Source: Aliiglaciecola sp. LCG003
GTDB taxonomy: Bacteria > Pseudomonadota > Gammaproteobacteria > Enterobacterales > Alteromonadaceae
Direction of reading: 5' to 3'
DNA length: 64,000 nt
Assembly: GCF_030316135.1 (NCBI RefSeq)
Contig: NZ_CP128185.1
Location: 2,790,001-2,854,000, forward strand
Positions 1 through 64,000 of the stretch are shown here, one piece after another (the stretch's first letter is position 1; the number at the start of each line of letters is the position of its first letter). The notes beneath the pieces are model-generated. The model was not told the origin of the DNA. It made no database searches and saw nothing but the letters and a program-made list of their open reading frames with translations. Position numbers and translations under genes: made by a program.

Positions 1-1028
1 AATTCAATTGCCCTAGCATGCTGACCTAGCAAGGTGTGATATTTCGCCAGTAATTTTTCAACTTTCCACAACAGTGCATTCAAATCAACGGGGATAATAT
101 GGGTAGTTTGAATCGAGGATAAATTATTGTGCTCAGCCAACCAGCGTGAACTAAAGTCCCATCCCGACTCACAAGCGGCTCGTATATTTCGATAATAATC
201 ATTCCGCTGGGACGCCTCTAGGGCACTGGCAGCCTCCATATCTTCTCGATAAGATTCAGGTCGAGGCGTAGCGCTATCATCCCAATAGCGGTTCAACACC
301 TGTGAGTTTGGCATGCGAACTACCCGACGCTTAGCGCAATCCGACACCGACAAATTTTGGGCCCCATCCATCCAGAAGCGATATTCGGTTTCTAAGCCCG
401 CAACAGTAGCAGCGATGAAATTCAGCTTTTCTTGCTCATCTGTCTGCGCTTCAACGATAAGGTCAATCATTAATCCTAGTACTGGAGGCTGAGAGCGTGA
501 GCGGTAGTAGTTGCGATTGCCATTTGGAATACACCCCACTTGTTGTTGTAATTCAATGAAATTGTAAATCATTGATTTAACCAAGGCTTCTCGCCCTGAA
601 ATCATCAGTCCCAAGGCGGTGAAATAGCTATCCCAATAATAAATTTCACGAAACCGTCCTCCAGGCACTAAATAGCCATGCTGCAAAGGGATCAGAGAAT
701 CATTTTGTGGATGGTCGGGTTGTCTGGCTAGTTTATCCCACAAGGCTTCTATTTGTGAGCGCACATCTTGGCTTATCACATCCCTTAACTCCAACGGCTG
801 GGGCAAATCAAAATGTGCATTTACGAAACTGCGAAGATTAAAATCGCTAGCAGATACTTGCTGGTCGTAGTGCTGAGTCACCTTGGCATAATCGCACTTA
901 GGTAATGCATCAGCAAAGGCTTTGCTATCGTCGAAAAGCCCCGCCATTTGTACAGCGTGAAACAACTCACTGTCCAAAAAGGCTAGATTGTCTTGCACAT
1001 CATATTTAGGGTGTTGGGAGTACGTCAT
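1..1028 (-). CDS. GH37 trehalase, N-terminal part (truncated by window edge)
   Basis: Trehalase (alpha,alpha-trehalose to two glucose), inferred cytoplasmic because the N-terminus (MTYSQHPKYDVQ) has no signal peptide. Reading from the ATG at 1028 gives about 342 residues without a stop and the frame leaves the window. The family 37 signature PGGRFREIYYWDSYF is clear at about residues 120-134; the second signature (QWDxPxGWAP) would lie outside. Only 17 bases separate it from the upstream permease gene, so it is the third gene of a receptor-permease-hydrolase operon. A related GH37 substrate cannot be excluded. Confidence 0.88.
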   Translation of the reverse strand, partial: MTYSQHPKYDVQDNLAFLDSELFHAVQMAGLFDDSKAFADALPKCDYAKVTQHYDQQVSASDFNLRSFVNAHFDLPQPLELRDVISQDVRSQIEALWDKLARQPDHPQNDSLIPLQHGYLVPGGRFREIYYWDSYFTALGLMISGREALVKSMIYNFIELQQQVGCIPNGNRNYYRSRSQPPVLGLMIDLIVEAQTDEQEKLNFIAATVAGLETEYRFWMDGAQNLSVSDCAKRRVVRMPNSQVLNRYWDDSATPRPESYREDMEAASALEASQRNDYYRNIRAACESGWDFSSRWLAEHNNLSSIQTTHIIPVDLNALLWKVEKLLAKYHTLLGQHARAIE

Positions 1029-1045
1029 TTTGCTGATCTCAAAAA

Positions 1046-2275
1046 CTATGTAGGCGACGGGGTAGTCTTACGTCGGAAAAAATAAAGGCTCAAAGCAATA
1101 CCCAGCATAGGTATAAGCGCGCTATAAAATGCATTTTGACCACCAAAAATGTCAAAGATGTAACCGGTGAGAATAGAGCCTGTTGTGCCTCCTAGCGCAG
1201 AGAAAACTACAATAAGCCCTGTCATAGCGGCATGGTGGGATTTATTTAGGGAACTTAACATAACTGAATTTAAAATGGGGTATATGGGCGCCATTAATAA
1301 GCCAATCAAAGGTAAAATATATGCAGCCAAAGGGGCATCCCAGATACTATCAACGCCAGCGGGAACTAAGTCTTTAGTTAAGGGTAGGATCAACAGCATC
1401 AAAATCGCCATGCCAAGCAAACACACATTCAAAAAACCATACCAGTTGAATACCCGCAGAACCTGACCGGCGAGCAGGCGTCCAACGGCAATAGATGCTG
1501 CAAATAAACTAGTAACTTGAATACTGATATTCACCGGTAAGTGAAGTATTTCGTTGTTAAAGGTAGGCAGCCAAGTACCTATGCCCTGCTCGACCAACAC
1601 ATATAAAAAGATCGACAGCACAAAAATAAGCACCAAAGGCTTATAGGCCAGTTTGATCATCTGCAGAAAGTCATCTTTTAATTTTACGCTTTGGCTACTT
1701 TTTTGCGGTTTTTCTATCGGTGCAAAAAAAGTGAAAATAATGGTAATACCAATTAAGAACGCCAAAAAGAAATATACATTCAGCCATTGTGCCGAATCGC
1801 TTGGTTGCTCGCCGATAAAGCTGCTAAACACCCAATAACCGGATAAAACACCCAGCATGAAGATCCCTTCAATGGTATTGAGTAACGACGCATGGCCCTT
1901 TGCATCATGGCTTAACTGGCCAATAATTGAATAAACCGACACTTTAACCAAAGCAAAAGAGGTCCCGATACAAGCAAACAGCACTTGGATCATTACAAAT
2001 TCATTGACTAGTGGCGTGACTAAACAAGCAAGCAGAACTAATAATAGTCCCGCTAACAGGGCTATTTTGTAACCTATTCGCGGAATAAATGAGGCAATGA
2101 CAAATGACACCAAAGCAATTGACAGATCTTTAAACCCTTCGAGAGTACTCGCATGAGGTTTACTGATATCAAAGCTGTTAATTGATTGCAGAATGACAGG
2201 TCCGACGCTATTGAGCAAAATCGCGAAGGTAAAATAACAGGCGGCAATCGCGACTATTGTCATCAATCGAGACAT
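1046..2275 (-). CDS. MFS sugar permease (probable trehalose/disaccharide uptake)
   Basis: Inner-membrane major facilitator with about 12 hydrophobic segments over roughly 410 residues. It lies between a TonB receptor gene and a trehalase gene, so import of the intact disaccharide for cytoplasmic hydrolysis is inferred; the sequence alone does not fix the substrate. The open frame extends to a TTG at 2308, but the ATG at 2275 (MSRLMTIVAIAACYF) starts just before the first membrane helix. Neither start has a strong Shine-Dalgarno sequence. A hairpin lies between this gene and the upstream receptor gene. Confidence 0.85.
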   Translation of the reverse strand: MSRLMTIVAIAACYFTFAILLNSVGPVILQSINSFDISKPHASTLEGFKDLSIALVSFVIASFIPRIGYKIALLAGLLLVLLACLVTPLVNEFVMIQVLFACIGTSFALVKVSVYSIIGQLSHDAKGHASLLNTIEGIFMLGVLSGYWVFSSFIGEQPSDSAQWLNVYFFLAFLIGITIIFTFFAPIEKPQKSSQSVKLKDDFLQMIKLAYKPLVLIFVLSIFLYVLVEQGIGTWLPTFNNEILHLPVNISIQVTSLFAASIAVGRLLAGQVLRVFNWYGFLNVCLLGMAILMLLILPLTKDLVPAGVDSIWDAPLAAYILPLIGLLMAPIYPILNSVMLSSLNKSHHAAMTGLIVVFSALGGTTGSILTGYIFDIFGGQNAFYSALIPMLGIALSLYFFRRKTTPSPT

Positions 2276-2367
2276 GGGGTTTAGAGTGTTAACTTGCAAA
2301 ATGATCAATCCAAAAAATGTAGCGGTTTATTGCTTGTGGCGTGCGAATTGAGGTTAACCAAAACAAC

Positions 2368-2393
2368 AGCACCTTGCAATCCAGCAAGGTGCT
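2368..2393 (-). terminator. Intercistronic hairpin between receptor and permease genes
   Basis: AGCACCTTG and CAAGGTGCT form a 9-bp perfect stem around an 8-base loop, 17 bases past the receptor stop codon. On the transcribed (minus) strand it is followed by GTTGTTTTGG, a poor T-tract, so it is more likely a leaky terminator or 3' end protector that lowers permease/trehalase output relative to the receptor. Confidence 0.5.
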
Positions 2394-2409
2394 TTGAGAT
2401 TAACGCAGG

Positions 2410-4671
2410 TTAGAAGTCGTAACTTACGCTAAAGGTAGCTGAGCGCGGCAAAATGAAACGACCATTTGGCGACGTTGGGTTTCTAGGGTCACCTTCGGTC
2501 AACGCGTCTTCATCGGTCACATTTTGCATGGCAAATTCGAATTGCATACCGTTGTCATGTTGAATAATCAGACCTATATCTAATTTTTCATAGCCTTCCA
2601 ATACGACGGTATTCTCGTTATCGGCATAACGATCATCAACCGCAGAAAGGGTGCCATACAGGTTTAGCACGTAATTGACCATTTCAAATTCATAACTTGG
2701 GGTCAAACGAAGTTGCCAACCCGGTTGACGCTGCGCTTCGTTACCTTCATTTGTCGCGCTGTCGGTAATTTCAGGATTTTGAATTGTTGCATTCAAAGTA
2801 ACAGAGAAGCCAGTGTCATTGTAATAAGCCGCATCTAGCTCTACACCGTAAGCTTGGTTCGTTAGTACTTCAGTAGGTCCACCGGGAACGCGAGTAAAGG
2901 TATCACCTTTGACTTCATTATAGAAACCCGTGGCATAGAGGTAGTAATTGGATTTGGCCAGCTTATAGCCTAGTTCAAATTGGGTCACCTCTTTGATCAG
3001 ATCTTCACCGTTTTCATAAGCACCAAAGTTGTCACGAAAATCATCAAAGTAAGGCATTTTGCTACCTTCACTGTAGCGAGCAAAAATACCCATATCTTCT
3101 TGCAACTGCCAGTTCGCCCCGAGGGTAATTGCAGTATCGTTTTCATCATATTGCACTGCTTTGTTAATCACTCCATCGAGACCCTCATCAACGGTGTATT
3201 CAATTTCATGATTCTCTTGGCGCACACCAATATCAGCAGAAAGCGTATCGCTTAACTGATATTCAAAGGCAGCATAGAGCGCCCGCGTATTGCCGTCACC
3301 AGTAGAGTTAATATCATAGTTCCAGCCACAACTATCTTCATTGTCGTTACAGGCTATACCGGTTAGGTTTTCACCACCTGGGGCAATTACATGATAGGAA
3401 TGATTACCAATTGACCACCAGTCGTTAGCAGAAAAACTGCTGGTAAATAAACCCACTGTTGCTGAGAAGTTATCGCCTTTTTTGGTCAATGCTAAATCGT
3501 TGGTAAATGATTCGATTTGCTTTCTGACTACCCAACGGCCTATCTGTTGTACCAAGGTATCACCGTCGTAAGTATTGCCTGTTACCGCGCCAATCGCTGA
3601 TTGGCCGTTGTCGGCAACAGTAGATAAGGCTACGGCATCGCCATTTGGCACTAAACCCAAGGTATCAGCGTTGCCAGAGGTATAGGCGAAACGGTCGACA
3701 AAGGCCCAATCTCCGTCTAGGTCCAAATTAATACTACCGCCGGAAATAGAGCCATCCCAGCCGCGGCCTTCACCAAAATCGAATGCCTCAGATTCACCTT
3801 CTGGACCATACTGAATAGATGCTTGGCGATTTAAAGTGCCGAGTTGCGTGTAGCTATTATCTACCCCTGCCACCAACGGCGTAGGTAGATACCAAGCACC
3901 ATGATCATCAGTATTACGGGTGAATAAGTTGATCTTACCGTTATCCAATACTTTAGTAATATTAATGGTAATTTGATGGCCTTTCTCAGAATCAAAACCC
4001 GCATCTCTGATCCCTGGACTTTGCTGCACATAACCACCGATCATAAAATATAAGTCTTCCGCTAGCGCACCGCTAACCAAAGCATCCACTCGTTGCAAAT
4101 TATAATCTGAAGTGGTGTATTTCACTCGGCCTTCAGTTGACTCTCCGCCCTCTTTAAGCATGAAGTTGGTGGTCAAGCCAGGCTGACCATTTGACACAAC
4201 GGAACTAGGACCACCACGTAGTGCATCCATAAAATCAATGGTTTCATCAATTCTGAACATTGAAGAGTTTTCTAAAAAGGACAAGGTAGGAGGCGTATAA
4301 ACCGGTATACCTTGCAATTGCACGGTTAAAAATGGGGCATCTCCACCACCGGGAAATCCTCGCACAAACACGTTTGCGCCCGCTACTCCACCTGAGCTTT
4401 CAGCCCAGACGCCAGGAATGGCTTTAAATAAATCGGCAGTACTTTTTGGAGCAAGCTTCTTAATATCGTCTTCACCCAAAATGGATGAAGCATAACTTGC
4501 GTCGACTTTTCGAACAGATTGGCCACTAGCCGTACCCGTCACCACGATTTGTTCTACATAATCTTGTTTTTCATTTTTAACTTTTTCTGCTTCTTGAGCC
4601 CGGGCTAATGATGGAAGCGCAAGTGCGATACTAGCTGCGAGCAAGGTGTGTGCAAATTGTGTGTGTTTCAT
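2410..4671 (-). CDS. TonB-dependent receptor (sugar uptake type)
   Basis: Outer-membrane active transporter of 753 residues. It has a Sec signal peptide (hydrophobic stretch ending ...SLARAQ, about residue 26), a TonB-box-like QIVVTG near residue 42, a plug domain with RGF(P)GGG, then a long beta-barrel ending in the aromatic outer-membrane signature ...FSVSYDF. It is the first gene of the operon that continues with the permease and trehalase. The promoter region is shared with the divergent LacI-family gene and holds two palindromic operators. The ligand is inferred to be trehalose or an oligosaccharide containing it. Confidence 0.93.
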   Translation of the reverse strand: MKHTQFAHTLLAASIALALPSLARAQEAEKVKNEKQDYVEQIVVTGTASGQSVRKVDASYASSILGEDDIKKLAPKSTADLFKAIPGVWAESSGGVAGANVFVRGFPGGGDAPFLTVQLQGIPVYTPPTLSFLENSSMFRIDETIDFMDALRGGPSSVVSNGQPGLTTNFMLKEGGESTEGRVKYTTSDYNLQRVDALVSGALAEDLYFMIGGYVQQSPGIRDAGFDSEKGHQITINITKVLDNGKINLFTRNTDDHGAWYLPTPLVAGVDNSYTQLGTLNRQASIQYGPEGESEAFDFGEGRGWDGSISGGSINLDLDGDWAFVDRFAYTSGNADTLGLVPNGDAVALSTVADNGQSAIGAVTGNTYDGDTLVQQIGRWVVRKQIESFTNDLALTKKGDNFSATVGLFTSSFSANDWWSIGNHSYHVIAPGGENLTGIACNDNEDSCGWNYDINSTGDGNTRALYAAFEYQLSDTLSADIGVRQENHEIEYTVDEGLDGVINKAVQYDENDTAITLGANWQLQEDMGIFARYSEGSKMPYFDDFRDNFGAYENGEDLIKEVTQFELGYKLAKSNYYLYATGFYNEVKGDTFTRVPGGPTEVLTNQAYGVELDAAYYNDTGFSVTLNATIQNPEITDSATNEGNEAQRQPGWQLRLTPSYEFEMVNYVLNLYGTLSAVDDRYADNENTVVLEGYEKLDIGLIIQHDNGMQFEFAMQNVTDEDALTEGDPRNPTSPNGRFILPRSATFSVSYDF

Positions 4672-4758
4672 TTCGTTGTACCTGTTAGATGTTAAATTCG
4701 ACGCATATAAACCGACTTAAACGCCTGCTTTTTCTTATCGATGTTAAAGATATGTAAA

Positions 4759-4798
4759 ATTGCAATCGATTGCAATTAATTTCGCAATCGATTGCAAT
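4759..4798. promoter_or_regulatory. Tandem LacI-family operators
   Basis: ATTGCAATCGATTGCAAT at 4759-4776 is a perfect 18-bp palindrome. A second copy, GCAATCGATTGC at 4784-4795, has its centre 22 bp away, about two helical turns. Both sit between the divergent receptor and LacI genes and have the central CG typical of LacI/GalR-family operators. Cooperative binding by the adjacent regulator is inferred. Confidence 0.85.
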
Positions 4799-4877
4799 AA
4801 AATTAAATAAATTTAACAAATCGGGTGTTTTAGCGTATTTTCATCAGTCGAAGTAAGCTCAAAGGAAAGTAACGGTA

Positions 4878-5891
4878 ATGGCGAGTAAAATTAGGAAGCT
4901 ATCAGATTTAGCGAAATTAGCTGGGGTATCAGAATCTACGGCATCTAGAGCACTAAACAACAATTCGTTGATCAGTCAAAAAACTCGTCAAAAAATTCAA
5001 GCCATCGCTGCTGAACATGGATTTAAAATAAATACAGCTGCTCGTAATTTACGTTTGCAGAAATCCAACACCATAGCGGTGGTGATCATTAAAAGTTCTG
5101 AATTTGACCAGTCGATCACCGATCCCTTTATGTTGAATTTTGTCGGCGTGATCGCGCAAGAACTAACCACACTCAAATATGACGTGTTATTGGTATCACT
5201 GAATATTAATCAGGACATTCAGTTGGCCGATTTCTTTGATATGAAGCGTGCCGATGGTTTGATCGTGTTTGGCCAAGGCGATGATATCAAAAAGTTTGAT
5301 TCACTGATTAATCCCAGTTATCCAATTGTTGTGTGGGGCGCACCTTCGCCCAATCAGTCCTACCCTACCGTTGGCACCGACAATTTTCTTGGAGGAGAGC
5401 TAGCCACAAAACATTTAATTGAACAAAATTGCCAAAATATTGTTTTTAGTGGCTGGCGATCTTTTGAAACCAGTCAGCGTTACGCTGGCTATCAAAAAAC
5501 ACTTCAGCAACATCAACTAACGGCCCCAGCCCCCTTAGACATCCATTTCAATTACGATGATGCCTATCAAGTAACACTTGAATTAATTAAACAAGGTAAA
5601 TTTGATTATGATGGCGTAGTGGCAGCGAGCGACACCATAGCACTAGGGATGATTCGAGCACTCAATGAATCGGGTATCGATATTCCTAACCAGGTTGCGA
5701 TTACCGGTTACGATGATATTTCGGTGGCGGCCTATACCCAACCGGCGTTAACGTCTATCAAGCAAGATACCGCACAAGCTGGAAAACTCTTAGTCGATTC
5801 CTTAATTGCGTTAATGGCCAATGAGCAAGTAATCTCCACAATGATGCCGACCGAATTGATCATTCGTCAATCCAGTCAACGAAAAAAATAA
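4878..5891 (+). CDS. LacI/GalR-family transcriptional repressor
   Basis: 337 residues. The N-terminal helix-turn-helix is KLSDLAKLAGVSESTASRAL with hinge helix ...INTAARNLRLQKS, followed by a periplasmic-binding-protein-like sensor domain (NTIAVVI to the end) with the family signature VAITGYDDISVAAYTQPALTSI near residue 275. It is divergent from the TonB receptor operon and likely controls both units through the paired palindromes upstream. The inducer is presumably the transported sugar or a derivative. Length and domain order are normal for the family. Confidence 0.94.
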   Translation: MASKIRKLSDLAKLAGVSESTASRALNNNSLISQKTRQKIQAIAAEHGFKINTAARNLRLQKSNTIAVVIIKSSEFDQSITDPFMLNFVGVIAQELTTLKYDVLLVSLNINQDIQLADFFDMKRADGLIVFGQGDDIKKFDSLINPSYPIVVWGAPSPNQSYPTVGTDNFLGGELATKHLIEQNCQNIVFSGWRSFETSQRYAGYQKTLQQHQLTAPAPLDIHFNYDDAYQVTLELIKQGKFDYDGVVAASDTIALGMIRALNESGIDIPNQVAITGYDDISVAAYTQPALTSIKQDTAQAGKLLVDSLIALMANEQVISTMMPTELIIRQSSQRKK

Positions 5892-6035
5892 CAGCGTTGA
5901 GATAAAATGCACTTTTGCATATTTTCTGTGGTTTTCGCCGTCTGTTAGCCAAGTTTTGTTAGGAAATAGAGTAATTTAAAATATTTCAACAACGCAATTC
6001 TCTTTACCATCTATGCAATTTAGATTACATTTTGC

Positions 6036-6052
6036 CTGTCGCAGTATGACAG
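6036..6052. promoter_or_regulatory. Possible XRE operator
   Basis: CTGTC-n7-GACAG inverted repeat just upstream of the XRE gene's ribosome binding site (AGAGGT at about 6051-6056). Placement suggests autoregulation. Five-base arms could occur by chance. Confidence 0.35.
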
Positions 6053-6065
6053 AGGTAAGAGCAGT

Positions 6066-6323
6066 ATGAGTAGACGAAAAAAGTTTGAAGGAACCGTCCT
6101 CAGGGAGTTGCGTAAAAAATCCGGCTTTACACAAGAAGAATGGGCGCAAAAGGTCGGGTTAAGCAGAGAAACCATTTCTGCAATTGAAAATAATAAACCC
6201 GGCACAATTGAACATTTAAGTATGGAAGTTATGCGTAAAATGTATGAGATTTCCAGTTCAAGAATTGATGACGCCCATAAACACTCCTTCATGGAAAAAG
6301 TTATTTGTTACTTTGGATTCTAG
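6066..6323 (+). CDS. Small XRE-family DNA-binding regulator
   Basis: 85 residues consisting almost wholly of an HTH_3 domain: LRELRKKSGFTQEEWAQKVG then LSRETISAIEN, typical of small Cro/CI-like regulators of the YozG type. An AGAGGT ribosome binding site precedes the ATG. The stop codon at 6321-6323 is one base from a GTG that can start the next gene, a membrane protein, so the two are probably translationally coupled. Regulators of this size beside small multi-TM proteins often control that neighbour. Confidence 0.85.
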   Translation: MSRRKKFEGTVLRELRKKSGFTQEEWAQKVGLSRETISAIENNKPGTIEHLSMEVMRKMYEISSSRIDDAHKHSFMEKVICYFGF

Positions 6324-6324
6324 T

Positions 6325-7017
6325 GTGCTGAGCCGACAGTTCGTCTATAATTTCCTCACCCCAGTAGCTATTGTTGCTTCTATTTTATTGGGGATATTCA
6401 CCTTTGATACGCCCTATATTTTTGATCTGGTCAGTGCCAGCATTTTCTTATTTATTTTATTCTTTTTCAGAAACAACGCAGACATTGTCGGGTTATGCTT
6501 AATTTTAATCGTTGAGAAAATTGGGATTTTTATCGCCTTCCAATTGCTAACTGAAAACATTTATTACCAAGGATTGTTCTTTCTTTTTGCTCTAGGATGT
6601 ATGTGGCAAATTCGCTCCGATCCTATTAATAAGATAGTCGTGCCCTTTATACTTATCGTGGTGGGATTCGAGCTGTATTGGACTTCAGTTGGTGAAACCG
6701 GCCCGATGATCTACTTTTTCTTTGTTAAAATAGGCATATACATTTTGGTTAGGGGCGCAATCGTTTTGCGCCCCCATTACCGTAAAGGCACCAACTATAT
6801 TCAGGGTGATTGGTTAGTTTATAACACCAAAGGTGTTGTTTGTTTAATTGAATGTGCCATGGTGACAGAGTACCTTATTCGTACAACAATCAATCAAAAT
6901 GCTATGTATTTATACACTTCCTATGAATATATCATGCAGGCGCTCGGCGTTTGGGTGATGTACATTGTATTGCGCGAAGCCATACATGAAATGAAAGCCC
7001 GTTCAATGATGGCCTAA
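6325..7017 (+). CDS. Multi-spanning membrane protein of unknown function
   Basis: About 230 residues with seven or eight hydrophobic segments (for example FLTPVAIVASILLGIF, SASIFLFILFFF, VVPFILIVVGFELYW, YIMQALGVWVMYIVL). No family recognised and no obvious catalytic motif. The frame is open from 6244, overlapping the XRE gene. The GTG at 6325, directly after that gene's stop, is preferred because upstream residues (SWKKLF...) are encoded inside the XRE gene. It is followed by a small exported peptide gene; a role in sensing or handling that peptide is possible but unproven. Confidence 0.75.
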   Translation: MLSRQFVYNFLTPVAIVASILLGIFTFDTPYIFDLVSASIFLFILFFFRNNADIVGLCLILIVEKIGIFIAFQLLTENIYYQGLFFLFALGCMWQIRSDPINKIVVPFILIVVGFELYWTSVGETGPMIYFFFVKIGIYILVRGAIVLRPHYRKGTNYIQGDWLVYNTKGVVCLIECAMVTEYLIRTTINQNAMYLYTSYEYIMQALGVWVMYIVLREAIHEMKARSMMA

Positions 7018-7092
7018 AGAATTAGTAATTTCTTCCGATATCTGCATAATAGAAATGTGGAAATGAATCCACATTTCGTGTTTGGAGGAAAT

Positions 7093-7257
7093 ATGAGAAA
7101 GTCTAAATCCATCTTTTTTGCTGTTATATTAACCGCAGTTCCTGCCTTTGTATCCATGCAGGCGCACGCTACCAGTGGCACCAAGCCACCGCCGAATGAA
7201 CCAGAAGAATCTGAAGGTGTTGATATCTTGGATTGGTTCGAAGATATCCTCGGTTAG
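7093..7257 (+). CDS. Small exported acidic peptide precursor (54 aa)
   Basis: The ATG at 7093 is preceded by a strong GGAGGA (7084-7089); an earlier in-frame start at 7057 has no such site. The product has a positively charged start (MRKSKS), a hydrophobic core (IFFAVILTAVPAFV) and a cleavage-like MQAHA, leaving a mature peptide of about 28 residues. That peptide is proline- and acid-rich (TKPPPNEPEES) and ends in an amphipathic tail (VDILDWFEDILG). A rho-independent terminator follows within 7 bases, making it the last gene of the XRE/membrane/peptide unit. The architecture recalls peptide signals or small membrane-active effectors. Function unknown. Confidence 0.7.
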   Translation: MRKSKSIFFAVILTAVPAFVSMQAHATSGTKPPPNEPEESEGVDILDWFEDILG

Positions 7258-7263
7258 AATAAT

Positions 7264-7287
7264 GGCTTGCTCTTGCAAGCCTTTTTT
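7264..7287 (+). terminator. Rho-independent terminator
   Basis: GGCTTGC-TCTT-GCAAGCC, a 7-bp perfect stem with a 4-base loop, followed by six T. It ends the XRE/membrane/peptide unit. Confidence 0.88.
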
Positions 7288-7446
7288 ATGTTTATACGTC
7301 ATGATGACCCCCCCTTAAGTTTTGGTTGAGTATTAGGAGCAAAGATTGACTTTCAATCAGTCTGAGGCTTGGTAAATTTTTCTCTATTCCCTTTTATAAA
7401 TTATCCTCATTCGATAGACACCATTGAATTCACTTATTGCAGGCTG

Positions 7447-8406
7447 CTATTGAAGCCTTGAAAATTGACTGCGGTACGCATTAGGTGAAATTGCAAACTT
7501 GCGCTCAAATGCCCGTCTAAACACATCTAAATTTTTATAGCCACAGGCCTGTGCAACTTTTTGCATAGCGCAATTTGATTCGACCAGTAATTGCTTGGCA
7601 TGCTCTAATCGCAACCGCTCGACATACTTACCCGGTGGTATTTTCATTTGCTTGATAAAACTGCGGTAAAAACTTCTTTCCGTCATACAAACTTGCTCGG
7701 CCAGCGCCGAAACCGGTAATTTGTTGGTCAAATTTTGCAGTATCCACGGGGTAAGACCTGAGAAGTGGCTGTCCGCTGAAAACTGATATCGTAAGGGTTC
7801 AGAAAACTGCGCTTGGCTACCTGTGCGACGATAATGCAAGACTAGAAACTTTGCGACACGTAGCGCTAACTCACTTCCGCAATCCCTTTCCACTAGCGCC
7901 AGCGCAAGATCGATCCCTGAAGATATCCCAGCAGAGCTAGCTATCTTGCCATGATCGACAAACAACTGGTCCTCAACCACATCAATTTGCGGATAGCGCT
8001 GAGCAAAGTCCTGAATGTAGTTCCAATGGGTGGTGGCTTTTTTGTGATTCAGCACCCCAGTAGAGGCTAGAAGGTAAGCCCCAGTGCATATACTCATCAC
8101 TCTGCGACATTTATCGATTTGCTCGGTTAACCAACGATTGTGCGATTCGGTAGTGTGCGCATCTCTTGCACCTGCACCGCCAGGAATAATCAGCGTATCT
8201 AAATGCATATCACTAATAGTGCAGTGATCTGCTACCAGTTTTACACCTGTTTCTGATTGATACGCCTTCTGCTCTAAACCAATAGCAACGATTTGATACT
8301 GCAACGGACCCAGTTCGCTGGCCACAGCAAAGACTTCCAATGGCCCTGCCACATCAAACAGATTCACCTTATCAAAAAGTAAAACACCAATTTTCTTGTT
8401 CATCAT
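7447..8406 (-). CDS. GlxA-type regulator (DJ-1/PfpI domain + AraC HTH)
   Basis: 319 residues. The N-terminal DJ-1/PfpI-like class I glutamine amidotransferase fold (IGVLLFDKVNLFDVAGPLEV) has the nucleophile-elbow cysteine in SICTGAYLLAS at about residue 106. The C-terminal AraC double helix-turn-helix includes LRLEHAKQLLVESNCAMQKV and GYKNLDVFRRAFERKFAISP. Such proteins are transcriptional activators whose DJ-1 domain binds small ligands. It stands alone, minus strand, with no obvious partner gene, so the target is unknown. A second GlxA-type regulator sits at 21.8 kb next to the atu-like operon. Confidence 0.9.
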   Translation of the reverse strand: MMNKKIGVLLFDKVNLFDVAGPLEVFAVASELGPLQYQIVAIGLEQKAYQSETGVKLVADHCTISDMHLDTLIIPGGAGARDAHTTESHNRWLTEQIDKCRRVMSICTGAYLLASTGVLNHKKATTHWNYIQDFAQRYPQIDVVEDQLFVDHGKIASSAGISSGIDLALALVERDCGSELALRVAKFLVLHYRRTGSQAQFSEPLRYQFSADSHFSGLTPWILQNLTNKLPVSALAEQVCMTERSFYRSFIKQMKIPPGKYVERLRLEHAKQLLVESNCAMQKVAQACGYKNLDVFRRAFERKFAISPNAYRSQFSRLQ

Positions 8407-8502
8407 CTATACCTGACTGTGCAATCTAGCCAGAGCTTAACAGACAACCAGAAATGGCAGAATGACACTTTAACGATGTTTTACGCCAATAAAGTCAAAC
8501 GA

Positions 8503-8634
8503 GCTCAAGAGAGATCAAGAGAGATCAAGAGGGTCAGAGTAAAAACGTGATCATTGTCTGAACACGTTTGTTAGGCTCGTGCTTTTTACTCTGACCCTCT
8601 TGATTAGATTAGATTCCTGACCCTCTTGATTATT
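8503..8634. repeat. Dispersed palindromic repeat, locus 1
   Basis: GATCAAGAGGGTCAGAGTAA-type element (from about 8523) faces its inverted copy TTACTCTGACCCTCTTGAT (to about 8603). A further partial inverted copy CTGACCCTCTTGATTA lies at about 8617-8632 and short direct repeats of AGATCAAGAG precede them. The arms can form a stem of about 22 bp. It fills most of the 297-base gap between divergent genes. The same element occurs at 10.3 kb and 47.4 kb. Confidence 0.85.
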
Positions 8635-8703
8635 AACTAGTCGTTAGATTTTATTGATTTTCCTTGTTATTATTTTGGTGCATAAATTTAGCCAAGGAAA
8701 GGT

Positions 8704-9225
8704 ATGTACAAAGGCCAGTTAACAAAGTGGGACGATGCCAGAGGATTCGGTTTTATTAAAACAGCCGAATTAAACCACGATACTTTCATTCATATATCTG
8801 AACTCAATGACATGAGTCGTAAACCTAGAACCGGCGACTTTATCTATTTTAATGTCGAACAGGTTAATGGCAAAAAAAGAGCGACTAATGCTCGAATTGA
8901 AGGTGTCAAATCGAGAACCCAACCTAAGCTTGTTAAAAACTACAAACCTCGCTCAAATCTGCGCTTTTTATACGTGGCAGTTTTAATAGTTATTGTGGCG
9001 GTGGTGATTCAGCGTTTGGATTTGTTACCTAAAAAGGCTCCCCTAATACCAGCACCTTATTCAACACAATTCGTCCCTGAACAAACGTTTTCCTGTGATG
9101 GAAGGCAGCATTGCAGCCAAATGACATCTAGAGCGGAAGCCGAATACTTTCTTGAAAATTGCCCGAATACTAAAATGGACGGTGACCGTGACGGCATCCC
9201 CTGTGAAAATGATTCTAGATTTTAG
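8704..9225 (+). CDS. Cold-shock domain / transmembrane / Excalibur protein
   Basis: 173 residues in three parts. An N-terminal cold-shock (CSD) OB fold (GQLTKWDDARGFGFIKT ... DTFIHISEL, residues 4-66) is followed by one transmembrane helix (FLYVAVLIVIVAVVI, about residues 84-98). A C-terminal Excalibur-type module has paired cysteines and the calcium-loop signature DGDRDGIPCEN. CSDs bind single-stranded nucleic acid and Excalibur modules bind calcium, so the protein may link a cytoplasmic nucleic-acid domain to an extracytoplasmic sensor; that role is inference. AAGGAAAGG precedes the ATG. Its end overlaps the convergent exonuclease gene by 11 bases. Confidence 0.85.
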   Translation: MYKGQLTKWDDARGFGFIKTAELNHDTFIHISELNDMSRKPRTGDFIYFNVEQVNGKKRATNARIEGVKSRTQPKLVKNYKPRSNLRFLYVAVLIVIVAVVIQRLDLLPKKAPLIPAPYSTQFVPEQTFSCDGRQHCSQMTSRAEAEYFLENCPNTKMDGDRDGIPCENDSRF

Positions 9226-9844
9226 GCAACCCAGATTGCAGTAACTTATACACCGCTATTTTGGGTGTTTTGGCCAGTTTTTGGATTAGCGAAAACGGTA
9301 CATCTTCTCGAGTTGTGATTTGGGAAATATCTTGCAACATGGTCATCCACAATTTCGCTGTCATTTCTGAGTCGAATAACGCCCGGTGGAAGCCGCCATC
9401 GGATGGGATGTTTTTATAGGCGATTAACGAACCGAGTTTATGATTAGGTGCTTGCTGATATAAACGTCGGGCCACCAGTAAAGAGCACGCAAAGGCACCT
9501 GTGTATGCTCTGGATACTCGACGTAACTCGGCATCTAAGAAGCGTTTGTCAAAAGACGCATTGTGGGCAACAAGGTTGCTGTCCCCCATGAAACTAGCAA
9601 ACTCATCCGTCACTTCATCACATGGAGCCGCTTGGCTCAACATCTGATTAGTAATACCGGTATAATCTTCAATGAACGCACTGATGCGCTTACCTGGATT
9701 CATCAATGCCTGAAAACGCTCAACCACTTCCCCCTTTTCAAGACGCACAGCACCAATTTCGATAGCCCTGTCGCCCATATCGGGTGATAGTCCTGTGGTT
9801 TCAAAATCCAGAACTACAAGGGAGTCGGCGCGAGTTTGCGGCAT
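9215..9844 (-). CDS. DnaQ-like 3'-5' exonuclease (DEDDh)
   Basis: 209 residues with the exonuclease signature VVLDFETTGLSPDMGDRAIEIG (DxE, Exo I, near residue 13), an Exo II region NLVAHNASFDKRFLDAEL and the Exo III histidine in HRALFDSEMTAKL. This is the epsilon-subunit/PolC-type fold as a stand-alone enzyme without polymerase domains. Probable role in trimming or repair of DNA or RNA 3' ends; the precise substrate is not visible. It converges on the cold-shock/Excalibur gene. Confidence 0.9.
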   Translation of the reverse strand: MPQTRADSLVVLDFETTGLSPDMGDRAIEIGAVRLEKGEVVERFQALMNPGKRISAFIEDYTGITNQMLSQAAPCDEVTDEFASFMGDSNLVAHNASFDKRFLDAELRRVSRAYTGAFACSLLVARRLYQQAPNHKLGSLIAYKNIPSDGGFHRALFDSEMTAKLWMTMLQDISQITTREDVPFSLIQKLAKTPKIAVYKLLQSGLPKI

Positions 9845-9972
9845 AGTTTAATTACCTGTGGGTGTGAATAGGCTATTTTAACCAAACTTTAAGTGATATC
9901 CGTAGCGCTATTTTAGAAACGCACTTTTGCGGTATTTGTAGTGAACATAATCCATCCCACCGCTTTTCAATA

Positions 9973-10206
9973 TTATCGATATAGATGAGAACTCAGATGG
10001 TTCCAACCCAAGATAGTATCTGCTAAGCCTTGTCCAATGTTATACGCACAACATCGTTCAACTTTGCAGCGGATGAACCATCTATCATTACAATCGGCTA
10101 TTGCTTTGGGTTTGCTCGGTGCACCACCACAGCGACATTTTCTCGGTGTCTGAGCAACAGAGCGAACCGATTTTTTGGGGCTGGTTTTTCGCTTAAGCGG
10201 GATCAT
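9973..10206 (-). CDS. Lar-like zinc-ribbon protein (77 aa)
   Basis: Small basic protein whose core matches the restriction-alleviation Lar pattern: CRCGGAPS, then aromatic WFIRC, then CCAYNIG and a terminal ILGWNHL, i.e. two cysteine pairs and the conserved A-x(n)-WN ending. Phage-derived Lar proteins modulate type I restriction. This one is isolated, with no other phage genes nearby, and may be a remnant or a host-adapted zinc-ribbon protein. The start is weakly supported (no clear ribosome binding site). Confidence 0.55.
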   Translation of the reverse strand: MIPLKRKTSPKKSVRSVAQTPRKCRCGGAPSKPKAIADCNDRWFIRCKVERCCAYNIGQGLADTILGWNHLSSHLYR

Positions 10207-10311
10207 ATTTGTTTATTGTATTGGAACAGTGCCCTAGATCATAAATCATCCCAGCCTAAAACCAAACCTAAACCCAAGAGTATTTAATTATTAGCTATAC
10301 ATCTAATTGGG

Positions 10312-10411
10312 GATCAAGAGGGATCAAGAGGGTCAGAGGATCAAGAGGGTCAGAGTAACTTGATATTTTTCAAGTTACTCTGACCCTCTTGATCTCTGAC
10401 CCTCTTGATCT
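10312..10411. repeat. Dispersed palindromic repeat, locus 2
   Basis: A nested array of GATCAAGAGGGTCAGAG units (10322 onward) leads into a long palindrome whose arms (GATCAAGAGGGTCAGAGTAA plus CTTGA and the inverse) flank a few T-rich bases. A further inverted unit CTCTGACCCTCTTGATC follows to 10411. It lies six bases downstream of the acyl-CoA ligase stop codon (minus strand), so it could also act as a transcript end. Confidence 0.88.
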
Positions 10412-10417
10412 TGTCTA

Positions 10418-12010
10418 TTAGTCAGCTGTAGCAAATATATCGCTATATTGATGGCGTAATTCTACTTTGCGGATTTTTCCGGTGCCTGTCATGGGGAGCG
10501 TTTGGCAGATGAAAATAGCCTTAGGGACTTCGAATTTTCCGAGCTGAGTTTTACAGAATAATTCTATTTCTGCTACATCCAGCTCTACCTCTGATTGAGC
10601 TATAACGCAGGCACATACTGCCTCGCCCCAATGAGGGTGGCTCACACCAAATGAGGCGGCTCTTTCCACGCCTTTGAAGGATTCTAGAATTTGTTCTACT
10701 TTTTGCGAAGATACATTTTCACCGCCGGATTTAATCGTATCTTTTTTCCTATCAATAAAAAGTAACTGCCCTTTACTGTCAATTAAACCTAAGTCGCCAG
10801 TATGGTGCCAGCCAAACCCAGTGGCTTCATCTGAGGCTTCGGGGTTTTTATAGTAGCCGCTCATCACCTGTGGCCCTCGCCACGCTATCTCGCCTACTTG
10901 GCCATTTGGCAGCTCGTTACCAAATTCGTCAATAACCGCTTGTTCGGCGGTGCAAACAGGCACGCCCCAATAATTACCCTCAGCAAACTCAGTTGGCGTG
11001 TTGTCGCGATAAATACAGGCAACTGGCGCAAACTCTGTCTGCCCACTTCCGAGGTGCATTTCGCAGCCAAAAGTATCTCTGACTTTATCTAAATTTTGAC
11101 TATTCATTGCCGCCATGGCGTAAATGCCAGTTTTGAAGTGACTAAAATCACGTTTATCAATATCGGGTGTGGCCAGCAAGGCGTTCCACATCATCGGAAG
11201 AAAAGCTGCGGTTTGAATTTTTTCCTGCTCGATGCTGTTAACAATCACCTTAGGGTCAAAAGCAGCATGCAGCACGGCGCAGCCACTGCGTAACAAAATG
11301 GGGTGTAAAATAGATAAAGCCGCGCAGTGAAAGAGGGGCAACACCAAGAGCATGCGATTTTGTTTATTAATATCTAATTCAATAACACCGGTCAGCGCGG
11401 CAATGGTTAAAGTTAAATGGGACGACTCCACCGCTTTGGGTCTTGAGGTAGTGCCCGAGGTGTAAATCATATGAGCGGTATCGCGATCAGCAATAAGGCG
11501 GTCTTCAATTTCACTGGTGCTGTGTCCGTCAATTAACTCATCAAGTGAAAAATTGGCGCGACCTCTTTGATTGCCTATTTGAGCTGTGAGCTTGATACTA
11601 GTGTTGCCTTCAAGCAAGGCTAAAACCATATCGGAAAACATCTCCTGATAAACGATCGCTACAGACTCGCTATGCTCAAAATTATAACGAATGTCATCTA
11701 TGCTTTGCATAAAATTGATCGGCACCACCACCACGCCAAGCTTATAACAAGCAAAATAAACCACCACCATGTCAGTTTGGTTGGTAGAAATTAAAGCAAG
11801 CTTGTCACCTTGTTTTAGCCCGTTAGAAATCAAACCATGGGCGAGTTGATTGACCCGATTATTTAACTCGCCATAGCTGATTTCGCTGCGCTGACCTTGA
11901 TGAAAATCGACTAAGGCCGGTAGATGAGCACTGTCTCGGCTGCGTCGTCGCAATAGGTCTCCCATTGCAACACGTTCAATCAGGTTCTTTTCCAGTGCTT
12001 TATCTCTCAT
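10418..12010 (-). CDS. atuH: Acyl-CoA synthetase (AMP-forming), atuH-like
   Basis: 530 residues of the acyl-adenylate-forming superfamily. The P-loop-like motif is IYTSGTTSRPKAVESS (about residue 185), A5 is GSGQTE, the A7 region is HHTGDLGLIDSKGQ and the A8/A10 C-terminal subdomain has DRKKDTIKSGGENVSS and a catalytic lysine region TGTGKIRK. It activates a carboxylic acid to its CoA thioester. It is last in a collinear eight-gene minus-strand operon with atuA, so a terpenoid acid such as citronellic or geranic acid is the likely substrate by context. The gene symbol is by synteny. Confidence 0.88.
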   Translation of the reverse strand: MRDKALEKNLIERVAMGDLLRRRSRDSAHLPALVDFHQGQRSEISYGELNNRVNQLAHGLISNGLKQGDKLALISTNQTDMVVVYFACYKLGVVVVPINFMQSIDDIRYNFEHSESVAIVYQEMFSDMVLALLEGNTSIKLTAQIGNQRGRANFSLDELIDGHSTSEIEDRLIADRDTAHMIYTSGTTSRPKAVESSHLTLTIAALTGVIELDINKQNRMLLVLPLFHCAALSILHPILLRSGCAVLHAAFDPKVIVNSIEQEKIQTAAFLPMMWNALLATPDIDKRDFSHFKTGIYAMAAMNSQNLDKVRDTFGCEMHLGSGQTEFAPVACIYRDNTPTEFAEGNYWGVPVCTAEQAVIDEFGNELPNGQVGEIAWRGPQVMSGYYKNPEASDEATGFGWHHTGDLGLIDSKGQLLFIDRKKDTIKSGGENVSSQKVEQILESFKGVERAASFGVSHPHWGEAVCACVIAQSEVELDVAEIELFCKTQLGKFEVPKAIFICQTLPMTGTGKIRKVELRHQYSDIFATAD

Positions 12011-12129
12011 CTTTTACCCCTTAGGCAATAACTTACCGTTTCATATTATTTTTATAGGCAATTGCCGTATTAAGACGAGTTCAAAAGCTTCACTCACAGA
12101 ACGTCTGCTGGCAATTTCAATCTGGTTTT

Positions 12130-13002
12130 TTAGCGCAATACTTCTGGTATAACAGAGCGATGAAAACCGTCGCATGTCTGACTATTAGTTACTTTATCTT
12201 GGCTTAATGGGTACATCGCAGGTGCCGAGCCCATGCTAGATCCGCCATCAACCCAAATAGATTGTCCGCTAATAAAATTAGCCCCATCGCTCATCAAAAA
12301 GCATATGACCGAGGATACTTCAGCCTCACAGGCAATACGCCCTAATGGCACCGCATATTTCAAGCTGCGCAGCGCCTTTTTCATTTCTTCAGGATAGGTA
12401 TCAAGCCCCGAGGATGCCACCCAACCTGGCGCTACCGTATTCACCCTTACACCATGCCTGCCCCACTCCCATGCAGCGGTCTTGGTGAGATTCTCTACTC
12501 CCGCGCGGGCGGCACCAGAGTGTCCCATGCCAGGCATGCCGTTTTTATTGTCAGCGGTGATGTTAACAATACTGCCGCCATGGTCTTTGAAATGTTGCTT
12601 GTATATTTCTCTTGCCATCAAAAAGCCGCCAACTAAATTGGTTTGCACCACCGCATCAAAGCCCTTTTTGCTTATGGCTTCTAAAGGAGCGCGAAATTGG
12701 CCACCAGCCATATTGACCAAGCCATGCACTCGACTGTTTTCTGCCAATATGAGCCCGATGGTTTCAATTACTTTTTGTTCATCGCGAATATCTAATGGCA
12801 AGTATTGGGCTTGTCCACCGTCATCAATAATTTCTTGTGCAGTTTTTTGAAGTTTTTCAAGGGTGCGTCCTAGCAATACAACGGTAGCGCCAAGAGACGC
12901 CAATTCGTGGGCCGTGCAGCGTCCAATGCCACTTCCCCCGCCTGTGATGATAATGGTCTTGCCGCTAAAACTGTTTGCCGCAAGGCTGGATTGATAACCC
13001 AT
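12130..13002 (-). CDS. atuG: SDR oxidoreductase, atuG/PECR-like
   Basis: 290-residue short-chain dehydrogenase with the Rossmann motif TGGGSGIGR (about residue 20) and N-x-AGG. The usual active-site YxxxK is replaced by HSGAARAGVENLTK, a pattern shared with peroxisomal trans-2-enoyl-CoA reductase-type SDRs, so this is a family trait rather than decay. It probably reduces or oxidises a CoA-bound intermediate of branched-chain or terpenoid acid breakdown. It lies between the acyl-CoA ligase and atuA genes; atuG versus atuB cannot be settled from sequence alone. Confidence 0.8.
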   Translation of the reverse strand: MGYQSSLAANSFSGKTIIITGGGSGIGRCTAHELASLGATVVLLGRTLEKLQKTAQEIIDDGGQAQYLPLDIRDEQKVIETIGLILAENSRVHGLVNMAGGQFRAPLEAISKKGFDAVVQTNLVGGFLMAREIYKQHFKDHGGSIVNITADNKNGMPGMGHSGAARAGVENLTKTAAWEWGRHGVRVNTVAPGWVASSGLDTYPEEMKKALRSLKYAVPLGRIACEAEVSSVICFLMSDGANFISGQSIWVDGGSSMGSAPAMYPLSQDKVTNSQTCDGFHRSVIPEVLR

Positions 13003-13068
13003 AATAGTGCCTCTTTTTTAAATTAAACTGGAGCCCTTATCAAGTTATTCCCCTGATAATTTAGTGCC

Positions 13069-14862
13069 TTACAATTCCCAGCTTTTGGGAACTTTAACCG
13101 TCATCGACAACAACATCTGCGCCGCCGCTTTGCCCTGTGAATCGATACGCAGTGATGCGGTTCCGCCGCCGCCCAGCGCTTCGCTCATCAGGAAGTTAAA
13201 TCCGTTAAAACCCGGCAGATTAAAGCGCTCAACCTCACCTTCCACCTGATGGGCAAAATAGTCCTTTAGCGCTTTGGCCGTCACCTGATGATATAGGATG
13301 GGTAAATACTTTGCTTCACGTGAAATAATGCCAATATTGACGTTATTCCCTTTGTCACCGCTGCGTGCATACACCAGCTTCGATAAGGGTACATCGACTA
13401 ATTCATCATCGTTAAGTATGTAGTTTTCTATTTGCTGCTGTGAGTATGAAGCCGCTACAGCAGGCTTTGATAGCTGCGGAGTCAAATAACACTTCTGAGA
13501 AATTGGATCTTGGTTCAACTGCACGGTTACAGGCACCAAGGCTTTATCAATTAACGCAGAGTGAACCCGTATCAAGGGCTGGGGTTTTGGCCGCCCAGCA
13601 CCAAAACCGCTCATACCAGGAGCGGCGGAGGTGGCGAGGTAAGCAATTTCGCTAGCAGCAAATTGCAGCGCGGCTTTGTTATCATGATGCAAACCCAATT
13701 TAACCATTACTTCGCGAGTATTTTGGTTTTTTGCATGAGGGCCATAGGTTGCCTCTGAGCCAATAATCTCTAGATTAGTATCACGATAAGCGGGCAAACC
13801 TTTTTGAGCAAAAAAACGCTCTGTGCGTTTAATAAGTGCAGCAACATTAGTCTGGGCTTTTTCAACGCAGCGCTCGCCTCCCATAAAAAACGAGCTCATT
13901 AGCTTGTAGCCATCCACATAGGTGGCACAAACCTTATATTGATTACCCGGCGCTCTGCCCTTTGCACCGCAAACCCGCACCCGATCTTTGGCCACTTGTT
14001 TTAGCTCGATATTGCTAAAGTCGCAGCAAACATCAGGCAACAAGTAATTAGCGGGATCGCCAATTTCATACAACACCTGCTCACCAACAGTGGCTACGCT
14101 TACCAAGCCGCCGGTATTAGGTACAATGCACACTTCAAAATTACCGTTACTGCTGACCTCTGCCACCGGGTAGCTCATGTTGGAAAAATCTGGCACTAGA
14201 TGCCAATCGGTAAAGTTACCACCTGTACACTGTGCGCCGCACTCCAGCACATGGCCTGCCAGTGCACCTTGGGCTAACTTATCGTAGTCGCTTTCACCCC
14301 AGGCAAATTCATGTATCAGTGGCGCAATTACCAGCGCGCTGTCCACTATTCGTCCTGTTACCACTACATCAGCACCGGCGGCTAGGGCATCGGCGATGGG
14401 CCTAGCGCCCAAGTAGGCATTAATGCTAGCCAAGTTTTTCGGCAAGGGGGCTTTGCTTTGCAACTCAGACAAGTCGCAATCGGCTAGCTCATCACGCTTT
14501 GCAGATAAGTCATCACCATACACACCGGCAATGTTGAGCTTAATACCTAGTTCATCACAAAGCTGTTTGAGCGCTGCAATACAGCTTGGAACGTTCATTC
14601 CACCAGCGTTGGCGATCACCTTGATGCCTTTTTTTGCACAGTCGGCTAACACATCTTTCATGGCGACGGTGACGAAATCAACGGCATAGCCATAACTATC
14701 GTTTTTAGCTTTCGCTTGGGACAATATCGCCATAGTCACTTCGGCTAAATAATCAAAAACAAGGTAGTCGATATCACCCCCCTCTACTAATTGCCTAGCG
14801 GATAGCTGACTGTCTCCGTAAAACGCCGAGGCTCCGCCAATTCTTACTGTTTTGTCCGTCAT
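13069..14862 (-). CDS. atuA: AtuA-like (DUF1446) protein
   Basis: 597 residues, the length of AtuA of Pseudomonas, starting VRIGGASAFYGDSQLSARQL. A large DUF1446 domain (about 1-450; GGMNVPSCIAA, VVTGRIVDSALVIAPLIHEF) is followed by a small C-terminal AtuA-type ferredoxin-fold domain (LVYARSGDKGNNVNIGII). In Pseudomonas AtuA is required for growth on acyclic terpenes, but its chemistry is unresolved. Its presence distinguishes this cluster from the related leucine (liu) pathway, which shares the carboxylase, hydratase and dehydrogenase types. Only 11 bases separate it from the biotin carboxylase gene. Confidence 0.9.
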   Translation of the reverse strand: MTDKTVRIGGASAFYGDSQLSARQLVEGGDIDYLVFDYLAEVTMAILSQAKAKNDSYGYAVDFVTVAMKDVLADCAKKGIKVIANAGGMNVPSCIAALKQLCDELGIKLNIAGVYGDDLSAKRDELADCDLSELQSKAPLPKNLASINAYLGARPIADALAAGADVVVTGRIVDSALVIAPLIHEFAWGESDYDKLAQGALAGHVLECGAQCTGGNFTDWHLVPDFSNMSYPVAEVSSNGNFEVCIVPNTGGLVSVATVGEQVLYEIGDPANYLLPDVCCDFSNIELKQVAKDRVRVCGAKGRAPGNQYKVCATYVDGYKLMSSFFMGGERCVEKAQTNVAALIKRTERFFAQKGLPAYRDTNLEIIGSEATYGPHAKNQNTREVMVKLGLHHDNKAALQFAASEIAYLATSAAPGMSGFGAGRPKPQPLIRVHSALIDKALVPVTVQLNQDPISQKCYLTPQLSKPAVAASYSQQQIENYILNDDELVDVPLSKLVYARSGDKGNNVNIGIISREAKYLPILYHQVTAKALKDYFAHQVEGEVERFNLPGFNGFNFLMSEALGGGGTASLRIDSQGKAAAQMLLSMTVKVPKSWEL

Positions 14863-14873
14863 AAAAACCTACA

Positions 14874-16850
14874 CTACTCGTTGCTATTTTTTGCTTGTTC
14901 AGCACTTACAGCCACTAACAGCTGCTTGGATTTTACCTGCTGACCAACCGCCACACCGACAAAGTCTACCCTGCCCTTAATGGTCGCTTTCATTTGGTGC
15001 TCCATCTTCATGGCTTCCATTACCACCAGTATTTGTCCGGCTTCAACTTTGTCGTTTTCCTGAACTAACAGATTGACAATCACGCCATCCATCGGTGCCT
15101 TCACTTCGCCACTTCCTGCGGTATCGTTCGCCACTGCAGGTTTGTGGGTCACATTGTCAAATTTATAATGACCAGTGCCATCATCTAAATACAGTACATC
15201 TTGTTGTAACACATAGTAAAAAGTTTCACGTATACCGTCTTCAACCACCACGCACTGACAGTCATGATATGCCACAAGCTCTAACTGTGATTCGCCCTTG
15301 GCAGTGGACACCAAGTAGTCGTTTGCATGTTTTACAAGGCGCACAGCATAAACTTGGCCGTTAAAATCCAACTTGAAGGTATATGCTTGTCCGGCAGCGC
15401 TATCCCAGTTGTGCACCTTTGCCAGTTCATGCTGATAATAAATAATGGCTGCACGGGCTAGCGTGCTAGCGTCTGGGGTATCACCGCATATGCTGTCGTC
15501 ATCGGTAAAGTGTTGTTCTATAAAAGCAGTGGTTGCTTGTGCGGCTAAAAATGCCGGATGTTTAAGTACCTTTTCTAAAAAATGTTTATTGCTGTTCACC
15601 CCCAACAGTTGGGTGTCTTGGGTGGCGCTAGCCAAGCGCCGGACTGCGGTTGAGCGACTATCACCATAGGCAATGATTTTTGCCAGCATGGGATCGTAAT
15701 GGGCGCTGATTACATCCCCGCAGTTTATTCCGTAATCGATGCGTATACCTTCGCGCTGCTCTGGTGTTTGCCAGCATAAAACCTCGCCGGTTTGCGGCAT
15801 AAAGCCGTTGCGGGGATCTTCAGCGTAAAGGCGCACTTCTATAGCATGGCCGCTAATAACAATCTGCTCTTGGGTCAGTGGCAGTGGCTCACCGGTTGCC
15901 ACCATCAACTGCCAAGCCACCAGATCTTGGCCGGTGACGAGTTCGGTCACCGGATGTTCAACTTGCAGGCGAGTATTCATTTCTAGGAAATAAAAGTTTT
16001 TATCTTTATCAACTAAAAACTCAACGGTGCCCGCGCCGATATAATTACATGCCTTAGCGGCCTCAACCGCGGCTTGGCCCATGCGTTCCCGTAAGGCATC
16101 ATCGACAAAAGGAGACGGTGCTTCTTCAACCACTTTTTGATGTCGCCGTTGTATAGAACAATCCCGTTCGCCCAGATAAACCGTGTTACCAAAGGTGTCA
16201 GCAAACACCTGAATTTCAATATGACGAGGCTCAATTACCGCGCGCTCTAGAATTAATTCACCACTGCCGAAGGCATTTTTTGCCTCAGAGCGTGCCGTTT
16301 TTATTTGATCGGCCAATTCACTTTGCCGGTTAACTAAGCGCATGCCACGTCCGCCGCCACCCGCCGATGCTTTGACCATAAGGGGGAAGCCTATCTGCTG
16401 GGCTTTTTCGATAAGCACCTGATCACTTTGATCTTCACTTTGATAGCCGTCAATACAGGGCACACCGGCCGCAATCATAGCCACTTTGGAGAGCCTTTTG
16501 CTGCCCATAAGTTCAATAGCTTCGGCATCGGGGCCAATAAAGGTGATACCGGCATTCTCGCAGGCACGAGCAAATGAGGCGTTTTCTGATAAAAATCCAT
16601 AGCCAGGATGAATCCCATCGGCACCGGTTTTAAGTGCCGCTGCAATAATATTTTCTATCACCAGATAAGACTCAGCCGCAGTCGCGGGGCCAACACACAC
16701 AGCCTGGTCGGCTTCCAACACATGACGGGCCTGACTATCTGCGTCACTGTAAATCGCCACAGTTCGATAGCCCAAACGCCTAGCTGTTTGGATCACCCGC
16801 ACCGCTATTTCACCCCGATTGGCGATCAGTATTTTATTCAGTGTTTTCAT
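14874..16850 (-). CDS. atuF: Biotin-dependent acyl-CoA carboxylase alpha subunit, AtuF-like
   Basis: About 658 residues (frame open from 16868). Biotin carboxylase domain: ILIANRGEIAVRVI N-terminus, ATP-grasp glycine loop ASAGGGGRGMR, and EMNTRLQVEHPVTE. It ends in a biotin carrier domain with VVMEAMKMEH, biotinyl lysine at about residue 620. With the AtuC-like beta subunit two genes upstream it would carboxylate geranyl-CoA or a similar 3-methyl-enoyl-CoA. Methylcrotonyl-CoA carboxylase (LiuD) is the closest alternative; the linked atuA favours AtuF. In-frame ATGs at 16868, 16853 and 16850 compete; the GAG at -7 favours 16853/16850. Confidence 0.87.
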   Translation of the reverse strand: MKTLNKILIANRGEIAVRVIQTARRLGYRTVAIYSDADSQARHVLEADQAVCVGPATAAESYLVIENIIAAALKTGADGIHPGYGFLSENASFARACENAGITFIGPDAEAIELMGSKRLSKVAMIAAGVPCIDGYQSEDQSDQVLIEKAQQIGFPLMVKASAGGGGRGMRLVNRQSELADQIKTARSEAKNAFGSGELILERAVIEPRHIEIQVFADTFGNTVYLGERDCSIQRRHQKVVEEAPSPFVDDALRERMGQAAVEAAKACNYIGAGTVEFLVDKDKNFYFLEMNTRLQVEHPVTELVTGQDLVAWQLMVATGEPLPLTQEQIVISGHAIEVRLYAEDPRNGFMPQTGEVLCWQTPEQREGIRIDYGINCGDVISAHYDPMLAKIIAYGDSRSTAVRRLASATQDTQLLGVNSNKHFLEKVLKHPAFLAAQATTAFIEQHFTDDDSICGDTPDASTLARAAIIYYQHELAKVHNWDSAAGQAYTFKLDFNGQVYAVRLVKHANDYLVSTAKGESQLELVAYHDCQCVVVEDGIRETFYYVLQQDVLYLDDGTGHYKFDNVTHKPAVANDTAGSGEVKAPMDGVIVNLLVQENDKVEAGQILVVMEAMKMEHQMKATIKGRVDFVGVAVGQQVKSKQLLVAVSAEQAKNSNE

Positions 16851-16917
16851 CATAAACTCATTATTCATTCACTTAGGCGTGGCTGGTTTGTTGGAGATAC
16901 AAGCTGATTGCAATTCA

Positions 16918-17730
16918 TCACTCACTCCAATTTGGCTTGCGTTTCTGTAAGAATGCTTGTGTACCTTCTTGACCTTCATCATTGGTTAATGATTGGGTGA
17001 AGGCATCTGCAGCCTCATCTAACAGGGATTCGAGCTCAACTTGACCGACCTTTAACATCAGCGCTTTGGTTGCCGCATTCGCTTTGGGGGCACAGCGCCT
17101 GACTTGTTTCACTACCCTATCAAGCTGTTCTTGCAGCTCAGTTGCTGAATGACAAACAAAATGTACTATTCCCAATGTCTTGGCTTCTTCACCACCAATT
17201 CGCTCGCCTAATAAGGCCAAGCGACGAGCATGGGTTAAGCCTATGCGGGCCACAACAAAGGGCGCAATTTGGGCAGGAATGATCCCCAAGCCCGTTTCAG
17301 GCATTGAAAAAGCAGCATTTGCATCCGCAATCGCCACATCAGACACACAGGCCAAACCGAAGCCGCCACCAAGCACAGCTCCTTCCAGCACGCTAACCAC
17401 CACCTGCGGTGCATGGTTCACTTGGGTGATCATGCGGCCGAAACTGCGATTGAATTCCCATACTGTTTTATGCCGCTGTTCTTCACTGGCCGCATCTTTG
17501 TGCATGTCAGAAATATCACCACCCGCACAAAAATTACCCTCACTGCCACGCAAAACTACCGCCCGGATTTCGCTGCTGTCAGAGATACTGGCGAACAACC
17601 CAGTCACCTCGTTAACCAAAGCTAAATTCATTGCATTCTTTTTGTGGGGCCGATTCAATGTGATGGTCAACACCCCATTATTTTGTGCGATTAAAATCTC
17701 TTGGTAGTCTTGCTGTTTAATGTTCAACAT
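16918..17730 (-). CDS. atuE: Enoyl-CoA hydratase/isomerase family, AtuE-like
   Basis: 270-residue crotonase-fold protein: NRPHKKNAMNLAL near the N-terminus, the oxyanion-hole segment FCAGGDISDMH (about residue 68) and LEGAVLGGGFGLACVSDVAIA (about 114-134), then MPETGLGIIPAQ. In the atu pathway this step hydrates isohexenylglutaconyl-CoA after carboxylation of geranyl-CoA. It is encoded between the two carboxylase subunit genes, as expected for atu/liu operons. Confidence 0.88.
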   Translation of the reverse strand: MLNIKQQDYQEILIAQNNGVLTITLNRPHKKNAMNLALVNEVTGLFASISDSSEIRAVVLRGSEGNFCAGGDISDMHKDAASEEQRHKTVWEFNRSFGRMITQVNHAPQVVVSVLEGAVLGGGFGLACVSDVAIADANAAFSMPETGLGIIPAQIAPFVVARIGLTHARRLALLGERIGGEEAKTLGIVHFVCHSATELQEQLDRVVKQVRRCAPKANAATKALMLKVGQVELESLLDEAADAFTQSLTNDEGQEGTQAFLQKRKPNWSE

Positions 17731-17799
17731 AGTGCTTATCTCTTTCCATTCAGTTTCGGCGCTGCTAACCCAGCCCTTAGCAGGCGCAAATATATATCA

Positions 17800-19413
17800 C
17801 TAGAAACGCGCTATGCCGAAAGTATTGCTATTGAGCTTGCGATTATCGCCTTCTTGGCAGATAGCCAATGCATAGGCCAAAACCTCTCGGGTATCACGGG
17901 GGTCAATCATGCCGTCATCCCACAAGCGGGCGGAATTGGCCAACGCGCGGGATTTAGCTTCCATGACTTTGACGGTGCCTTTTTCTAATGCATCGAGCCG
18001 GTCTTGATCAATTGCGCCGCTTCTGGCCATCTTTGCTTTGGCAACCGTTCTTAAAACGCTGCCCGCCTGAGCTGGGCCCATCACAGATACCACCGAGCGT
18101 GGCCATGCAAACATAAAACGTGGATCTATGCCTCGTCCAGCCATGGCATAGTTACCCGCGCCAAATGAGCCGCCTAACAAAAGGCTAATTTTTGGCACTG
18201 TGGTATTGGTTACCGCTTGGATAAGCTTTGCGCCATGCTTGATGATACCGGCGCGCTCAGATTCGGTTCCGACTAAAAAGCCGGTGGTGTTGTGCAAAAA
18301 TATAATTGGCGTGGCGGTTTGTTGGCATAACTGAATAAATTGGGCAGCTTTGGCTGCCCCTTGGGCGGTAATAGGACCGTTATTGCCAATCACGCCACAA
18401 GGCATGCCGCACAGCTCCACATGCCCGCAAACCGTGCCTACGTCATAATCTGATTTAAAATCGAGAAAGTTCGAACCATCGGCAATTCGTGCTATGACTT
18501 CGCGAACATCGTAAGGGGTTTTAGCATCTTCAGGGACAACACCCAACAGCTCATCAGTGTTATATAAGGGTGCCTTGCTGGTATTATTAATTGGCGCCGG
18601 GCTGTTTTTATGCCAGCCTAAACTATGGGTAATTTCACGGGCAATGCGAATGCCATCGGCGTCATTTTCAGCTTGATAATCTGCCACCCCTGACACCGAG
18701 CTATGCATTTCAGCCCCGCCAATCTCTTCATCTGTGGCAATCTCACCGGTAGCCGCTTTTAGCAGCGGAGGCCCGGCAAGATACACAGTAGATTGCTTGC
18801 GGATCATCACTACGTAATCTGATAAACCCGGTTGATATGCCCCTCCGGCTGTGGCACTTCCGTGCACCACGGTAATTTGCGGAATACCCGCAGCGGATAG
18901 CTTTGCCTGTAAAGCAAAGCCTGCACCGGTAAAACCAAACCAGTCGCCCAGCGAGGTCAAATCGCCGCCGCCGCTTTGGGCTAAGGCTAAAACCGGCAGT
19001 TTGTTTTGCAGTGCAATGTTGTACATGCGCAAGCGTTTAACACTACCTAACTGGGTGATACTGCCACCTTTTGCGAGGTAATCATCGACCAACACCATGC
19101 AGCGGGTACCGGAAACGTAGCCCATACCGGCGATAACCCCACCGCCTGCTGCCGAGCCGTCGGTGTCGCCCTCTTGCATATAGCCACATAAGGTCGACAG
19201 CTCTAGAAAAGGCGCGCCGGGATCAAGCAACAGATTAAGCCGCTCTCTAGGTGGAAGTAGACCACGCTCAATATAACGCGGAGCTTTTTGCTGGGCATTT
19301 TGAATAACGCGCGTTTCGATACCACGCAGCTCGTCTACAGCGTCAAGCATCACACTGGCGTTCTGCTTGTATTGTGCTGATTGTGTATCAAGCTGCGACT
19401 GAATGATTGCCAT
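17800..19413 (-). CDS. atuC: Acyl-CoA carboxylase carboxyltransferase (beta) subunit, AtuC-like
   Basis: 537 residues, the expected length for AtuC/LiuB. The crotonase-like carboxyltransferase domains include PRERLNLLLDPGAPFLEL, GGGVIAGMGYVSG, FLHNTTGFLVG and SFGAGNYAMAGRG, and the C-terminal biotin/CoA-site region GPAQAGSVL. It transfers carboxyl from carboxybiotin of the AtuF-like subunit to the acyl-CoA. Geranyl-CoA versus methylcrotonyl-CoA preference depends on pocket residues that cannot be judged here; context supports geranyl-type substrates. Confidence 0.88.
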   Translation of the reverse strand: MAIIQSQLDTQSAQYKQNASVMLDAVDELRGIETRVIQNAQQKAPRYIERGLLPPRERLNLLLDPGAPFLELSTLCGYMQEGDTDGSAAGGGVIAGMGYVSGTRCMVLVDDYLAKGGSITQLGSVKRLRMYNIALQNKLPVLALAQSGGGDLTSLGDWFGFTGAGFALQAKLSAAGIPQITVVHGSATAGGAYQPGLSDYVVMIRKQSTVYLAGPPLLKAATGEIATDEEIGGAEMHSSVSGVADYQAENDADGIRIAREITHSLGWHKNSPAPINNTSKAPLYNTDELLGVVPEDAKTPYDVREVIARIADGSNFLDFKSDYDVGTVCGHVELCGMPCGVIGNNGPITAQGAAKAAQFIQLCQQTATPIIFLHNTTGFLVGTESERAGIIKHGAKLIQAVTNTTVPKISLLLGGSFGAGNYAMAGRGIDPRFMFAWPRSVVSVMGPAQAGSVLRTVAKAKMARSGAIDQDRLDALEKGTVKVMEAKSRALANSARLWDDGMIDPRDTREVLAYALAICQEGDNRKLNSNTFGIARF

Positions 19414-19472
19414 GTTTCCAATCCGTATTTGTTGTTAGTGAAAAATAGTCATTGCTAGCCTGTTGGCTCACA

Positions 19473-20435
19473 TCATGAACTTTTAGTAGTAAAAGCAGGC
19501 ATCTCAACAGCCCCTTGATATTCATTTTTAAGCTGTTGCACCAAAGCCTTCATAGGCAAAACCTGCTTAATTCCAGACACACCATGCCCTGCACTCCAGA
19601 AGTCTTTCCAGGCATTACTTTCTCCTAAATCAAGATCCACATGTGATTTGGCCTGAAAGCTTTCTAAGTCAACTCCAGCTCTTGCGATAGAGGGCTTGAG
19701 AAAGTTACATTTCACGCCGGTGAAGGTATCGGTATAGATTAAGTCTTTAATTTCAGAGGACACCAACATTGATTTATAGTCGGCTTCTACCTCGGCTTCT
19801 TCTGTAGCAATGAAGCGTGTGCCCATGTAGCTAAAATCAGCCCCTAAAATTTCAGCTGCCCGCACGCCGTAACCGTCGTTAATTGCGCCAGCCAGTGCTA
19901 GCGGGCCATCCCAAAACTCACGTATTTCTCGAACCAAGGCGAAGGGATTGATCTCACCGGCGTGTCCACCCGCACCGGCGGTGACGATGATGATGCCGTC
20001 AACCCCCGCCGCGATAGCTTTCTTGGCATGGTCGGCTCGAATAACGTCATGAAAAACAATGCCACCCCACTGATGGACTTCTTCAACCACCTGAGCAGGG
20101 TTGCCTTGGCTGGTGATCACAAAGGGCACTTGATGCTTTTTCACCACCGCACGGTCTTTTTCTAAACGAGTGTTCGACGGATGCACCACAAGATTAACCG
20201 CAAAGGGCGCAACTGGCTTTTCTGGGTTTGATTTGGCGTAGGCGTCCAATTCTGTCGAGATTTGCTCTATCCAGCTGTCGAGTAAATCTTGGGTGCGAGT
20301 ATTAAATGTGGGAAACGAGCCCACAATGCCGTTCTTACACGCACTGATCACCAACTTAGGACTAGACACCAAGAACATAGGAGCGCAAATGACCGGTAAA
20401 CTTAATTTGTTGTGAAACAATACTGGAATAGCCAT
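19473..20435 (-). CDS. Nitronate monooxygenase / 2-nitropropane dioxygenase-like flavoprotein
   Basis: 320-residue FMN-dependent TIM barrel: PVICAPMFLVSSPKLVISACK, then the phosphate-binding GADFSYMGTRFIATEEAEV and the conserved GAGGHAG loop. Enzymes annotated this way oxidise alkyl nitronates, but many family members in catabolic operons have other or unknown roles. Here it lies between the acyl-CoA dehydrogenase and carboxyltransferase genes, in the same strand and spacing. It is not part of the classical Pseudomonas atuABCDEFGH set, so its role in this pathway is open. Confidence 0.85.
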   Translation of the reverse strand: MAIPVLFHNKLSLPVICAPMFLVSSPKLVISACKNGIVGSFPTFNTRTQDLLDSWIEQISTELDAYAKSNPEKPVAPFAVNLVVHPSNTRLEKDRAVVKKHQVPFVITSQGNPAQVVEEVHQWGGIVFHDVIRADHAKKAIAAGVDGIIIVTAGAGGHAGEINPFALVREIREFWDGPLALAGAINDGYGVRAAEILGADFSYMGTRFIATEEAEVEADYKSMLVSSEIKDLIYTDTFTGVKCNFLKPSIARAGVDLESFQAKSHVDLDLGESNAWKDFWSAGHGVSGIKQVLPMKALVQQLKNEYQGAVEMPAFTTKSS

Positions 20436-20518
20436 GTTGATTTCCCTTTAACCTCTACTTCTTTAACCAAATTCACATTTAAAAACGTGCTGGGTACAAT
20501 CTCCCAACTCGAATGCAC

Positions 20519-21673
20519 TTATCTGCGCTTTGGAAATATATCCATATGCTTAGCAATAATGCCCAACATCATCTCGTCACTGCCACCGGCAATCGATAAA
20601 ATTCGACTATCCCGATAGGCTCTGGCAACCACGTTATCCCACATGAACCCCATGCCGCCCCAATACTGTAGACACCCATCGGTAACTTCTCGCCACAATC
20701 GTCCAGATTTGAGTTTTGCCATAGAGGCTAGATAGGTAGCATCTTCGCCATTCACATGTTGATGACAGGCCTTCCAGGTTAGCGCGCGAAGAGCCTCAAC
20801 TTCAGTTTGTAATTCAGCCAGTTTGAAGTGCACAACTTGGTTGTTTAGCACGGGCTGGCCAAAGGTGTGACGCTCACGACACCACTGGATAGTGTCTTGA
20901 ATGATCCGTTCCATCCCTTTAAGTGCACCGGCGGCGGCATATATACGTTCTTCTTGGAATTGCATCATCTGCATTGCGAAGCCGCGGTTCTCTTCTCCAA
21001 TCCGATTACGCTTGGGCACCCGCACATTATCGAAAAAGATTTGCGCGGTATCACTGGCGCGCATACCCATTTTGTTCAATGGCTTGGATATCTCAATGCC
21101 CGGAGAATCTAGTGGAACGATAATAAGAGACTTATTGGCATGTACATTACCGTCACTGGTATTGGCCAACAAACAAATCCAATCGCCTTGGGTTGCGTTG
21201 GTGATCCACATTTTGCTGCCATTAATGACGTAATCATCACCGTCACTTTTGGCATTGGTTTTTAAACCTGCCACATCAGAGCCTGCGCCTGGCTCACTAA
21301 CACCAATACAGGCCACCATGTCTCCGGCAATGGCAGGTGCGAGAAAATCACGCTTCAACTCGTCGCTACCAAAGCGCGCTAAGGCAGGTGTGGCCATATC
21401 CGTTTGCACCCCAATTGCCATGGGTAGCGAACCACCATAGGCACGGCCGATCTCTTCAGCAAACACTAGATTGTAGCTGTAATCTAAACCTGAGCCCCCA
21501 AAGGCTTCTGGTTTATGAATGCCTAACAAGCCTAGGTCACCCATTTTCTTGAATAGAGAATGCAGCGGAGCCTTCCCAGCACTTTCCCACTCTTCCACAA
21601 AGGGATCCATTTCCCGATCTACAAAATCTCGAACTGTCTTTCTTAGCGCTTCATGCTCTTGGGTTAAGTCCAT
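20519..21673 (-). CDS. atuD: Acyl-CoA dehydrogenase, AtuD-like
   Basis: About 384 residues, FAD-dependent. Signatures are ACIGVSEPGAGSDVAGL (about residue 125) and the C-terminal QYWGGMGFMWDN...YRDSRILSIAGGSDEMM. The ATG at 21673 (MDLTQEHEALRK) has GGAG eight bases upstream and is preferred over the longer open frame from 21706. In the atu pathway AtuD oxidises citronellyl-CoA to geranyl-CoA. It is first in the minus-strand operon, divergent from a GlxA-type regulator. Confidence 0.9.
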   Translation of the reverse strand: MDLTQEHEALRKTVRDFVDREMDPFVEEWESAGKAPLHSLFKKMGDLGLLGIHKPEAFGGSGLDYSYNLVFAEEIGRAYGGSLPMAIGVQTDMATPALARFGSDELKRDFLAPAIAGDMVACIGVSEPGAGSDVAGLKTNAKSDGDDYVINGSKMWITNATQGDWICLLANTSDGNVHANKSLIIVPLDSPGIEISKPLNKMGMRASDTAQIFFDNVRVPKRNRIGEENRGFAMQMMQFQEERIYAAAGALKGMERIIQDTIQWCRERHTFGQPVLNNQVVHFKLAELQTEVEALRALTWKACHQHVNGEDATYLASMAKLKSGRLWREVTDGCLQYWGGMGFMWDNVVARAYRDSRILSIAGGSDEMMLGIIAKHMDIFPKRR

Positions 21674-21810
21674 GATTTTCTCCAGTATCAAATTCACTGT
21701 GAACATACTAGAAGTGTAAACAACATGTTAACAGCGTCAGTCAGGACATTTAACTGGTCATTCGGGCCATTATTGTAAATAATACCGCCAACAGAATAGG
21801 AAATTTGTTT

Positions 21811-22782
21811 ATGTTGAAGCACGTCACCCTCTACGCTTGTGAAAATACAATGGGCCTGAGCCTAGGTCTTACTCACGATGTTTTAGCCTTTGCGTCGAGC
21901 TTACAAAAACGTTTACTGGGTGAGCCAATTAATATTTCGCTGGTGACCTTAGATGGTAAGCCCACATCTACCTTTAGCGGTTTAGCAGTGACACCAGATT
22001 GTGCGCTGGATGACATTCACAGCACAGATCTAGTCATACTGCATGGTATTTGGGGAGACATGGATGACTTACTCATTCAGCAACAAGCCTTGTACCCTCG
22101 TCTTCGGCAGTGGCATGAACAAGGTAAGCCCATTATGGCGGCGGCAACTGCGGCGTATTTTTTGGCCGAAGCCGGACTCTTGGATGACAGGATCAGTACT
22201 ACTCACTGGCAAAAGCAAGCCCATTTTGCCCGCTCATACCCCAAAGTAAATGTGCGTCCTGAACGCTATATCACTGCCACAGGTGAGCTTTACTGCTCCG
22301 CTGGTATGAATGCGGCACTGGAGATCATGGTGTATTTACTTTCTCGGCTGTCTTGCCCTGAGGTAGGTGAATCTGTTGAGCAGGTATTTTTAGTGGATTT
22401 TCGGCGCGGTTACTCCGGCGAATTCACCTCCATGGGACATCAAACCTACCATAAAGACGATGAGATTTTATCTGTTCAACAGTGGTTAGAAATTCACTTT
22501 ATGAACCCAGTCACCATCGACGAACTGGCCAGCAAGGCAAATATGAGCACCCGCACTTTCAAGCGACGCTTTAAAGATGCCACCGGCGAAACACCCCTTG
22601 GCTACATACAGCAACTCCGAATCGAACAAGGCAAAGAGTACCTCAAGCATAGTGACAAGAGCGTAGAAGAAATTTCCTGGTCAGTAGGCTACCAAGATGC
22701 CGGACACTTTAACCGCTTGTTCAAACGAGCCTATGCAATGAATGCATCTGCGTGGCGACAAAATCACCGCTTACATAAATAA
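21811..22782 (+). CDS. GlxA-type regulator (DJ-1-like + AraC HTH), probable atu operon regulator
   Basis: About 323 residues starting at the ATG at 21811 (AGGA about 9 bases upstream). The N-terminal DJ-1/PfpI-like domain has lost the nucleophile cysteine (MAAATAAYFLAEAG), so it is a ligand sensor, not an enzyme. The C-terminal AraC domain has VTIDELASKANMSTRTFKRR and EEISWSVGYQDAGHFNRLFK. It is divergently placed about 140 bases from the atuD-like start, the usual position for a pathway activator. Pseudomonas atu is controlled by a TetR-type AtuR, so the regulator class differs here. Confidence 0.88.
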   Translation: MLKHVTLYACENTMGLSLGLTHDVLAFASSLQKRLLGEPINISLVTLDGKPTSTFSGLAVTPDCALDDIHSTDLVILHGIWGDMDDLLIQQQALYPRLRQWHEQGKPIMAAATAAYFLAEAGLLDDRISTTHWQKQAHFARSYPKVNVRPERYITATGELYCSAGMNAALEIMVYLLSRLSCPEVGESVEQVFLVDFRRGYSGEFTSMGHQTYHKDDEILSVQQWLEIHFMNPVTIDELASKANMSTRTFKRRFKDATGETPLGYIQQLRIEQGKEYLKHSDKSVEEISWSVGYQDAGHFNRLFKRAYAMNASAWRQNHRLHK

Positions 22783-22943
22783 GCCTGCCACTGAGCTCCA
22801 AGGCTAGGTTTTGAACCCACATCACAGAAAATATATTAGGGATTATTTTGTTCAGAGCGTTGTATTACATAAGACCCAGCCATATGGTTAATACATAGAG
22901 TAAGTTTTGACTTCAATCAGTAAACATAAACGGAGCGCTACCA

Positions 22944-23159
22944 ATGGAACATGACAACAGCAACCAAAATGAGCACGGCATCGCCAACTTCGCAGCGTTG
23001 AAAACCGCCATAGCAAATGGCGAAGAGCAATCGATAAAAGAACTATTGCCCGACGAACCCATGCAAGAGCTAGAAAAAAGCTATCTCATCGACCTAGCCA
23101 AGCTAACCAACAACCACGCAATTATACAGCTATTAGAAGACATTCCGGTCAAGAAATAG
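22944..23159 (+). CDS. Small hypothetical protein (71 aa)
   Basis: A GGAGC ribosome binding site sits 8 bases before the ATG. The product is acidic and helical (FAALKTAIANGEEQSIKELL ... IIQLLEDIPVKK), resembling a single helix-pair of an ankyrin or TPR-like repeat, with no signal peptide. No family recognised. It stands alone between the GlxA regulator and another small gene. Confidence 0.6.
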   Translation: MEHDNSNQNEHGIANFAALKTAIANGEEQSIKELLPDEPMQELEKSYLIDLAKLTNNHAIIQLLEDIPVKK

Positions 23160-23295
23160 CTTTAGCCTACCTCTTGTTTAAGCAGCCGTAGAGTATTGGA
23201 GATAAAATTTTATTAGTCTGTTGTTCTCAAACAATTATAGAATCACCGATATTAAATTAGATCCCAGCGATTAAGCTGCAGTGAAGGTAGGAAAA

Positions 23296-23466
23296 ATGTC
23301 TGAGAAGAAAGTGAAGTTTGAATTCGAAAAAAAGAATAAAAATAGCGTGCGATACAAAGAAATACCAGAAGATGGCATGCCCCCAGTTATCGGCAGCATC
23401 TACGTTCAAAGCTGGTTCGCTGGCAACAGTAAAAATATTGAAGTAACAATAAATAAGAAAGATTGA
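23296..23466 (+). CDS. Small hypothetical protein (56 aa)
   Basis: The ATG at 23296 follows AGGTAGGA; a GTG at 23281 is a poorer alternative. The product begins with a lysine-rich stretch (MSEKKVKFEFEKKNKNSVRY) followed by PVIGSIYVQSWFAG and an IEVTINKK ending, suggesting a small all-beta protein. No family recognised. It converges on the methyltransferase-HNH gene. Confidence 0.5.
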   Translation: MSEKKVKFEFEKKNKNSVRYKEIPEDGMPPVIGSIYVQSWFAGNSKNIEVTINKKD

Positions 23467-23530
23467 TGGTTGTATTAGATGCCCTGTTGATAGAATAGAG
23501 CAATTTAGCGAGATTATAATCTATCCTAAA

Positions 23531-25237
23531 TTAATACCACTCGGTCAATTGCTGTAAATCGCGCAGGCGATCACGTTGTAAAGAAAACGCTTCAAACACA
23601 TCATCGAAGCTGCGATTTTGGTTTGAAAGCATAGGCAGAGCAAAGCTCGCTTGAGTGAAAAATTCAGACGAATCATCCTGCCAAGCTGATTGCCACCAAT
23701 GAGTTATATCCGATCGGCAGCTATTTAATTTTGATGCACTGGGTAACTTATCTGATTTCTTGATATTAATTTGGCTATTGCTGGGCAGCAAATTCCATAA
23801 GTCGTTATTGGGCCACCGCGCAAATGGTATAGCGTGATCAACGGCATATTTGCCAGTCATACTTAGCCGCTTACCCGACCACACACAATGTACATTTTGC
23901 TGGGCCAAAAGTGCGTCAATACGCTTGCGCACTTTAGTGGTATTGCGATGTGGATTGTCCCAACGCAATGCATCAAAATATTGTTGGCGGGTAAACCCAT
24001 TGTTTTTATTGCCGCTGTATTTCTCCATTTGAGCTACCCACTCATTCAACAAAGCCGGTTCAATCCATACACTAAACTGCGCCATCGCATCCCAAATAGG
24101 TTTGGGTAGGTAAAATGAACCAAAACTGGCTAAATAGTCATTATCAAGCATGATGCATTTGGGTTTACTTTTGAATTTGGTTTGCACCGAAAACACCGCA
24201 TCTTGAGTGCCAGGTAAAGTAATGTATTTCACTGGCATGTCTTTTATGGTGTTACTAATGTCTTTTAAAGTTTGATGCAAGCTACTGGCAAAGTCGTTAG
24301 CACTATTTGAATAACTAGCCCCTACATACAAGTCATTATTTGCAAGCGAAGTAAGCTTTTGCCAACCATTTTCTTTAATAAAACCTAAGCCCTTTTTGCT
24401 GTTGCTATTTTGCTGCATAGCAAAGGTATCAACTAAGGGTTTATATAACTTCATCCAATACAACGATACCAAACCTAGAGGCAACTCAACACAGTCATCG
24501 GTTTGGCTTATCACTGCGCCGGGATGTCCTTCGGCAATGCGCAACAAGGCGCGCAATAGCGCCAATTTATACGTAGAGGCTTTGTTGTCGTTTACTACAA
24601 TGTTGCGTATTAGTGGAAAAGCCCCTGTGCCATTATCAGGCAAGGTAAGCACCACAGTCTGCCAACTTACATCATCGCGACCGAGTTTGTCCTTAGCTAT
24701 CTGCGAGGTAGCTAACTCATATGACAGACCAAACTTGCTGGCTAATTGCGCCTGCTCTGATGTAGACACTTCATACATAACACGCTCGTCATGGCATTCA
24801 CCGTGACGCAGCGATATCACTAACTTGCCATTAGGTTTCAATAAGGTGCTTAGCTTTCTAAAAGCACGTTCACGATTAGATGGTGCAATATGCATCCACA
24901 CTGCGCTAAGTAAAATGAGATCAAATTTAATTTGTAGAGCAAAGACTTTTTGTAACTCTGGAAGCGTATCGTCAAGCCAATGAATATTAAGATTTGAGTG
25001 TTTTTCGCGAGCTAATGAACGCATACCCTCGGCGGGTTCAACAGCAACAACACTTAAACCTTTATCTGCAAGAAATGCTGCATCACGGCCAGACCCTGCA
25101 CCAACATCAAGTGCCCAGCCTTTGTCTGGCAAATGCGTTAGCCAATCACTATGCACATCAGTAAAACTGACATTGTCATATTGGGCACTTAAACTCTCAG
25201 CCTGCTTTGAGTAATAAGTAATATTGCTGGCGCTCAA
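23531..25237 (-). CDS. Class I SAM methyltransferase fused to HNH endonuclease
   Basis: 568 residues. N-terminal Rossmann methyltransferase: ALDVGAGSGRDAAFLA (SAM motif I, about 41-56), an acidic VAVEP loop and LILLSAVWMHIAP (motif IV region, about 106-118). The middle (about 200-440) is not recognised. The C-terminus (about 450-505) carries an HNH-type nuclease: CVWSGKRL, YAVDHAIPFARW, NDLWNLLPSNSQINIKKSDKLP. The methyltransferase part resembles UbiE/Tam-like small-molecule or nucleic-acid enzymes rather than a typical DNA methylase (no DPPY/NPPY). It lies 236 bases downstream of the nuclease-helicase gene on the same strand. The pairing suggests a nucleic-acid modification or defence role (inference). 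Confidence 0.8.
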   Translation of the reverse strand: MSASNITYYSKQAESLSAQYDNVSFTDVHSDWLTHLPDKGWALDVGAGSGRDAAFLADKGLSVVAVEPAEGMRSLAREKHSNLNIHWLDDTLPELQKVFALQIKFDLILLSAVWMHIAPSNRERAFRKLSTLLKPNGKLVISLRHGECHDERVMYEVSTSEQAQLASKFGLSYELATSQIAKDKLGRDDVSWQTVVLTLPDNGTGAFPLIRNIVVNDNKASTYKLALLRALLRIAEGHPGAVISQTDDCVELPLGLVSLYWMKLYKPLVDTFAMQQNSNSKKGLGFIKENGWQKLTSLANNDLYVGASYSNSANDFASSLHQTLKDISNTIKDMPVKYITLPGTQDAVFSVQTKFKSKPKCIMLDNDYLASFGSFYLPKPIWDAMAQFSVWIEPALLNEWVAQMEKYSGNKNNGFTRQQYFDALRWDNPHRNTTKVRKRIDALLAQQNVHCVWSGKRLSMTGKYAVDHAIPFARWPNNDLWNLLPSNSQINIKKSDKLPSASKLNSCRSDITHWWQSAWQDDSSEFFTQASFALPMLSNQNRSFDDVFEAFSLQRDRLRDLQQLTEWY

Positions 25238-25473
25238 ACGGTTTCCTTTTTCTTTGAACGATATAAGCCCAAAAGTACATTACTTTAGGATACTGCGCTA
25301 GTTATGTGGATGAATTGAATATTTAAGGACTTATTTACCCCTGCGATTTATATCAATATACTCAAATTCTCTAGAATTTCAAAAAAGCAGCGAAGCCAAT
25401 TTGACTAAACTTCATGTAAAACATTATCGCTGAATTTAATCCTTTCATTTATTCCCTTTTTTAAGTCAAGTGC

Positions 25474-28400
25474 CTACAAGTCAACCAACTGCTGAAAAAA
25501 ACTAAAGCGTTTAATATCTTCGATATTGCTTGGTGAGCCTTGTAATAGGGTTTCACTGTAAACCACTATGGCGAGTGCTTGCGCTCTTGAAATCGCGACG
25601 TTTAAGCGATTTATGCTTAGCAAAAAATCTGCGCCTCGAGCGGATTCAGCGGCAATACTGGCGGTCATTGAAACAATCACCACTGGCGCTTCTTGGCCTT
25701 GAAATAAATCCACTGTGCCTACTCGCGCATCAAATCCCAATGTCTTTTTAAGCTCGTTTACCTGATGATTAAATGGCGCGACCACCAGTATGTCAGAGCC
25801 GGTGATTGGCTTTTTATTGCCGTTTTTATCGGTGTGCTCACTTTTGAGTAAATCGTCGACCAATAGGCGTATAAGCGCAACTTCTTCTGCGCTACTCTGT
25901 TTGTTACCTGAATGGTCTAGCGGTATTGCGATAATCCCCGCTGACTCGATTAGGCTTGTGTGGTGCTGTTTGGGAAAATGTATGTGTTGTCGATCGCAGT
26001 TAGCATCGTTATCCAATCGGCCTTCATAGACCATCTCTGATATGAACTGATTAACCGCGCTGTGCATGCGGTACGAGCGATTCAGAAAAACGCCCTTGTC
26101 GATGGGCACTGTGGCATGTTCTTGCAGTTGGTAGTCTAAAATCGACAAACTACTGTCGCCTGGATGGCTGCCTTGTAATGGTTGCGGCAATTGCATTTGG
26201 TCGCCCATCACCACAATATTATTGGCATTTTTAGCCATGGCGATGAGGTATGCAACGGATACTTGCCCAGCTTCATCGATAAACAAATAATCAAATGAAT
26301 GCTCATTTTGCGCAAAACCCCATGCGGTTGCACCATATAGACCAGCGCCTTGAAGGTGAATATTGCCATCTCGCGAATTGAGCTGCTGAATAGGGTAAAG
26401 GGAAAACATCTCGTCAGTGTCGTCTTGCTGCACTTTGTACATGGGAATCTGCAGCCCCGCTGCGAGCATAAGCTTCGCAACTGCGCTCATCAGGTTGTTA
26501 ATCGCCTTGTGACTATTGGAGCTGACCCCGATGGATTTACCCTGTTGCAATAACTCAAGGATTACGTGTGATGCAGTGTAGGTCTTGCCTGTTCCAGGTG
26601 GTCCTTGAATGGATAGAAACGAATTATCTAAGCGACATACTGCTTGAGTGATCAATGCCAGTTTGTTGGCGTCTTTGGCACTATCGATTTGCTGCAGTAA
26701 ACCTTGGGGTAACGCTGGTGATCGTCTTAGTAAAAAATCTTCCAGCGGCTTGGATAATTTCTGCTCGTTAGTAAATCTAATGGCTGCTCCGCGCACTCGG
26801 TCCTCAACTGCACCTGGATTAATATATTCATAGGAAATTAGCGTCAGATAATCAGGTAAAGGTGCATTGCGCTTTCCTTTAATCCATACCAGCCCGGCCT
26901 TATCATCAACATTTTCAATACCCACCACACCAATATTTCTTTCCAATACAAAGGCTTGTTTAAAACGCCTATTTCTAAACTCTTGGGATGGAATGAATTG
27001 ATATTCATACACTGGCGCGCCCCTACCGCTTTTGCCCGATGGTTGAGGATCGGTAGCCGTGCGCTCACAACCTACTAGACAGTCAGGATCATCAAATAAT
27101 TCTTCAAAGCTCATGGCTTTACGCTCGAAAAATCGCCACCAGGTCGGTTTGTTTTCACGTGAGAAAAAATCCACTAAATCGGCCAGTTGATTAGTGATCA
27201 GGCTGGTCTGGTGTGATGTACCTTGAGCATCCGCCAATACTCGTAAATTCGTCTCAATTTGTCGAACAGGATCAGGTTCATCTTGGTCAGATTGTTGTGC
27301 CGTTGTGCCTGTTGCCACTGGGAAGGGCTCGACATACTCAATCTGATAATTCTTTTGTAGCTCGCGCAGCCATGCTGTGAGCTCTTGAGTGGAGTTACAA
27401 TCATCAATATTGTAATCACGAATATCGCATAAGACTTTTGAAGTTTGCCAGCTTTGGCCATCGGGAGTTTCTTGCCATTTGGCATACACCACCACCGACT
27501 CACCACCAGAGGCCACATCTGTATCGCGCTGCTCTCTAAAAAGCTGCTCTACTTTTTTGATCGAGTAACTCGGGGCCCCTAAAATCATGCCATGTTGAAT
27601 GACTTTGTATAAATCAACAAATACTCCAGCTCGTAGCATGTCATCGATTTGAGTTTCCATAACGCCATAACGACCCATCAAGCGTTTGCATACACTGATT
27701 TCATAATGACCATAATGATATATGTGCATACTAGGGTTTTGCCGCCAGCGCTTATAGGCGAATTCAGCAAAGTCGATAAATGCTGTCTTTTCTTGTTGAT
27801 GATCATGGGCCCAGCGCTCCCAAAACTGCCGTTTGCCACCAGTGTCGAAGTAACTGCAGCCCCACAAATACTCCAAACCGCCCTCCTCTAATGGAAAGCC
27901 TTCTAGGTCAAAAAATAAATCGCCTTGATCATGGGGCGGCAGGATTGCCAAGCCTTTGGGATCATTTTGGTCCATGGGGAGCAATTCAAACGCCAAAGTT
28001 GCTGTTGTTTCGGTTTGTTTCTGCAACTTAGCTTGGTGCTTAAGACGCTCACTGATCTCTACCGGCATGCTACCAATGCTTAACTGCTTGTTATTGATTA
28101 GTTGTTCGCAGGTGTTGATCCCCGCACGGTTCAACCTTTGAATGTGTAACCTTGTGATATTGGCAATTTTGGATAGGTGATCTTGTTGCTGACGCAATTG
28201 TTCAACATAGTCAGTCCAATCACCAAGGTCTTTGTATGCGAAGGGATCGGGCTGATTGCTCGGGTCAAAGCCTGATTGCTGATTTATAAATTCGGTCTTC
28301 TTCGCCTGATAATAAGCCCAAAAATCTAAGCTGCTATACTGAACTTTCTCTTGGGTACCCAATACAACCGCGATGTTATCTGGCAGCACTCCTTGTACAG

Positions 28401-28875
28401 ACTTTAGTAAGTCGGCGTAGCAACACAGTTGAATGATAAAATACGCTTTAGGCTGTTTGGCTAGCTTAGTGTCCCATGGTTCATATGAATACGAACCCAG
28501 CTTAGATGGCTTATCAACTTTCACTAAAAAATCCGCAAAGCCCTGAAAGCTATCCGCTGCTAAACATGCTTGAAAAATAACATCCGCACCATCTTCCATC
28601 GCAGCAATGGTGGCTGCTATTTTTTCATCATTGGACAGACCATCCCCTATAGTTACCAAGCGCTGTGCGCTTTGGACTAAATTACTAAGATAGTTGGCTT
28701 CATGTTCAAGGCCTTTATCAGCTAAATAACTTAATAAGGGATCAGGTTTATCTTTTAGCGCTTTGGTCTGCGGCTGTTCTAAACAAAGTCTTTCCATCCA
28801 GCTGGCAAATGGAGATTGGACAAAACGAACGAGATCAGAGGGACTAAAAAGAATCGAGCTGTTTTGTTTTCTCAC
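25474..28875 (-). CDS. TM0106-type RecB-like nuclease fused to SF1 helicase
   Basis: 1133 residues. Part 1 (about 1-250): PD-(D/E)XK RecB-like nuclease with FADFLVKV, YEPWDTKLA and IIQLCCYADLL (D, DxK, QxxxY pattern). Part 2 (about 310-510): RNase H-like DEDD exonuclease with DLFFDLEGFPLEEGG, HYGHYEISVCKRL and RDYNIDDCNSTQEL. Part 3: UPF1/Dna2-like SF1 helicase with Walker A QGPPGTGKTYTA (about 757), Walker B LFIDEAGQVS (about 867), GDQMQLPQP, LNRSYRMH, TVDLFQGQE and NVAISRAQ. All motifs look intact. The start overlaps the upstream zinc-ribbon gene stop (ATGA), so the two are co-translated. Domains imply end processing or degradation of DNA. Confidence 0.9.
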   Translation of the reverse strand: MRKQNSSILFSPSDLVRFVQSPFASWMERLCLEQPQTKALKDKPDPLLSYLADKGLEHEANYLSNLVQSAQRLVTIGDGLSNDEKIAATIAAMEDGADVIFQACLAADSFQGFADFLVKVDKPSKLGSYSYEPWDTKLAKQPKAYFIIQLCCYADLLKSVQGVLPDNIAVVLGTQEKVQYSSLDFWAYYQAKKTEFINQQSGFDPSNQPDPFAYKDLGDWTDYVEQLRQQQDHLSKIANITRLHIQRLNRAGINTCEQLINNKQLSIGSMPVEISERLKHQAKLQKQTETTATLAFELLPMDQNDPKGLAILPPHDQGDLFFDLEGFPLEEGGLEYLWGCSYFDTGGKRQFWERWAHDHQQEKTAFIDFAEFAYKRWRQNPSMHIYHYGHYEISVCKRLMGRYGVMETQIDDMLRAGVFVDLYKVIQHGMILGAPSYSIKKVEQLFREQRDTDVASGGESVVVYAKWQETPDGQSWQTSKVLCDIRDYNIDDCNSTQELTAWLRELQKNYQIEYVEPFPVATGTTAQQSDQDEPDPVRQIETNLRVLADAQGTSHQTSLITNQLADLVDFFSRENKPTWWRFFERKAMSFEELFDDPDCLVGCERTATDPQPSGKSGRGAPVYEYQFIPSQEFRNRRFKQAFVLERNIGVVGIENVDDKAGLVWIKGKRNAPLPDYLTLISYEYINPGAVEDRVRGAAIRFTNEQKLSKPLEDFLLRRSPALPQGLLQQIDSAKDANKLALITQAVCRLDNSFLSIQGPPGTGKTYTASHVILELLQQGKSIGVSSNSHKAINNLMSAVAKLMLAAGLQIPMYKVQQDDTDEMFSLYPIQQLNSRDGNIHLQGAGLYGATAWGFAQNEHSFDYLFIDEAGQVSVAYLIAMAKNANNIVVMGDQMQLPQPLQGSHPGDSSLSILDYQLQEHATVPIDKGVFLNRSYRMHSAVNQFISEMVYEGRLDNDANCDRQHIHFPKQHHTSLIESAGIIAIPLDHSGNKQSSAEEVALIRLLVDDLLKSEHTDKNGNKKPITGSDILVVAPFNHQVNELKKTLGFDARVGTVDLFQGQEAPVVIVSMTASIAAESARGADFLLSINRLNVAISRAQALAIVVYSETLLQGSPSNIEDIKRFSFFQQLVDL

Positions 28876-29555
28876 GATGCGTTCCTTGCATTATTTACCA
28901 TATCGGGCTCTTTGATGGCCATCAAACTGGTGTTTTTACTGTTACACCAGCGCTTTCCTTGCTCGACAACATGGGCAAACTCTTTACCGGTCACGTTAGC
29001 ATAGTTTTGTTTTGAAAGTAAAAACTCCCCACGAAGTCTGTAAATATCGGCGCAAATCAATATGTATTCATCGATGGCTGGTACCATGGGATGGTCTAAC
29101 ATAAAGTCCGTAAGCATACGGTAGGCCCGCTGGTATTCATTCGATGCCACTCGCTCACTGCCATACACTTTGAAATTGATATTAAACTCTCGGTAAGCCA
29201 GAACCGCATACCTGCGCTGTTGCAAAATATCAGAGGCATCATTGAAAAGGTCAAGATAAACATCAAAGGATGCCTGAGGTAGATAGTAAAGCGACTCTTT
29301 GGGTGCAAACCATTGTCGCCAAAAAGACTTTCTTGATTGGGTGCCTAACGCAGGCAGCGCGTCCACATCCTTGATAATTTTGCTGCAATGGGTACAACGA
29401 CTTTCACGCACAATAACATTGCTCAATATCCCGCCATTACCGCCGTCGGAGTAAGTTTGTTGACCAAACATACTTAAACTGCGTAATACACGACGAAGGT
29501 AACGAGATTCACAGTGAGGGCAAGCAATAATATCTGGATCCGCAAAACTGGTCAT
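28872..29555 (-). CDS. Zinc-ribbon / helical-repeat protein of unknown function
   Basis: 227 residues. Two CxxC pairs (C12/C15 and C54/C57: ACPHCESRYL ... SRCTHCSK) form a predicted zinc ribbon. The remainder is helical and TPR-like (YLDLFNDASDILQQRRYAV ... ADIYRLRGEFLLSKQNYANVTGK). GGGGA precedes the ATG. It is coupled by ATGA overlaps at both ends: upstream to a 42-residue repeat ORF and downstream to the nuclease-helicase. It is probably a dedicated partner or nucleic-acid-binding subunit of the helicase. No family recognised. Confidence 0.75.
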   Translation of the reverse strand: MTSFADPDIIACPHCESRYLRRVLRSLSMFGQQTYSDGGNGGILSNVIVRESRCTHCSKIIKDVDALPALGTQSRKSFWRQWFAPKESLYYLPQASFDVYLDLFNDASDILQQRRYAVLAYREFNINFKVYGSERVASNEYQRAYRMLTDFMLDHPMVPAIDEYILICADIYRLRGEFLLSKQNYANVTGKEFAHVVEQGKRWCNSKNTSLMAIKEPDMVNNARNAS

Positions 29556-29680
29556 ACTCGTCCCCTTTCGTTCAAGGAATTATCGTTGGGTTGGCAAATC
29601 GGCTTTGGCAAGACAGCCATGATGAAGTCGGGTTGGCAAATCGGCTTTGGCAAGACAGCCATGATGAAGTCCATTTTCAT
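29552..29680 (-). CDS. 42-residue small ORF with two perfect 14-residue repeats
   Basis: The ATG at 29680 has GGAG about 10 bases upstream and lies 11 bases after the DUF4258-like stop codon. The frame contains DFIMAVLPKPICQP twice in tandem (42 bp x 2, DNA 29588-29671), then a polar tail. Its TGA overlaps the ATG of the zinc-ribbon gene (ATGA). It may be a real small protein or a coupling/leader ORF. It is too short to call by length alone; the ribosome binding site, the in-frame repeat and the overlap support translation. Confidence 0.5.
   Translation of the reverse strand: MKMDFIMAVLPKPICQPDFIMAVLPKPICQPNDNSLNERGRV
29588..29671. repeat. Perfect 42-bp tandem duplication
   Basis: Unit starting GGGTTGGCAAATCGGCTTTG at 29588 and again at 29630, two identical 42-bp copies. 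42 is a multiple of three and the duplication keeps the minus-strand small ORF open. Perfect identity implies recent duplication or ongoing slippage. Confidence 0.95.
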
Positions 29681-29691
29681 GTTACGTTCTC

Positions 29692-29940
29692 CTAGTGCTT
29701 ATGTGCGATGGTAATGACATGGTCGTCATCTGAGATAACCACAAACACATTGCGCTGAATTTGCATTAACAATCGTTTGAGTTTTTTTGTTAAGGTTTTC
29801 TGAGTGTGCTTGTCGAGTTCAAGCACATAGGTGTTGCCCTTCTGTTGGGTTTCCATTCCTAAAGCGTTTAGCAATACAACAAGGTCTGGAGAAATACCGC
29901 GCTGCTGACAACGCTTCTGAGCATGTTGAGAGATGGTCAT
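29692..29940 (-). CDS. DUF4258-like small protein (82 aa)
   Basis: Starts MTISQHAQKRCQQRGISPDLVV and ends VVISDDDHVITIAHKH. The HAxxRxxQRGI opening and histidine-containing beta-strand ending match the DUF4258 pattern, a small fold often found near toxin-antitoxin or mobile genes. First gene of the operon leading to the nuclease-helicase. The promoter region is shared with a divergent WYL regulator gene and contains a perfect inverted repeat. A toxin or RNA-cleaving role is possible but not shown. Confidence 0.7.
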   Translation of the reverse strand: MTISQHAQKRCQQRGISPDLVVLLNALGMETQQKGNTYVLELDKHTQKTLTKKLKRLLMQIQRNVFVVISDDDHVITIAHKH

Positions 29941-29977
29941 GGTGGCTTCCTCTTGTTTAAACCGTGAAATAATAATA

Positions 29978-29994
29978 TGTCGTCAATTACGACA
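29978..29994. promoter_or_regulatory. Palindromic operator (site 1) for WYL regulator
   Basis: TGTCGT-CAATT-ACGACA, perfect 6-bp arms with a 5-base spacer, 38 bases upstream of the DUF4258-like start. A related site lies at 30201-30217. The arrangement fits autoregulation by a BrxR/CapW-type protein. Confidence 0.65.
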
Positions 29995-30200
29995 GGTAAA
30001 TCACTGTTCGGATAAACATGAGTAGTTTTCAGGCAGGAATGTGCATAAATCCAACAGGGGCGGATTGGCAAACAGGCCAACCCCCTTATTATTAAAGGGA
30101 TTTACATTTTTAGAAATTTGACACATGTACATTAACCATACATATTTAATAAATTATTTTGCTGTTAATGAAGTTTTGTGTTGTTATTTATCACATTAAA

Positions 30201-30217
30201 TGTAGCTATTGACGACA
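30201..30217. promoter_or_regulatory. Palindromic operator (site 2), imperfect
   Basis: TGTAGC-TATTG-ACGACA keeps the 6-5-6 spacing and the ACGACA half of site 1. It ends four bases before the WYL gene ATG, placed to block translation start or promoter clearance. Found by comparison with site 1. Confidence 0.5.
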
Positions 30218-30220
30218 CAT

Positions 30221-31090
30221 ATGAAACAAAAATCCCATTGGCCGTTTCGGTATGACTTATTGCAGCGCTATCGATTGATTGAGATAGTGGCGCTGTGGGA
30301 AGGTAAATTAAATGCAGGCCATCTTATCGATTACTTTGGGATCGGTAGACAACAAGCCTCGAAAGATATCACTGAATACCGACAAAGCATTGGCCCAGAC
30401 AACCTTAGTTATAATTCATCCTTGAAAGGGTATGAGCCCACAGAACAATTTAGTCCGAAAGTGACCTTAGGTGACGCAGATGAATACTTACAGCTTATTC
30501 ATCGCAACAGTGACTTGATGAATACTTTCGAAGACATGACCTTGGGCTTTAATTACACCCATAAAATACCCCTACCCACTTATCGAATACGACCGGAAGT
30601 GCTACGCCAGATTGTCAAAGCTTGTCGCAATAAAACCCGGTTAGAAGTTGATTATCGTTCGGTGAATACTCCTGATAAAGATGGTCGCATTATTGTGCCC
30701 CACTCTATTGTGCATTCAGGAATGCGCTGGCATGTGCGCGCCTTTTGTGAAAAGAACCAGGATTATCGTGATTTTGTACTCACCCGTTTTTATGGCACCC
30801 CTGAGCCTATGGGCACTAGCACACAAACCATTATCCAAGATGAGGCCTGGAACACGCAGGTAAATGTGTGTTTCACCCCAGACCAGCGCCTATCAGCAGA
30901 GCAACAAGCCATAGTTGCGAATGATTATGGTATGAGTGACAACCTACTTCTGATAAAAGTCCGTGGTGCGCTGGTGCAGTACTTGATGCAGATGATGCGT
31001 ATCGACATGAATGTCATTGCTGCCGACCCCAGAGCACAACAAGTGGTGATCCAGAATATGGACGCGGTGAAGCAGTGGTTATTTAGATAG
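30221..31090 (+). CDS. WYL-domain transcriptional regulator (BrxR/CapW-like)
   Basis: About 289 residues (ATG at 30221; a TTG at 30209 is an alternative). N-terminal winged HTH (LIDYFGIGRQQASKDITEYR), then a WYL domain (about 120-200: LRQIVKACRNKTRLEVDYRSV ... IVPHSIVHSGMRWHVRAFCEKNQDYRDFVLTRF) and a C-terminal WCX-like extension. The RWHVRAFC core is characteristic of the BrxR/CapW group that controls BREX, CBASS and other defence loci. Divergent from the nuclease-helicase operon, with 6-5-6 palindromes in between, it is the likely repressor or ligand-responsive switch of that operon. A DUF3293 gene follows. Confidence 0.9.
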   Translation: MKQKSHWPFRYDLLQRYRLIEIVALWEGKLNAGHLIDYFGIGRQQASKDITEYRQSIGPDNLSYNSSLKGYEPTEQFSPKVTLGDADEYLQLIHRNSDLMNTFEDMTLGFNYTHKIPLPTYRIRPEVLRQIVKACRNKTRLEVDYRSVNTPDKDGRIIVPHSIVHSGMRWHVRAFCEKNQDYRDFVLTRFYGTPEPMGTSTQTIIQDEAWNTQVNVCFTPDQRLSAEQQAIVANDYGMSDNLLLIKVRGALVQYLMQMMRIDMNVIAADPRAQQVVIQNMDAVKQWLFR

Positions 31091-31130
31091 AAAAATTGCT
31101 GTCGTGTTTGACTGATAAGGAATAGACAAC

Positions 31131-31568
31131 ATGATTGACGAGCACCTTTTGCATGCTTATCGCACCGCGAAATATATGGTTGAATATGCCGGTGAACTAC
31201 ATCGGCTTCATGTGGGCGAAACCTCTGAAGTGGTAAACACAATTCTGCGTTTAAAAAACCTTAAAAGTGCCTATTTTATCACCCCTGAAAACCCTTTTAG
31301 TTGTATGCTTTCAGCACAGGAAAACGCACTGCGCCACCAACGATTTTGCGATGAACTAAAAAAGCATAAATACTTTTATTTATCCGGCTACGGCACTGAT
31401 GAAGCTGAAAGCTGGGCGAAAGAATCTAGCTACTTAATTTTTACCGATGACGAGTCATCGATGCAGGATCTAGCCGCCCGTTTTGGTCAAAATGCTTTTT
31501 TGAAAGTCACTGAAGAATTGCCCACACAATTGTTTGTGCTTGATGCGCAGCGATACACCCAAGGTTAA
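31131..31568 (+). CDS. DUF3293-family protein
   Basis: 145 residues matching the DUF3293 pattern: LHAYRTAKYMV near the start, SAYFITPENPFSCMLSAQEN in the centre, FYLSGYGTDEAESWAKESSYLIF and a QNAFLKV...PTQLFVLD ending. Function of the family is unknown. It begins 40 bases after the WYL gene and is probably cotranscribed. DUF3293 also occurs as a stand-alone housekeeping-like gene, so its link to the neighbouring operon is uncertain. Confidence 0.8.
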   Translation: MIDEHLLHAYRTAKYMVEYAGELHRLHVGETSEVVNTILRLKNLKSAYFITPENPFSCMLSAQENALRHQRFCDELKKHKYFYLSGYGTDEAESWAKESSYLIFTDDESSMQDLAARFGQNAFLKVTEELPTQLFVLDAQRYTQG

Positions 31569-31623
31569 CTTGAAAAACGAGAAGTTCACTGCACAGCTAA
31601 ATATAATAGTCTGGGGTTTTAGT

Positions 31624-31758
31624 CTACCCTGCTGCTATCTCTAGCAGTTGGCCTTCGATATCGTAGTAGCGAGTATCAAATCTATAACTAAAATGGATGG
31701 AACAAGGCAGTAGTATAAATTCACCGCCACAACCAGGGTTAAAACTTAGTGTAGACTA
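31624..31758 (-). pseudogene. Possible C-terminal gene remnant
   Basis: A minus-strand frame between two stops reads NPGCGGEFILLPCSIHFSYR then FDTRYYDIEGQLLEIAAG and stop. It looks like the coding tail of a protein but has no start. Family not recognised; chance cannot be excluded. The rest of 31569-32006 shows no gene. Confidence 0.25.
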
Positions 31759-32006
31759 AGGCTGTTCATGGATGGCATCTCGGCTGAGTTATTTAATCCA
31801 TCGATACCTTCGCAATTTACACTTGCGCAAATGAGGCATTTTCCATCACCACTGCGAGTGCTGATTAATTTTTACAAAAACGCGACCTTTATTGTTTTCA
31901 CTCGTGTCCAGGACAAGATATTGCGAGTATAAAATATCTTTTTTTAGAATGATTTTGCGGATTAAAAATAGAATTTATTTGAGTTATAGCCCATCACACT
32001 GTTCAA

Positions 32007-32200
32007 TTAAGCACTTTTAGCTTTTCGCTTATCTCGAACGTAAGTACCAGAGCCATTCTTTTGTTTAAGTTCAAATAAATCAATTGCGCCAAACAGAGCC
32101 CTTAATTTTTTGAAGCCGTAATTTCTTTGAGCGAATGATGCGTGGTTTGAGATATGTTTGCCTATAGTGCCTATATGGGCCCAGCCATCATCGTCTTCAG
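32007..32200 (-). pseudogene. Remnant of an NYN/LOTUS (OST-HTH) protein: C-terminal LOTUS domain only
   Basis: The minus-strand frame reads SEDDDGWAHIGTIGKHISNH, then ASFAQRNYGFKKLRALFGAI, then DLFELKQKNGSGTYVRDKRK, a clear OST-HTH/LOTUS domain as found at the C-terminus of LabA-like NYN-domain ribonucleases. An in-frame TAG lies just upstream and no NYN domain is present, so only about 65 codons survive. It borders the molybdenum hydroxylase operon and suggests past insertion or deletion here. Confidence 0.65.
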
Positions 32201-32317
32201 ATGCCTATATCCCTTGGCGCAACAAATTCATCAGCCATTGCTTATTTATCAGATTAGAGAAGCAATGGCCCAGACTATATCGACTTGATGTAAATGAAAA
32301 CTGCGCCGTTGGGCGAA

Positions 32318-34555
32318 TTAGCTATCTTCAAATGCGGGAAATAGTTTGTCTAGCGTGATGGGAAAAGATCTCACTCGTACCCCAGTGGCATCTGCTACAG
32401 CGTTTGCAATCGCCGCCCCCGCACCGGTTATTCCCAGCTCACCAATTCCTTTAGAGCCTAGTTCACAGGCTTTGTAGTCAGGCTCTTCGATGAAGTGTAC
32501 TTCGACCTCGCCTATGTCTCGGTTGACTGGCAAGTGATACTCGGCAAAGTCACAGTTAATAAAACTGCCATCTCGGGTGTCGGTATATAGCTCTTCTCGA
32601 AGGGCGTAACCCGCTCCCCAAACCATGCCACCTTTTAGCTGTGATGCAGCGGTCTTGCTGTTTAGGATGCGTCCGGCAGAAAAGACCCCTAGTTGTTTTA
32701 TCAGCTTTACTTCTCCGGTGGTTTTGTTCACCTCAACTTTGGCAAAATGTGCACCGTAAGAAAATTGCTCGTAGTCCTCATGCCCTTGGCCTGGCTCTAT
32801 GTGGGCGGTGGTTTGAATCGTGCCTCCGCCTAACTGCTGTTTTAAACTATCAAGTTGCACCGCTCTAGTTTTATTTACCTCAGAGTCTGGCAAAGTAATA
32901 GTCTGTCCTGCCAAGATCACCCGATCCTGCGAAGTAGTGGAGAAGCACAGTCTTTGAATTTTTTCATTCAACTGCTTACAGGCTTTTAACGTTGCGGAAC
33001 CACAACTAGATGCTCCGAAGGATCCACCTGAGCCACAAGATTCTGGTGAGTGACTGTTACCTAAATCCACCTGAATTCTGTCAGTCGCCAGGCTGAAAAA
33101 ATCGGATACGATTTGGGTGAGAATGGTGTAGGTACCTGTTCCGACATCCGTCATATCGGTAGATACATTGATATTGCCAGCGGCGCTCAATTCCAATTTT
33201 ACCGAACAGGGGGTGATCATATTCATACGTATTGCTGACGCGACACCAAAGCCCGTTAACCATTCCTCATCGTTATCTTTGTTACCTTGGTTTCTTGCCT
33301 GCCAGCCGAACTTTTGCGCTCCGGTTTGCAGGCAAGCTTTAAGCTGATGGCTGGAAAAAGGCAACCCCGAAATGGGGTGCTTGGTGGGCATGTTAAGCAT
33401 TCTAAACTCAACGGGATCCATATCGATTTGCTTTGCCAGCTCGTCTATTGCCGACTCGAATGCCAGTGACCCTATGGCATCCCCCGGCGAACGAGTTGAA
33501 TCTATTGTGGGCATATCAACTTCTTTAACCCGATGGGTACTGGATATTGCGTCAGCTTGATAGGTAGAACGGGCACCGGCGCCGGTTGGCTCGGCGAAGG
33601 CATAGCCACGTGCCATTGGCATATAGCTTTTGTGCTCAATGCCACTTAGATGACCGGAATTCATCACACCCAAGCGCATATCTTGATAGGAGTTACCCCG
33701 GTGCGGCGCCAAATGAAATACCTGTCGGCGGGTTGCGACAACCTTTACAGGACAGCGCATATGTATAGCGCCTAAACAGGCTAGTATTGTTTCTGCATGA
33801 ACCCCAAGTTTTGAGCCAAATCCGCCCCCCACATAGGGGCAAATAATTCTGACCTTGCTTTTGTCCATGTTTAACGTGGTTGCGATAGCCTCAACCGCAG
33901 TAGCGACAAACTGAATGCTGGTATAGACGGTTAGATTAGTGCCATCATAATTGGCAATACAGGCATGGGGCTCCATCGCAGCAGACACTTGAGATGGGGT
34001 TTGGTAAGTTACATTTATGCTTTGATCAGAGCCTGCCAGCGCGCTTGCAATATCACCTGCTGACGCATCTGCATCTAGCCCACCATCTAATTCGTCGGGT
34101 GTTTGCTGTGCTTGTTCCGCTTGGGTAAATAGAGTGACTTTGTCGGCACGCACTTTGACCTCAACGAGGCTGGCAGCATATCTTGCTTGTTCTAAGGTAT
34201 TCGCAATGACCAATGCCACCGGCCATCCAAAATAGCGAATTTTGGTGTCATTTAGCATAGCTCGGCTTTGGGTGAAGCGTCCTTCGTCTTCAGGTTTGCC
34301 GAATTGCAATTGAGCCGGTGAATTAGTGTAATTTAGTACCGCGCTCACTCCTTCTGATTGTTCAGCTTTTGATGCATCGATTGACTCAATCTGTCCGCTA
34401 GCGACTTTCGATGTGACCACCCAGCCTATCAAGGGTTTTGCATCAAGCTGATGTTCGGCGGCGTAAGTTGCTTGGCCCTGCACTTTGGCCGGTCCATCAG
34501 TCCGGTTCATGGCCTGTCCTATGGAGAAAGACGCTTTGCTATTGGTTATGGTCAT
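32318..34555 (-). CDS. Molybdopterin-binding subunit of xanthine/aldehyde dehydrogenase-type enzyme (YagR/PaoC-like)
   Basis: 745 residues. Large molybdenum-cofactor subunit: MNRTDGPAKVQGQATYAAEH start, VGGGFGSKLGVHAETILACLGA, ARSTYQADA, GSGGSFGASSCGSATLKAC and the terminal ELGSKGIGELGITGAGAAIANAV with the active-site glutamate. It hydroxylates an aldehyde or N-heterocycle using water. It overlaps the FAD subunit gene by 17 bases and is third in a small-FAD-large subunit operon, the paoABC/yagTSR order. The substrate is not visible. Confidence 0.9.
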   Translation of the reverse strand: MTITNSKASFSIGQAMNRTDGPAKVQGQATYAAEHQLDAKPLIGWVVTSKVASGQIESIDASKAEQSEGVSAVLNYTNSPAQLQFGKPEDEGRFTQSRAMLNDTKIRYFGWPVALVIANTLEQARYAASLVEVKVRADKVTLFTQAEQAQQTPDELDGGLDADASAGDIASALAGSDQSINVTYQTPSQVSAAMEPHACIANYDGTNLTVYTSIQFVATAVEAIATTLNMDKSKVRIICPYVGGGFGSKLGVHAETILACLGAIHMRCPVKVVATRRQVFHLAPHRGNSYQDMRLGVMNSGHLSGIEHKSYMPMARGYAFAEPTGAGARSTYQADAISSTHRVKEVDMPTIDSTRSPGDAIGSLAFESAIDELAKQIDMDPVEFRMLNMPTKHPISGLPFSSHQLKACLQTGAQKFGWQARNQGNKDNDEEWLTGFGVASAIRMNMITPCSVKLELSAAGNINVSTDMTDVGTGTYTILTQIVSDFFSLATDRIQVDLGNSHSPESCGSGGSFGASSCGSATLKACKQLNEKIQRLCFSTTSQDRVILAGQTITLPDSEVNKTRAVQLDSLKQQLGGGTIQTTAHIEPGQGHEDYEQFSYGAHFAKVEVNKTTGEVKLIKQLGVFSAGRILNSKTAASQLKGGMVWGAGYALREELYTDTRDGSFINCDFAEYHLPVNRDIGEVEVHFIEEPDYKACELGSKGIGELGITGAGAAIANAVADATGVRVRSFPITLDKLFPAFEDS

Positions 34556-35567
34556 ACAATGCCCCTTCGTAACCCGGATTAGACTGTTGATGTTGGATAA
34601 CAGTAGTTAATACATGTTTCAAAGTCCGCTTGGTAAGTGAGATCTTAAAATCGTTACGGCCCGCTCCTTTAGCGCCTATGAGATCTGCATCCAAAGCATT
34701 TTCAACGTTCTTGGTGGTTGCTTGCTGCCCCTGAAGTTTGGCCATGGTATTGGTTGCAAGCCACGGCTGGGTGCCAACCCCGCCGAATGCGATTTGCACA
34801 TCTTCTATTTTGTTGTCGATTAATTTTAACGTGCACGCCACGGAAACGAGCGCAAAAGCGTAGGATTGGCGATCTCGTACCTTTTGATAATAATGTGTGC
34901 CTCTTGAGCGCTTAGGAATACTGACGTGGGTGATCAATTCATCACTTTTTAGGCAGGTTTCGATATGAGGCGTACTACCAGGCAACCTGTAAAGCTCTCT
35001 AACTGGTATCGCTCTTGTTGACCCCGCAGTGTCTATGCTATGAACTTTAGCATCCAATAAGGTCATTGCCACAGCCATATCGGATGGATGAGATGCAATA
35101 CAATGTTCACTGGCCCCTAGCACAGCATGTATACGATTAAAGCCCTGCAACGCATCACAGCCGCTACCGGGTACACGCTTATTGCAGCGTTTAGAGGTAT
35201 CGTAGAAGTAATAGCACCGGGTTCGTTGCAGCAAATTACCGGCAGTGCTGGCACGGTTGCGAAGTTGCACTGTTGCCCCGCTAAGTAAAGCCTGAGCCAG
35301 CACCGACAAAGCGGGATGTTTGGCTGAAAAATTCGCCAACTCCGTATTGGTCACCATAGCGCCGACACTGATGTCATCATCAGACTCTTCGATTTTATCG
35401 CTTGCTTCCCATTGGGACAAATCAATGAGTCTAACCGGCGTCTCGATTTGATGCTTCATCAAGTCAATCAGGTTAGTGCCCCCGGCAAGAAATCGGCTAC
35501 CTTGGCAATCACCAATTGATGACAATGTTTTGCTATCTGTTAGTTGAATAACTTTAAAGGGTTCCAT
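34539..35567 (-). CDS. FAD-binding subunit (YagS/PaoB-like)
   Basis: 342 residues of the CO dehydrogenase/xanthine dehydrogenase FAD-subunit type: FLAGGTNLIDLMK (FAD loop), ATVQLRNRASTAGNLLQRTRC, and a cysteine cluster (CYYFYDTSKRCNKRVPGSGC) like the extra iron-sulfur site of PaoB. C-terminal CO_deh_flav_C domain (FGGVGTQPW). It passes electrons between the iron-sulfur and molybdenum subunits. One base separates it from the small subunit gene. Confidence 0.9.
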   Translation of the reverse strand: MEPFKVIQLTDSKTLSSIGDCQGSRFLAGGTNLIDLMKHQIETPVRLIDLSQWEASDKIEESDDDISVGAMVTNTELANFSAKHPALSVLAQALLSGATVQLRNRASTAGNLLQRTRCYYFYDTSKRCNKRVPGSGCDALQGFNRIHAVLGASEHCIASHPSDMAVAMTLLDAKVHSIDTAGSTRAIPVRELYRLPGSTPHIETCLKSDELITHVSIPKRSRGTHYYQKVRDRQSYAFALVSVACTLKLIDNKIEDVQIAFGGVGTQPWLATNTMAKLQGQQATTKNVENALDADLIGAKGAGRNDFKISLTKRTLKHVLTTVIQHQQSNPGYEGALYDHNQ

Positions 35568-35568
35568 G

Positions 35569-36066
35569 TTATTCCTTAGACGTTGTCATTGTCGTTTCAA
35601 CGGCTGCAATGATATTTGGGTAGGCACCGCAGCGACAAAGATTACCGCTCATCCGCTCCTTAATATCTTCTTTGACATCGTATTGTTTTGAAAACTGCAC
35701 AATACTTGGCTCACCCTGTGCCATCTCTTTGATCGTTGCCACAGACGAACATATTTGACCCGGCGTACAAAAGCCACACTGAAAAGCATCGTTGTCTATA
35801 AACGCCTGTTGCACTTTATGTAAGTCGTCGCCATCAGCAATTCCCTCTATGGTCTTAACGTTCTTACCTTGTAGTTGGAAGGCGAATATTAGACAGGCAT
35901 TTACCCGCCTACCATCCACAATCACAGTACAAGCTCCGCATTGGCCATGATCACATCCCTTCTTTGTGCCAAAGGAAGCCAGTTCTTGGTGTAAAAAGTC
36001 AAGTAGCGTAGTGCGTGGATCGTCGGGCAGCGGGTGATTTACCCCGTTAATTGAAATTGTCGACAT
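35569..36066 (-). CDS. 2Fe-2S subunit (YagT/PaoA-like)
   Basis: 165 residues with two [2Fe-2S] sets: plant-type CDHGQCGACTVIVDGRRVNAC and CGFCTPGQICS...GNLCRCGAYPNI. Unlike E. coli PaoA there is no Tat signal peptide (starts MSTISINGVNHPLP), so the enzyme is probably cytoplasmic. First gene of the three-subunit operon. Confidence 0.92.
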   Translation of the reverse strand: MSTISINGVNHPLPDDPRTTLLDFLHQELASFGTKKGCDHGQCGACTVIVDGRRVNACLIFAFQLQGKNVKTIEGIADGDDLHKVQQAFIDNDAFQCGFCTPGQICSSVATIKEMAQGEPSIVQFSKQYDVKEDIKERMSGNLCRCGAYPNIIAAVETTMTTSKE

Positions 36067-36369
36067 AATAACCTCCTTATTTTACATGCTAACCAAATCA
36101 CTTAGGCAAGCCTCAATCGCCGCATCACAACTCGCAAGCATTTTGGGCAATATAATTTTCAAACGGCTAGTCAATAAATTTAGATCACATGTACTTAAAT
36201 CGCCATTAATTTGATAGAGCGCTGCCAGATACCGTCTTGCTACTCAAATGAATATAAGAAAAATTAAAACTTTCATGCAGTTAAAGATGTTAGAACAAAT
36301 ATCACGTCCGACGACAAGCATAAATATTCATAGGATCACTTCTGATATAGCTTCAAGATGCACATTATA

Positions 36370-36409
36370 TAGCCACATATATTGACGCGGGCACTTATGT
36401 GGCTACAAT
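36370..36409 (+). promoter_or_regulatory. Sigma70-type promoter embedded in an inverted repeat
   Basis: TTGACG (36382-36387) and TACAAT (36404-36409) are separated by 16 bases. TAGCCACATA (36370-36379) and its exact inverse TATGTGGCTA (36396-36405) flank the -35 box and reach into the -10 box. A protein bound here would block the promoter, typical of autoregulated toxin-antitoxin or defence cassettes. The rest of the 376-base gap shows no gene. Confidence 0.75.
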
Positions 36410-36442
36410 AGTATTATTGAGACCACAAAAAAGGGGTTTAGG

Positions 36443-36865
36443 GTGTTAAAAGATATTGGGAGTAGACGATTAATCCCATTCAGCAATGGCATAAACCACT
36501 TACGCGAGAAGTTTGGCTCGCTGATCAGTGATCAAGTAATTACCTTATTAGCTGATAAAGGTGTTCTTGTTATGCAGGATAGTGGAGAGTATGCCGTTAA
36601 ATCTACAACAGTAAGAAGCGCCAAGCTCAAAATGAAAGATGTTGTCGATTCATCTCTTGCTGGAAATATTGAAGCGGTTGGAGGCTTAAAGGGCAAAGAG
36701 CCGGTATTCCTATTCTCCTTAGATGAAATAGCTGAGTTGTATTCCAAGGAAGAGCAAGTGTCGCTGGCCGATGTTATGCCCAAGTCGATTCCGCCTCTGG
36801 ATTTCGATTTTACGATTGAGCACAAAAAAGCGCAGCCAAACCTTAAAGTGGATCTATTTGAATGA
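36443..36865 (+). CDS. Unknown protein, first gene of PIN-like/patatin cassette (possible antitoxin/regulator)
   Basis: 140 residues, GTG start 34 bases after the -10 box, moderate GGGG ribosome binding site. The first half looks like a small wHTH-like helical domain (GINHLREKFGSLISDQVITLLADKGVLV...GEYAVKS). The second half is acidic and ends in a linear tail (IPPLDFDFTIEHKKAQPNLK), the layout of an antitoxin with a DNA-binding domain and a toxin-neutralising tail. No family recognised. The stop overlaps the next ATG (ATGA). Confidence 0.6.
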   Translation: MLKDIGSRRLIPFSNGINHLREKFGSLISDQVITLLADKGVLVMQDSGEYAVKSTTVRSAKLKMKDVVDSSLAGNIEAVGGLKGKEPVFLFSLDEIAELYSKEEQVSLADVMPKSIPPLDFDFTIEHKKAQPNLKVDLFE

Positions 36866-37296
36866 CAAAATACTTATTGAGCACGGATGCTTTTATTAAG
36901 TTTTTCCGCAACGCTGATCACCACTTATTCACCTCCTATCCTGTTAGCCGTTGCTACCTGAGTATCATTACACTTGGTGTGATTGAGGCGACTATTGAAA
37001 ACAATGTCCACCCTGAGCTGCGAAAAAAAGTGGAGAGTTATTTTTTAAGGGGACTCAAACATTTTGATGACAGAATATTAGATTTTGATGAGCCCGCGAA
37101 AGAGCATTATAAGCTATTGTACAACGAGCATGTGTTTATTACAGACGGGACAAACAACCAAGTTGAGGTCCCTGAAGGCTACAAAATGATCATGGCAACT
37201 GCCCTGGGCAATAACTGTGAATGGCTGGGTGAAAATATGATTATCGCTAATAAGGACGTTAAAAAAGATTTTGGCTTAGTGATCAACGAAATCTAA
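36862..37296 (+). CDS. PIN-domain-like protein (VapC-like, catalytic residues altered)
   Basis: 144 residues with the VapC/PIN outline: KYLLSTDAFIKFFRN (compare LLDTNVLI), SIITLGVIEATIEN with a conserved-position glutamate, a helical middle, then MIMATALGNNCEWLGENMIIANKDVKKDFG. The usual first aspartate is serine (STD for DTN) and the aspartate before MIxATAL is lysine, so nuclease activity is doubtful or depends on other residues. It is translationally coupled to the upstream gene and 12 bases from the patatin gene. PIN assignment is by pattern only. Confidence 0.55.
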   Translation: MTKYLLSTDAFIKFFRNADHHLFTSYPVSRCYLSIITLGVIEATIENNVHPELRKKVESYFLRGLKHFDDRILDFDEPAKEHYKLLYNEHVFITDGTNNQVEVPEGYKMIMATALGNNCEWLGENMIIANKDVKKDFGLVINEI

Positions 37297-37308
37297 CGAT
37301 GAAAAAAT

Positions 37309-38340
37309 ATGGCCCCAGAGATGAAACACGGAAAGCTGCTTGATAACCTGGCAGATGATTTAGACAAGACCGACAACAGCTTTAAAGTACTTGCATTGAC
37401 CGGTGGTGGCTACAGAGGGCTTTTTAGTGGCTACATTGCGACTATGTTGGAAGAAAAAGCCGGCCGGCCGCTCAATCAGTGTTTTGATCTCATTTGCGGC
37501 ACATCCATCGGCGGGATCATCGCCACCGGCTTGGCCTATGGTATTCCCGCTGCTACTTTGGTGTCTAAACTGCGCGAGCATGGTGAACAAATATTCGCAA
37601 AACGCCTTAGACGAAAGCTCAAGAGTTTGTTTACAAGTTCCTATCCTACAGGGCCACTCGAAGCGGCTATAAACTCATCACTGATTCGTGACGGGGAAGA
37701 AACCACTTTTTCAGGCGAGCAATTTAATACCTGTAACCAGAACCCATGTAAGCTGATGCTGACCAGCATCGATCACAGTTTGGCTACTCCGACAATATTA
37801 GGCAGCAAGGATTTTTCTTATAACCAACCGACTGACGCGACCATCATGGATGCCATGTTATCAACATCGGCAGCACCTACTTTTTTCAAACCTCATGTTG
37901 TGAATAAAGGCAGCTATCTAGATGGCGGATTAATCGCCAATGCGCCAGATGCTTTGGCGATAACACGAGCTCTGAAATCTGCAGATATTGGAATTGATGA
38001 TATTCACATGGTCAGTATTGGCACGGCAAACAGCTCTCCTGCGTCTGCGCCAAAAGCATCATTGAACCCGGGAAGCCTTCAGTGGTTGGCTTTTCATGAT
38101 TTATTTCAGTTCACACTTCACTGTCAGGAGCAACTTGCGATCATGCAAGCCAGAGATTTGCTTGGGAAACGCTACATTAGGATCAATCCCGTCCCCTCCA
38201 CTAAACAATCTGATTACATTGCGCTCGATAAAGCCAATCACAACGCCAGCAATGTGTTAGAAACCCTTGCCAGAAGCGCCATTTTAGATCTTTCCCCCAC
38301 GGATAAGACAATGCTAAGAAGATTAAATATCCATGTTTAA
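37309..38340 (+). CDS. Patatin-like phospholipase (CapV-type)
   Basis: 343 residues. Oxyanion loop GGGYRG (about 32-37), nucleophile elbow GTSIGG (Ser66) and catalytic aspartate in YLDGGLIANAP (about 205), all intact. Resembles CapV effectors that hydrolyse membrane lipids when activated by a cyclic nucleotide in CBASS, but no CD-NTase gene is present. Third gene of a tight operon behind an unknown protein and a PIN-like protein, all under one operator-promoter. A toxic lipase held in check or triggered by its neighbours is inferred. Confidence 0.88.
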   Translation: MAPEMKHGKLLDNLADDLDKTDNSFKVLALTGGGYRGLFSGYIATMLEEKAGRPLNQCFDLICGTSIGGIIATGLAYGIPAATLVSKLREHGEQIFAKRLRRKLKSLFTSSYPTGPLEAAINSSLIRDGEETTFSGEQFNTCNQNPCKLMLTSIDHSLATPTILGSKDFSYNQPTDATIMDAMLSTSAAPTFFKPHVVNKGSYLDGGLIANAPDALAITRALKSADIGIDDIHMVSIGTANSSPASAPKASLNPGSLQWLAFHDLFQFTLHCQEQLAIMQARDLLGKRYIRINPVPSTKQSDYIALDKANHNASNVLETLARSAILDLSPTDKTMLRRLNIHV

Positions 38341-38730
38341 GTATTTAAAATTTTAACGCTTTTTTATATCTGCATTGCCTTGTCGCAGGTTAACCCAGAG
38401 GTAAGATTCTCCAGAGTACCTGCTTGAAAGAAAAATTTGAGTTAATGTATTCGGATCAGACTGCGGATTGTGGCAATCACTGCATAACCGTCTGGTGCTT
38501 GAACACTCGCGTATCCAAAGTGAAACAAACCCATGTTTGGATTTCTTCCTTGCGCTCAAAAGAGTCGACGAACAACTTTACTGACGCTTGTTTCAGAGGC
38601 AATAATATAGTTGGCCACAATAAATCGACACAAGGGCTAGACTAACTAAATTTATATCCTTTAAACGACTACAACCTGGTGCAAAATTCAAGGTGTGCAT
38701 TACGCCGTTTAATTTCTAGGGCTGAAAAGA
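38341..38730. other. Non-coding gap after the patatin gene
   Basis: 390 bases between convergent genes. Overlapping open frames exist on both strands (about 70 codons each) but neither has a good ribosome binding site or recognisable protein pattern. No clear terminator or repeat seen. Confidence 0.4.
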
Positions 38731-39420
38731 CTATTTCCATACTCCTTTTTCTTTCTGCTCCTTTAGAACTGCTAGCATTTCTGCTCTAATAACTTGAGGG
38801 TCCTTGTTTAAGATCTCATCAGCAACTGGCTGCATCGCCTTTACATCACCGCCTTTCATGGCCTCCATTGCCGTTGTGACTTTAACATGCCGTTTAGCAT
38901 TACTTGATAGTGACCATTTAGCGGTTGCGGCGGTTAAGTATAAATTCATATCTTCACGATTATCCAAATGCTGAAGTCCTTCTATGATTGAATTCAGATA
39001 TGAGAAGTCTCCGGTTGCGAAGAAACAAGACCAATTCATGTCATTCTTTGCTGGAGAAGTAGCTGTTGCCGCTAATAACTCAAGTGGTGACTGATTGATT
39101 GACTGAGTAAGTATGGATTTAGCAGGCTCCCCTGTGCTCTTGATTTGTTCTTGCCACTTTTCCCTTTCAGATGCCCCATAGTTAGAAAATAGACAACTAA
39201 ACGACATAAGCAGCGGTGCTTTTGCATTTGGATTGGAGGCAACATCAGAAGAATCGACAAATTTAATCGCATTTTCAATTAGCTCAGGTTGTGGATGCAG
39301 ATAGTAAGTATGGGTGAAATAGCTAAACTCATTCAAATTAGTAATTTTATCCATATTTCCTGCAGCATATCCAGCTGTAGAAAAACCAAGTATCACAGTT
39401 AACACTAGAAATTTTTTCAT
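38731..39420 (-). CDS. Exported hypothetical protein (229 aa)
   Basis: The ATG at 39420 has AAAGGA upstream and opens a signal peptide (MKKFLVLTVILGFSTAGYAAGN). The longer frame from 39474 adds a non-signal leader and is less likely. The mature part is helical with two cysteines (SFSCLFSNYG, NWSCFFATGDFSYLNSI) and a lysine-rich end. No family recognised. Probably periplasmic. It lies among exported or membrane proteins beside tRNA-Ser. Confidence 0.7.
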   Translation of the reverse strand: MKKFLVLTVILGFSTAGYAAGNMDKITNLNEFSYFTHTYYLHPQPELIENAIKFVDSSDVASNPNAKAPLLMSFSCLFSNYGASEREKWQEQIKSTGEPAKSILTQSINQSPLELLAATATSPAKNDMNWSCFFATGDFSYLNSIIEGLQHLDNREDMNLYLTAATAKWSLSSNAKRHVKVTTAMEAMKGGDVKAMQPVADEILNKDPQVIRAEMLAVLKEQKEKGVWK

Positions 39421-39482
39421 TTTAAATCCTTTTAATCCATAACGGTTAAATGTTGCAGGTCCAAGGAACTGCATCCTAATTT

Positions 39483-39977
39483 TTAGCTACTACGTTTCAA
39501 GTAACCCACCCCATAAAATATTGCCGCACCCAAGAAGCCGCTATACAAACACAGGGTATGAAGAGTTGAAACTGAGATAAGGCCTAAAAACCCGTTGTTA
39601 TGCGAAAACGGGGAAAAGGGTTCAACATCCGCGTGTATAATACTATCCAAGATCACATGGCTAAAACAACCCATAAATGCACTTATAAAACTCACTAGCC
39701 AAGATATTTCGATAGAAAACGAAAAATCCATTTTCAGAATTTTCAAACCCAATTCCGATAAATACTTACCGGTTAGACCTGAAAATACAGCCAACAACGA
39801 AGCCCCTATATAAGTATGGGAAAAACCATGAAGATGACCTTCACCCGTTATTAAAACAACAAGCGGCTGTATATCCATTACGATTTGGGACCAACCGAAC
39901 ACCATTAGGCTAAAACCACCTTGAAGTAGTGATTTGATCAGTATCCCTGGACCCATGTGAAAAGGTGTGAATGGCAT
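39483..39977 (-). CDS. YdjM/DUF457-like membrane protein
   Basis: 164 residues with four or five hydrophobic segments. The opening MPFTPFHMGPGILIKSL and histidine/aspartate motifs HGFSHTYIGA and SHVILDSIIHAD match the predicted membrane-bound metal-dependent hydrolase group (YdjM-like). Enzymatic activity has not been firmly shown for the group. The stop is 62 bases from the next exported-protein start. Confidence 0.75.
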   Translation of the reverse strand: MPFTPFHMGPGILIKSLLQGGFSLMVFGWSQIVMDIQPLVVLITGEGHLHGFSHTYIGASLLAVFSGLTGKYLSELGLKILKMDFSFSIEISWLVSFISAFMGCFSHVILDSIIHADVEPFSPFSHNNGFLGLISVSTLHTLCLYSGFLGAAIFYGVGYLKRSS

Positions 39978-40042
39978 AAAATCTACTTAAATAAGCCTAT
40001 GGCCGAGTACACCGACGAGGCGTTCGGCCGGTTGAGATCGAA

Positions 40043-40450
40043 CTAGCTACCCATTTTAGATAGCACATTTTGTAGATCTTCGGGGAAGTCTAATTCTGAG
40101 CCAAAAGCAATTATAGTATTGCATTTGTCTCTCGAGATACCACCATTTGACATAGCTTGCATCATCTTGCGGCCAGCAATATTGACACCAGCTTTTTCAA
40201 CCTTTACAAACTTGGACGTTTTATCTAAGGATGCGTAATACGCCTCAACTCTGCCAATTATGGATTTAAAAAAAGCGTGAGAGCGTTTTGTTTGGTCATT
40301 CAAATCAGGGTATTGCTTACCACACAATCCAACTTCGGCTATAAACGAGTAAACAGCGCCAGATAAATGCAACACTTCACTTTCTTCCAATTGGGACGCA
40401 ATAGTTGAAAGTGGAATGAGTAAAACTAAGTAAAAAAAGTTAAACTTCAT
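40043..40450 (-). CDS. Exported hypothetical protein (135 aa)
   Basis: N-terminal signal peptide (MKFNFFYLVLLIPLSTIAS) followed by about 115 mature residues with two cysteines (LCGKQY, DKCNTI) that could form a disulfide. No family recognised. Minus strand, in the run of small exported proteins next to tRNA-Ser. Confidence 0.65.
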   Translation of the reverse strand: MKFNFFYLVLLIPLSTIASQLEESEVLHLSGAVYSFIAEVGLCGKQYPDLNDQTKRSHAFFKSIIGRVEAYYASLDKTSKFVKVEKAGVNIAGRKMMQAMSNGGISRDKCNTIIAFGSELDFPEDLQNVLSKMGS

Positions 40451-40659
40451 GTCTTCTCCCGCTGACTTGGGTTTGTTAAGTTCGCACTATGTCGCGCCAA
40501 ATTAAAATTTCCGCTTCTGTTATTGCAGCTGCCATCAGGGTGATTAAATTGCTTTACTAGCGCTCTTGGCGATTTTCGTGAAGACAGTAAATACAAGAAC
40601 TCAACCATATAGAACCTAAAGGTTAAACGATGCGGGCGCTAAGGACCGTATATTAATTT

Positions 40660-41031
40660 TTAGTTTTTGATGCTTTCATACGTACCCAGCCAATCCTTGT
40701 GTTCTGGGTATTTAAGCATATAAGCCTTAGTCTCAGATACCGAAGCATACTTAAAATATAACCCGAAATAATCGACTAAATAATCTTCTCCATTACCCAT
40801 TCGCCAAAATATATCTGTCGGATGACGATTAGGGTATTTAATCCAAGGCGGTTTAGGTGGATTATGCTTTAACTCATTATTATAACGAGCCTCAAGCATC
40901 TTATCCCGCGAAGCTTTGTGCTCAAGATACTTGTTCCATTGCTCATCTGTTGAATCACTAGGTTTATCACTTGCCATCAAGACCAATGATGTAAAAAACA
41001 AATTCATGATGACTGTGCGATATATACTCAT
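40660..41031 (-). CDS. Exported hypothetical protein (123 aa)
   Basis: A short hydrophobic N-terminus (VIMNLFFTSLVLMAS) suggests export. The mature part is charged and proline/tryptophan-rich (NPPKPPWIKYPNRHP, YFGLYFKYASVSETKAYM). Ends ...KDWLGTYESIKN. No family recognised. 47 bases separate it from the DUF6265 gene upstream. Confidence 0.6.
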   Translation of the reverse strand: MSIYRTVIMNLFFTSLVLMASDKPSDSTDEQWNKYLEHKASRDKMLEARYNNELKHNPPKPPWIKYPNRHPTDIFWRMGNGEDYLVDYFGLYFKYASVSETKAYMLKYPEHKDWLGTYESIKN

Positions 41032-41078
41032 ATGAAACTAACAGCTTGGTAGTGCCTTGAGCCCTACTCTCAAGCCTT

Positions 41079-41588
41079 TTACTCAAACCTTTGATAAGTA
41101 AACTTCTGTTCAGTTGTGCTGCCATCAGATTCAATCGCTACATATATATTCATCTCTTTATCGTTAATCCTCTCAAGAGTCAGACCGTTAAAATAGACTT
41201 TATTTTCTGTGAGTTTGACTAATGGGAAATCAAAAGTTTTATCTTTCTCTTCCCAGCCTTTTAGATCGCTATGAAAATGCTTTAATCTGAATATAAGTGT
41301 TCCATTTTCTTCAGATATTGTCTCAATTTCATAAAATTGTACTTCATTTTCAACAACTAGCTTAAATGCTCCCATCATGCTTCCAACAACAGGCGGTGAC
41401 CATACTTCTTCAATGAGGCCTCCAAATGCTTCTCCCCTCCAATGACCTGAAAGCCATTTCACTGCACTCAAATCAGCTGGGGGTGACTGTTGTTCGCCTT
41501 CTAAAAATAGTAGGTTTGGAAATTTCTCAATTGCTAAAGCATCAAAACAAAACATCAGAAAAAAATAGAATGTAATTACTTTTATCAT
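41079..41588 (-). CDS. DUF6265-family exported protein
   Basis: 169 residues with signal peptide (MIKVITFYFFLMFCFDALA). The mature domain matches the DUF6265 calycin-like pattern: VKWLSGHWRGEAFGGLIEEVW, VGSMMGAFKLV, YEIETISEENGTLIFRLKHF. Function unknown; probably a periplasmic ligand-binding beta-barrel. Confidence 0.8.
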   Translation of the reverse strand: MIKVITFYFFLMFCFDALAIEKFPNLLFLEGEQQSPPADLSAVKWLSGHWRGEAFGGLIEEVWSPPVVGSMMGAFKLVVENEVQFYEIETISEENGTLIFRLKHFHSDLKGWEEKDKTFDFPLVKLTENKVYFNGLTLERINDKEMNIYVAIESDGSTTEQKFTYQRFE

Positions 41589-41966
41589 AATATTGCCTCA
41601 TCAAAACGTAGAAAGAATTGACCATATAGTGCTGCATTAATCCGACTAATGGACCGATGCAAATTGCAGCAGGGTTAATTGAATTATAATGCTGAATTCA
41701 CCTTATTTCGGCTTTTCTTGGCGATTAAGCATGCTCATGCATTTTGTAAACCGCCGCAGCCTAGTTTCGTTCTTTTTGGCACTTATCAATCCGTGCGCGA
41801 TAGCATAACGACTGGATTTATTGAGAGTTTCAAAGAACTCTTTAGCATAATAGCTTTCCTAAGTATGACTTGGGGCTATATATTCACTCAACCTCAGCTA
41901 GCGAGTTCTCGCCCCATAAAGCTATGAAATTTAAAATATCCGTTGGCTTTACGTATTGGTTATCCC
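41589..41966. other. Non-coding gap
   Basis: 378 bases. An 82-codon plus-strand frame (41679-41927, TTG start) lacks a ribosome binding site or recognisable domain and is not called. No tRNA, integron attC site or clear terminator seen. Confidence 0.4.
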
Positions 41967-43160
41967 TCACACATACACTACAGTTTTGCTATTGATACCC
42001 ATTCCAAATTTTTTAAATGTTTCATTACCTTCATTGATTTGAGGTTTGTTCCCTTCAATTTTAGGGATAATATGAACCAATCCCGAAGTTCGTAGTTGTG
42101 TACAATAAAGTCCATGCTTAGAATAAAAAACACGATGGGCCCAACTATACTGTGTCGGGAATACAAAACTCACTTCACTTAAAACCTCTAAGGTCTTAGA
42201 GTCTAGGGTTACGTCAAATAGCGCGTTAGGTTGATTAAATGTGCTGTCCTTTGTGATATCTGATGACAAAATATATGCACGATAACTTTCCCCATCTGTA
42301 TGGGGTGCAAAAGTGATATGTAGCAGACCAGCTTTGGCTCCTAACGGCCCTGTAAGTTGTACAAACTCAATATCACAACTTGGTAGAATCCTCCCAAAAG
42401 TACCAGTGCCAGCACCCGAACCACCCAACAATACAAACCATGGATTTTCATCCGGACCAATGCACATACCGACTACAGTACTGCCTTGCTCAGATGGGAT
42501 TTCTAGAAGCTCTGGATTCTGGATTGTTTGCTGACAATATGCACCTTCACTATTTTTACACCTAGCTATCTTACTATTAGAATCTATTGAGGCGTAGACA
42601 TCGCCAGTTTTCGGGTGTTTCATGACGAAGACTGGAGATTTAGGCACTCTCCAGAGTGAAAACTTATTTGGATTAGCTTTATTTATGCGGCATACATAAT
42701 AATCACCAGTATCATCACTGGGATCTTTGCACGAAAACCAAAGATCCTCGCCGAATTCTGAGACACAATGTGGACCCTTTCCAGGTTTGGGTACCTGGAT
42801 GACTGACTGGATTTGAGGAGCAACTGATGCACTTTTTCCAGGTGTAAGGCGAATGAGTTCCGAATCGTTTTGCAGCGTAACCCAGATATCTCCCAGATAA
42901 GATGTCGACATAGATACACCATGAAGCCCAGAAGTTTGATTGCCAATCTGATAGCTGAAAGCATTAATCGGACGCCCCATATTATCCAAGTCTATCTGTA
43001 CTAGAGTACTGCTATCCATTTGAGAAATAACTACCATCTTGCCATCATTAACGACGGCAATTTCATGAGTCATCTTGGCTTTGGGAAGCGGATATTCAAA
43101 TATTTGTTTTGAATAAGCTTCTAATAAACTACCCGTTTTCGGAGTCACACTTGGCTTCAT
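41967..43160 (-). CDS. Vgb-like beta-propeller protein (virginiamycin B lyase family)
   Basis: About 397 residues from the ATG at 43160 (frame open to 43253). Repeated blades of the streptogramin-lyase/SMP-30 propeller type: IFEYPLPKAKMTHEIAVVNDG, HGVSMSTSYLGDIWVTLQND, GPHCVSEFGEDLWFSC, VVGMCIGPDENPWFVLLGGSG. No signal peptide from this start. True Vgb linearises streptogramin B antibiotics; many relatives only share the fold, and the catalytic histidine/glutamate set was not verified, so resistance activity is not claimed. Confidence 0.75.
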   Translation of the reverse strand: MKPSVTPKTGSLLEAYSKQIFEYPLPKAKMTHEIAVVNDGKMVVISQMDSSTLVQIDLDNMGRPINAFSYQIGNQTSGLHGVSMSTSYLGDIWVTLQNDSELIRLTPGKSASVAPQIQSVIQVPKPGKGPHCVSEFGEDLWFSCKDPSDDTGDYYVCRINKANPNKFSLWRVPKSPVFVMKHPKTGDVYASIDSNSKIARCKNSEGAYCQQTIQNPELLEIPSEQGSTVVGMCIGPDENPWFVLLGGSGAGTGTFGRILPSCDIEFVQLTGPLGAKAGLLHITFAPHTDGESYRAYILSSDITKDSTFNQPNALFDVTLDSKTLEVLSEVSFVFPTQYSWAHRVFYSKHGLYCTQLRTSGLVHIIPKIEGNKPQINEGNETFKKFGMGINSKTVVYV

Positions 43161-43390
43161 CTTTATGTCTTTATAATTAAATATCACTTTAATCTGACAC
43201 ATATATTGCCTAGCGATCCTGCGAAACAAAGCAATTCTTATCTGTGCCACCATTACACATGGTTATTTTTCATACACCACTACTTTGCCTTGAACATTGT
43301 TTATTTTCAATACTATTAATTAGAGTGTTAGTTGATTTTGTATTCGGCGGCTTTACATTTAGTGAGGCTTACGTGCGAAATGATAATTAG

Positions 43391-43691
43391 GGCGCCTTCG
43401 GCGGTACCAATTGTTCCTGACAATTAGTCGAACCGCGAGGCTTCTCACCCTAACTCACCTTTGTGCGATTCAAATACGCAAAAAAACCGCAACGAGTGCG
43501 GGTTTATATAATTTGGCCACAGAGACAGGGATCTACTCAGGCACATCCCTGTGCCCGACCCTTCGGGCGCCTTCGGCGCTACTGATTGTTCCTGACAATT
43601 AGTCGAACCGCGAGGCTTCTCACCCTATCGCACCTTTCTGCGATTCAATAACGCAAAAAACCCGCAACAAGTGCGGGTTTTAATTATTTGG
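43391..43691. repeat. Imperfect 120-bp direct repeat downstream of tRNA-Ser
   Basis: Block 43391-43516 repeats at 43566-43691 (offset 175). Shared text includes GGCGCCTTCGGCG, TTCCTGACAATTAGTCGAAC, CGCGAGGCTTCTCACCCTA and the tRNA-type terminator. The left block ends in TTTGGCCACAGAGACAGGGA, a degraded version of the tRNA-Ser 3' end that follows the right block. This suggests tandem duplication of the tRNA-Ser unit with decay of one copy. Confidence 0.75.
43655..43680 (-). terminator. tRNA-Ser terminator
   Basis: On the minus strand CCCGCA-CTTGT-TGCGGG followed by six T, directly after the tRNA. A near copy (CCGCA...TGCGG) lies at about 43480-43505 in the duplicated block. Confidence 0.8.
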
Positions 43692-43778
43692 CGGAGAGAG
43701 AGGGATTCGAACCCTCGTTAGGTTTAACCCTAAACACACTTTCCAGGCGTGCGCCTTCAGCCACTCAGCCACCTCTCC
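43689..43778 (-). tRNA. tRNA-Ser (GGA)
   Basis: Reading the minus strand: GGAGAGGTGGCTGAGTGGCT start, anticodon loop with GGA (CCTGGAAAG), a class II long variable arm (GTGTTTAGGGTTAAACCTAA region), T-arm GGTTCGAATCC and encoded CCA. The acceptor stem pairs GGAGAGG with TCTCTCC (one G-T). 90 nt including CCA. Confidence 0.95.
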
Positions 43779-43919
43779 AAATTTTTACGTATTCTATGCC
43801 CTATTCGATTCTAAGGTTGTCCTTAAATTCGGCGCAAGGCGTGCGCGTTACTCCAGGCATCCTGCCTTTCACCCTTCGGGTCATGCTTCGCATGCTCTAA
43901 TTTGTTCCAGACAAATTAG

Positions 43920-43949
43920 TCAGCCACTCAGCCACCTCTCCAAATTTTT
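43920..43949. repeat. 30-bp copy of the tRNA-Ser 5' end
   Basis: TCAGCCACTCAGCCACCTCT followed by CCAAATTTTT is identical to 43757-43786, the first 22 nt of tRNA-Ser plus its immediate upstream bases. The rest of the tRNA is absent, so it is a truncated duplicate. The remainder of 43787-44045 shows no gene. Confidence 0.85.
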
Positions 43950-44045
43950 TGCTACAAACCGATGATTTGCGAGCGCCGCGTATAGTAGGTAATAACCTTT
44001 CAGTGATCAAGCTGAAAACGCAAAAATATGCGGCTTTCTTAGGGT

Positions 44046-45104
44046 TTATGAGTTTCCTTTGACCAGAAGCTTATGTTGTGCTGAAAAATCGAGCATTCTG
44101 TTTAAGGGGATTAGGGCTTTTCTGCGTAAATCATCGTCCACAAAAATTTCATGCCCTTGACTATCAACCAATGCATCATAAATCGCTTTTAAGCCGTTCA
44201 TTGCCATCCACGGACAATGAGCACAACTTTTACAGGTTGCGCCGTTCCCGCCTGTTGGCGCTTCTAGAAACTGCTTGTTTGGTGCCAACTGCTGCATCTT
44301 GTAAAAAATGCCGCGGTCAGTGGCAACAATAAATTTATTGTGTGGCAGCTCTTGCGAGGCTTTAATCAATTGGCTGGTTGAGCCTACTGCATCTGCCATG
44401 TCAACCACGCTAGCCGGAGACTCTGGATGCACTAGAACCGCAGCATCAGGATGAAGATGTTGCATGTCTCGTAGTGCTTTGGCAGAAAACTCGTCGTGCA
44501 CGATACATTCGCCTTGCCACATCAGCATGTCAGCGCCTGTTTGTTTAGCGATGTACGCGCCTAAATGTCGATCCGGGCCCCAAATAATTTTCTCACCAAG
44601 AGAGTCTAAATGCTCAACAATCTCTAGAGCAATACTTGAGGTGACTACCCAATCAGCTCTAGCTTTAACCGCAGCTGAAGTATTGGCATACACCACTACA
44701 GTATGATCAGGGTGGGCATCACAAAAGGCACTAAATTCATCGATGGGACAACCCAAATCTAACGAACAAGTGGCATCTAAGGTTGGCATCAAGACGGTTT
44801 TTTCTGGGCTAAGAATTTTTGAGGTTTCCCCCATAAACTTCACGCCAGCCACAATCAGTGTTTGCGCACTGCTGTCGCGACCAAACCTGGCCATCTCCAG
44901 TGAGTCAGAAATGAATCCACCGGTTTCCTCGGTAAGCTGCTGAATTTCAGCATCGGTGTAATAGTGAGACACCAATACGGCATTTTTCTCGACCAACAGA
45001 CGTTTAATCTCAGATTTATAAAACGCTTGTTGGCTACCCGATAAAACCACTGGTTTGGCTGGAAACGGATAGTCTATTGAATCAATTCGATTCACCTGCG
45101 ACAT
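44046..45104 (-). CDS. nadA: Quinolinate synthase A
   Basis: 352 residues; condenses iminoaspartate with dihydroxyacetone phosphate to quinolinate in NAD synthesis, using a [4Fe-4S] cluster. Conserved [31 protein letters not shown], the cluster cysteine in [10 protein letters not shown], and C-terminal [17 protein letters not shown]. Single gene; the ATG follows a moderate ribosome binding site. Confidence 0.97.
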
Positions 45105-45196
45105 GCTACTTCTCTTTTATACAGGGTGGTTACGTCCGGACATTATACCTCAAGCTAAGATAATTTATAGTTTAGCTTGAGGTATTACATAGCAGA

Positions 45197-46408
45197 TCAG
45201 AGACTTTTTGCTAAATTAGGCTGATTATTGGCTTGAGACCCTGATTTTTGAGTCGCTTTTAGTCCGAATAATATTCTGCTTAGCCAAGTACGACGTACCA
45301 TTTCATACCCGACAATGCAGCCTAAAGTGGTTAACAACAGGATCAATATACATTCTAATCCGCTATTTAAACCAAATGAGCGCAGGTTCCAGGCAATCAC
45401 TACGATTAGGGTTTGATGTAAAATATACCAAGGCAAAACCGCTTGATTAGCATAAGTCAGCAATTTGCTGGGTTTGTTAAGAAAGTGACCCGCTAAACCC
45501 ACCACAGCAAAAATCCAGCCCCAGTGATTTGCAGAAAAGGCCACACCATAAAATAACCTCACCAAAAGTGACTGTTCGTAATGCTCTGCTAACCAGACAA
45601 AGTATTGGTGCCGATCAAGCACGATAAAAATATAGCCGCAACAAGCGATTAACAGCAGCCAATAGCGTTTACTGATAACAGCTGACCACCAATGGCGATG
45701 TTGAGCAAACAGATAACCCACACAAGTCACCAAAAAGTATTTGCTGTGATTGTACCAATCGTCAAATAAACCATGTGTAGAGGGATAGTCAGCGGCTAAA
45801 TTATACCAAAACGCGATTAAACCACCCATGGCAATTAGCATCATTGCTGGCATCGGGATCTTGGCCAGCAGCGGGCTATTGGCTAGTCGATTCAATGGAT
45901 GGCGTAACAGTAGGATGATGACGCTATACACCCATACATAGGGCAAAAACCATAAATGATTCCAGGTCAACAATCCGATTTCAGAATGGCGCTGGGGTAA
46001 TAGCTGAGTGTCAACATCTATATATTCCCGCCAAAAGGACCAATAATCCATTGATATCAAATTCTGATCTTTGAATTCGATATACACCTGCGGCGCCACC
46101 ACTACAAACATACCGAATATAAGTGGGATCAATATACGTTTTGAGCGCAATAACAACAGTTTTCCAGCCCCATAACGTTGCTGAACTAATGAAAGTGCTA
46201 CTGCGCTAATGAAGAAGATCAGCGACATGCGCCATGGATTGGTCAATATCATCAGCTCTTGCAACCAAATACTAGTATGCTCACTTTTGATATGCCAACC
46301 CCAATCAGCAACATAGTACATACCAATGTGATACAAAATTAACAGTGAAAATGCCAGTACTCTTAACCAGTCCAAATCGTGTCGACGGCCAATATGATTT
46401 TGTGTCAT
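45197..46408 (-). CDS. Acyltransferase family 3 membrane protein
   Basis: 403 residues, about ten transmembrane helices, starting RRHDLDWLRVLAFSLLILYHIGMYY with the family's N-terminal arginine/histidine region. OpgC/OafA-type integral membrane acyltransferases modify glucans, lipopolysaccharide or small molecules; the acceptor is not evident. It is divergent from a LytTR regulator gene (about 100 bases apart), a pairing common in Alteromonadales that suggests regulatory linkage. Confidence 0.85.
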   Translation of the reverse strand: MTQNHIGRRHDLDWLRVLAFSLLILYHIGMYYVADWGWHIKSEHTSIWLQELMILTNPWRMSLIFFISAVALSLVQQRYGAGKLLLLRSKRILIPLIFGMFVVVAPQVYIEFKDQNLISMDYWSFWREYIDVDTQLLPQRHSEIGLLTWNHLWFLPYVWVYSVIILLLRHPLNRLANSPLLAKIPMPAMMLIAMGGLIAFWYNLAADYPSTHGLFDDWYNHSKYFLVTCVGYLFAQHRHWWSAVISKRYWLLLIACCGYIFIVLDRHQYFVWLAEHYEQSLLVRLFYGVAFSANHWGWIFAVVGLAGHFLNKPSKLLTYANQAVLPWYILHQTLIVVIAWNLRSFGLNSGLECILILLLTTLGCIVGYEMVRRTWLSRILFGLKATQKSGSQANNQPNLAKSL

Positions 46409-46509
46409 GCTATTCCCTTACAGTTTACTTATGCTTGGTAATATTTAACGGATTACTGAGTAAAAAACACAGCCTAGAGTGGGGCTATGGATGATATGAG
46501 GGATAAGCG

Positions 46510-47406
46510 GTGGCATTTGGGGATAATTCATTTCAACTTTGGTTAGCACGGTTTGAAAAACACAAATTTGTATTCACCTTTGGGCTAATTGGCCTCTACC
46601 TTTTTACCAATAACAGCATTAATGCCACCAGTGTTTTAATGGAGCACAGTCGTGGCGGACAATTATCTATTTCCATCTGGGAACCTTTTGCATGGGAATA
46701 CACAAGTGCATTAAGTACCTTTTTATTACTCCCTGCCATGTTTGCTGTGTTCAGACGATTTCCGCCACGCTTTTCCCATATACCCAAACAGATCCTGATC
46801 CATTTGCTCGCCGCGACGCTTTTTTCTATCGCCCACGTGTTATTGATGGTGATGTTTAGAGAAATCATCTATTTTTTTGCTGGCGGAAACTATGACTTTG
46901 CACCTTGGCTGCGAGAGTTTTGGTATGAATATCGAAAAGATATTTGGGGATACATAACTTGGTTGGTGCTCCACCAACTCGTAATAGCCCTGTACGGCCG
47001 TTTAAAAGGAGAGGCAAGCCTTATTAAGGATGAGGCCCAAGAGTCCCAGCAGGACGATTCTACGAGCAGCAATAGTGCCGCGCCCCATCACCTGTTGGTT
47101 AAAAAGCTTGATAAGGAGTTTTTAGTTAAAGTAACAGAGGTTGAATGGCTTGAATCAGCAGGCAACTATGTCAACCTCTATCAAGGTGGCCGGATCTACC
47201 CTTTGCGAGGCACTCTAGGCAATACACTACAACGCATTGAGTCGATGGGGTTTAGTCGTATACATAGAAGTCACGGCGTCAATCATGCAGCTATTGATAA
47301 TATTCAGTATGCGGCCAGCGGTGATGGTGTGGTGACTCTCAAATCTGGCAAACAGCTGGCCATATCAAGACGCTACAAAAGCGACTTCAAGGAAGCCCTC
47401 AGCTAA
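46510..47406 (+). CDS. LytTR-family membrane-bound regulator
   Basis: 298 residues, GTG start with GAGGG upstream. Four transmembrane segments (about 15-160: FVFTFGLIGLYLFTN, ALSTFLLLPAMFAVF, IHLLAATLFSIAHVLLMVMF, WGYITWLVLHQLVIALYG) precede a C-terminal LytTR DNA-binding domain (VKVTEVEWLESAGNYVNLY ... RGTLGNTLQRI ... FSRIHRSHGVNHAAI). It probably senses a membrane or extracellular signal and regulates the divergent acyltransferase gene. A palindromic repeat begins right after the stop codon. Confidence 0.88.
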   Translation: MAFGDNSFQLWLARFEKHKFVFTFGLIGLYLFTNNSINATSVLMEHSRGGQLSISIWEPFAWEYTSALSTFLLLPAMFAVFRRFPPRFSHIPKQILIHLLAATLFSIAHVLLMVMFREIIYFFAGGNYDFAPWLREFWYEYRKDIWGYITWLVLHQLVIALYGRLKGEASLIKDEAQESQQDDSTSSNSAAPHHLLVKKLDKEFLVKVTEVEWLESAGNYVNLYQGGRIYPLRGTLGNTLQRIESMGFSRIHRSHGVNHAAIDNIQYAASGDGVVTLKSGKQLAISRRYKSDFKEALS

Positions 47407-47407
47407 A

Positions 47408-47489
47408 GAGAGATCAAGAGTAGATCAAGAGGGTCAGAGTAACTTGAAAACGGCAAAGAAAGATCAAGTTACTCTGACCCTCTTGATCG
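47408..47489. repeat. Dispersed palindromic repeat, locus 3
   Basis: Two short AGATCAAGAG units precede GATCAAGAGGGTCAGAGTAA plus CTTGA, then after about 17 bases the inverse TCAAGTTACTCTGACCCTCT plus TGATC. A stem of about 25 bp can form just after the LytTR stop codon. Same family as at 8.5 and 10.3 kb. Confidence 0.9.
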
Positions 47490-47551
47490 CTGTAAGACGC
47501 TAGGATGTTTAAGACAGTTTAGTTAAGTTTGGGAATTTGTTGATGATTAGA

Positions 47552-47627
47552 TGGTGGGTCGTGCTGGATTCGAACCAGCGACCAATTGATTAAAAGTCAA
47601 CTGCTCTACCAACTGAGCTAACGACCC
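47552..47627 (-). tRNA. tRNA-Lys (TTT)
   Basis: Minus strand GGGTCGTTAGCTCAGTTGGT start, anticodon TTT in GACTTTTAATC, T-arm GGTTCGAATCC, encoded CCA. 76 nt. Confidence 0.96.
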
Positions 47628-47793
47628 ATCTAATTGAAGCTTACCAATGTCAGAATTTAGGATGAGCCTAAATTCTGTCGAAGTCCTGTTCTTTACCCTT
47701 ATCGGGTTATGCTTAGCATATTCAAATTTGCGTCCTGCAAAGTTGTCGAAGGTTTTAAGGATTATTTGACAACTAGTCGTATAATCCTGAAAG

Positions 47794-47869
47794 TGGTGGG
47801 TCGTGCTGGATTCGAACCAGCGACCAATTGATTAAAAGTCAACTGCTCTACCAGCTGAGCTAACGACCC
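47794..47869 (-). tRNA. tRNA-Lys (TTT), second copy
   Basis: Differs from the first copy by one base in the D-arm (CAGCTGG for CAGTTGG). 76 nt with CCA. The two lie 166 bases apart, and the spacer holds a degenerate hairpin-rich stretch (ACCCTTATCGGGT). Positions 47870-48043 show no gene. Confidence 0.96.
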
Positions 47870-48043
47870 TCTTTCAGTGTTGTTGCTTACCTCCTGCAAC
47901 GGCGGCATATAATACTCAAATATCGTCAGGGCGCAACCTCTAATTTGAGAAATATACGAACTATTTAACTGTTTGCTGCTTTTATACCCAAGGTTAAGTG
48001 AAATTTAACTTTTACTTAACTTAAGTGGTTATTTTTATAGCGA

Positions 48044-48820
48044 TTAATTGAGCGATTTTAATCTAGCATCTGCCAATTTACTGGCCGACGAATTAGGATA
48101 TTCATCTAAAACTTGTTGAAATAATTGCTTGGCTCTGGCCAAATTATCGCGTTTTTGTGCAACTACACCTAATTTGAACAAAGCATCACCACGTTTAGTT
48201 GAATCAGGATAACCACTCAATAAAATTTGGAATTGCTCACCTGCCCCAACCCAATCCTGTTTATTAAACAGTAATTGACCTAACCAATAATGGGCGTTGG
48301 GTGCATAACTAGAATTGGGATAAAGCTGGATGAAAGACTGGAACAACGGAATCGCTTGATCATATTCTTTGTCACGCAGTATAAGATTCACCGCCCGATC
48401 ATAGGCCTCGCTTTCGCTCATATTAGTCGCACTAGGCACCTGAGAAGACGCCACACTGTCCACGGACGCTGAGCTAACGGATTGGCCAGAAACAGGTAAA
48501 CTGGCAGTCTGAGCGCTGATAGCGGCAACTCTGCGGTCAATTTCAAGGTACAGCTCACGCTGTCGCTCTAAAATCTTTTCCAGTTGGTGATTATGCAACT
48601 CTAATGTACCACGCATCTCGCTCACATCAGATTGCATTTCATCTAACTGCTGCTGCACCCGATGCTGCATATCACTGCGCGTTTGTGCGATACGCTCAAG
48701 CACTGCTACTCGTTGCTCCAAAGAGCCGTCATTCAAGTCTGATACAGGCGCAGGAGCCGCATTAACTGCGGCTCCACTGACCAGTAAAAGACTAATCGCT
48801 ACATTGCGTTTAATCATCAT
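48044..48820 (-). CDS. cpoB: Tol-Pal system coordinator CpoB (YbgF)
   Basis: 258 residues: signal peptide (SLLLVSGAAVNAA), N-terminal coiled coil (LEQRVAVLERIAQ ... LELHNHQLEKILERQRELYLEI, about 30-100), a serine-rich linker and a C-terminal TPR domain (YDRAVNLILRDKEYDQAIPLF ... SYAPNAHYWLGQLLFNKQDW). Periplasmic; links Tol-Pal outer-membrane constriction with PBP1B at the septum. Last gene of the tol-pal operon. Confidence 0.95.
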   Translation of the reverse strand: MMIKRNVAISLLLVSGAAVNAAPAPVSDLNDGSLEQRVAVLERIAQTRSDMQHRVQQQLDEMQSDVSEMRGTLELHNHQLEKILERQRELYLEIDRRVAAISAQTASLPVSGQSVSSASVDSVASSQVPSATNMSESEAYDRAVNLILRDKEYDQAIPLFQSFIQLYPNSSYAPNAHYWLGQLLFNKQDWVGAGEQFQILLSGYPDSTKRGDALFKLGVVAQKRDNLARAKQLFQQVLDEYPNSSASKLADARLKSLN

Positions 48821-48829
48821 TACCTAATC

Positions 48830-49396
48830 TTATTGATAAACCAAAATACCACGGCGGTTTTGTGCAAAAGCAGATTCTGACGAACCACTTACCGCTGGTT
48901 TCTCTTCACCGTAAGACACAACACTCATTTGTGACGCACTTACACCTGAATTCATTAAATAAGTTTGCACAGACTTGGCTCTGCGTTCACCCAGTGCAAT
49001 ATTGTATTCCGGTGTACCACGGTGATCGCAGTGACCTTCAATAACAATAGACTGGCTAGGATTTTTTGCTAAATAATCGGCGTGTTTTTCTAACACTGCA
49101 TAGGCAGCAGAAGATAGGTTTGACGTATCAAAATCAAAGTATACAACTTGATCTTGTTGCAAAGTGGCAAGATCGTTTTGACGCATCTCTTCAAGCTTCA
49201 TTCTACGATCTTCAAGTACTTTGGCTTCAGCTGCTTGCTGTGCATCACGGGCTTGTCTTTCGACTTCCGCTTGAGTCGCCGCCGCTGCACGGGCTTCTTC
49301 TTCGCTAAGAGTTTTATTATCTGTTGAAGTACACGCCATCATGGTTAACACTGGCAGTGCAATCAATAACCCTCTACATAATTTTTTAAGTTGCAT
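48830..49396 (-). CDS. pal: Peptidoglycan-associated lipoprotein Pal
   Basis: About 188 residues. The ATG at 49396 (MQLKKLCRGLLIALPVLTMM) has AAGGA upstream and leads to a lipobox cysteine (MMACTS); the ATG at 49414 lies upstream of that ribosome binding site. C-terminal OmpA-like domain VVYFDFDTSNLSSAAYAVLE, EGHCDHRGTPEYNIALGERRA binds peptidoglycan. Outer-membrane anchor of the Tol system. Confidence 0.97.
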   Translation of the reverse strand: MQLKKLCRGLLIALPVLTMMACTSTDNKTLSEEEARAAAATQAEVERQARDAQQAAEAKVLEDRRMKLEEMRQNDLATLQQDQVVYFDFDTSNLSSAAYAVLEKHADYLAKNPSQSIVIEGHCDHRGTPEYNIALGERRAKSVQTYLMNSGVSASQMSVVSYGEEKPAVSGSSESAFAQNRRGILVYQ

Positions 49397-49444
49397 TTCT
49401 TTAGTCCTTCTCATTTTTAGAAATTTATATTCGTGTTTGAATTA

Positions 49445-50803
49445 TTATAAAAATGGTGACCAGCTAGGTGACTTTACCTGCCCGTCTGACACCGGCAATC
49501 TTGCCTTGAACCTTCCATCGAGAGACACTAATGACAACACTTGCTTTCCTTCATGCAGCGTACTGTATATTATCATACTGCCATTAGGTGCAATACTCGG
49601 CGATTCATCCAAAAAGGTTTTGGTAAGAACCAACATATTTCCAGAATCAATACCTTGTTTAGAAATATGATAGTTTCCTCTGGTGCGGTTTACCATGACC
49701 ATCTGACTACCGTCAGGTGTGTAGGTTCCCCCCAGGTTCATATCCCCTTCAAAAGTAACTCGCCTAGTCTTGCCTGAAGCTAAATTTACTCGATAAATCT
49801 GAGGTTTACCACCCCGTTCTGAACTAAAAATCAAATGTTTACCATCCGGAGACCAACTGGGTTCAGTATCGATTGCACGATTTCGAGTGATTTGTCGTAA
49901 CTGCTTAGAAGCAATATCCATAATGTAAATTTCTGGATTACCATCTTTTGACAACACCATAGCTAGTTGCTTGCCATCAGGGGAAAACGCTGGTGCACCA
50001 TTGATTCCTGGAAAATCCGTCACCAAAGTGCGACTCGATGTATAGATATCTTGAATATAGATTTGCGGTTTTTTCTGCTCGAAGGACACATACGCCAACT
50101 GCCGACCATTAGGAGACCAAGTAGGTGACATGAGCGGCTCGTTGGAACGCAGCAATACCGTTTCATTTTCACCATCATAATCGGCCACTACCAATTGAAA
50201 AGGCTTACTTTCAGTGGCTGCATCGCGCACAATGACATAAGCGATTTGTGTTAAGAAAGCGCCTTTTTCGCCGGTTAATTTCTCATACACTATATCGCTG
50301 ATGCGATGGGCATACTGACGGAATTGGTCACCCCTTATCACCATGTTCCACTCATCTAAGATATGATCGCGACTGGCAACTAACTTACCGTCGCTTAAGG
50401 CTTGGGTGCGTCCGCCGGTGATCTGTCCTCGAAGGACGTCAACTAATTGCAACGATACTTTAAATTGATCTGTACCTTGCTGTTCAATATGGCCGATTAA
50501 TACCGCCTCTGCGCCAGCTTCAACCCAGCGACCATAATCCATATCCGCGTCGCTATTTGGCGCCTGTGGTAATTTGTCTTGGGCGATGGCAAAGAACTTA
50601 CCACTGCGGGTGAGATCCGCTGCAACCACTTCATGGATGCTGCTGGGCAATACCGTACCTGGGCTTAAATGAAATGGAACTATTCCTACCGGGCGGGCAA
50701 AATTGACGCCTTCGGTAATGTAAATCTCTAATGAAGCACTCGAAACTGCTGAGAAGCTCAGCAGCATACAACTTGCCAATACTCTAATAATTTTTTTCAT
50801 CAA
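49445..50803 (-). CDS. tolB: Tol-Pal translocation protein TolB
   Basis: 452 residues: signal peptide ([16 protein letters not shown]), TolB N-terminal domain, then a WD40-like beta-propeller with repeated SPDGKQLA / WSPDGKHL blades. Periplasmic partner of Pal and TolA. Only two bases from the tolA stop. Confidence 0.97.
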
Positions 50804-50805
50804 AT

Positions 50806-51684
50806 TTAAAAACCAAAGTTAAATGTTATATCTTTTAATTCATTGTAGACCTCAGGGTCTGAGGACATAGGTAACTCCCCTGCTCGTCGCACCGCCTGCT
50901 CGCCGGTTAAGCATACTCGCTTGTCACCGCCCAAGGTTTGCACTGAAATCACAAAGCCTGTGGTCGATAAGCGAATTTGGATCCGACAGGTTTTACCTTT
51001 CATTGAATCATCATAATTCCAATTCTGGACAATCTTAGCTTCTATCCACGCTTGGTATTTTTGCACCTCGGTCAAAACAAACCGTTGTCTTTGTTGGTTA
51101 CGCACCGCCTGCTGAGCTTGCTCCGCTTCTAGCTGTTCTTGCATTAAACGCTCCAACTCTTTGCGCTCTTGCTCCTCTTGTTTCTTACGTTGCGCTAGCT
51201 GTTTAGCACGCTCTTCTGCTTCTTGCTTTTCACGGGCCTTGCGTTCCCGTTCCTCAGCGGCCTTACGTTCAAGTTCGCGAGCTTGACGCTCCTGCTCTTG
51301 TTGCTCGGCTTGCTGCTGTTCTTTACGTTGCTTTTCTTTAGCAGCTATAGCAGCTTGCTCGCGCCGCTTTTTATCTTCAATCTGACGGCGTTTTTTATCT
51401 GCTTCGTCACGAATGCGTTTGGCAGCTTCATCTTTGCGGCGCTGCTCATCACGAATTTTTTTTAACTCTTTTTGCCGTTGTGCTTCTTTTGCTTGCTCGA
51501 TTTTATTCAGTTGCTCATTGATCGTTTTCGCATCGACCACCACCGCTTGAATTGGCGCGAAATCGGGCGACTGAAGACTCACCGGCTTGGGCAATGAATG
51601 AAAATCCACACTTATCAACAAAAATACAGCGAGTACGCCGTGCAATGCCAGCGAGATAGAAAGCGCAGAGCCAAACTTAGACAT
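50806..51684 (-). CDS. tolA: TolA cell envelope protein
   Basis: 292 residues: one N-terminal transmembrane helix ([16 protein letters not shown]), a long charged Lys/Glu/Ala/Arg coiled-coil domain (about 60-195) and a small C-terminal TolA-III domain ([14 protein letters not shown] ... [14 protein letters not shown] ... [11 protein letters not shown]). Spans the periplasm to Pal/TolB. Confidence 0.96.
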
Positions 51685-51692
51685 CTTGCCCC

Positions 51693-52115
51693 CTACTGCT
51701 CTGGTGATTCAGTCATCAAACCGACAGAAGGCACCCCTGCACGTTGCAGCAATACCATCAACTGCACTACCTTATTGTAGGGAACCGCACCATCACCTTT
51801 AACAACCACAGGTGTGTTAGGTTCCTTTTTGATCTGTTGCGCCACTATTACCGCTAGATCCGCAGCGGACATAGCTACATCTTGGCTGTCACCCACATTG
51901 ATAAAATATTCACCGGCAGCATTCACTGAGGCAATAATAGGTGGCTTGGCCTCTTCCGACAGCGATTCGGCTTGGGCTTTGGGTAAGTCCACTTTTACAC
52001 CTTGGGTCACCAGTGGTGCTGTGACCATAAAAATGATCAGCAACACCAACATGACATCAATGTAAGGAACAACATTTATTTCGGAGACAGGACGGCGCCT
52101 TTTTCTTTCATACAT
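51693..52115 (-). CDS. tolR: TolR (ExbD-like) proton-channel subunit
   Basis: 140 residues: SEINVVPYIDVMLVLLIIFM with the membrane aspartate that carries protons, then a periplasmic ExbD/TolR domain (KVDLPKAQAE ... VVVKGDGAVPYNKVVQLM). Eight bases from tolQ and eight from tolA. Confidence 0.97.
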   Translation of the reverse strand: MYERKRRRPVSEINVVPYIDVMLVLLIIFMVTAPLVTQGVKVDLPKAQAESLSEEAKPPIIASVNAAGEYFINVGDSQDVAMSAADLAVIVAQQIKKEPNTPVVVKGDGAVPYNKVVQLMVLLQRAGVPSVGLMTESPEQ

Positions 52116-52123
52116 AAACGTAC

Positions 52124-52810
52124 CTAGGCGTTGTCAGTGCGTTGATTTAAAGTTTGACGATGTAAAATACTGGAAAACTCTTCCATAAAATTACCGTAGC
52201 TATTCTCTAACTTCTCTACCTGATTACTGAATCTGTTATAGGCAATAACCGACGGAATGGCTGCAAACAAGCCCATTGCCGTAGCAATTAGCGCTTCTGC
52301 GATACCCGGTGCGACCATGGCAAGGGTAGCCTGTTGCACTTCACCCAGCGCGATAAAGGAATTCATGATCCCCCAAACTGTTCCAAACAAACCAATATAC
52401 GGGCTAATTGAACCTGCCGTTGCGAGGAAAGATAAGTTGGCTTCCAGATTATCTACCTCGCGAGATAAGGAGACTCGCATCGCACGATGTGTGCCTTCCA
52501 TCAAGGTCTCGGTGGATGAGTCTGATTTACGTAAGCGCACAAACTCTTTAAAGCCTGCGCAGAATAAACTTGCCATGCCCTGAACAGACTGACGGGCCGA
52601 TAACTCTTGGTAAAGCTGATTCAAATCCACACCCGACCAGAATTTATCTTCGAACTTTTTGGTTTCAGTTTTCGCTTGTCCCAGCACTTTTACCCGCTGA
52701 ATAATGAAGGTCCAAGACACCACCGATGTCGCCAAAAGTAACAACATAACCAATTGCACAAGCAAACTTGCCTGTAAGAACAGATCAAAAAATGACAAAT
52801 TAGATGACAC
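52124..52810 (-). CDS. tolQ: TolQ (ExbB-like) channel subunit
   Basis: 228 residues with three transmembrane helices ([61 protein letters not shown]). Forms the TolQ-TolR motor. Start overlaps ybgC by 11 bases. Confidence 0.97.
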
Positions 52811-53204
52811 CTGAGATTTCCCCTAAAATAAACTTCGGAATAGCGATGGGCTTCATTCTAGCTAGATCCACACATGCTACTCGTATCTGCGCATTGACCA
52901 AAGTTATTTGGTTTGCATTTTTTATTGTTTGTTTGAACGTCATGCTAGCACGTTTCAATTCAATTAATTCGCTGTAAACATGCAACATATCATCGAATTT
53001 TGCCGCAGCTAGATTGTCCATTTCAACCCGTTTGACGACAAAACCGATAGATTGTTCCAATAAACTTTGTTGTTCTATGGCAAAACTTCTTAACCACTCG
53101 GTTCTAGCTCGCTCCAAGAACTTTAAATAGTTTGCATAATAAACGATGCCACCGGCGTCGGTGTCTTCGTAATACACTCTGATTTTATGTATGTGTGTAG
53201 CCAT
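52800..53204 (-). CDS. ybgC: Tol-Pal-associated acyl-CoA thioesterase YbgC
   Basis: 134-residue hot-dog-fold thioesterase: [30 protein letters not shown] with the catalytic aspartate in the 4-hydroxybenzoyl-CoA thioesterase signature. First gene of ybgC-tolQRAB-pal-cpoB. Confidence 0.95.
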
Positions 53205-53554
53205 TTTATACCCAAAGAGTCATTTATTCAGATTATCTGCCCGCCTTGATAAACTGCATATTTATGCAATATGAATCTATACTACATGGGCGAGCCATGA
53301 TTGATTCCGACCTTAATTTATACAGCCAACAAGCTATTTATCGTGTTTTCTATTAGTGTTTTGATAAGTTCGAACCTAGAATTAAGCCAAAACTCATATA
53401 TTCATGCATTCAACTTGCATACTTTTTCAAAGCGGACAATTCTGACCACAATTAATTTAATCTAAAATTAACAAAAAACAATCATAATTTATTACATTAA
53501 ACTTTGCATCTACTGTTTTTAAAAGCCTAAGCGCAAGATCGAAATCAAGATAAA
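53205..53554. other. AT-rich intergenic region upstream of ybgC
   Basis: 350 bases, strongly AT-rich from about 53440, presumably holding the tol-pal operon promoter. No RNA gene recognised. A plus-oriented terminator at 53747 could end an unannotated transcript arising here. Confidence 0.4.
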
Positions 53555-53704
53555 TTACAGACCCATTAGTTTTTCTAATTCGAAACAGCAATTTATTTCA
53601 GTTGCCGATTTTTCCCACGTCGCTAGAATACGCCTCGTTCTCTGGACTAACGCAAAGACATTTTTTCTTGCACCAGTCAGATAATGTTCCTTTGTTTTAA
53701 ACAT
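53555..53704 (-). CDS. Small hypothetical protein (49 aa)
   Basis: The ATG at 53704 has AGGGA about 9 bases upstream. The product (MFKTKEHYLTGARKNVFALV, then RTRRILATWEKSATEI and a C-terminal EKLMGL) is basic and helical and looks coding. The frame stays open upstream to 53839, but that part runs through a terminator hairpin, so the short start is chosen. No family recognised. Confidence 0.5.
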   Translation of the reverse strand: MFKTKEHYLTGARKNVFALVQRTRRILATWEKSATEINCCFELEKLMGL

Positions 53705-53746
53705 ATTTGTTCCCTGGAATTTTCCTTTCCAAACACTTGTTGCTTT

Positions 53747-53773
53747 GCCCGCGTTTTTCGCGGGCTTTTTTTT
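53747..53773 (+). terminator. Plus-oriented rho-independent terminator with no plus-strand gene
   Basis: GCCCGCG-TTTTT-CGCGGGC, a 7-bp GC-rich stem, followed by eight T in the plus direction only; the minus side lacks a T-tract (AAAGCAAC). No plus-strand gene precedes it for kilobases. Confidence 0.8.
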
Positions 53774-53927
53774 GCGTATTTTTTGAAAATGACTAACGCC
53801 AGATAGTTGATTGACGGTGGCTGAAATCCACTGCACCAACAGCCCTTCACATCAAAGCAATAATAAGGGCGAGACCAGTAGTGAGCAATTTCAATTGAAC
53901 GACTTATTAGCAACTTAGAATAGGCCG

Positions 53928-54938
53928 CTATGCCTGTGGATTATAATCTTGGCCGAAGTGCAAGAAAGCCCGTTGTGAGGCAATGCGACCCCGTGGTGTG
54001 CGTTGCAAAAAACCCTGTTGAATGAGAAAGGGTTCAATTACATCTTCGATAGTATCTTTTTCCTCACCAATAGCCGCTGCTAGGTTGTCTAACCCTACTG
54101 GGCCGCCCATAAACTTTTCGATGATGGTCATCAATAATTTACGGTCCATGTAATCAAAACCTTCTTTATCCACATCCAACATATCCAAGGCTTGGGCGGC
54201 AACATCTTGGCTGATGTCGCCATTGGCTCTTATTTCAGCAAAATCACGGACACGACGTAATAAACGATTGGCAATACGTGGTGTACCTCTAGAGCGTCTG
54301 GCAATCTCTAACGCGCCTTCTTCACCCATAGATAAATTCAGATAATTTGCTGAGCGCCGCACAATCTGGGTCAGATCTTTTACGTTATAAAATTCTAAAC
54401 GCTGCACGATGCCAAACCGGTCACGCAGTGGTGAGGTCAAAGAGCCTGCTCGGGTGGTAGCGCCAATTAAGGTAAATGGCGGCAGATCGAGTTTTATCGA
54501 GCGCGCTGCCGGTCCTTCACCAATCATGATGTCTAACTGATAATCCTCCATTGCCGGATAAAGAATTTCTTCTACCACAGGACTTAGACGATGGATTTCA
54601 TCGATAAACAACACATCGTTTTCATCTAAATTGGTGAGTAGTGCGGCTAAATCACCGGCTTTTTCCAGAATCGGCCCCGAGGTGGTTTTAATATTCACCC
54701 CCATTTCATTGGCAACTATGTTGGCCAAGGTAGTTTTGCCTAATCCTGGCGGGCCAAAAATCAGTAGATGATCTAACGCATCTTGGCGATTACGGGCGGC
54801 TTGGATGAAAATATCCATTTGTTCGCACACATGATCTTGCCCAGTGTAATCCGCCAACATCTTGGGTCGAATGGCACGGTCAATGATTTCATCTTCACTG
54901 CTGGCTATGGGTTGGATCAGACGATCTGCTTCTATCAT
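53928..54938 (-). CDS. ruvB: Holliday junction branch migration ATPase RuvB
   Basis: 336 residues: [18 protein letters not shown], Walker [13 protein letters not shown], Walker [14 protein letters not shown], sensor [10 protein letters not shown] and C-terminal winged helix ([13 protein letters not shown]). Drives branch migration with RuvA. Collinear with ruvA and ruvC. Confidence 0.98.
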
Positions 54939-55017
54939 GAAAACTTCTACTTGCTCTTTTAGTGTGTTTTTATACAGTAAATTACAACGTTAGTACAGAC
55001 TTGTTGTATCACAACCT

Positions 55018-55644
55018 CTAGGACGCTAATGATCGTAAAGCGTCACGGATCACATCTTCACTTGATACTCCTTCGCGAAATACCGAATTAACCACTTTGG
55101 CAGCATGCACTGGCTTGTAGCCTAATGCGACCAGCGCACTCAATGCATCTTCTTTAACATCACTGGTCAGAATTAAACTTTGGCTGTCACCGTCTACCTG
55201 CATCGAGGGTAAGTGGGCCGCGCCATCACCCTGCTCCGACAATTTTTTCAGCCTATCACGCATTTCAATAATCAAACGTTCTGCGGTTTTCTTACCTACC
55301 CCAGGTAATTTAACCAAGCCGGTGTAATCATCTTGGCTAACACAGGTAATAAACTGCGACGCTGACATGCCAGATAATATAGTTAATGCTAACTTAGGGC
55401 CTACGCCATTGACTTTAATCAATTCTCGAAACAAGGCACGTTCAGATTTGTCAGCGAAACCAAAGAGTAACTGGGCATCTTCTCTTACCACAAAATGAAT
55501 ATAAACAATGGCTTCTTGACCAACCTCTGGCAATTGATAGAAGCTTGTCATCGGTAATTGTACTTCATAGCCGACACCACCCGCTTCAATCAAAATATCT
55601 GGTGGTTGCTTTTCGAGTAATAACCCTCTGATCCGTCCAATCAT
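55018..55644 (-). CDS. ruvA: Holliday junction DNA-binding protein RuvA
   Basis: 208 residues: [17 protein letters not shown] domain, helix-hairpin-helix motifs [16 protein letters not shown] and [16 protein letters not shown], and a C-terminal domain contacting RuvB ([13 protein letters not shown]). Confidence 0.98.
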
Positions 55645-55703
55645 GCTTATTTCCTGTTATTTATTAGTTTACTAGGGTCAGGTGCAATGGTTCAGAACAA
55701 CTA

Positions 55704-56225
55704 TTATCGAAGTCGTCCACGCACAGTTTTTTTGGCTTGGCCGGCAAGTTTCAGCAAGTTTTGATGTGTATGACCATGGCACAAAGCCACTGCCAGTGCA
55801 TCGGCCGCATCGGCTTGGGGTGTACTTGCCAGTTTCAGCAAGTAAGTGACCATATGCTGCACTTGGGTTTTATCTGCTGAGCCTTTGCCAACGACGCTTT
55901 GCTTAATTTGTCGGGCTGAATATTCAGCAATTCGTAGCTTAGATTGGGTAGCCGCCACAATCGCCGCACCGCGGGCCTGGCCTAATTTAAGTGCTGAATC
56001 AGGGTTTTTTGCCATGAAAACCTGTTCGATGGCAAATTCATTGGGTTGAAACTGCAATATGATTTCACTGACGCCATTAAAAATCTGATCCAAACGGGGC
56101 CCAAGCTCATCACCCTGCATACGAATACAACCACTTCCAAGGTAACTAAATTTATTGCCTACTTGCTTGATCACGCCATAGCCGGTGATCCTCGAGCCAG
56201 GATCTATGCCGAGAATTATCGACAT
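55704..56225 (-). CDS. ruvC: Holliday junction resolvase RuvC
   Basis: 173 residues: [19 protein letters not shown] (catalytic D7), [20 protein letters not shown] and [14 protein letters not shown] with the acidic triad/tetrad. Overlaps nudB by 10 bases. In E. coli yebC lies between nudB and ruvC; it is absent here. Confidence 0.98.
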
Positions 56226-56671
56226 CTTTGCTCACCAGCATCGGGCACAAATTTTATAATGGCAGCTCTATTGGTGTCAGACCAAACTTTATCTATTGCT
56301 TGGTGTTTATCTAACCATTGATAAGACAAATGCTCTGTTAGCTTAATCACTTCGTCTCCTGTGACCTGCAAGGCAAATACATATTCGGTATTGTAACGAC
56401 AATTCGGAGGATAGCGATGACGCCAAATATCTCTAATCACATATTGATTGGTGCAGCCACAGTCGATGAGCTGCAAGCTATGTGTTTCGATATGAATGCC
56501 GGTTTCTTCGGCAACTTCACGACTGGCGGTTTCCCACGGCAGCTCATTGTGCTCTAGGGTGCCGGTCACGCTTTGCCAAAAATCTGGGTCATCTTGACGC
56601 TGCAACACTAATACTCGTGAAGCAGCATCATAAATAACAATGAGCACAGATTCGGGACGGCGAAACGCCAT
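56216..56671 (-). CDS. nudB: Dihydroneopterin triphosphate diphosphatase NudB
   Basis: 151-residue Nudix hydrolase: Nudix box [23 protein letters not shown] (about 37-59). Acts in folate synthesis, removing pyrophosphate from dihydroneopterin triphosphate. One base separates its start from the aspS stop codon; the position behind aspS is conserved. Confidence 0.95.
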
Positions 56672-56672
56672 A

Positions 56673-58439
56673 TTAATCCGCTTTCTTGGTAACCGTAGTG
56701 GCGATAGCCAATTCTTTTAACTGCTCAGGATTAGCTTCACTGGGCGCGTTGGTTAAAGGACAGGCAGCGGTGGTAGTTTTCGGGAATGCCATTACATCAC
56801 GAATAGAAGTAGCACCTGTCATAAGCATTACTAAGCGGTCTAAACCGAAAGCTAAACCTGCATGGGGCGGCGCACCAAACTTAAGAGCTTCAAGTAAGAA
56901 GCCAAATTTCAGTTGGGCCTCTTCATCACTAATACCAAGTAATCTGAATACTTCAGCTTGCATATCTTGACTGTGGATACGTACCGAACCACCGCCTAAC
57001 TCAACGCCATTCAATACCATGTCATAGGCATTTGAAATAGCCGTAGCTGGATCCTCAGCCAATTGCTGTGGCGTCATATCCCGTGGTGCGGTGAACGGAT
57101 GATGAAGTGCGTGGAACTGACCATCGAATTCTTCAAACATGGGGAAATCAATCACCCACAATGGTTTCCACTGACCTTCTAATAAGTCCAGGTCTTCACC
57201 TAGCTTCAGTCTTAACGCGCCTAATGCTTCGGTCACGACATTGTTAGCATCGGCACCAAACAAGATGATATCGCCGTCTTTAGCTTCACAGCGTTCAACA
57301 ATTGCCATGGCAACCGGTTCGGATAAAAACTTAAGAATAGGAGACTGTAAACCGTCCATGCCCGCAGACAAGTCATTTACTTTCATCCATGCCAAACCTT
57401 TGGCACCATAAATACCAACGAAACTTCCGTAGTCGTCAATATTCTTACGTGACAATTTGGCGCCACCAGGCACTTTAATCACCGCAACACGACCATTGTC
57501 ATCATTGGCAGGGCCGGCGAATACTTTAAATTCAACGTCTTTAAGTAAATCAGCAACGTCAACCAATTCCAGCGGGTTACGCAGGTCTGGTTTATCACTA
57601 CCAAAACGACGCATAGCTTCTGCATAAGTCATATGGGGGAAATCACCTAATTCAACATCTAACATCTTGTTGAATAAATCGCGGATCAAACCTTCGGTGA
57701 TAGTCATCACGCCCTGGGCATCTAAAAAGGTGGTTTCGATATCGATTTGAGTGAATTCAGGTTGACGGTCTGCGCGCAGATCTTCATCACGGAAACATTT
57801 AACGATTTGATAGTAACGATCCATGCCCGACATCATCAGCAATTGCTTGAACAGCTGGGGTGATTGGGGAAGCGCAAAGAACTCGCCTTTGTGGGTGCGA
57901 CTCGGAACTAAATAGTCTCGCGCACCTTCAGGTGTTGCTTTGGTCAAAATTGGTGTTTCGATATCTAGAAAACCTTGATTTTCTAAATAACTGCGTACTG
58001 AACTGGTCACTTTAGCGCGAAACTTCAATCTGTCGCTCATCAAGGGACGACGCAAATCAAGGTAGCGATACTTTAGTCGCTGTTCTTCAGAATTTTCTTG
58101 GTTCCAATCCAATGGCAGCGCGGCTGATTTATTCAAAATAGTCAGCTCTTTACCTAAAATTTCAATCTCGCCAGTAGACATATCTTGATTTATTTGGCCT
58201 TCAGGACGAGCTCTGACCAGACCGGAAATTTGCACACAAAATTCACTGCGTAAACTGTTAGCCAGTTCGAATACATCTTTCAAATCAGGATCATAAACAA
58301 CCTGCACTATCCCTTCTCTATCACGCAGATCAAGAAAGATTACACCGCCCAAATCTCGACGTTTATTTACCCAGCCACAAAGTGTGACTTCTTGACCAAT
58401 AAATTTTGCATTAATGTTGCCGCAGTAATCTGTGCGCAT
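56673..58439 (-). CDS. aspS: Aspartyl-tRNA synthetase
   Basis: 588 residues, bacterial-type class II enzyme: N-terminal OB anticodon domain ([26 protein letters not shown]), motif 2 [25 protein letters not shown] insertion and motif 3 [13 protein letters not shown]. First gene of aspS-nudB-ruvCAB. Confidence 0.98.
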
Positions 58440-58616
58440 GTATAGCCTCTGTTGCTTGGATCCCTAGTCTTGATACACTAACTGGCACCCGCAGTGAAAT
58501 TTCTGTTAAATCACAGGATTAAAGCCGCATAGTATAAACAAAACCGTGTCATTGCACACTGTTGAAATAACATTTTGTGGGCTAAAATCACCTTATAATT
58601 GGGACTTTGTAGAAAA

Positions 58617-59495
58617 ATGCAGCAACCTCAGACAACACTTAATTATGGCTGCCCGATGTGGAGTCATCCGCAATGGTTCGGCACCTTGTATGCAAACTCG
58701 GCCAGTCGCCAACATCCGTTGCGAAGTTATCAGAGCTGGTTCAACAGTGTTGAGGGCAATACCAGCTTTTATCAATTACCCAGTGAAGACACTATGCTCG
58801 GTTGGAAAGAACAGGTAGATGGGGGTTTTTCATTTACCTTCAAGCTTCCCCGAGACATCAGCCATAGTAAAAACCTGAACCATAATAGCGAATTATTGGC
58901 CCAGACTGTTAAACGTTTTGCCTTGCTAGAAGACCAATTAGGCTGTGTCATGTTGCAGCTTCCTAGCTCATTTGGACCCAATCGGTTCGATGAATTAAAA
59001 CAATTTTTGCTCAGTTTACCCAAAGATATGCATATCGCTGTTGAGGTGCGCGACTTAGCTTGGTTTGATAAAGCTGACAATGAGTTGAGACTTAATCAGT
59101 TATTAACTCAACTGTCGATAAATCGAGTGATTATGGATACCCGAGGGCTGTTCGCTTGTCATAATCCTTCGGATACCTTGACCCTTGAGGTCCAATCGAA
59201 AAAGCCGAAAATTCCAACTCATGTGGTCGCCACCGGCAGTCGTCCAATCGTGCGCTTTGTAGGCCATCCCAATTTACATCGAAACGCTGAGTTTCTGGCC
59301 CCTTGGGTAGACAAAATCGTTGAATGGCAAAATGACAATATCAGCCCCTACATCTTTTTTCACATGCCCGACAATGCACAAGCACCTTGGCTTGCAGAGC
59401 AGTTTTTCAATCAATTAAGTCAATCATACCCAAATATCAATTCACCAAAATTCGACTTACCTAAATGTATCAATCAGCAAATGAGTATTTTCTAG
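58617..59495 (+). CDS. DUF72 (YecE-like) protein
   Basis: About 292 residues from the ATG at 58617 (frame open from 58599). DUF72 TIM-barrel pattern: YGCPMWSHPQWFGTLY, FNSVEGNTSFYQLPSEDTML, FTFKLPRDISH, GCVMLQLPSSFGP, HIAVEVRDLAWF and a terminal FFHMPDNAQAPWLAEQFF. Biochemical function unknown. Divergent from aspS. Confidence 0.9.
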   Translation: MQQPQTTLNYGCPMWSHPQWFGTLYANSASRQHPLRSYQSWFNSVEGNTSFYQLPSEDTMLGWKEQVDGGFSFTFKLPRDISHSKNLNHNSELLAQTVKRFALLEDQLGCVMLQLPSSFGPNRFDELKQFLLSLPKDMHIAVEVRDLAWFDKADNELRLNQLLTQLSINRVIMDTRGLFACHNPSDTLTLEVQSKKPKIPTHVVATGSRPIVRFVGHPNLHRNAEFLAPWVDKIVEWQNDNISPYIFFHMPDNAQAPWLAEQFFNQLSQSYPNINSPKFDLPKCINQQMSIF

Positions 59496-59552
59496 CAATC
59501 GTCTGATACAAGCTGTGACCGTGGGGACACAGCTTGATTGTTGCGGTAAAAA

Positions 59553-60908
59553 TTAAGCTGTTTCTGGTTTGAAGTCTGTGGAATGTAAGTCGTGCTTTTT
59601 CATTAGCTTATGCATATCGGTGCGATTACGCCCAGCCAATTCCGCCGCACGGGTAACATTACCGTCGGTCATCTTAAGTAGTTTGAGCAAGTAACTCTGC
59701 TCAAACGCATCACGGGCTTCAGTTAAGGTGGGCCATTTTTGTTCCGATGCCGATAGTGCCTGCTCAACCAAATGTGACGCGATAACTGAGGTTTGGGTCA
59801 ATGCCACGCATTGTTCAACCACATTGACTAACTGCCTAACATTACCCGGCCAAGGCGCAGTGACCAATAATTGCATGGCATCGTCAGAGAAACGACTGAC
59901 ATTAACATCGTGCCGCTCGGCACTTTTCGCTAACAAGTGTCTTGCCAACAACGGAATATCTTCAGAGCGCTCGCGCAGAGAAGGCAAGGTTAAATTGACG
60001 ACATTCAAGCGGTAATATAGATCTTCACGGAAATTGCCATCGACCATCTCTTTGGCCAAATTCTTGTGGGTCGCAGAGATAACGCGAACATTAATCGGAA
60101 TTTGTTTACTGCCGCCAACGGGACGAATTTGCTGCTCTTGTAATGCACGCAATAGTTTGACCTGCAAGGTGATCGGCATGTCCCCTATTTCATCTAAAAA
60201 TAAAGTGCCGCCATCAGCCTCTCTGAATAGGCCTTGGTGCTCATTTACCGCGCCGGTGAAAGCACCTTTGGCATGACCAAACAATTCAGATTCAAGTAAG
60301 TTTTCCGGCAAGGCCCCGCAGTTGATTGCGACAAAAGGTTTTTTGACCCGAGAGCTGGCATTATGCAATGCCTGAGCTAGGAGTTCTTTACCTGTGCCGC
60401 TGGCACCTGTTATCAATACACTGACATCCCGCTGCGCTACTCGGAAGGCTTGATCCAGCAGATGTTCCATTTGCATCGAGCGGGTAATAATTTCTTCGCA
60501 CCAGGTACCTTTTTGTACACCTTGACTCTGACTGACGGCTTTGACTAACAAGTCGCGCAATGCATCGTGATCTATGGGTTTGGTCAGGAATCCAAATACG
60601 CCACGCTGAGTGGCTTCAACCGCGTCTTGAATGGTGCCATGGGCGGTCATTAATATCACTGGGATATCCCTCCGCAAGGCGACAATTTCTTCGAACAAGC
60701 TTAACCCATCCAAGCCTGGCATACGCAAATCACTAAGCACTACGTCAAAGCTTTGGGCATTGAGTAACTTTAGTGCTTCTTTGCCTCCTTCTGCAGTGGC
60801 GACCTGATAGCCTTCACCTTGCAAACGGATTGTCATGAGGCGCAGTAAACTTTCGTCGTCATCTACCAGCAATAATTTCGGTAGAGATGGTTCTTCTGCT
60901 TTACTCAT
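59553..60908 (-). CDS. glrR: Sigma-54-dependent response regulator GlrR (QseF)
   Basis: 451 residues: receiver domain with phospho-acceptor in DVVLSDLRMPGLDG, AAA+ sigma-54 activator domain (ITGASGTGKELLAQALH, ESELFGHAKGAFTGA, GTLFLDEIGDMP) and Fis-type HTH (GNVTRAAELAGRNRTDMHKLM). Partner of the GlrK kinase. ATGA overlap with qseG. Confidence 0.95.
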   Translation of the reverse strand: MSKAEEPSLPKLLLVDDDESLLRLMTIRLQGEGYQVATAEGGKEALKLLNAQSFDVVLSDLRMPGLDGLSLFEEIVALRRDIPVILMTAHGTIQDAVEATQRGVFGFLTKPIDHDALRDLLVKAVSQSQGVQKGTWCEEIITRSMQMEHLLDQAFRVAQRDVSVLITGASGTGKELLAQALHNASSRVKKPFVAINCGALPENLLESELFGHAKGAFTGAVNEHQGLFREADGGTLFLDEIGDMPITLQVKLLRALQEQQIRPVGGSKQIPINVRVISATHKNLAKEMVDGNFREDLYYRLNVVNLTLPSLRERSEDIPLLARHLLAKSAERHDVNVSRFSDDAMQLLVTAPWPGNVRQLVNVVEQCVALTQTSVIASHLVEQALSASEQKWPTLTEARDAFEQSYLLKLLKMTDGNVTRAAELAGRNRTDMHKLMKKHDLHSTDFKPETA

Positions 60909-61492
60909 TGGTTAATCCCCTCTTTCTTTTCCATCATCGAAGCCTCAATTTTTAGCAACTGATCGATCTGCTGTTGCTGTTCTTGTAGGCGTAGCTTTTG
61001 TTCATCTAATACCTTTGATTGATTGGTATTGAGTTTGGTTAGGATGGTTAAACCTGATTCCAACTCTAATAATTCTTCACTTGGCTTGTGTAGGATCACC
61101 CTAAACAGTTGCCGCATTGGACCTGACATTTGTGGAAAGATTTGCTCAGCCCAGCCCTGCGCTCGCAATCGATGCTGATAGGGCGTGCCCTTAATTTGAC
61201 TGAGCAACACTTTTTTCATTAAATCAGCCGGCGAGTCACCAAGCTCATTGAGCTTGTCTAAGCGCTGTGGCCAGCTGAGCTGCTCTTGTTCAACCCAGTA
61301 ATTTAGCCAATACAGTACATCACAGTTATGCTCTATCTGCTGTTGCGTTTGCTGGCTCAAACAGAAATTTTCAGCAACTAGTTCGACTTCAACTTGATTG
61401 CTAGAAGGCTCTCTATCACTGACCCCGTCAAACAGCACACAACCCGAGAGTGCAAATACACTGAATCCACTTACAACAATGAATCCTTTCAT
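60905..61492 (-). CDS. qseG: QseG-like outer-membrane lipoprotein
   Basis: About 195 residues. The ATG at 61492 overlaps the glrK stop (ATGA) and opens a lipoprotein signal (MKGFIVVSGFSVFALSGC). The mature part is helical with a glutamine-rich coiled coil (LDEQKLRLQEQQQQIDQLL). Sits between glrK and glrR as in the qseEGF/glrK-qseG-glrR operon, where it tunes the kinase. Confidence 0.85.
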   Translation of the reverse strand: MKGFIVVSGFSVFALSGCVLFDGVSDREPSSNQVEVELVAENFCLSQQTQQQIEHNCDVLYWLNYWVEQEQLSWPQRLDKLNELGDSPADLMKKVLLSQIKGTPYQHRLRAQGWAEQIFPQMSGPMRQLFRVILHKPSEELLELESGLTILTKLNTNQSKVLDEQKLRLQEQQQQIDQLLKIEASMMEKKEGINQ

Positions 61493-62895
61493 GACAGCCC
61501 CTCGCTTAAAGGCAAACTGACTCGCATACATACATCAGCGTAGTCCACATCTACTATATTAGCGGTGCCATGCATCATTCGTGCACAATCGGCAACGATA
61601 GATAGACCCAACCCCGAACCTATTACTCTGTCGTTGCGTCGATTATCCCCTCTTTTAAAGGGTTCAAATAAAGATTTTCTCAGTTCCATTGGGATCTTTT
61701 GACCTCGATTAGCTACATCCAAAACCCACATGTCGGCTTGTCTGTAGAGCTTTATATCAATGGGTCGACCGATGCTGCCATGGGCTAATGCATTGGAAAC
61801 CAAATTATCCAAAATACGACGATACAGGTTGGGATCGACCAACATGGAATCGACCTTAATATCGATATTAACTTGGTTGTGATTTTGTTGAATGGCCAAT
61901 GCATTATCGGTCAACACCGCAGTAAATAACTGCTTGGTGTCTGTTTTTTCATACACTGGTTTAGCCTGTTGCAATAGCAAGTTATAGTCAAGTAATTGTT
62001 CAATTAATAAATTCAACCTGTCGGTACTGCTGTTAAGTAAGGACAAAACTTCTTTTTGTTGATCGTTTAGCGGCCCCACTACACATTCAGTTAATAGTGA
62101 ACAGCCTTCTTTAATGCTTGCCAACGGGGTCTTAAGTTCATGGGAGGCGTGACGCAATAATGCATGACGTAAATGTTCAAGTTGATTTAACCGGTCAGCC
62201 AACCAATGTAGTTTATATTCAACCTCAATCAGCTCTTTAGGGCCGGATTTGGAAATGCCAGGGAGGACTTCCGACTGCTTCGCAATTTCGCCAATGATGC
62301 GTTCAATCTTAGCCACCGGTGACAGAATTAACTGACTGGCAAACACGATCAAAAGCAGTGAAAAGGTCGCCAATATACCGGTGGACCATGCTTGGGTTTG
62401 TTGCACCGAATTAACGTATTCTTGTTGTTGCTCAATACGTTCGTCCAGCAGTGCATCCACCTGCTGATGGAGCTCAGCTATCGCACGGCGAAACTCCGCA
62501 AGTTGCGCGTCGAGTAATAAAGGGTCTTCTATGTTTGGATTAGTTTTGAACCATTGAACCCGATTTTCCACCGATTGGCAGGGAAACTGATCCGGCAGCT
62601 CAAAACAGACATTTTGTAATTTTTCCAGTAGCCGTTGGATGTAACTTTCTGTTAATTGCTGCAACTCTGGTTTTTTCAACACATGATACTGACGAATCAA
62701 CCTTTCTACATCAATAGCAATATTTTCCATCGCACCGATTTGGCGAGCCATATCCACAGAAAATTGCGCTTCGCTGGCGGCTATTTTGGCCATTTTGGTG
62801 AGTGAACTCTGGCTATGCCACAATAATACGGCCAACGGAATCAGGGCGACAAGAAAACTCAACAGTGTAAGTTGGCGTAGAGAGCCAAATTGCAT
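61489..62895 (-). CDS. glrK: Sensor histidine kinase GlrK (QseE)
   Basis: About 468 residues from the ATG at 62895 (AAGGT 6 bases before; frame open to a TTG at 62922). Two membrane helices (about 10-28 and 175-195) flank a helical periplasmic domain. Then HAMP-like linker, HisKA with HASHELKTPLASIKEG, and HATPase with DNLVSNALAHG and SGLGLSIVADCARMMHG. Cognate regulator GlrR is two genes downstream. Confidence 0.93.
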   Translation of the reverse strand: MQFGSLRQLTLLSFLVALIPLAVLLWHSQSSLTKMAKIAASEAQFSVDMARQIGAMENIAIDVERLIRQYHVLKKPELQQLTESYIQRLLEKLQNVCFELPDQFPCQSVENRVQWFKTNPNIEDPLLLDAQLAEFRRAIAELHQQVDALLDERIEQQQEYVNSVQQTQAWSTGILATFSLLLIVFASQLILSPVAKIERIIGEIAKQSEVLPGISKSGPKELIEVEYKLHWLADRLNQLEHLRHALLRHASHELKTPLASIKEGCSLLTECVVGPLNDQQKEVLSLLNSSTDRLNLLIEQLLDYNLLLQQAKPVYEKTDTKQLFTAVLTDNALAIQQNHNQVNIDIKVDSMLVDPNLYRRILDNLVSNALAHGSIGRPIDIKLYRQADMWVLDVANRGQKIPMELRKSLFEPFKRGDNRRNDRVIGSGLGLSIVADCARMMHGTANIVDVDYADVCMRVSLPLSEGLS

Positions 62896-63018
62896 CTTCA
62901 TACCTTTTAAGACTACAAGCAAGTTGGCAGTATCCTACGATAATCTACTAATTGGAACTGTTGAACCAGACAAAAAGTACAAATAAAACCGGCAAAACAA
63001 GGCATCCGCTAGTTGGAC

Positions 63019-63282
63019 TTAATGCTCAAGTTCAACTTGAGTTAATAAAGTTGATTGAGACAATTCCTGATGGCTAATCTTGCCATCGCCATCGGTGTCT
63101 ATTTTACCAAAAGATGCTAATAAAGTTGGATTTGCAACGGCTTCTCGAATGCTGATCATGCCATCTTCATCCTGATCCATTTCAGCGATTATATCGGATT
63201 GAGCCATCGCTCGGATGCTAACCACAAATTGAAGTAATCCTACGATTAGTACAAGTAATCCCATTGCCAGTGAACGTTGCAT
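63019..63282 (-). CDS. EF-hand calcium-binding exported protein
   Basis: 87 residues from the ATG at 63282, which has AAGGAGAG upstream; the longer frame from 63393 is less likely. Signal peptide or N-terminal anchor (LAMGLLVLIVGLLQFVVSIRAMAQ) followed by two EF-hand loops, DQDEDGMISIRE and DTDGDGKISHQE, both with the full acidic ligand set. A periplasmic calcium-binding role is probable; partners unknown. Confidence 0.85.
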   Translation of the reverse strand: MQRSLAMGLLVLIVGLLQFVVSIRAMAQSDIIAEMDQDEDGMISIREAVANPTLLASFGKIDTDGDGKISHQELSQSTLLTQVELEH

Positions 63283-63393
63283 ATTATTCTCTCCTTGAGT
63301 ACTGAATATCATAAAATATAAAAATGGTGGCATCCTTGCCCCGTAGCACGACTTAAAGTGCTCAAAGTACTTAACCTGAAGTTGCAACGCCAT

Positions 63394-63695
63394 CGCAGCT
63401 TATAACAAGAAGTTACGGTAAGTACTCATCATTGTGCAGTCCTTTACATAGCTGTAGGAACCAGTTACAGCTAAATCACAATTACTAACAGGATATATCA
63501 GGAACTATGCCACTTAAATATTTTATATATTTATCAATAGGTTGAGCTTGGCATACAATTTATCAAGCAGAGCACCAATAGTAATATGTACCTTTTTAGC
63601 AACATGGACTGCAGGCACTTGTATTTATCTATTGGGATCAAGGTGTTAGCCTGTATTGAAAAAACAACACCGGCCCTCAATCCCGTGTATTGCGG
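63394..63695. other. Non-coding gap
   Basis: 302 AT-rich bases between the EF-hand gene and the TerB-like fragment. No gene, RNA or repeat recognised. Confidence 0.4.
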
Positions 63696-64000
63696 TTAAT
63701 TAGCTTGGTTGGCGTCGATGATGGTTAGCTTAGTTTGGATAAATTCACTATGGGGAATATGTAGTAAATCTGAAATTCGGCGTATCAGATGACTTTCATG
63801 TACATCGATATGTCTATCTGCATAAGCTAGCCGCCACAACATGTGCAGTATTTTGCGTTTTTCATCGACATTGCACTGCTGATTAATAACACGAGTATAT
63901 GTTTGAAAATCGACTGCATGCTTAGCTTCATGTTTAGACGCTTCTACCAGCAATTGTACAGCGTCTGGCTGCAACGAAAAGTGCCCTTCGAGCAACGCAT
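63696..64000 (-). CDS. TerB-like (DUF533-type) protein, C-terminal part (truncated by window edge)
   Basis: At least 100 residues; the frame runs off the window end without a credible start. Helical TerB/DjlA-N-type fold: KRKILHMLWRLAYADRHIDVHESHLIRRISDLLHIPHSEF, with the YADRHIDxHE metal-binding-like motif. Full-length homologues are about 150 residues. Function of stand-alone TerB-like proteins is unclear. Confidence 0.8.
   Translation of the reverse strand, partial: ALLEGHFSLQPDAVQLLVEASKHEAKHAVDFQTYTRVINQQCNVDEKRKILHMLWRLAYADRHIDVHESHLIRRISDLLHIPHSEFIQTKLTIIDANQAN

Follow-up and report, generated by a model that had tools for sequence, protein, structure and literature searches.

A candidate WYL-controlled immune cassette with a TM0106 nuclease-helicase in Aliiglaciecola sp. 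LCG003

Within a 64-kb stretch of the Aliiglaciecola sp. LCG003 genome (the window), a BrxR/CapW-type WYL gene diverges from DUF4258, zinc-ribbon and TM0106 genes that are lined up like an operon, and a pair of similar palindromes lies between the two. The locus probably represents an immune cassette open to exchange, with an effector that is as yet uncharacterised. As judged from gene content and homology, a slight preference is given to reading it as an inducible, repressor-controlled and modular anti-phage (or anti-plasmid) cassette, the effector of which would be Dna2-like.

Gene layout, regulator and accessory genes

All named ORFs were located in the window at the coordinates and on the strands given below, and they are more than chance reading frames since homologues exist for all these proteins except a 42-residue peptide. 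The WYL regulator (30209-31090, forward strand; Pfam WYL, 3e-13) has a wHTH-WYL architecture, and its predicted membership of the BrxR/CapW family was borne out by a PDB sequence search (BrxR 7t8k, E 7.6e-57; CapW 7tb6, 1.6e-40), with residues 14-288, nearly the whole length, aligning with 7t8k. Its orthologues are 83-84% identical in two congeners and 68% identical in another genus. The palindromes expected between the regulator and the divergent operon are also present, all within 29978-30217. A candidate operator, TGTCG-N7-CGACA (29978-29994), lies in front of the DUF4258 gene, and a second one, TGTAG-N7-CGACA (30201-30217), with one mismatch to the first, lies at the WYL start. As the latter covers the TTG at 30209, translation more likely starts at the ATG at 30221. 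This second site is the sole other match in the 64-kb window when up to one mismatch is allowed, a level at which 0.94 matches are expected per 64 kb by chance and at least two occurred in 25 of 100 shuffles. The motif is exact in the window and in the related genomes G564 and G121, carries one mismatch in G562, and was not found upstream of three CRISPR-linked WYL paralogues.

On the reverse strand, the row comprises the genes of a DUF4258-like 82-aa protein (29692-29940), the 42-residue peptide (29552-29680), the zinc-ribbon protein (28872-29555) and an 1133-residue nuclease-helicase (25474-28875). Two ATGA overlaps had been claimed; that between the peptide and zinc-ribbon ORFs is correct, while the overlap between zinc ribbon and nuclease-helicase is GTGA because the latter gene opens with GTG. 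The names DUF4258 and zinc ribbon are weak by family search since both matches fall below cut-off: the DUF4258-like protein reaches 18.4 bits (E 0.0027) against a Pfam (PF14076) gathering cut-off of 25 and can only be called DUF4258-like, and the best family match of the zinc-ribbon protein (CPHC...CTHC) has an E-value of 0.014. Sequence searches of the PDB gave nothing usable for either protein (best E 0.024 and 0.0081, respectively). The predicted structure of the zinc-ribbon protein (pLDDT 36.5) is useless as a model and its TPR-like label is unproven; C12, C15, C54 and C57 are invariant in an alignment of seven sequences, window included.

The zinc-ribbon protein evolves fast, being 38-39% identical in G562 and G564, versus 83-89% for the DUF4258 and WYL proteins, of which DUF4258 stands at 88-89%. 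Counting its own genome each time, it was detected in 2 of 197 genomes of the order (single-sequence query), in 10 of 196 of the family, some as fragments (profile of three), and in 3 of 369 of the class (profile of seven). One viral contig carries a relative (L176); plasmid records held none, phage records gave no match to L176, which replaced the window protein as query there, and a genome scan with the zinc ribbon as query confirmed no relative. As for the 42-residue ORF, it contains a 42-bp tandem duplication (40 of 42 positions repeated), its sequence occurs at one place in its own genome, and it is missing in G562 and G564, the zinc-ribbon ORF there coming directly after DUF4258. This pattern suggests that it is probably a lineage-specific insertion and not a conserved gene.

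The row is flanked downstream by a class I methyltransferase fused to an HNH_4 nuclease (Pfam; 23531-25237, reverse strand) and, on the regulator side as predicted, by a Pfam-supported DUF3293 gene (31131-31568, forward strand; 7e-17). The cassette membership of DUF3293 is uncertain; a 36% identical gene adjoins WYL in G562, and in G564 it stands about 4 kb from WYL.

The TM0106 nuclease-helicase and its loci elsewhere

The 1133-residue protein belongs to TIGR03491 (TM0106), scoring 242 bits against a cut-off of 97.45, with catalytic residues present. The motifs, already described as intact, are conserved in all or all but one of the 44 sequences aligned, that of the window among them. They comprise the RecB-type PD-(D/E)XK residues D115, D135-x-K137, Q149 and Y153, the residues D323-x-E325, Y488 and D492 of a DEDD exonuclease sitting between nuclease and helicase, and the helicase residues (Walker A G-K with K764, D867-E868 and R1097). 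A RecB-type nuclease followed by an SF1 Upf1-like helicase is a Dna2-like arrangement, and Dna2 is the top fold match of the predicted model, aligned over the nuclease and helicase parts; the rmsd of 25 Å indicates that the domains are placed differently. Iron-sulphur cluster cysteines are typical of Dna2 and Cas4. None occurs around residues 209-225 of the window protein, and CxxCxWxxxC is present in the majority consensus of the 44 TM0106 sequences.

TM0106 genes occur in genomes of several phyla, according to record titles, and in 72 plasmid records; counting the source genome itself, TM0106 was found in 9 of 369 genomes of the class, and among 197 of the order in that genome alone (E 1e-60). 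E. coli genomes gave no match at the DNA level, and a viral scan with a single TM0106 protein as query confirmed no relative. WYL genes recur beside TM0106, as the original prediction required: they stand upstream in 11 of 94 loci and in 13 of 25 annotated plasmid loci, and account for 13 of 233 ORFs at positions -1 to -3 versus 5 of 791 at greater distance (Fisher p 9e-6). The 11 WYL proteins compared (seven from plasmid and four from genome loci) belong to other WYL subfamilies and are only 13-16% identical to that of the window, so that inheritance of WYL and TM0106 as one module is not established; pairing of TM0106 with a BrxR-type WYL is seen in this genus alone. Co-occurrence holds in part for DUF4258, which comes after TM0106 on two similarly organised alphaproteobacterial plasmids and there shares HAxxRCQQRGI with the window protein. 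None was found for the peptide, nor for the zinc ribbon beyond the genus.

The neighbours of TM0106 elsewhere include BREX with TrlF, McrBC, multiubiquitin/ThiF and RmuC. Defence genes lie near many copies but not all, several loci being without a recognised defence neighbour. A PADLOC contrast between 110 of the 322 near proteins and 110 of the 243 far ones, all 120-900 aa long and drawn from named contigs, gave no clean difference, with 189 versus 128 families at 1e-10; these are family counts, in which a few restriction genes match many models, and not counts of members with any match. The near set held WYL (four members), PDC-M49A (two), SngC, JetA and SspE, and the far set type I specificity (two) and mad3 (two).

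The four-gene row was also considered as a conserved system and was rejected: the peptide is absent from relatives, and a search around 94 other TM0106 loci found neither zinc ribbon nor DUF4258.

Payload exchange in the genus and competing explanations

The zinc ribbon and DUF4258 accompany a window-type regulator in three genomes of the genus. In G562, the order is WYL, DUF4258, zinc ribbon and a TM0106 remnant, then cas1f, cas3f and Csy1-4 of a type I-F CRISPR-Cas system. In G121, WYL and a truncated DUF4258 (N-terminal 47 aa 68% identical), fused to an RmuC end, precede a type I Zorya. G567 shows the same kind of exchange without this head, its zinc-ribbon and TM0106 remnants adjoining cas1f; neither WYL nor DUF4258 was found within the 18-19 kb read in G567 and G569. 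TM0106 is decayed to remnants in congeners, and is detected in one of nine genomes of the genus, its own (E 1e-15; one genome is 59% complete). From these gene orders, the regulator and front gene probably stay while the payload (TM0106, type I-F CRISPR-Cas or Zorya) is exchanged.

It is rather unlikely that TM0106 suffices for defence as a single gene, with the zinc ribbon, DUF4258 and methyltransferase-HNH as passengers of a defence hotspot. Such an explanation would suit the variable neighbours, the several plasmids without a recognised defence partner, and the 58 of 95 loci without a same-strand ORF of at least 80 aa as next gene within 100 bp (loci ending there counted in the 58). Against it, the four-base zinc-ribbon/TM0106 overlap is kept in G562 and in the remnants of G567 and G569, and DUF4258 recurs on the two plasmids. 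The methyltransferase-HNH, first taken for a neighbour, also has a 46% identical relative kept after the TM0106 remnants in G569. Quite unlikely as well is a role for TM0106 as a bacterial Dna2 in DNA repair or recombination, expressed together with defence genes under a WYL regulator that senses DNA damage. The Dna2 fold, the SbcD/SbcC-like genes that follow TM0106 at some loci (RmuC at another) and the AlkB and DNA polymerase genes encoded close by, on the opposite strand, in one plasmid fit such a role, but the patchy, plasmid-rich distribution, the decay within one genus and the defence neighbours do not. A toxin-antitoxin-like addiction head, made of DUF4258 and the regulator and stabilising the following cargo, is highly improbable: among the three proteins compared, DUF4258 shows the highest conservation (88-93% identity), and in G562 and G564 it stays with WYL, but no antitoxin partner was recognised, its Pfam score is below cut-off and it is truncated and RmuC-fused in G121.

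Under the preferred explanation, an inducible cassette, a WYL repressor dimer would sit on both candidate palindromes and keep the operon shut until a ligand arising from infection or DNA damage reaches the WYL domain and lifts repression. The TM0106 protein would then load on DNA ends or forks and unwind them with its Upf1/Dna2-like motor, the RecB-type nuclease trimming the threaded strand and the DEDD domain degrading 3' ends, so that replicating phage DNA would be destroyed. DUF4258 and the zinc ribbon may serve as accessory proteins or in recruitment, and the zinc ribbon, which evolves fast, is a candidate sensor or adaptor. The head would be kept while recombination swaps the payload. 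A broader proposal is put forward tentatively: a large defence family, as yet undescribed, could have TM0106 as its common core, a Dna2-like motor under independently recruited WYL repressors, with exchangeable partners supplying target recognition (McrBC, multiubiquitin/ThiF, RmuC, SbcCD-like, or DUF4258/zinc ribbon/methyltransferase-HNH), and the window head a swap platform on which payloads change by recombination inside genes. TM0106 is annotated as a putative nuclease and no more; should its members prove to be effectors of defence, a function would be assigned to a widespread family. The same head before TM0106, CRISPR-Cas and Zorya offers a natural experiment on immune-cassette exchange.

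Comparison with known systems

None of the PADLOC 2023 families spans the large protein; 13 of them match at E 0.1 or better, each over a part of its length. The best, Mokosh MkoA, covers the stretch 844-1122 in the helicase (1.8e-45) and not the full length, and the seven proteins scanned from the cassette and its flanks included no Mokosh partner (PLD or kinase domain). Hna has an N-terminal SF2 helicase and a C-terminal nuclease; the window protein, with an N-terminal nuclease and a C-terminal SF1-type helicase, is not a member. Compared with eukaryotic Dna2, its best fold match, it has an extra DEDD exonuclease and lacks the cluster cysteines.

Excerpts of PMC5704561 describe UvrD-Cas4 fusions in a defence context with type III restriction, some with WYL. 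These are likewise helicase-nuclease fusions, but with a UvrD-type helicase and a pfam12705 nuclease, and no DEDD domain is described in those excerpts. The window protein is a full member of TM0106/TIGR03491/COG2251, for which excerpts of PMC3985635 predict a 3'-5' exonuclease of the RNase H-like type, combined with PD-(D/E)XK-like and AAA domains, and mention no defence role. No paper treating this family as defence was found in the open-access literature, and excerpts of PMC11090510 and PMC12839542 hold nothing on TM0106.

The locus differs from the BrxR/CapW loci in excerpts of PMC9122601, PMC9122589 and PMC10270631, from which TM0106 is absent, by the DUF4258 and zinc-ribbon genes between regulator and effector. 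According to these excerpts, BrxR/CapW regulators have a palindromic site near the promoter and stand beside a variety of defence systems, CRISPR-Cas and Zorya among them. The locus shares the sequence family with them, together with a candidate palindromic site near the promoter and varied defence neighbours.

Regulator and nuclease-helicase of the window cassette

Every ORF listed in the original prediction was found in the window, and the two main proteins belong to the classes proposed for them. The 1133-residue protein encoded at 25474-28875 (-) scores 242 bits against TIGR03491 (TM0106; cut-off 97.45), and family search assigns RNase_H_2 plus AAA_11/AAA_12 to it. It was placed in two homologue alignments, one of 13 sequences (34-46% identical to it) and one of 44 (27-46%), each including the window. 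Across the latter, D115, K137, Q149, Y153, E325, the Walker A G-K, D867-E868 and R1097 are invariant, and D135, D323, Y488 and D492 are conserved in 43/44, which bears out the claim of intact motifs. A CxxCxWxxxC motif within the nuclease, the majority consensus of the 44, is absent from the window protein (residues about 209-225) and from most of the 13. The AlphaFold2 model (mean pLDDT 89.2, pTM 0.86) retrieved Dna2 as top PDB match in Foldseek, with nuclease and helicase both aligned (E 2.7e-27) at an rmsd of 25 A, so that domain placement differs. Ighmbp2 and then Upf1 followed, and Ighmbp2, Upf1 and Dna2 were among the PDB sequence matches of the helicase part in a profile search. PADLOC gave partial similarity only, best to MkoA over 844-1122.

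The regulator encoded at 30209-31090 (+) matches Pfam WYL at 3e-13 and the solved structures of BrxR (7.6e-57) and CapW (1.6e-40), a similarity that upholds its description as BrxR/CapW-like. Family search of window proteins also yielded DUF3293 (31131-31568, +) and methyltransferase + HNH_4 (23531-25237, -); the names DUF4258-like (29692-29940, -) and zinc ribbon (28872-29555, -) found only weak matches there. One of the two predicted ATGA overlaps is present, the other being GTGA because the large protein starts with GTG. The 42-residue ORF (29552-29680, -) is a 42-bp duplication with 40/42 positions matching; it is missing from the congeners G562 and G564, and no second place was found in its own genome. 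A tandem pair of tRNA-Lys(ttt) genes lies at 47552-47869.

Different payloads behind the same head

Relatives carry other genes behind the head formed by the WYL regulator and DUF4258. In G562, WYL (83%), DUF4258 (88%) and zinc ribbon (39% identical to the window) are followed by a 63-residue ORF, its residues 1-50 matching the start of TM0106 at 60% identity. Next come, in order, cas1f, cas3f, Csy1, Csy2, Csy3 and Csy4, and array-like repeats (by eye). G564 has WYL, DUF4258 and zinc ribbon and lacks TM0106. Two further congeners hold remnants of zinc ribbon and TM0106. Behind them G569 has a methyltransferase-HNH gene with 46% identity to that of the window, and G567 has cas1f and a cas3f-like gene (the latter by eye); WYL and DUF4258 were sought in the 18-19 kb examined for each, and neither was found. 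Since flanking genes (by eye) are common to G569, G567 and G564, these loci probably occupy one chromosomal site. G569 and G567 (L182 8678-9550, L183 8918-9783) each hold a pair of separate TM0106 remnants, about 570 bp apart and covering its first 42-56 residues, the second standing before the methyltransferase-HNH gene or cas1f, depending on the genome.

In G121, from another genus, a WYL gene (68% identical) accompanies a chimera of DUF4258 residues 1-47 and the C-terminal part of RmuC (L189 9500-10072). Behind the chimera stand two HNH-like genes (by eye), then ZorA1, ZorB1 and ZorC1 of type I Zorya; no TM0106 was detected in this genome at 1e-60. Judged by sequence, the head is thus kept and the payload differs in G562 and also in G121, there with a damaged front gene. 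RmuC (Pfam) immediately follows TM0106 in L019, L029, L030 and L038 (one gammaproteobacterium, two Melainabacteria-type MAGs and Xenophilus), hence our guess that a deletion might have removed TM0106 from between DUF4258 and RmuC in G121. Shield likewise employs an RmuC domain (PMC10270631).

Between the window and its congeners, the zinc ribbon is only 38-39% identical versus 83-89% for DUF4258 and WYL, which suggests rapid change or recombination. Among its distant relatives, broken pieces with stops stand just upstream of BrxA, BrxB and BrxC in G712 (L184 about 9235-9880), and in G666 (L188 7421-8737) its N-terminus is fused to the C-terminal part of a type I methyltransferase, flanked by AbiEii and a specificity subunit; still others have no recognised defence system immediately adjoining. 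One adjoins a divergent DUF3293 gene (L194 3924-5319), a family also found near the window cassette, and another a WYL-WCX regulator gene (L193 647-2756).

Distribution and neighbours of TM0106

TM0106 was found in one of nine genomes of the genus (a set that includes a genome 59% complete) at 1e-15, its own, in none of 197 order genomes besides its own at 1e-60, and in 9/369 class genomes, own counted, at 1e-40. At 1e-20, 72 plasmid records matched (cover reaching 80% or more in 58, and 25 being conjugative); 80 loci were taken by genome scan from at least 287 relatives, and 34 came from viral contigs, the strong matches being the first six. Neighbours were compared in 95 loci (the window, 5 plasmids, 6 genomes, 77 contigs and 6 of the 34 viral contigs), with duplicates retained, many loci ending at contig ends and 3/80 genome-scan loci giving no scored ORF. 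Zinc-ribbon, DUF4258, DUF3293 and methyltransferase-HNH queries returned self-matches only in this set, by a single-sequence search (E 0.01) that diverged copies can escape.

WYL genes recur upstream of TM0106. With an iterated profile seeded by the window protein, one lies at most three ORFs upstream in 11/94 other loci; 13/233 ORFs within three upstream are WYL (two being pieces of a single broken gene in L019) versus 5/791 more distant and 1/243 downstream. Among 25 of the 72 plasmid records, picked for variety rather than at random and read in PLSDB annotation, a divergent WYL gene stands within two genes upstream in 13, all 13 from Alphaproteobacteria. A single inherited module would fit poorly with the 11 WYL proteins compared from beside other TM0106 genes (seven plasmid loci, four of 11 genome or viral loci), only 13-16% identical to the window's and with a different helix-turn-helix sequence, so the pairing appears to have more than one origin. 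A palindrome-like GACA-N5-TGTC was noticed by eye between divergent WYL and TM0106 on the alphaproteobacterial plasmids L195, L206, L209 and L211.

The other partners vary among plasmids and include McrB/McrC-like genes (Pfam McrBC confirmed for two), multiubiquitin with ThiF and DUF6527, BREX and TrlF, SbcD/SbcC-like genes and a cytosine methyltransferase. DUF4258 occurs in two plasmid loci alike in layout, the one checked reaching 23.2 bits against Pfam's 25. Several other plasmids among the 25 have no recognised defence neighbour in their annotation.

Candidate operator and proposed function

In front of DUF4258, the window, G121 and G564 share a candidate operator, TGTCG-N7-CGACA, which G562 has with one mismatch. 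A second copy (one mismatch) overlies the WYL TTG start, favouring a start at ATG 30221. The count by itself is ordinary, as 0.94 occurrences with at most one mismatch are expected per 64 kb and 25/100 shuffles had two or more; what is not ordinary is that both lie within 29978-30217 and that the first is conserved. We slightly favour a defence cassette in which the WYL regulator would repress, and later release, a Dna2-like nuclease-helicase that would destroy DNA.

WYL paralogues 37-42% identical to the window's stand immediately before type I-F cas genes in L159, L160 and L162 (Csy1 by family search for L160, the rest by eye), with the operator pattern seen before none of the three; another (43%) has SbcD/SbcC-like genes nearby (by eye). 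L160 is a stretch of the own genome (1505000-1524900), its BrxR-like WYL being 41% identical to the window's. According to Picton 2022 (PMC9122601), BrxR homologues adjoin BREX, restriction, CRISPR-Cas and Zorya systems; among the loci compared here, a BrxR-type WYL is paired with TM0106 only at the window cassette.
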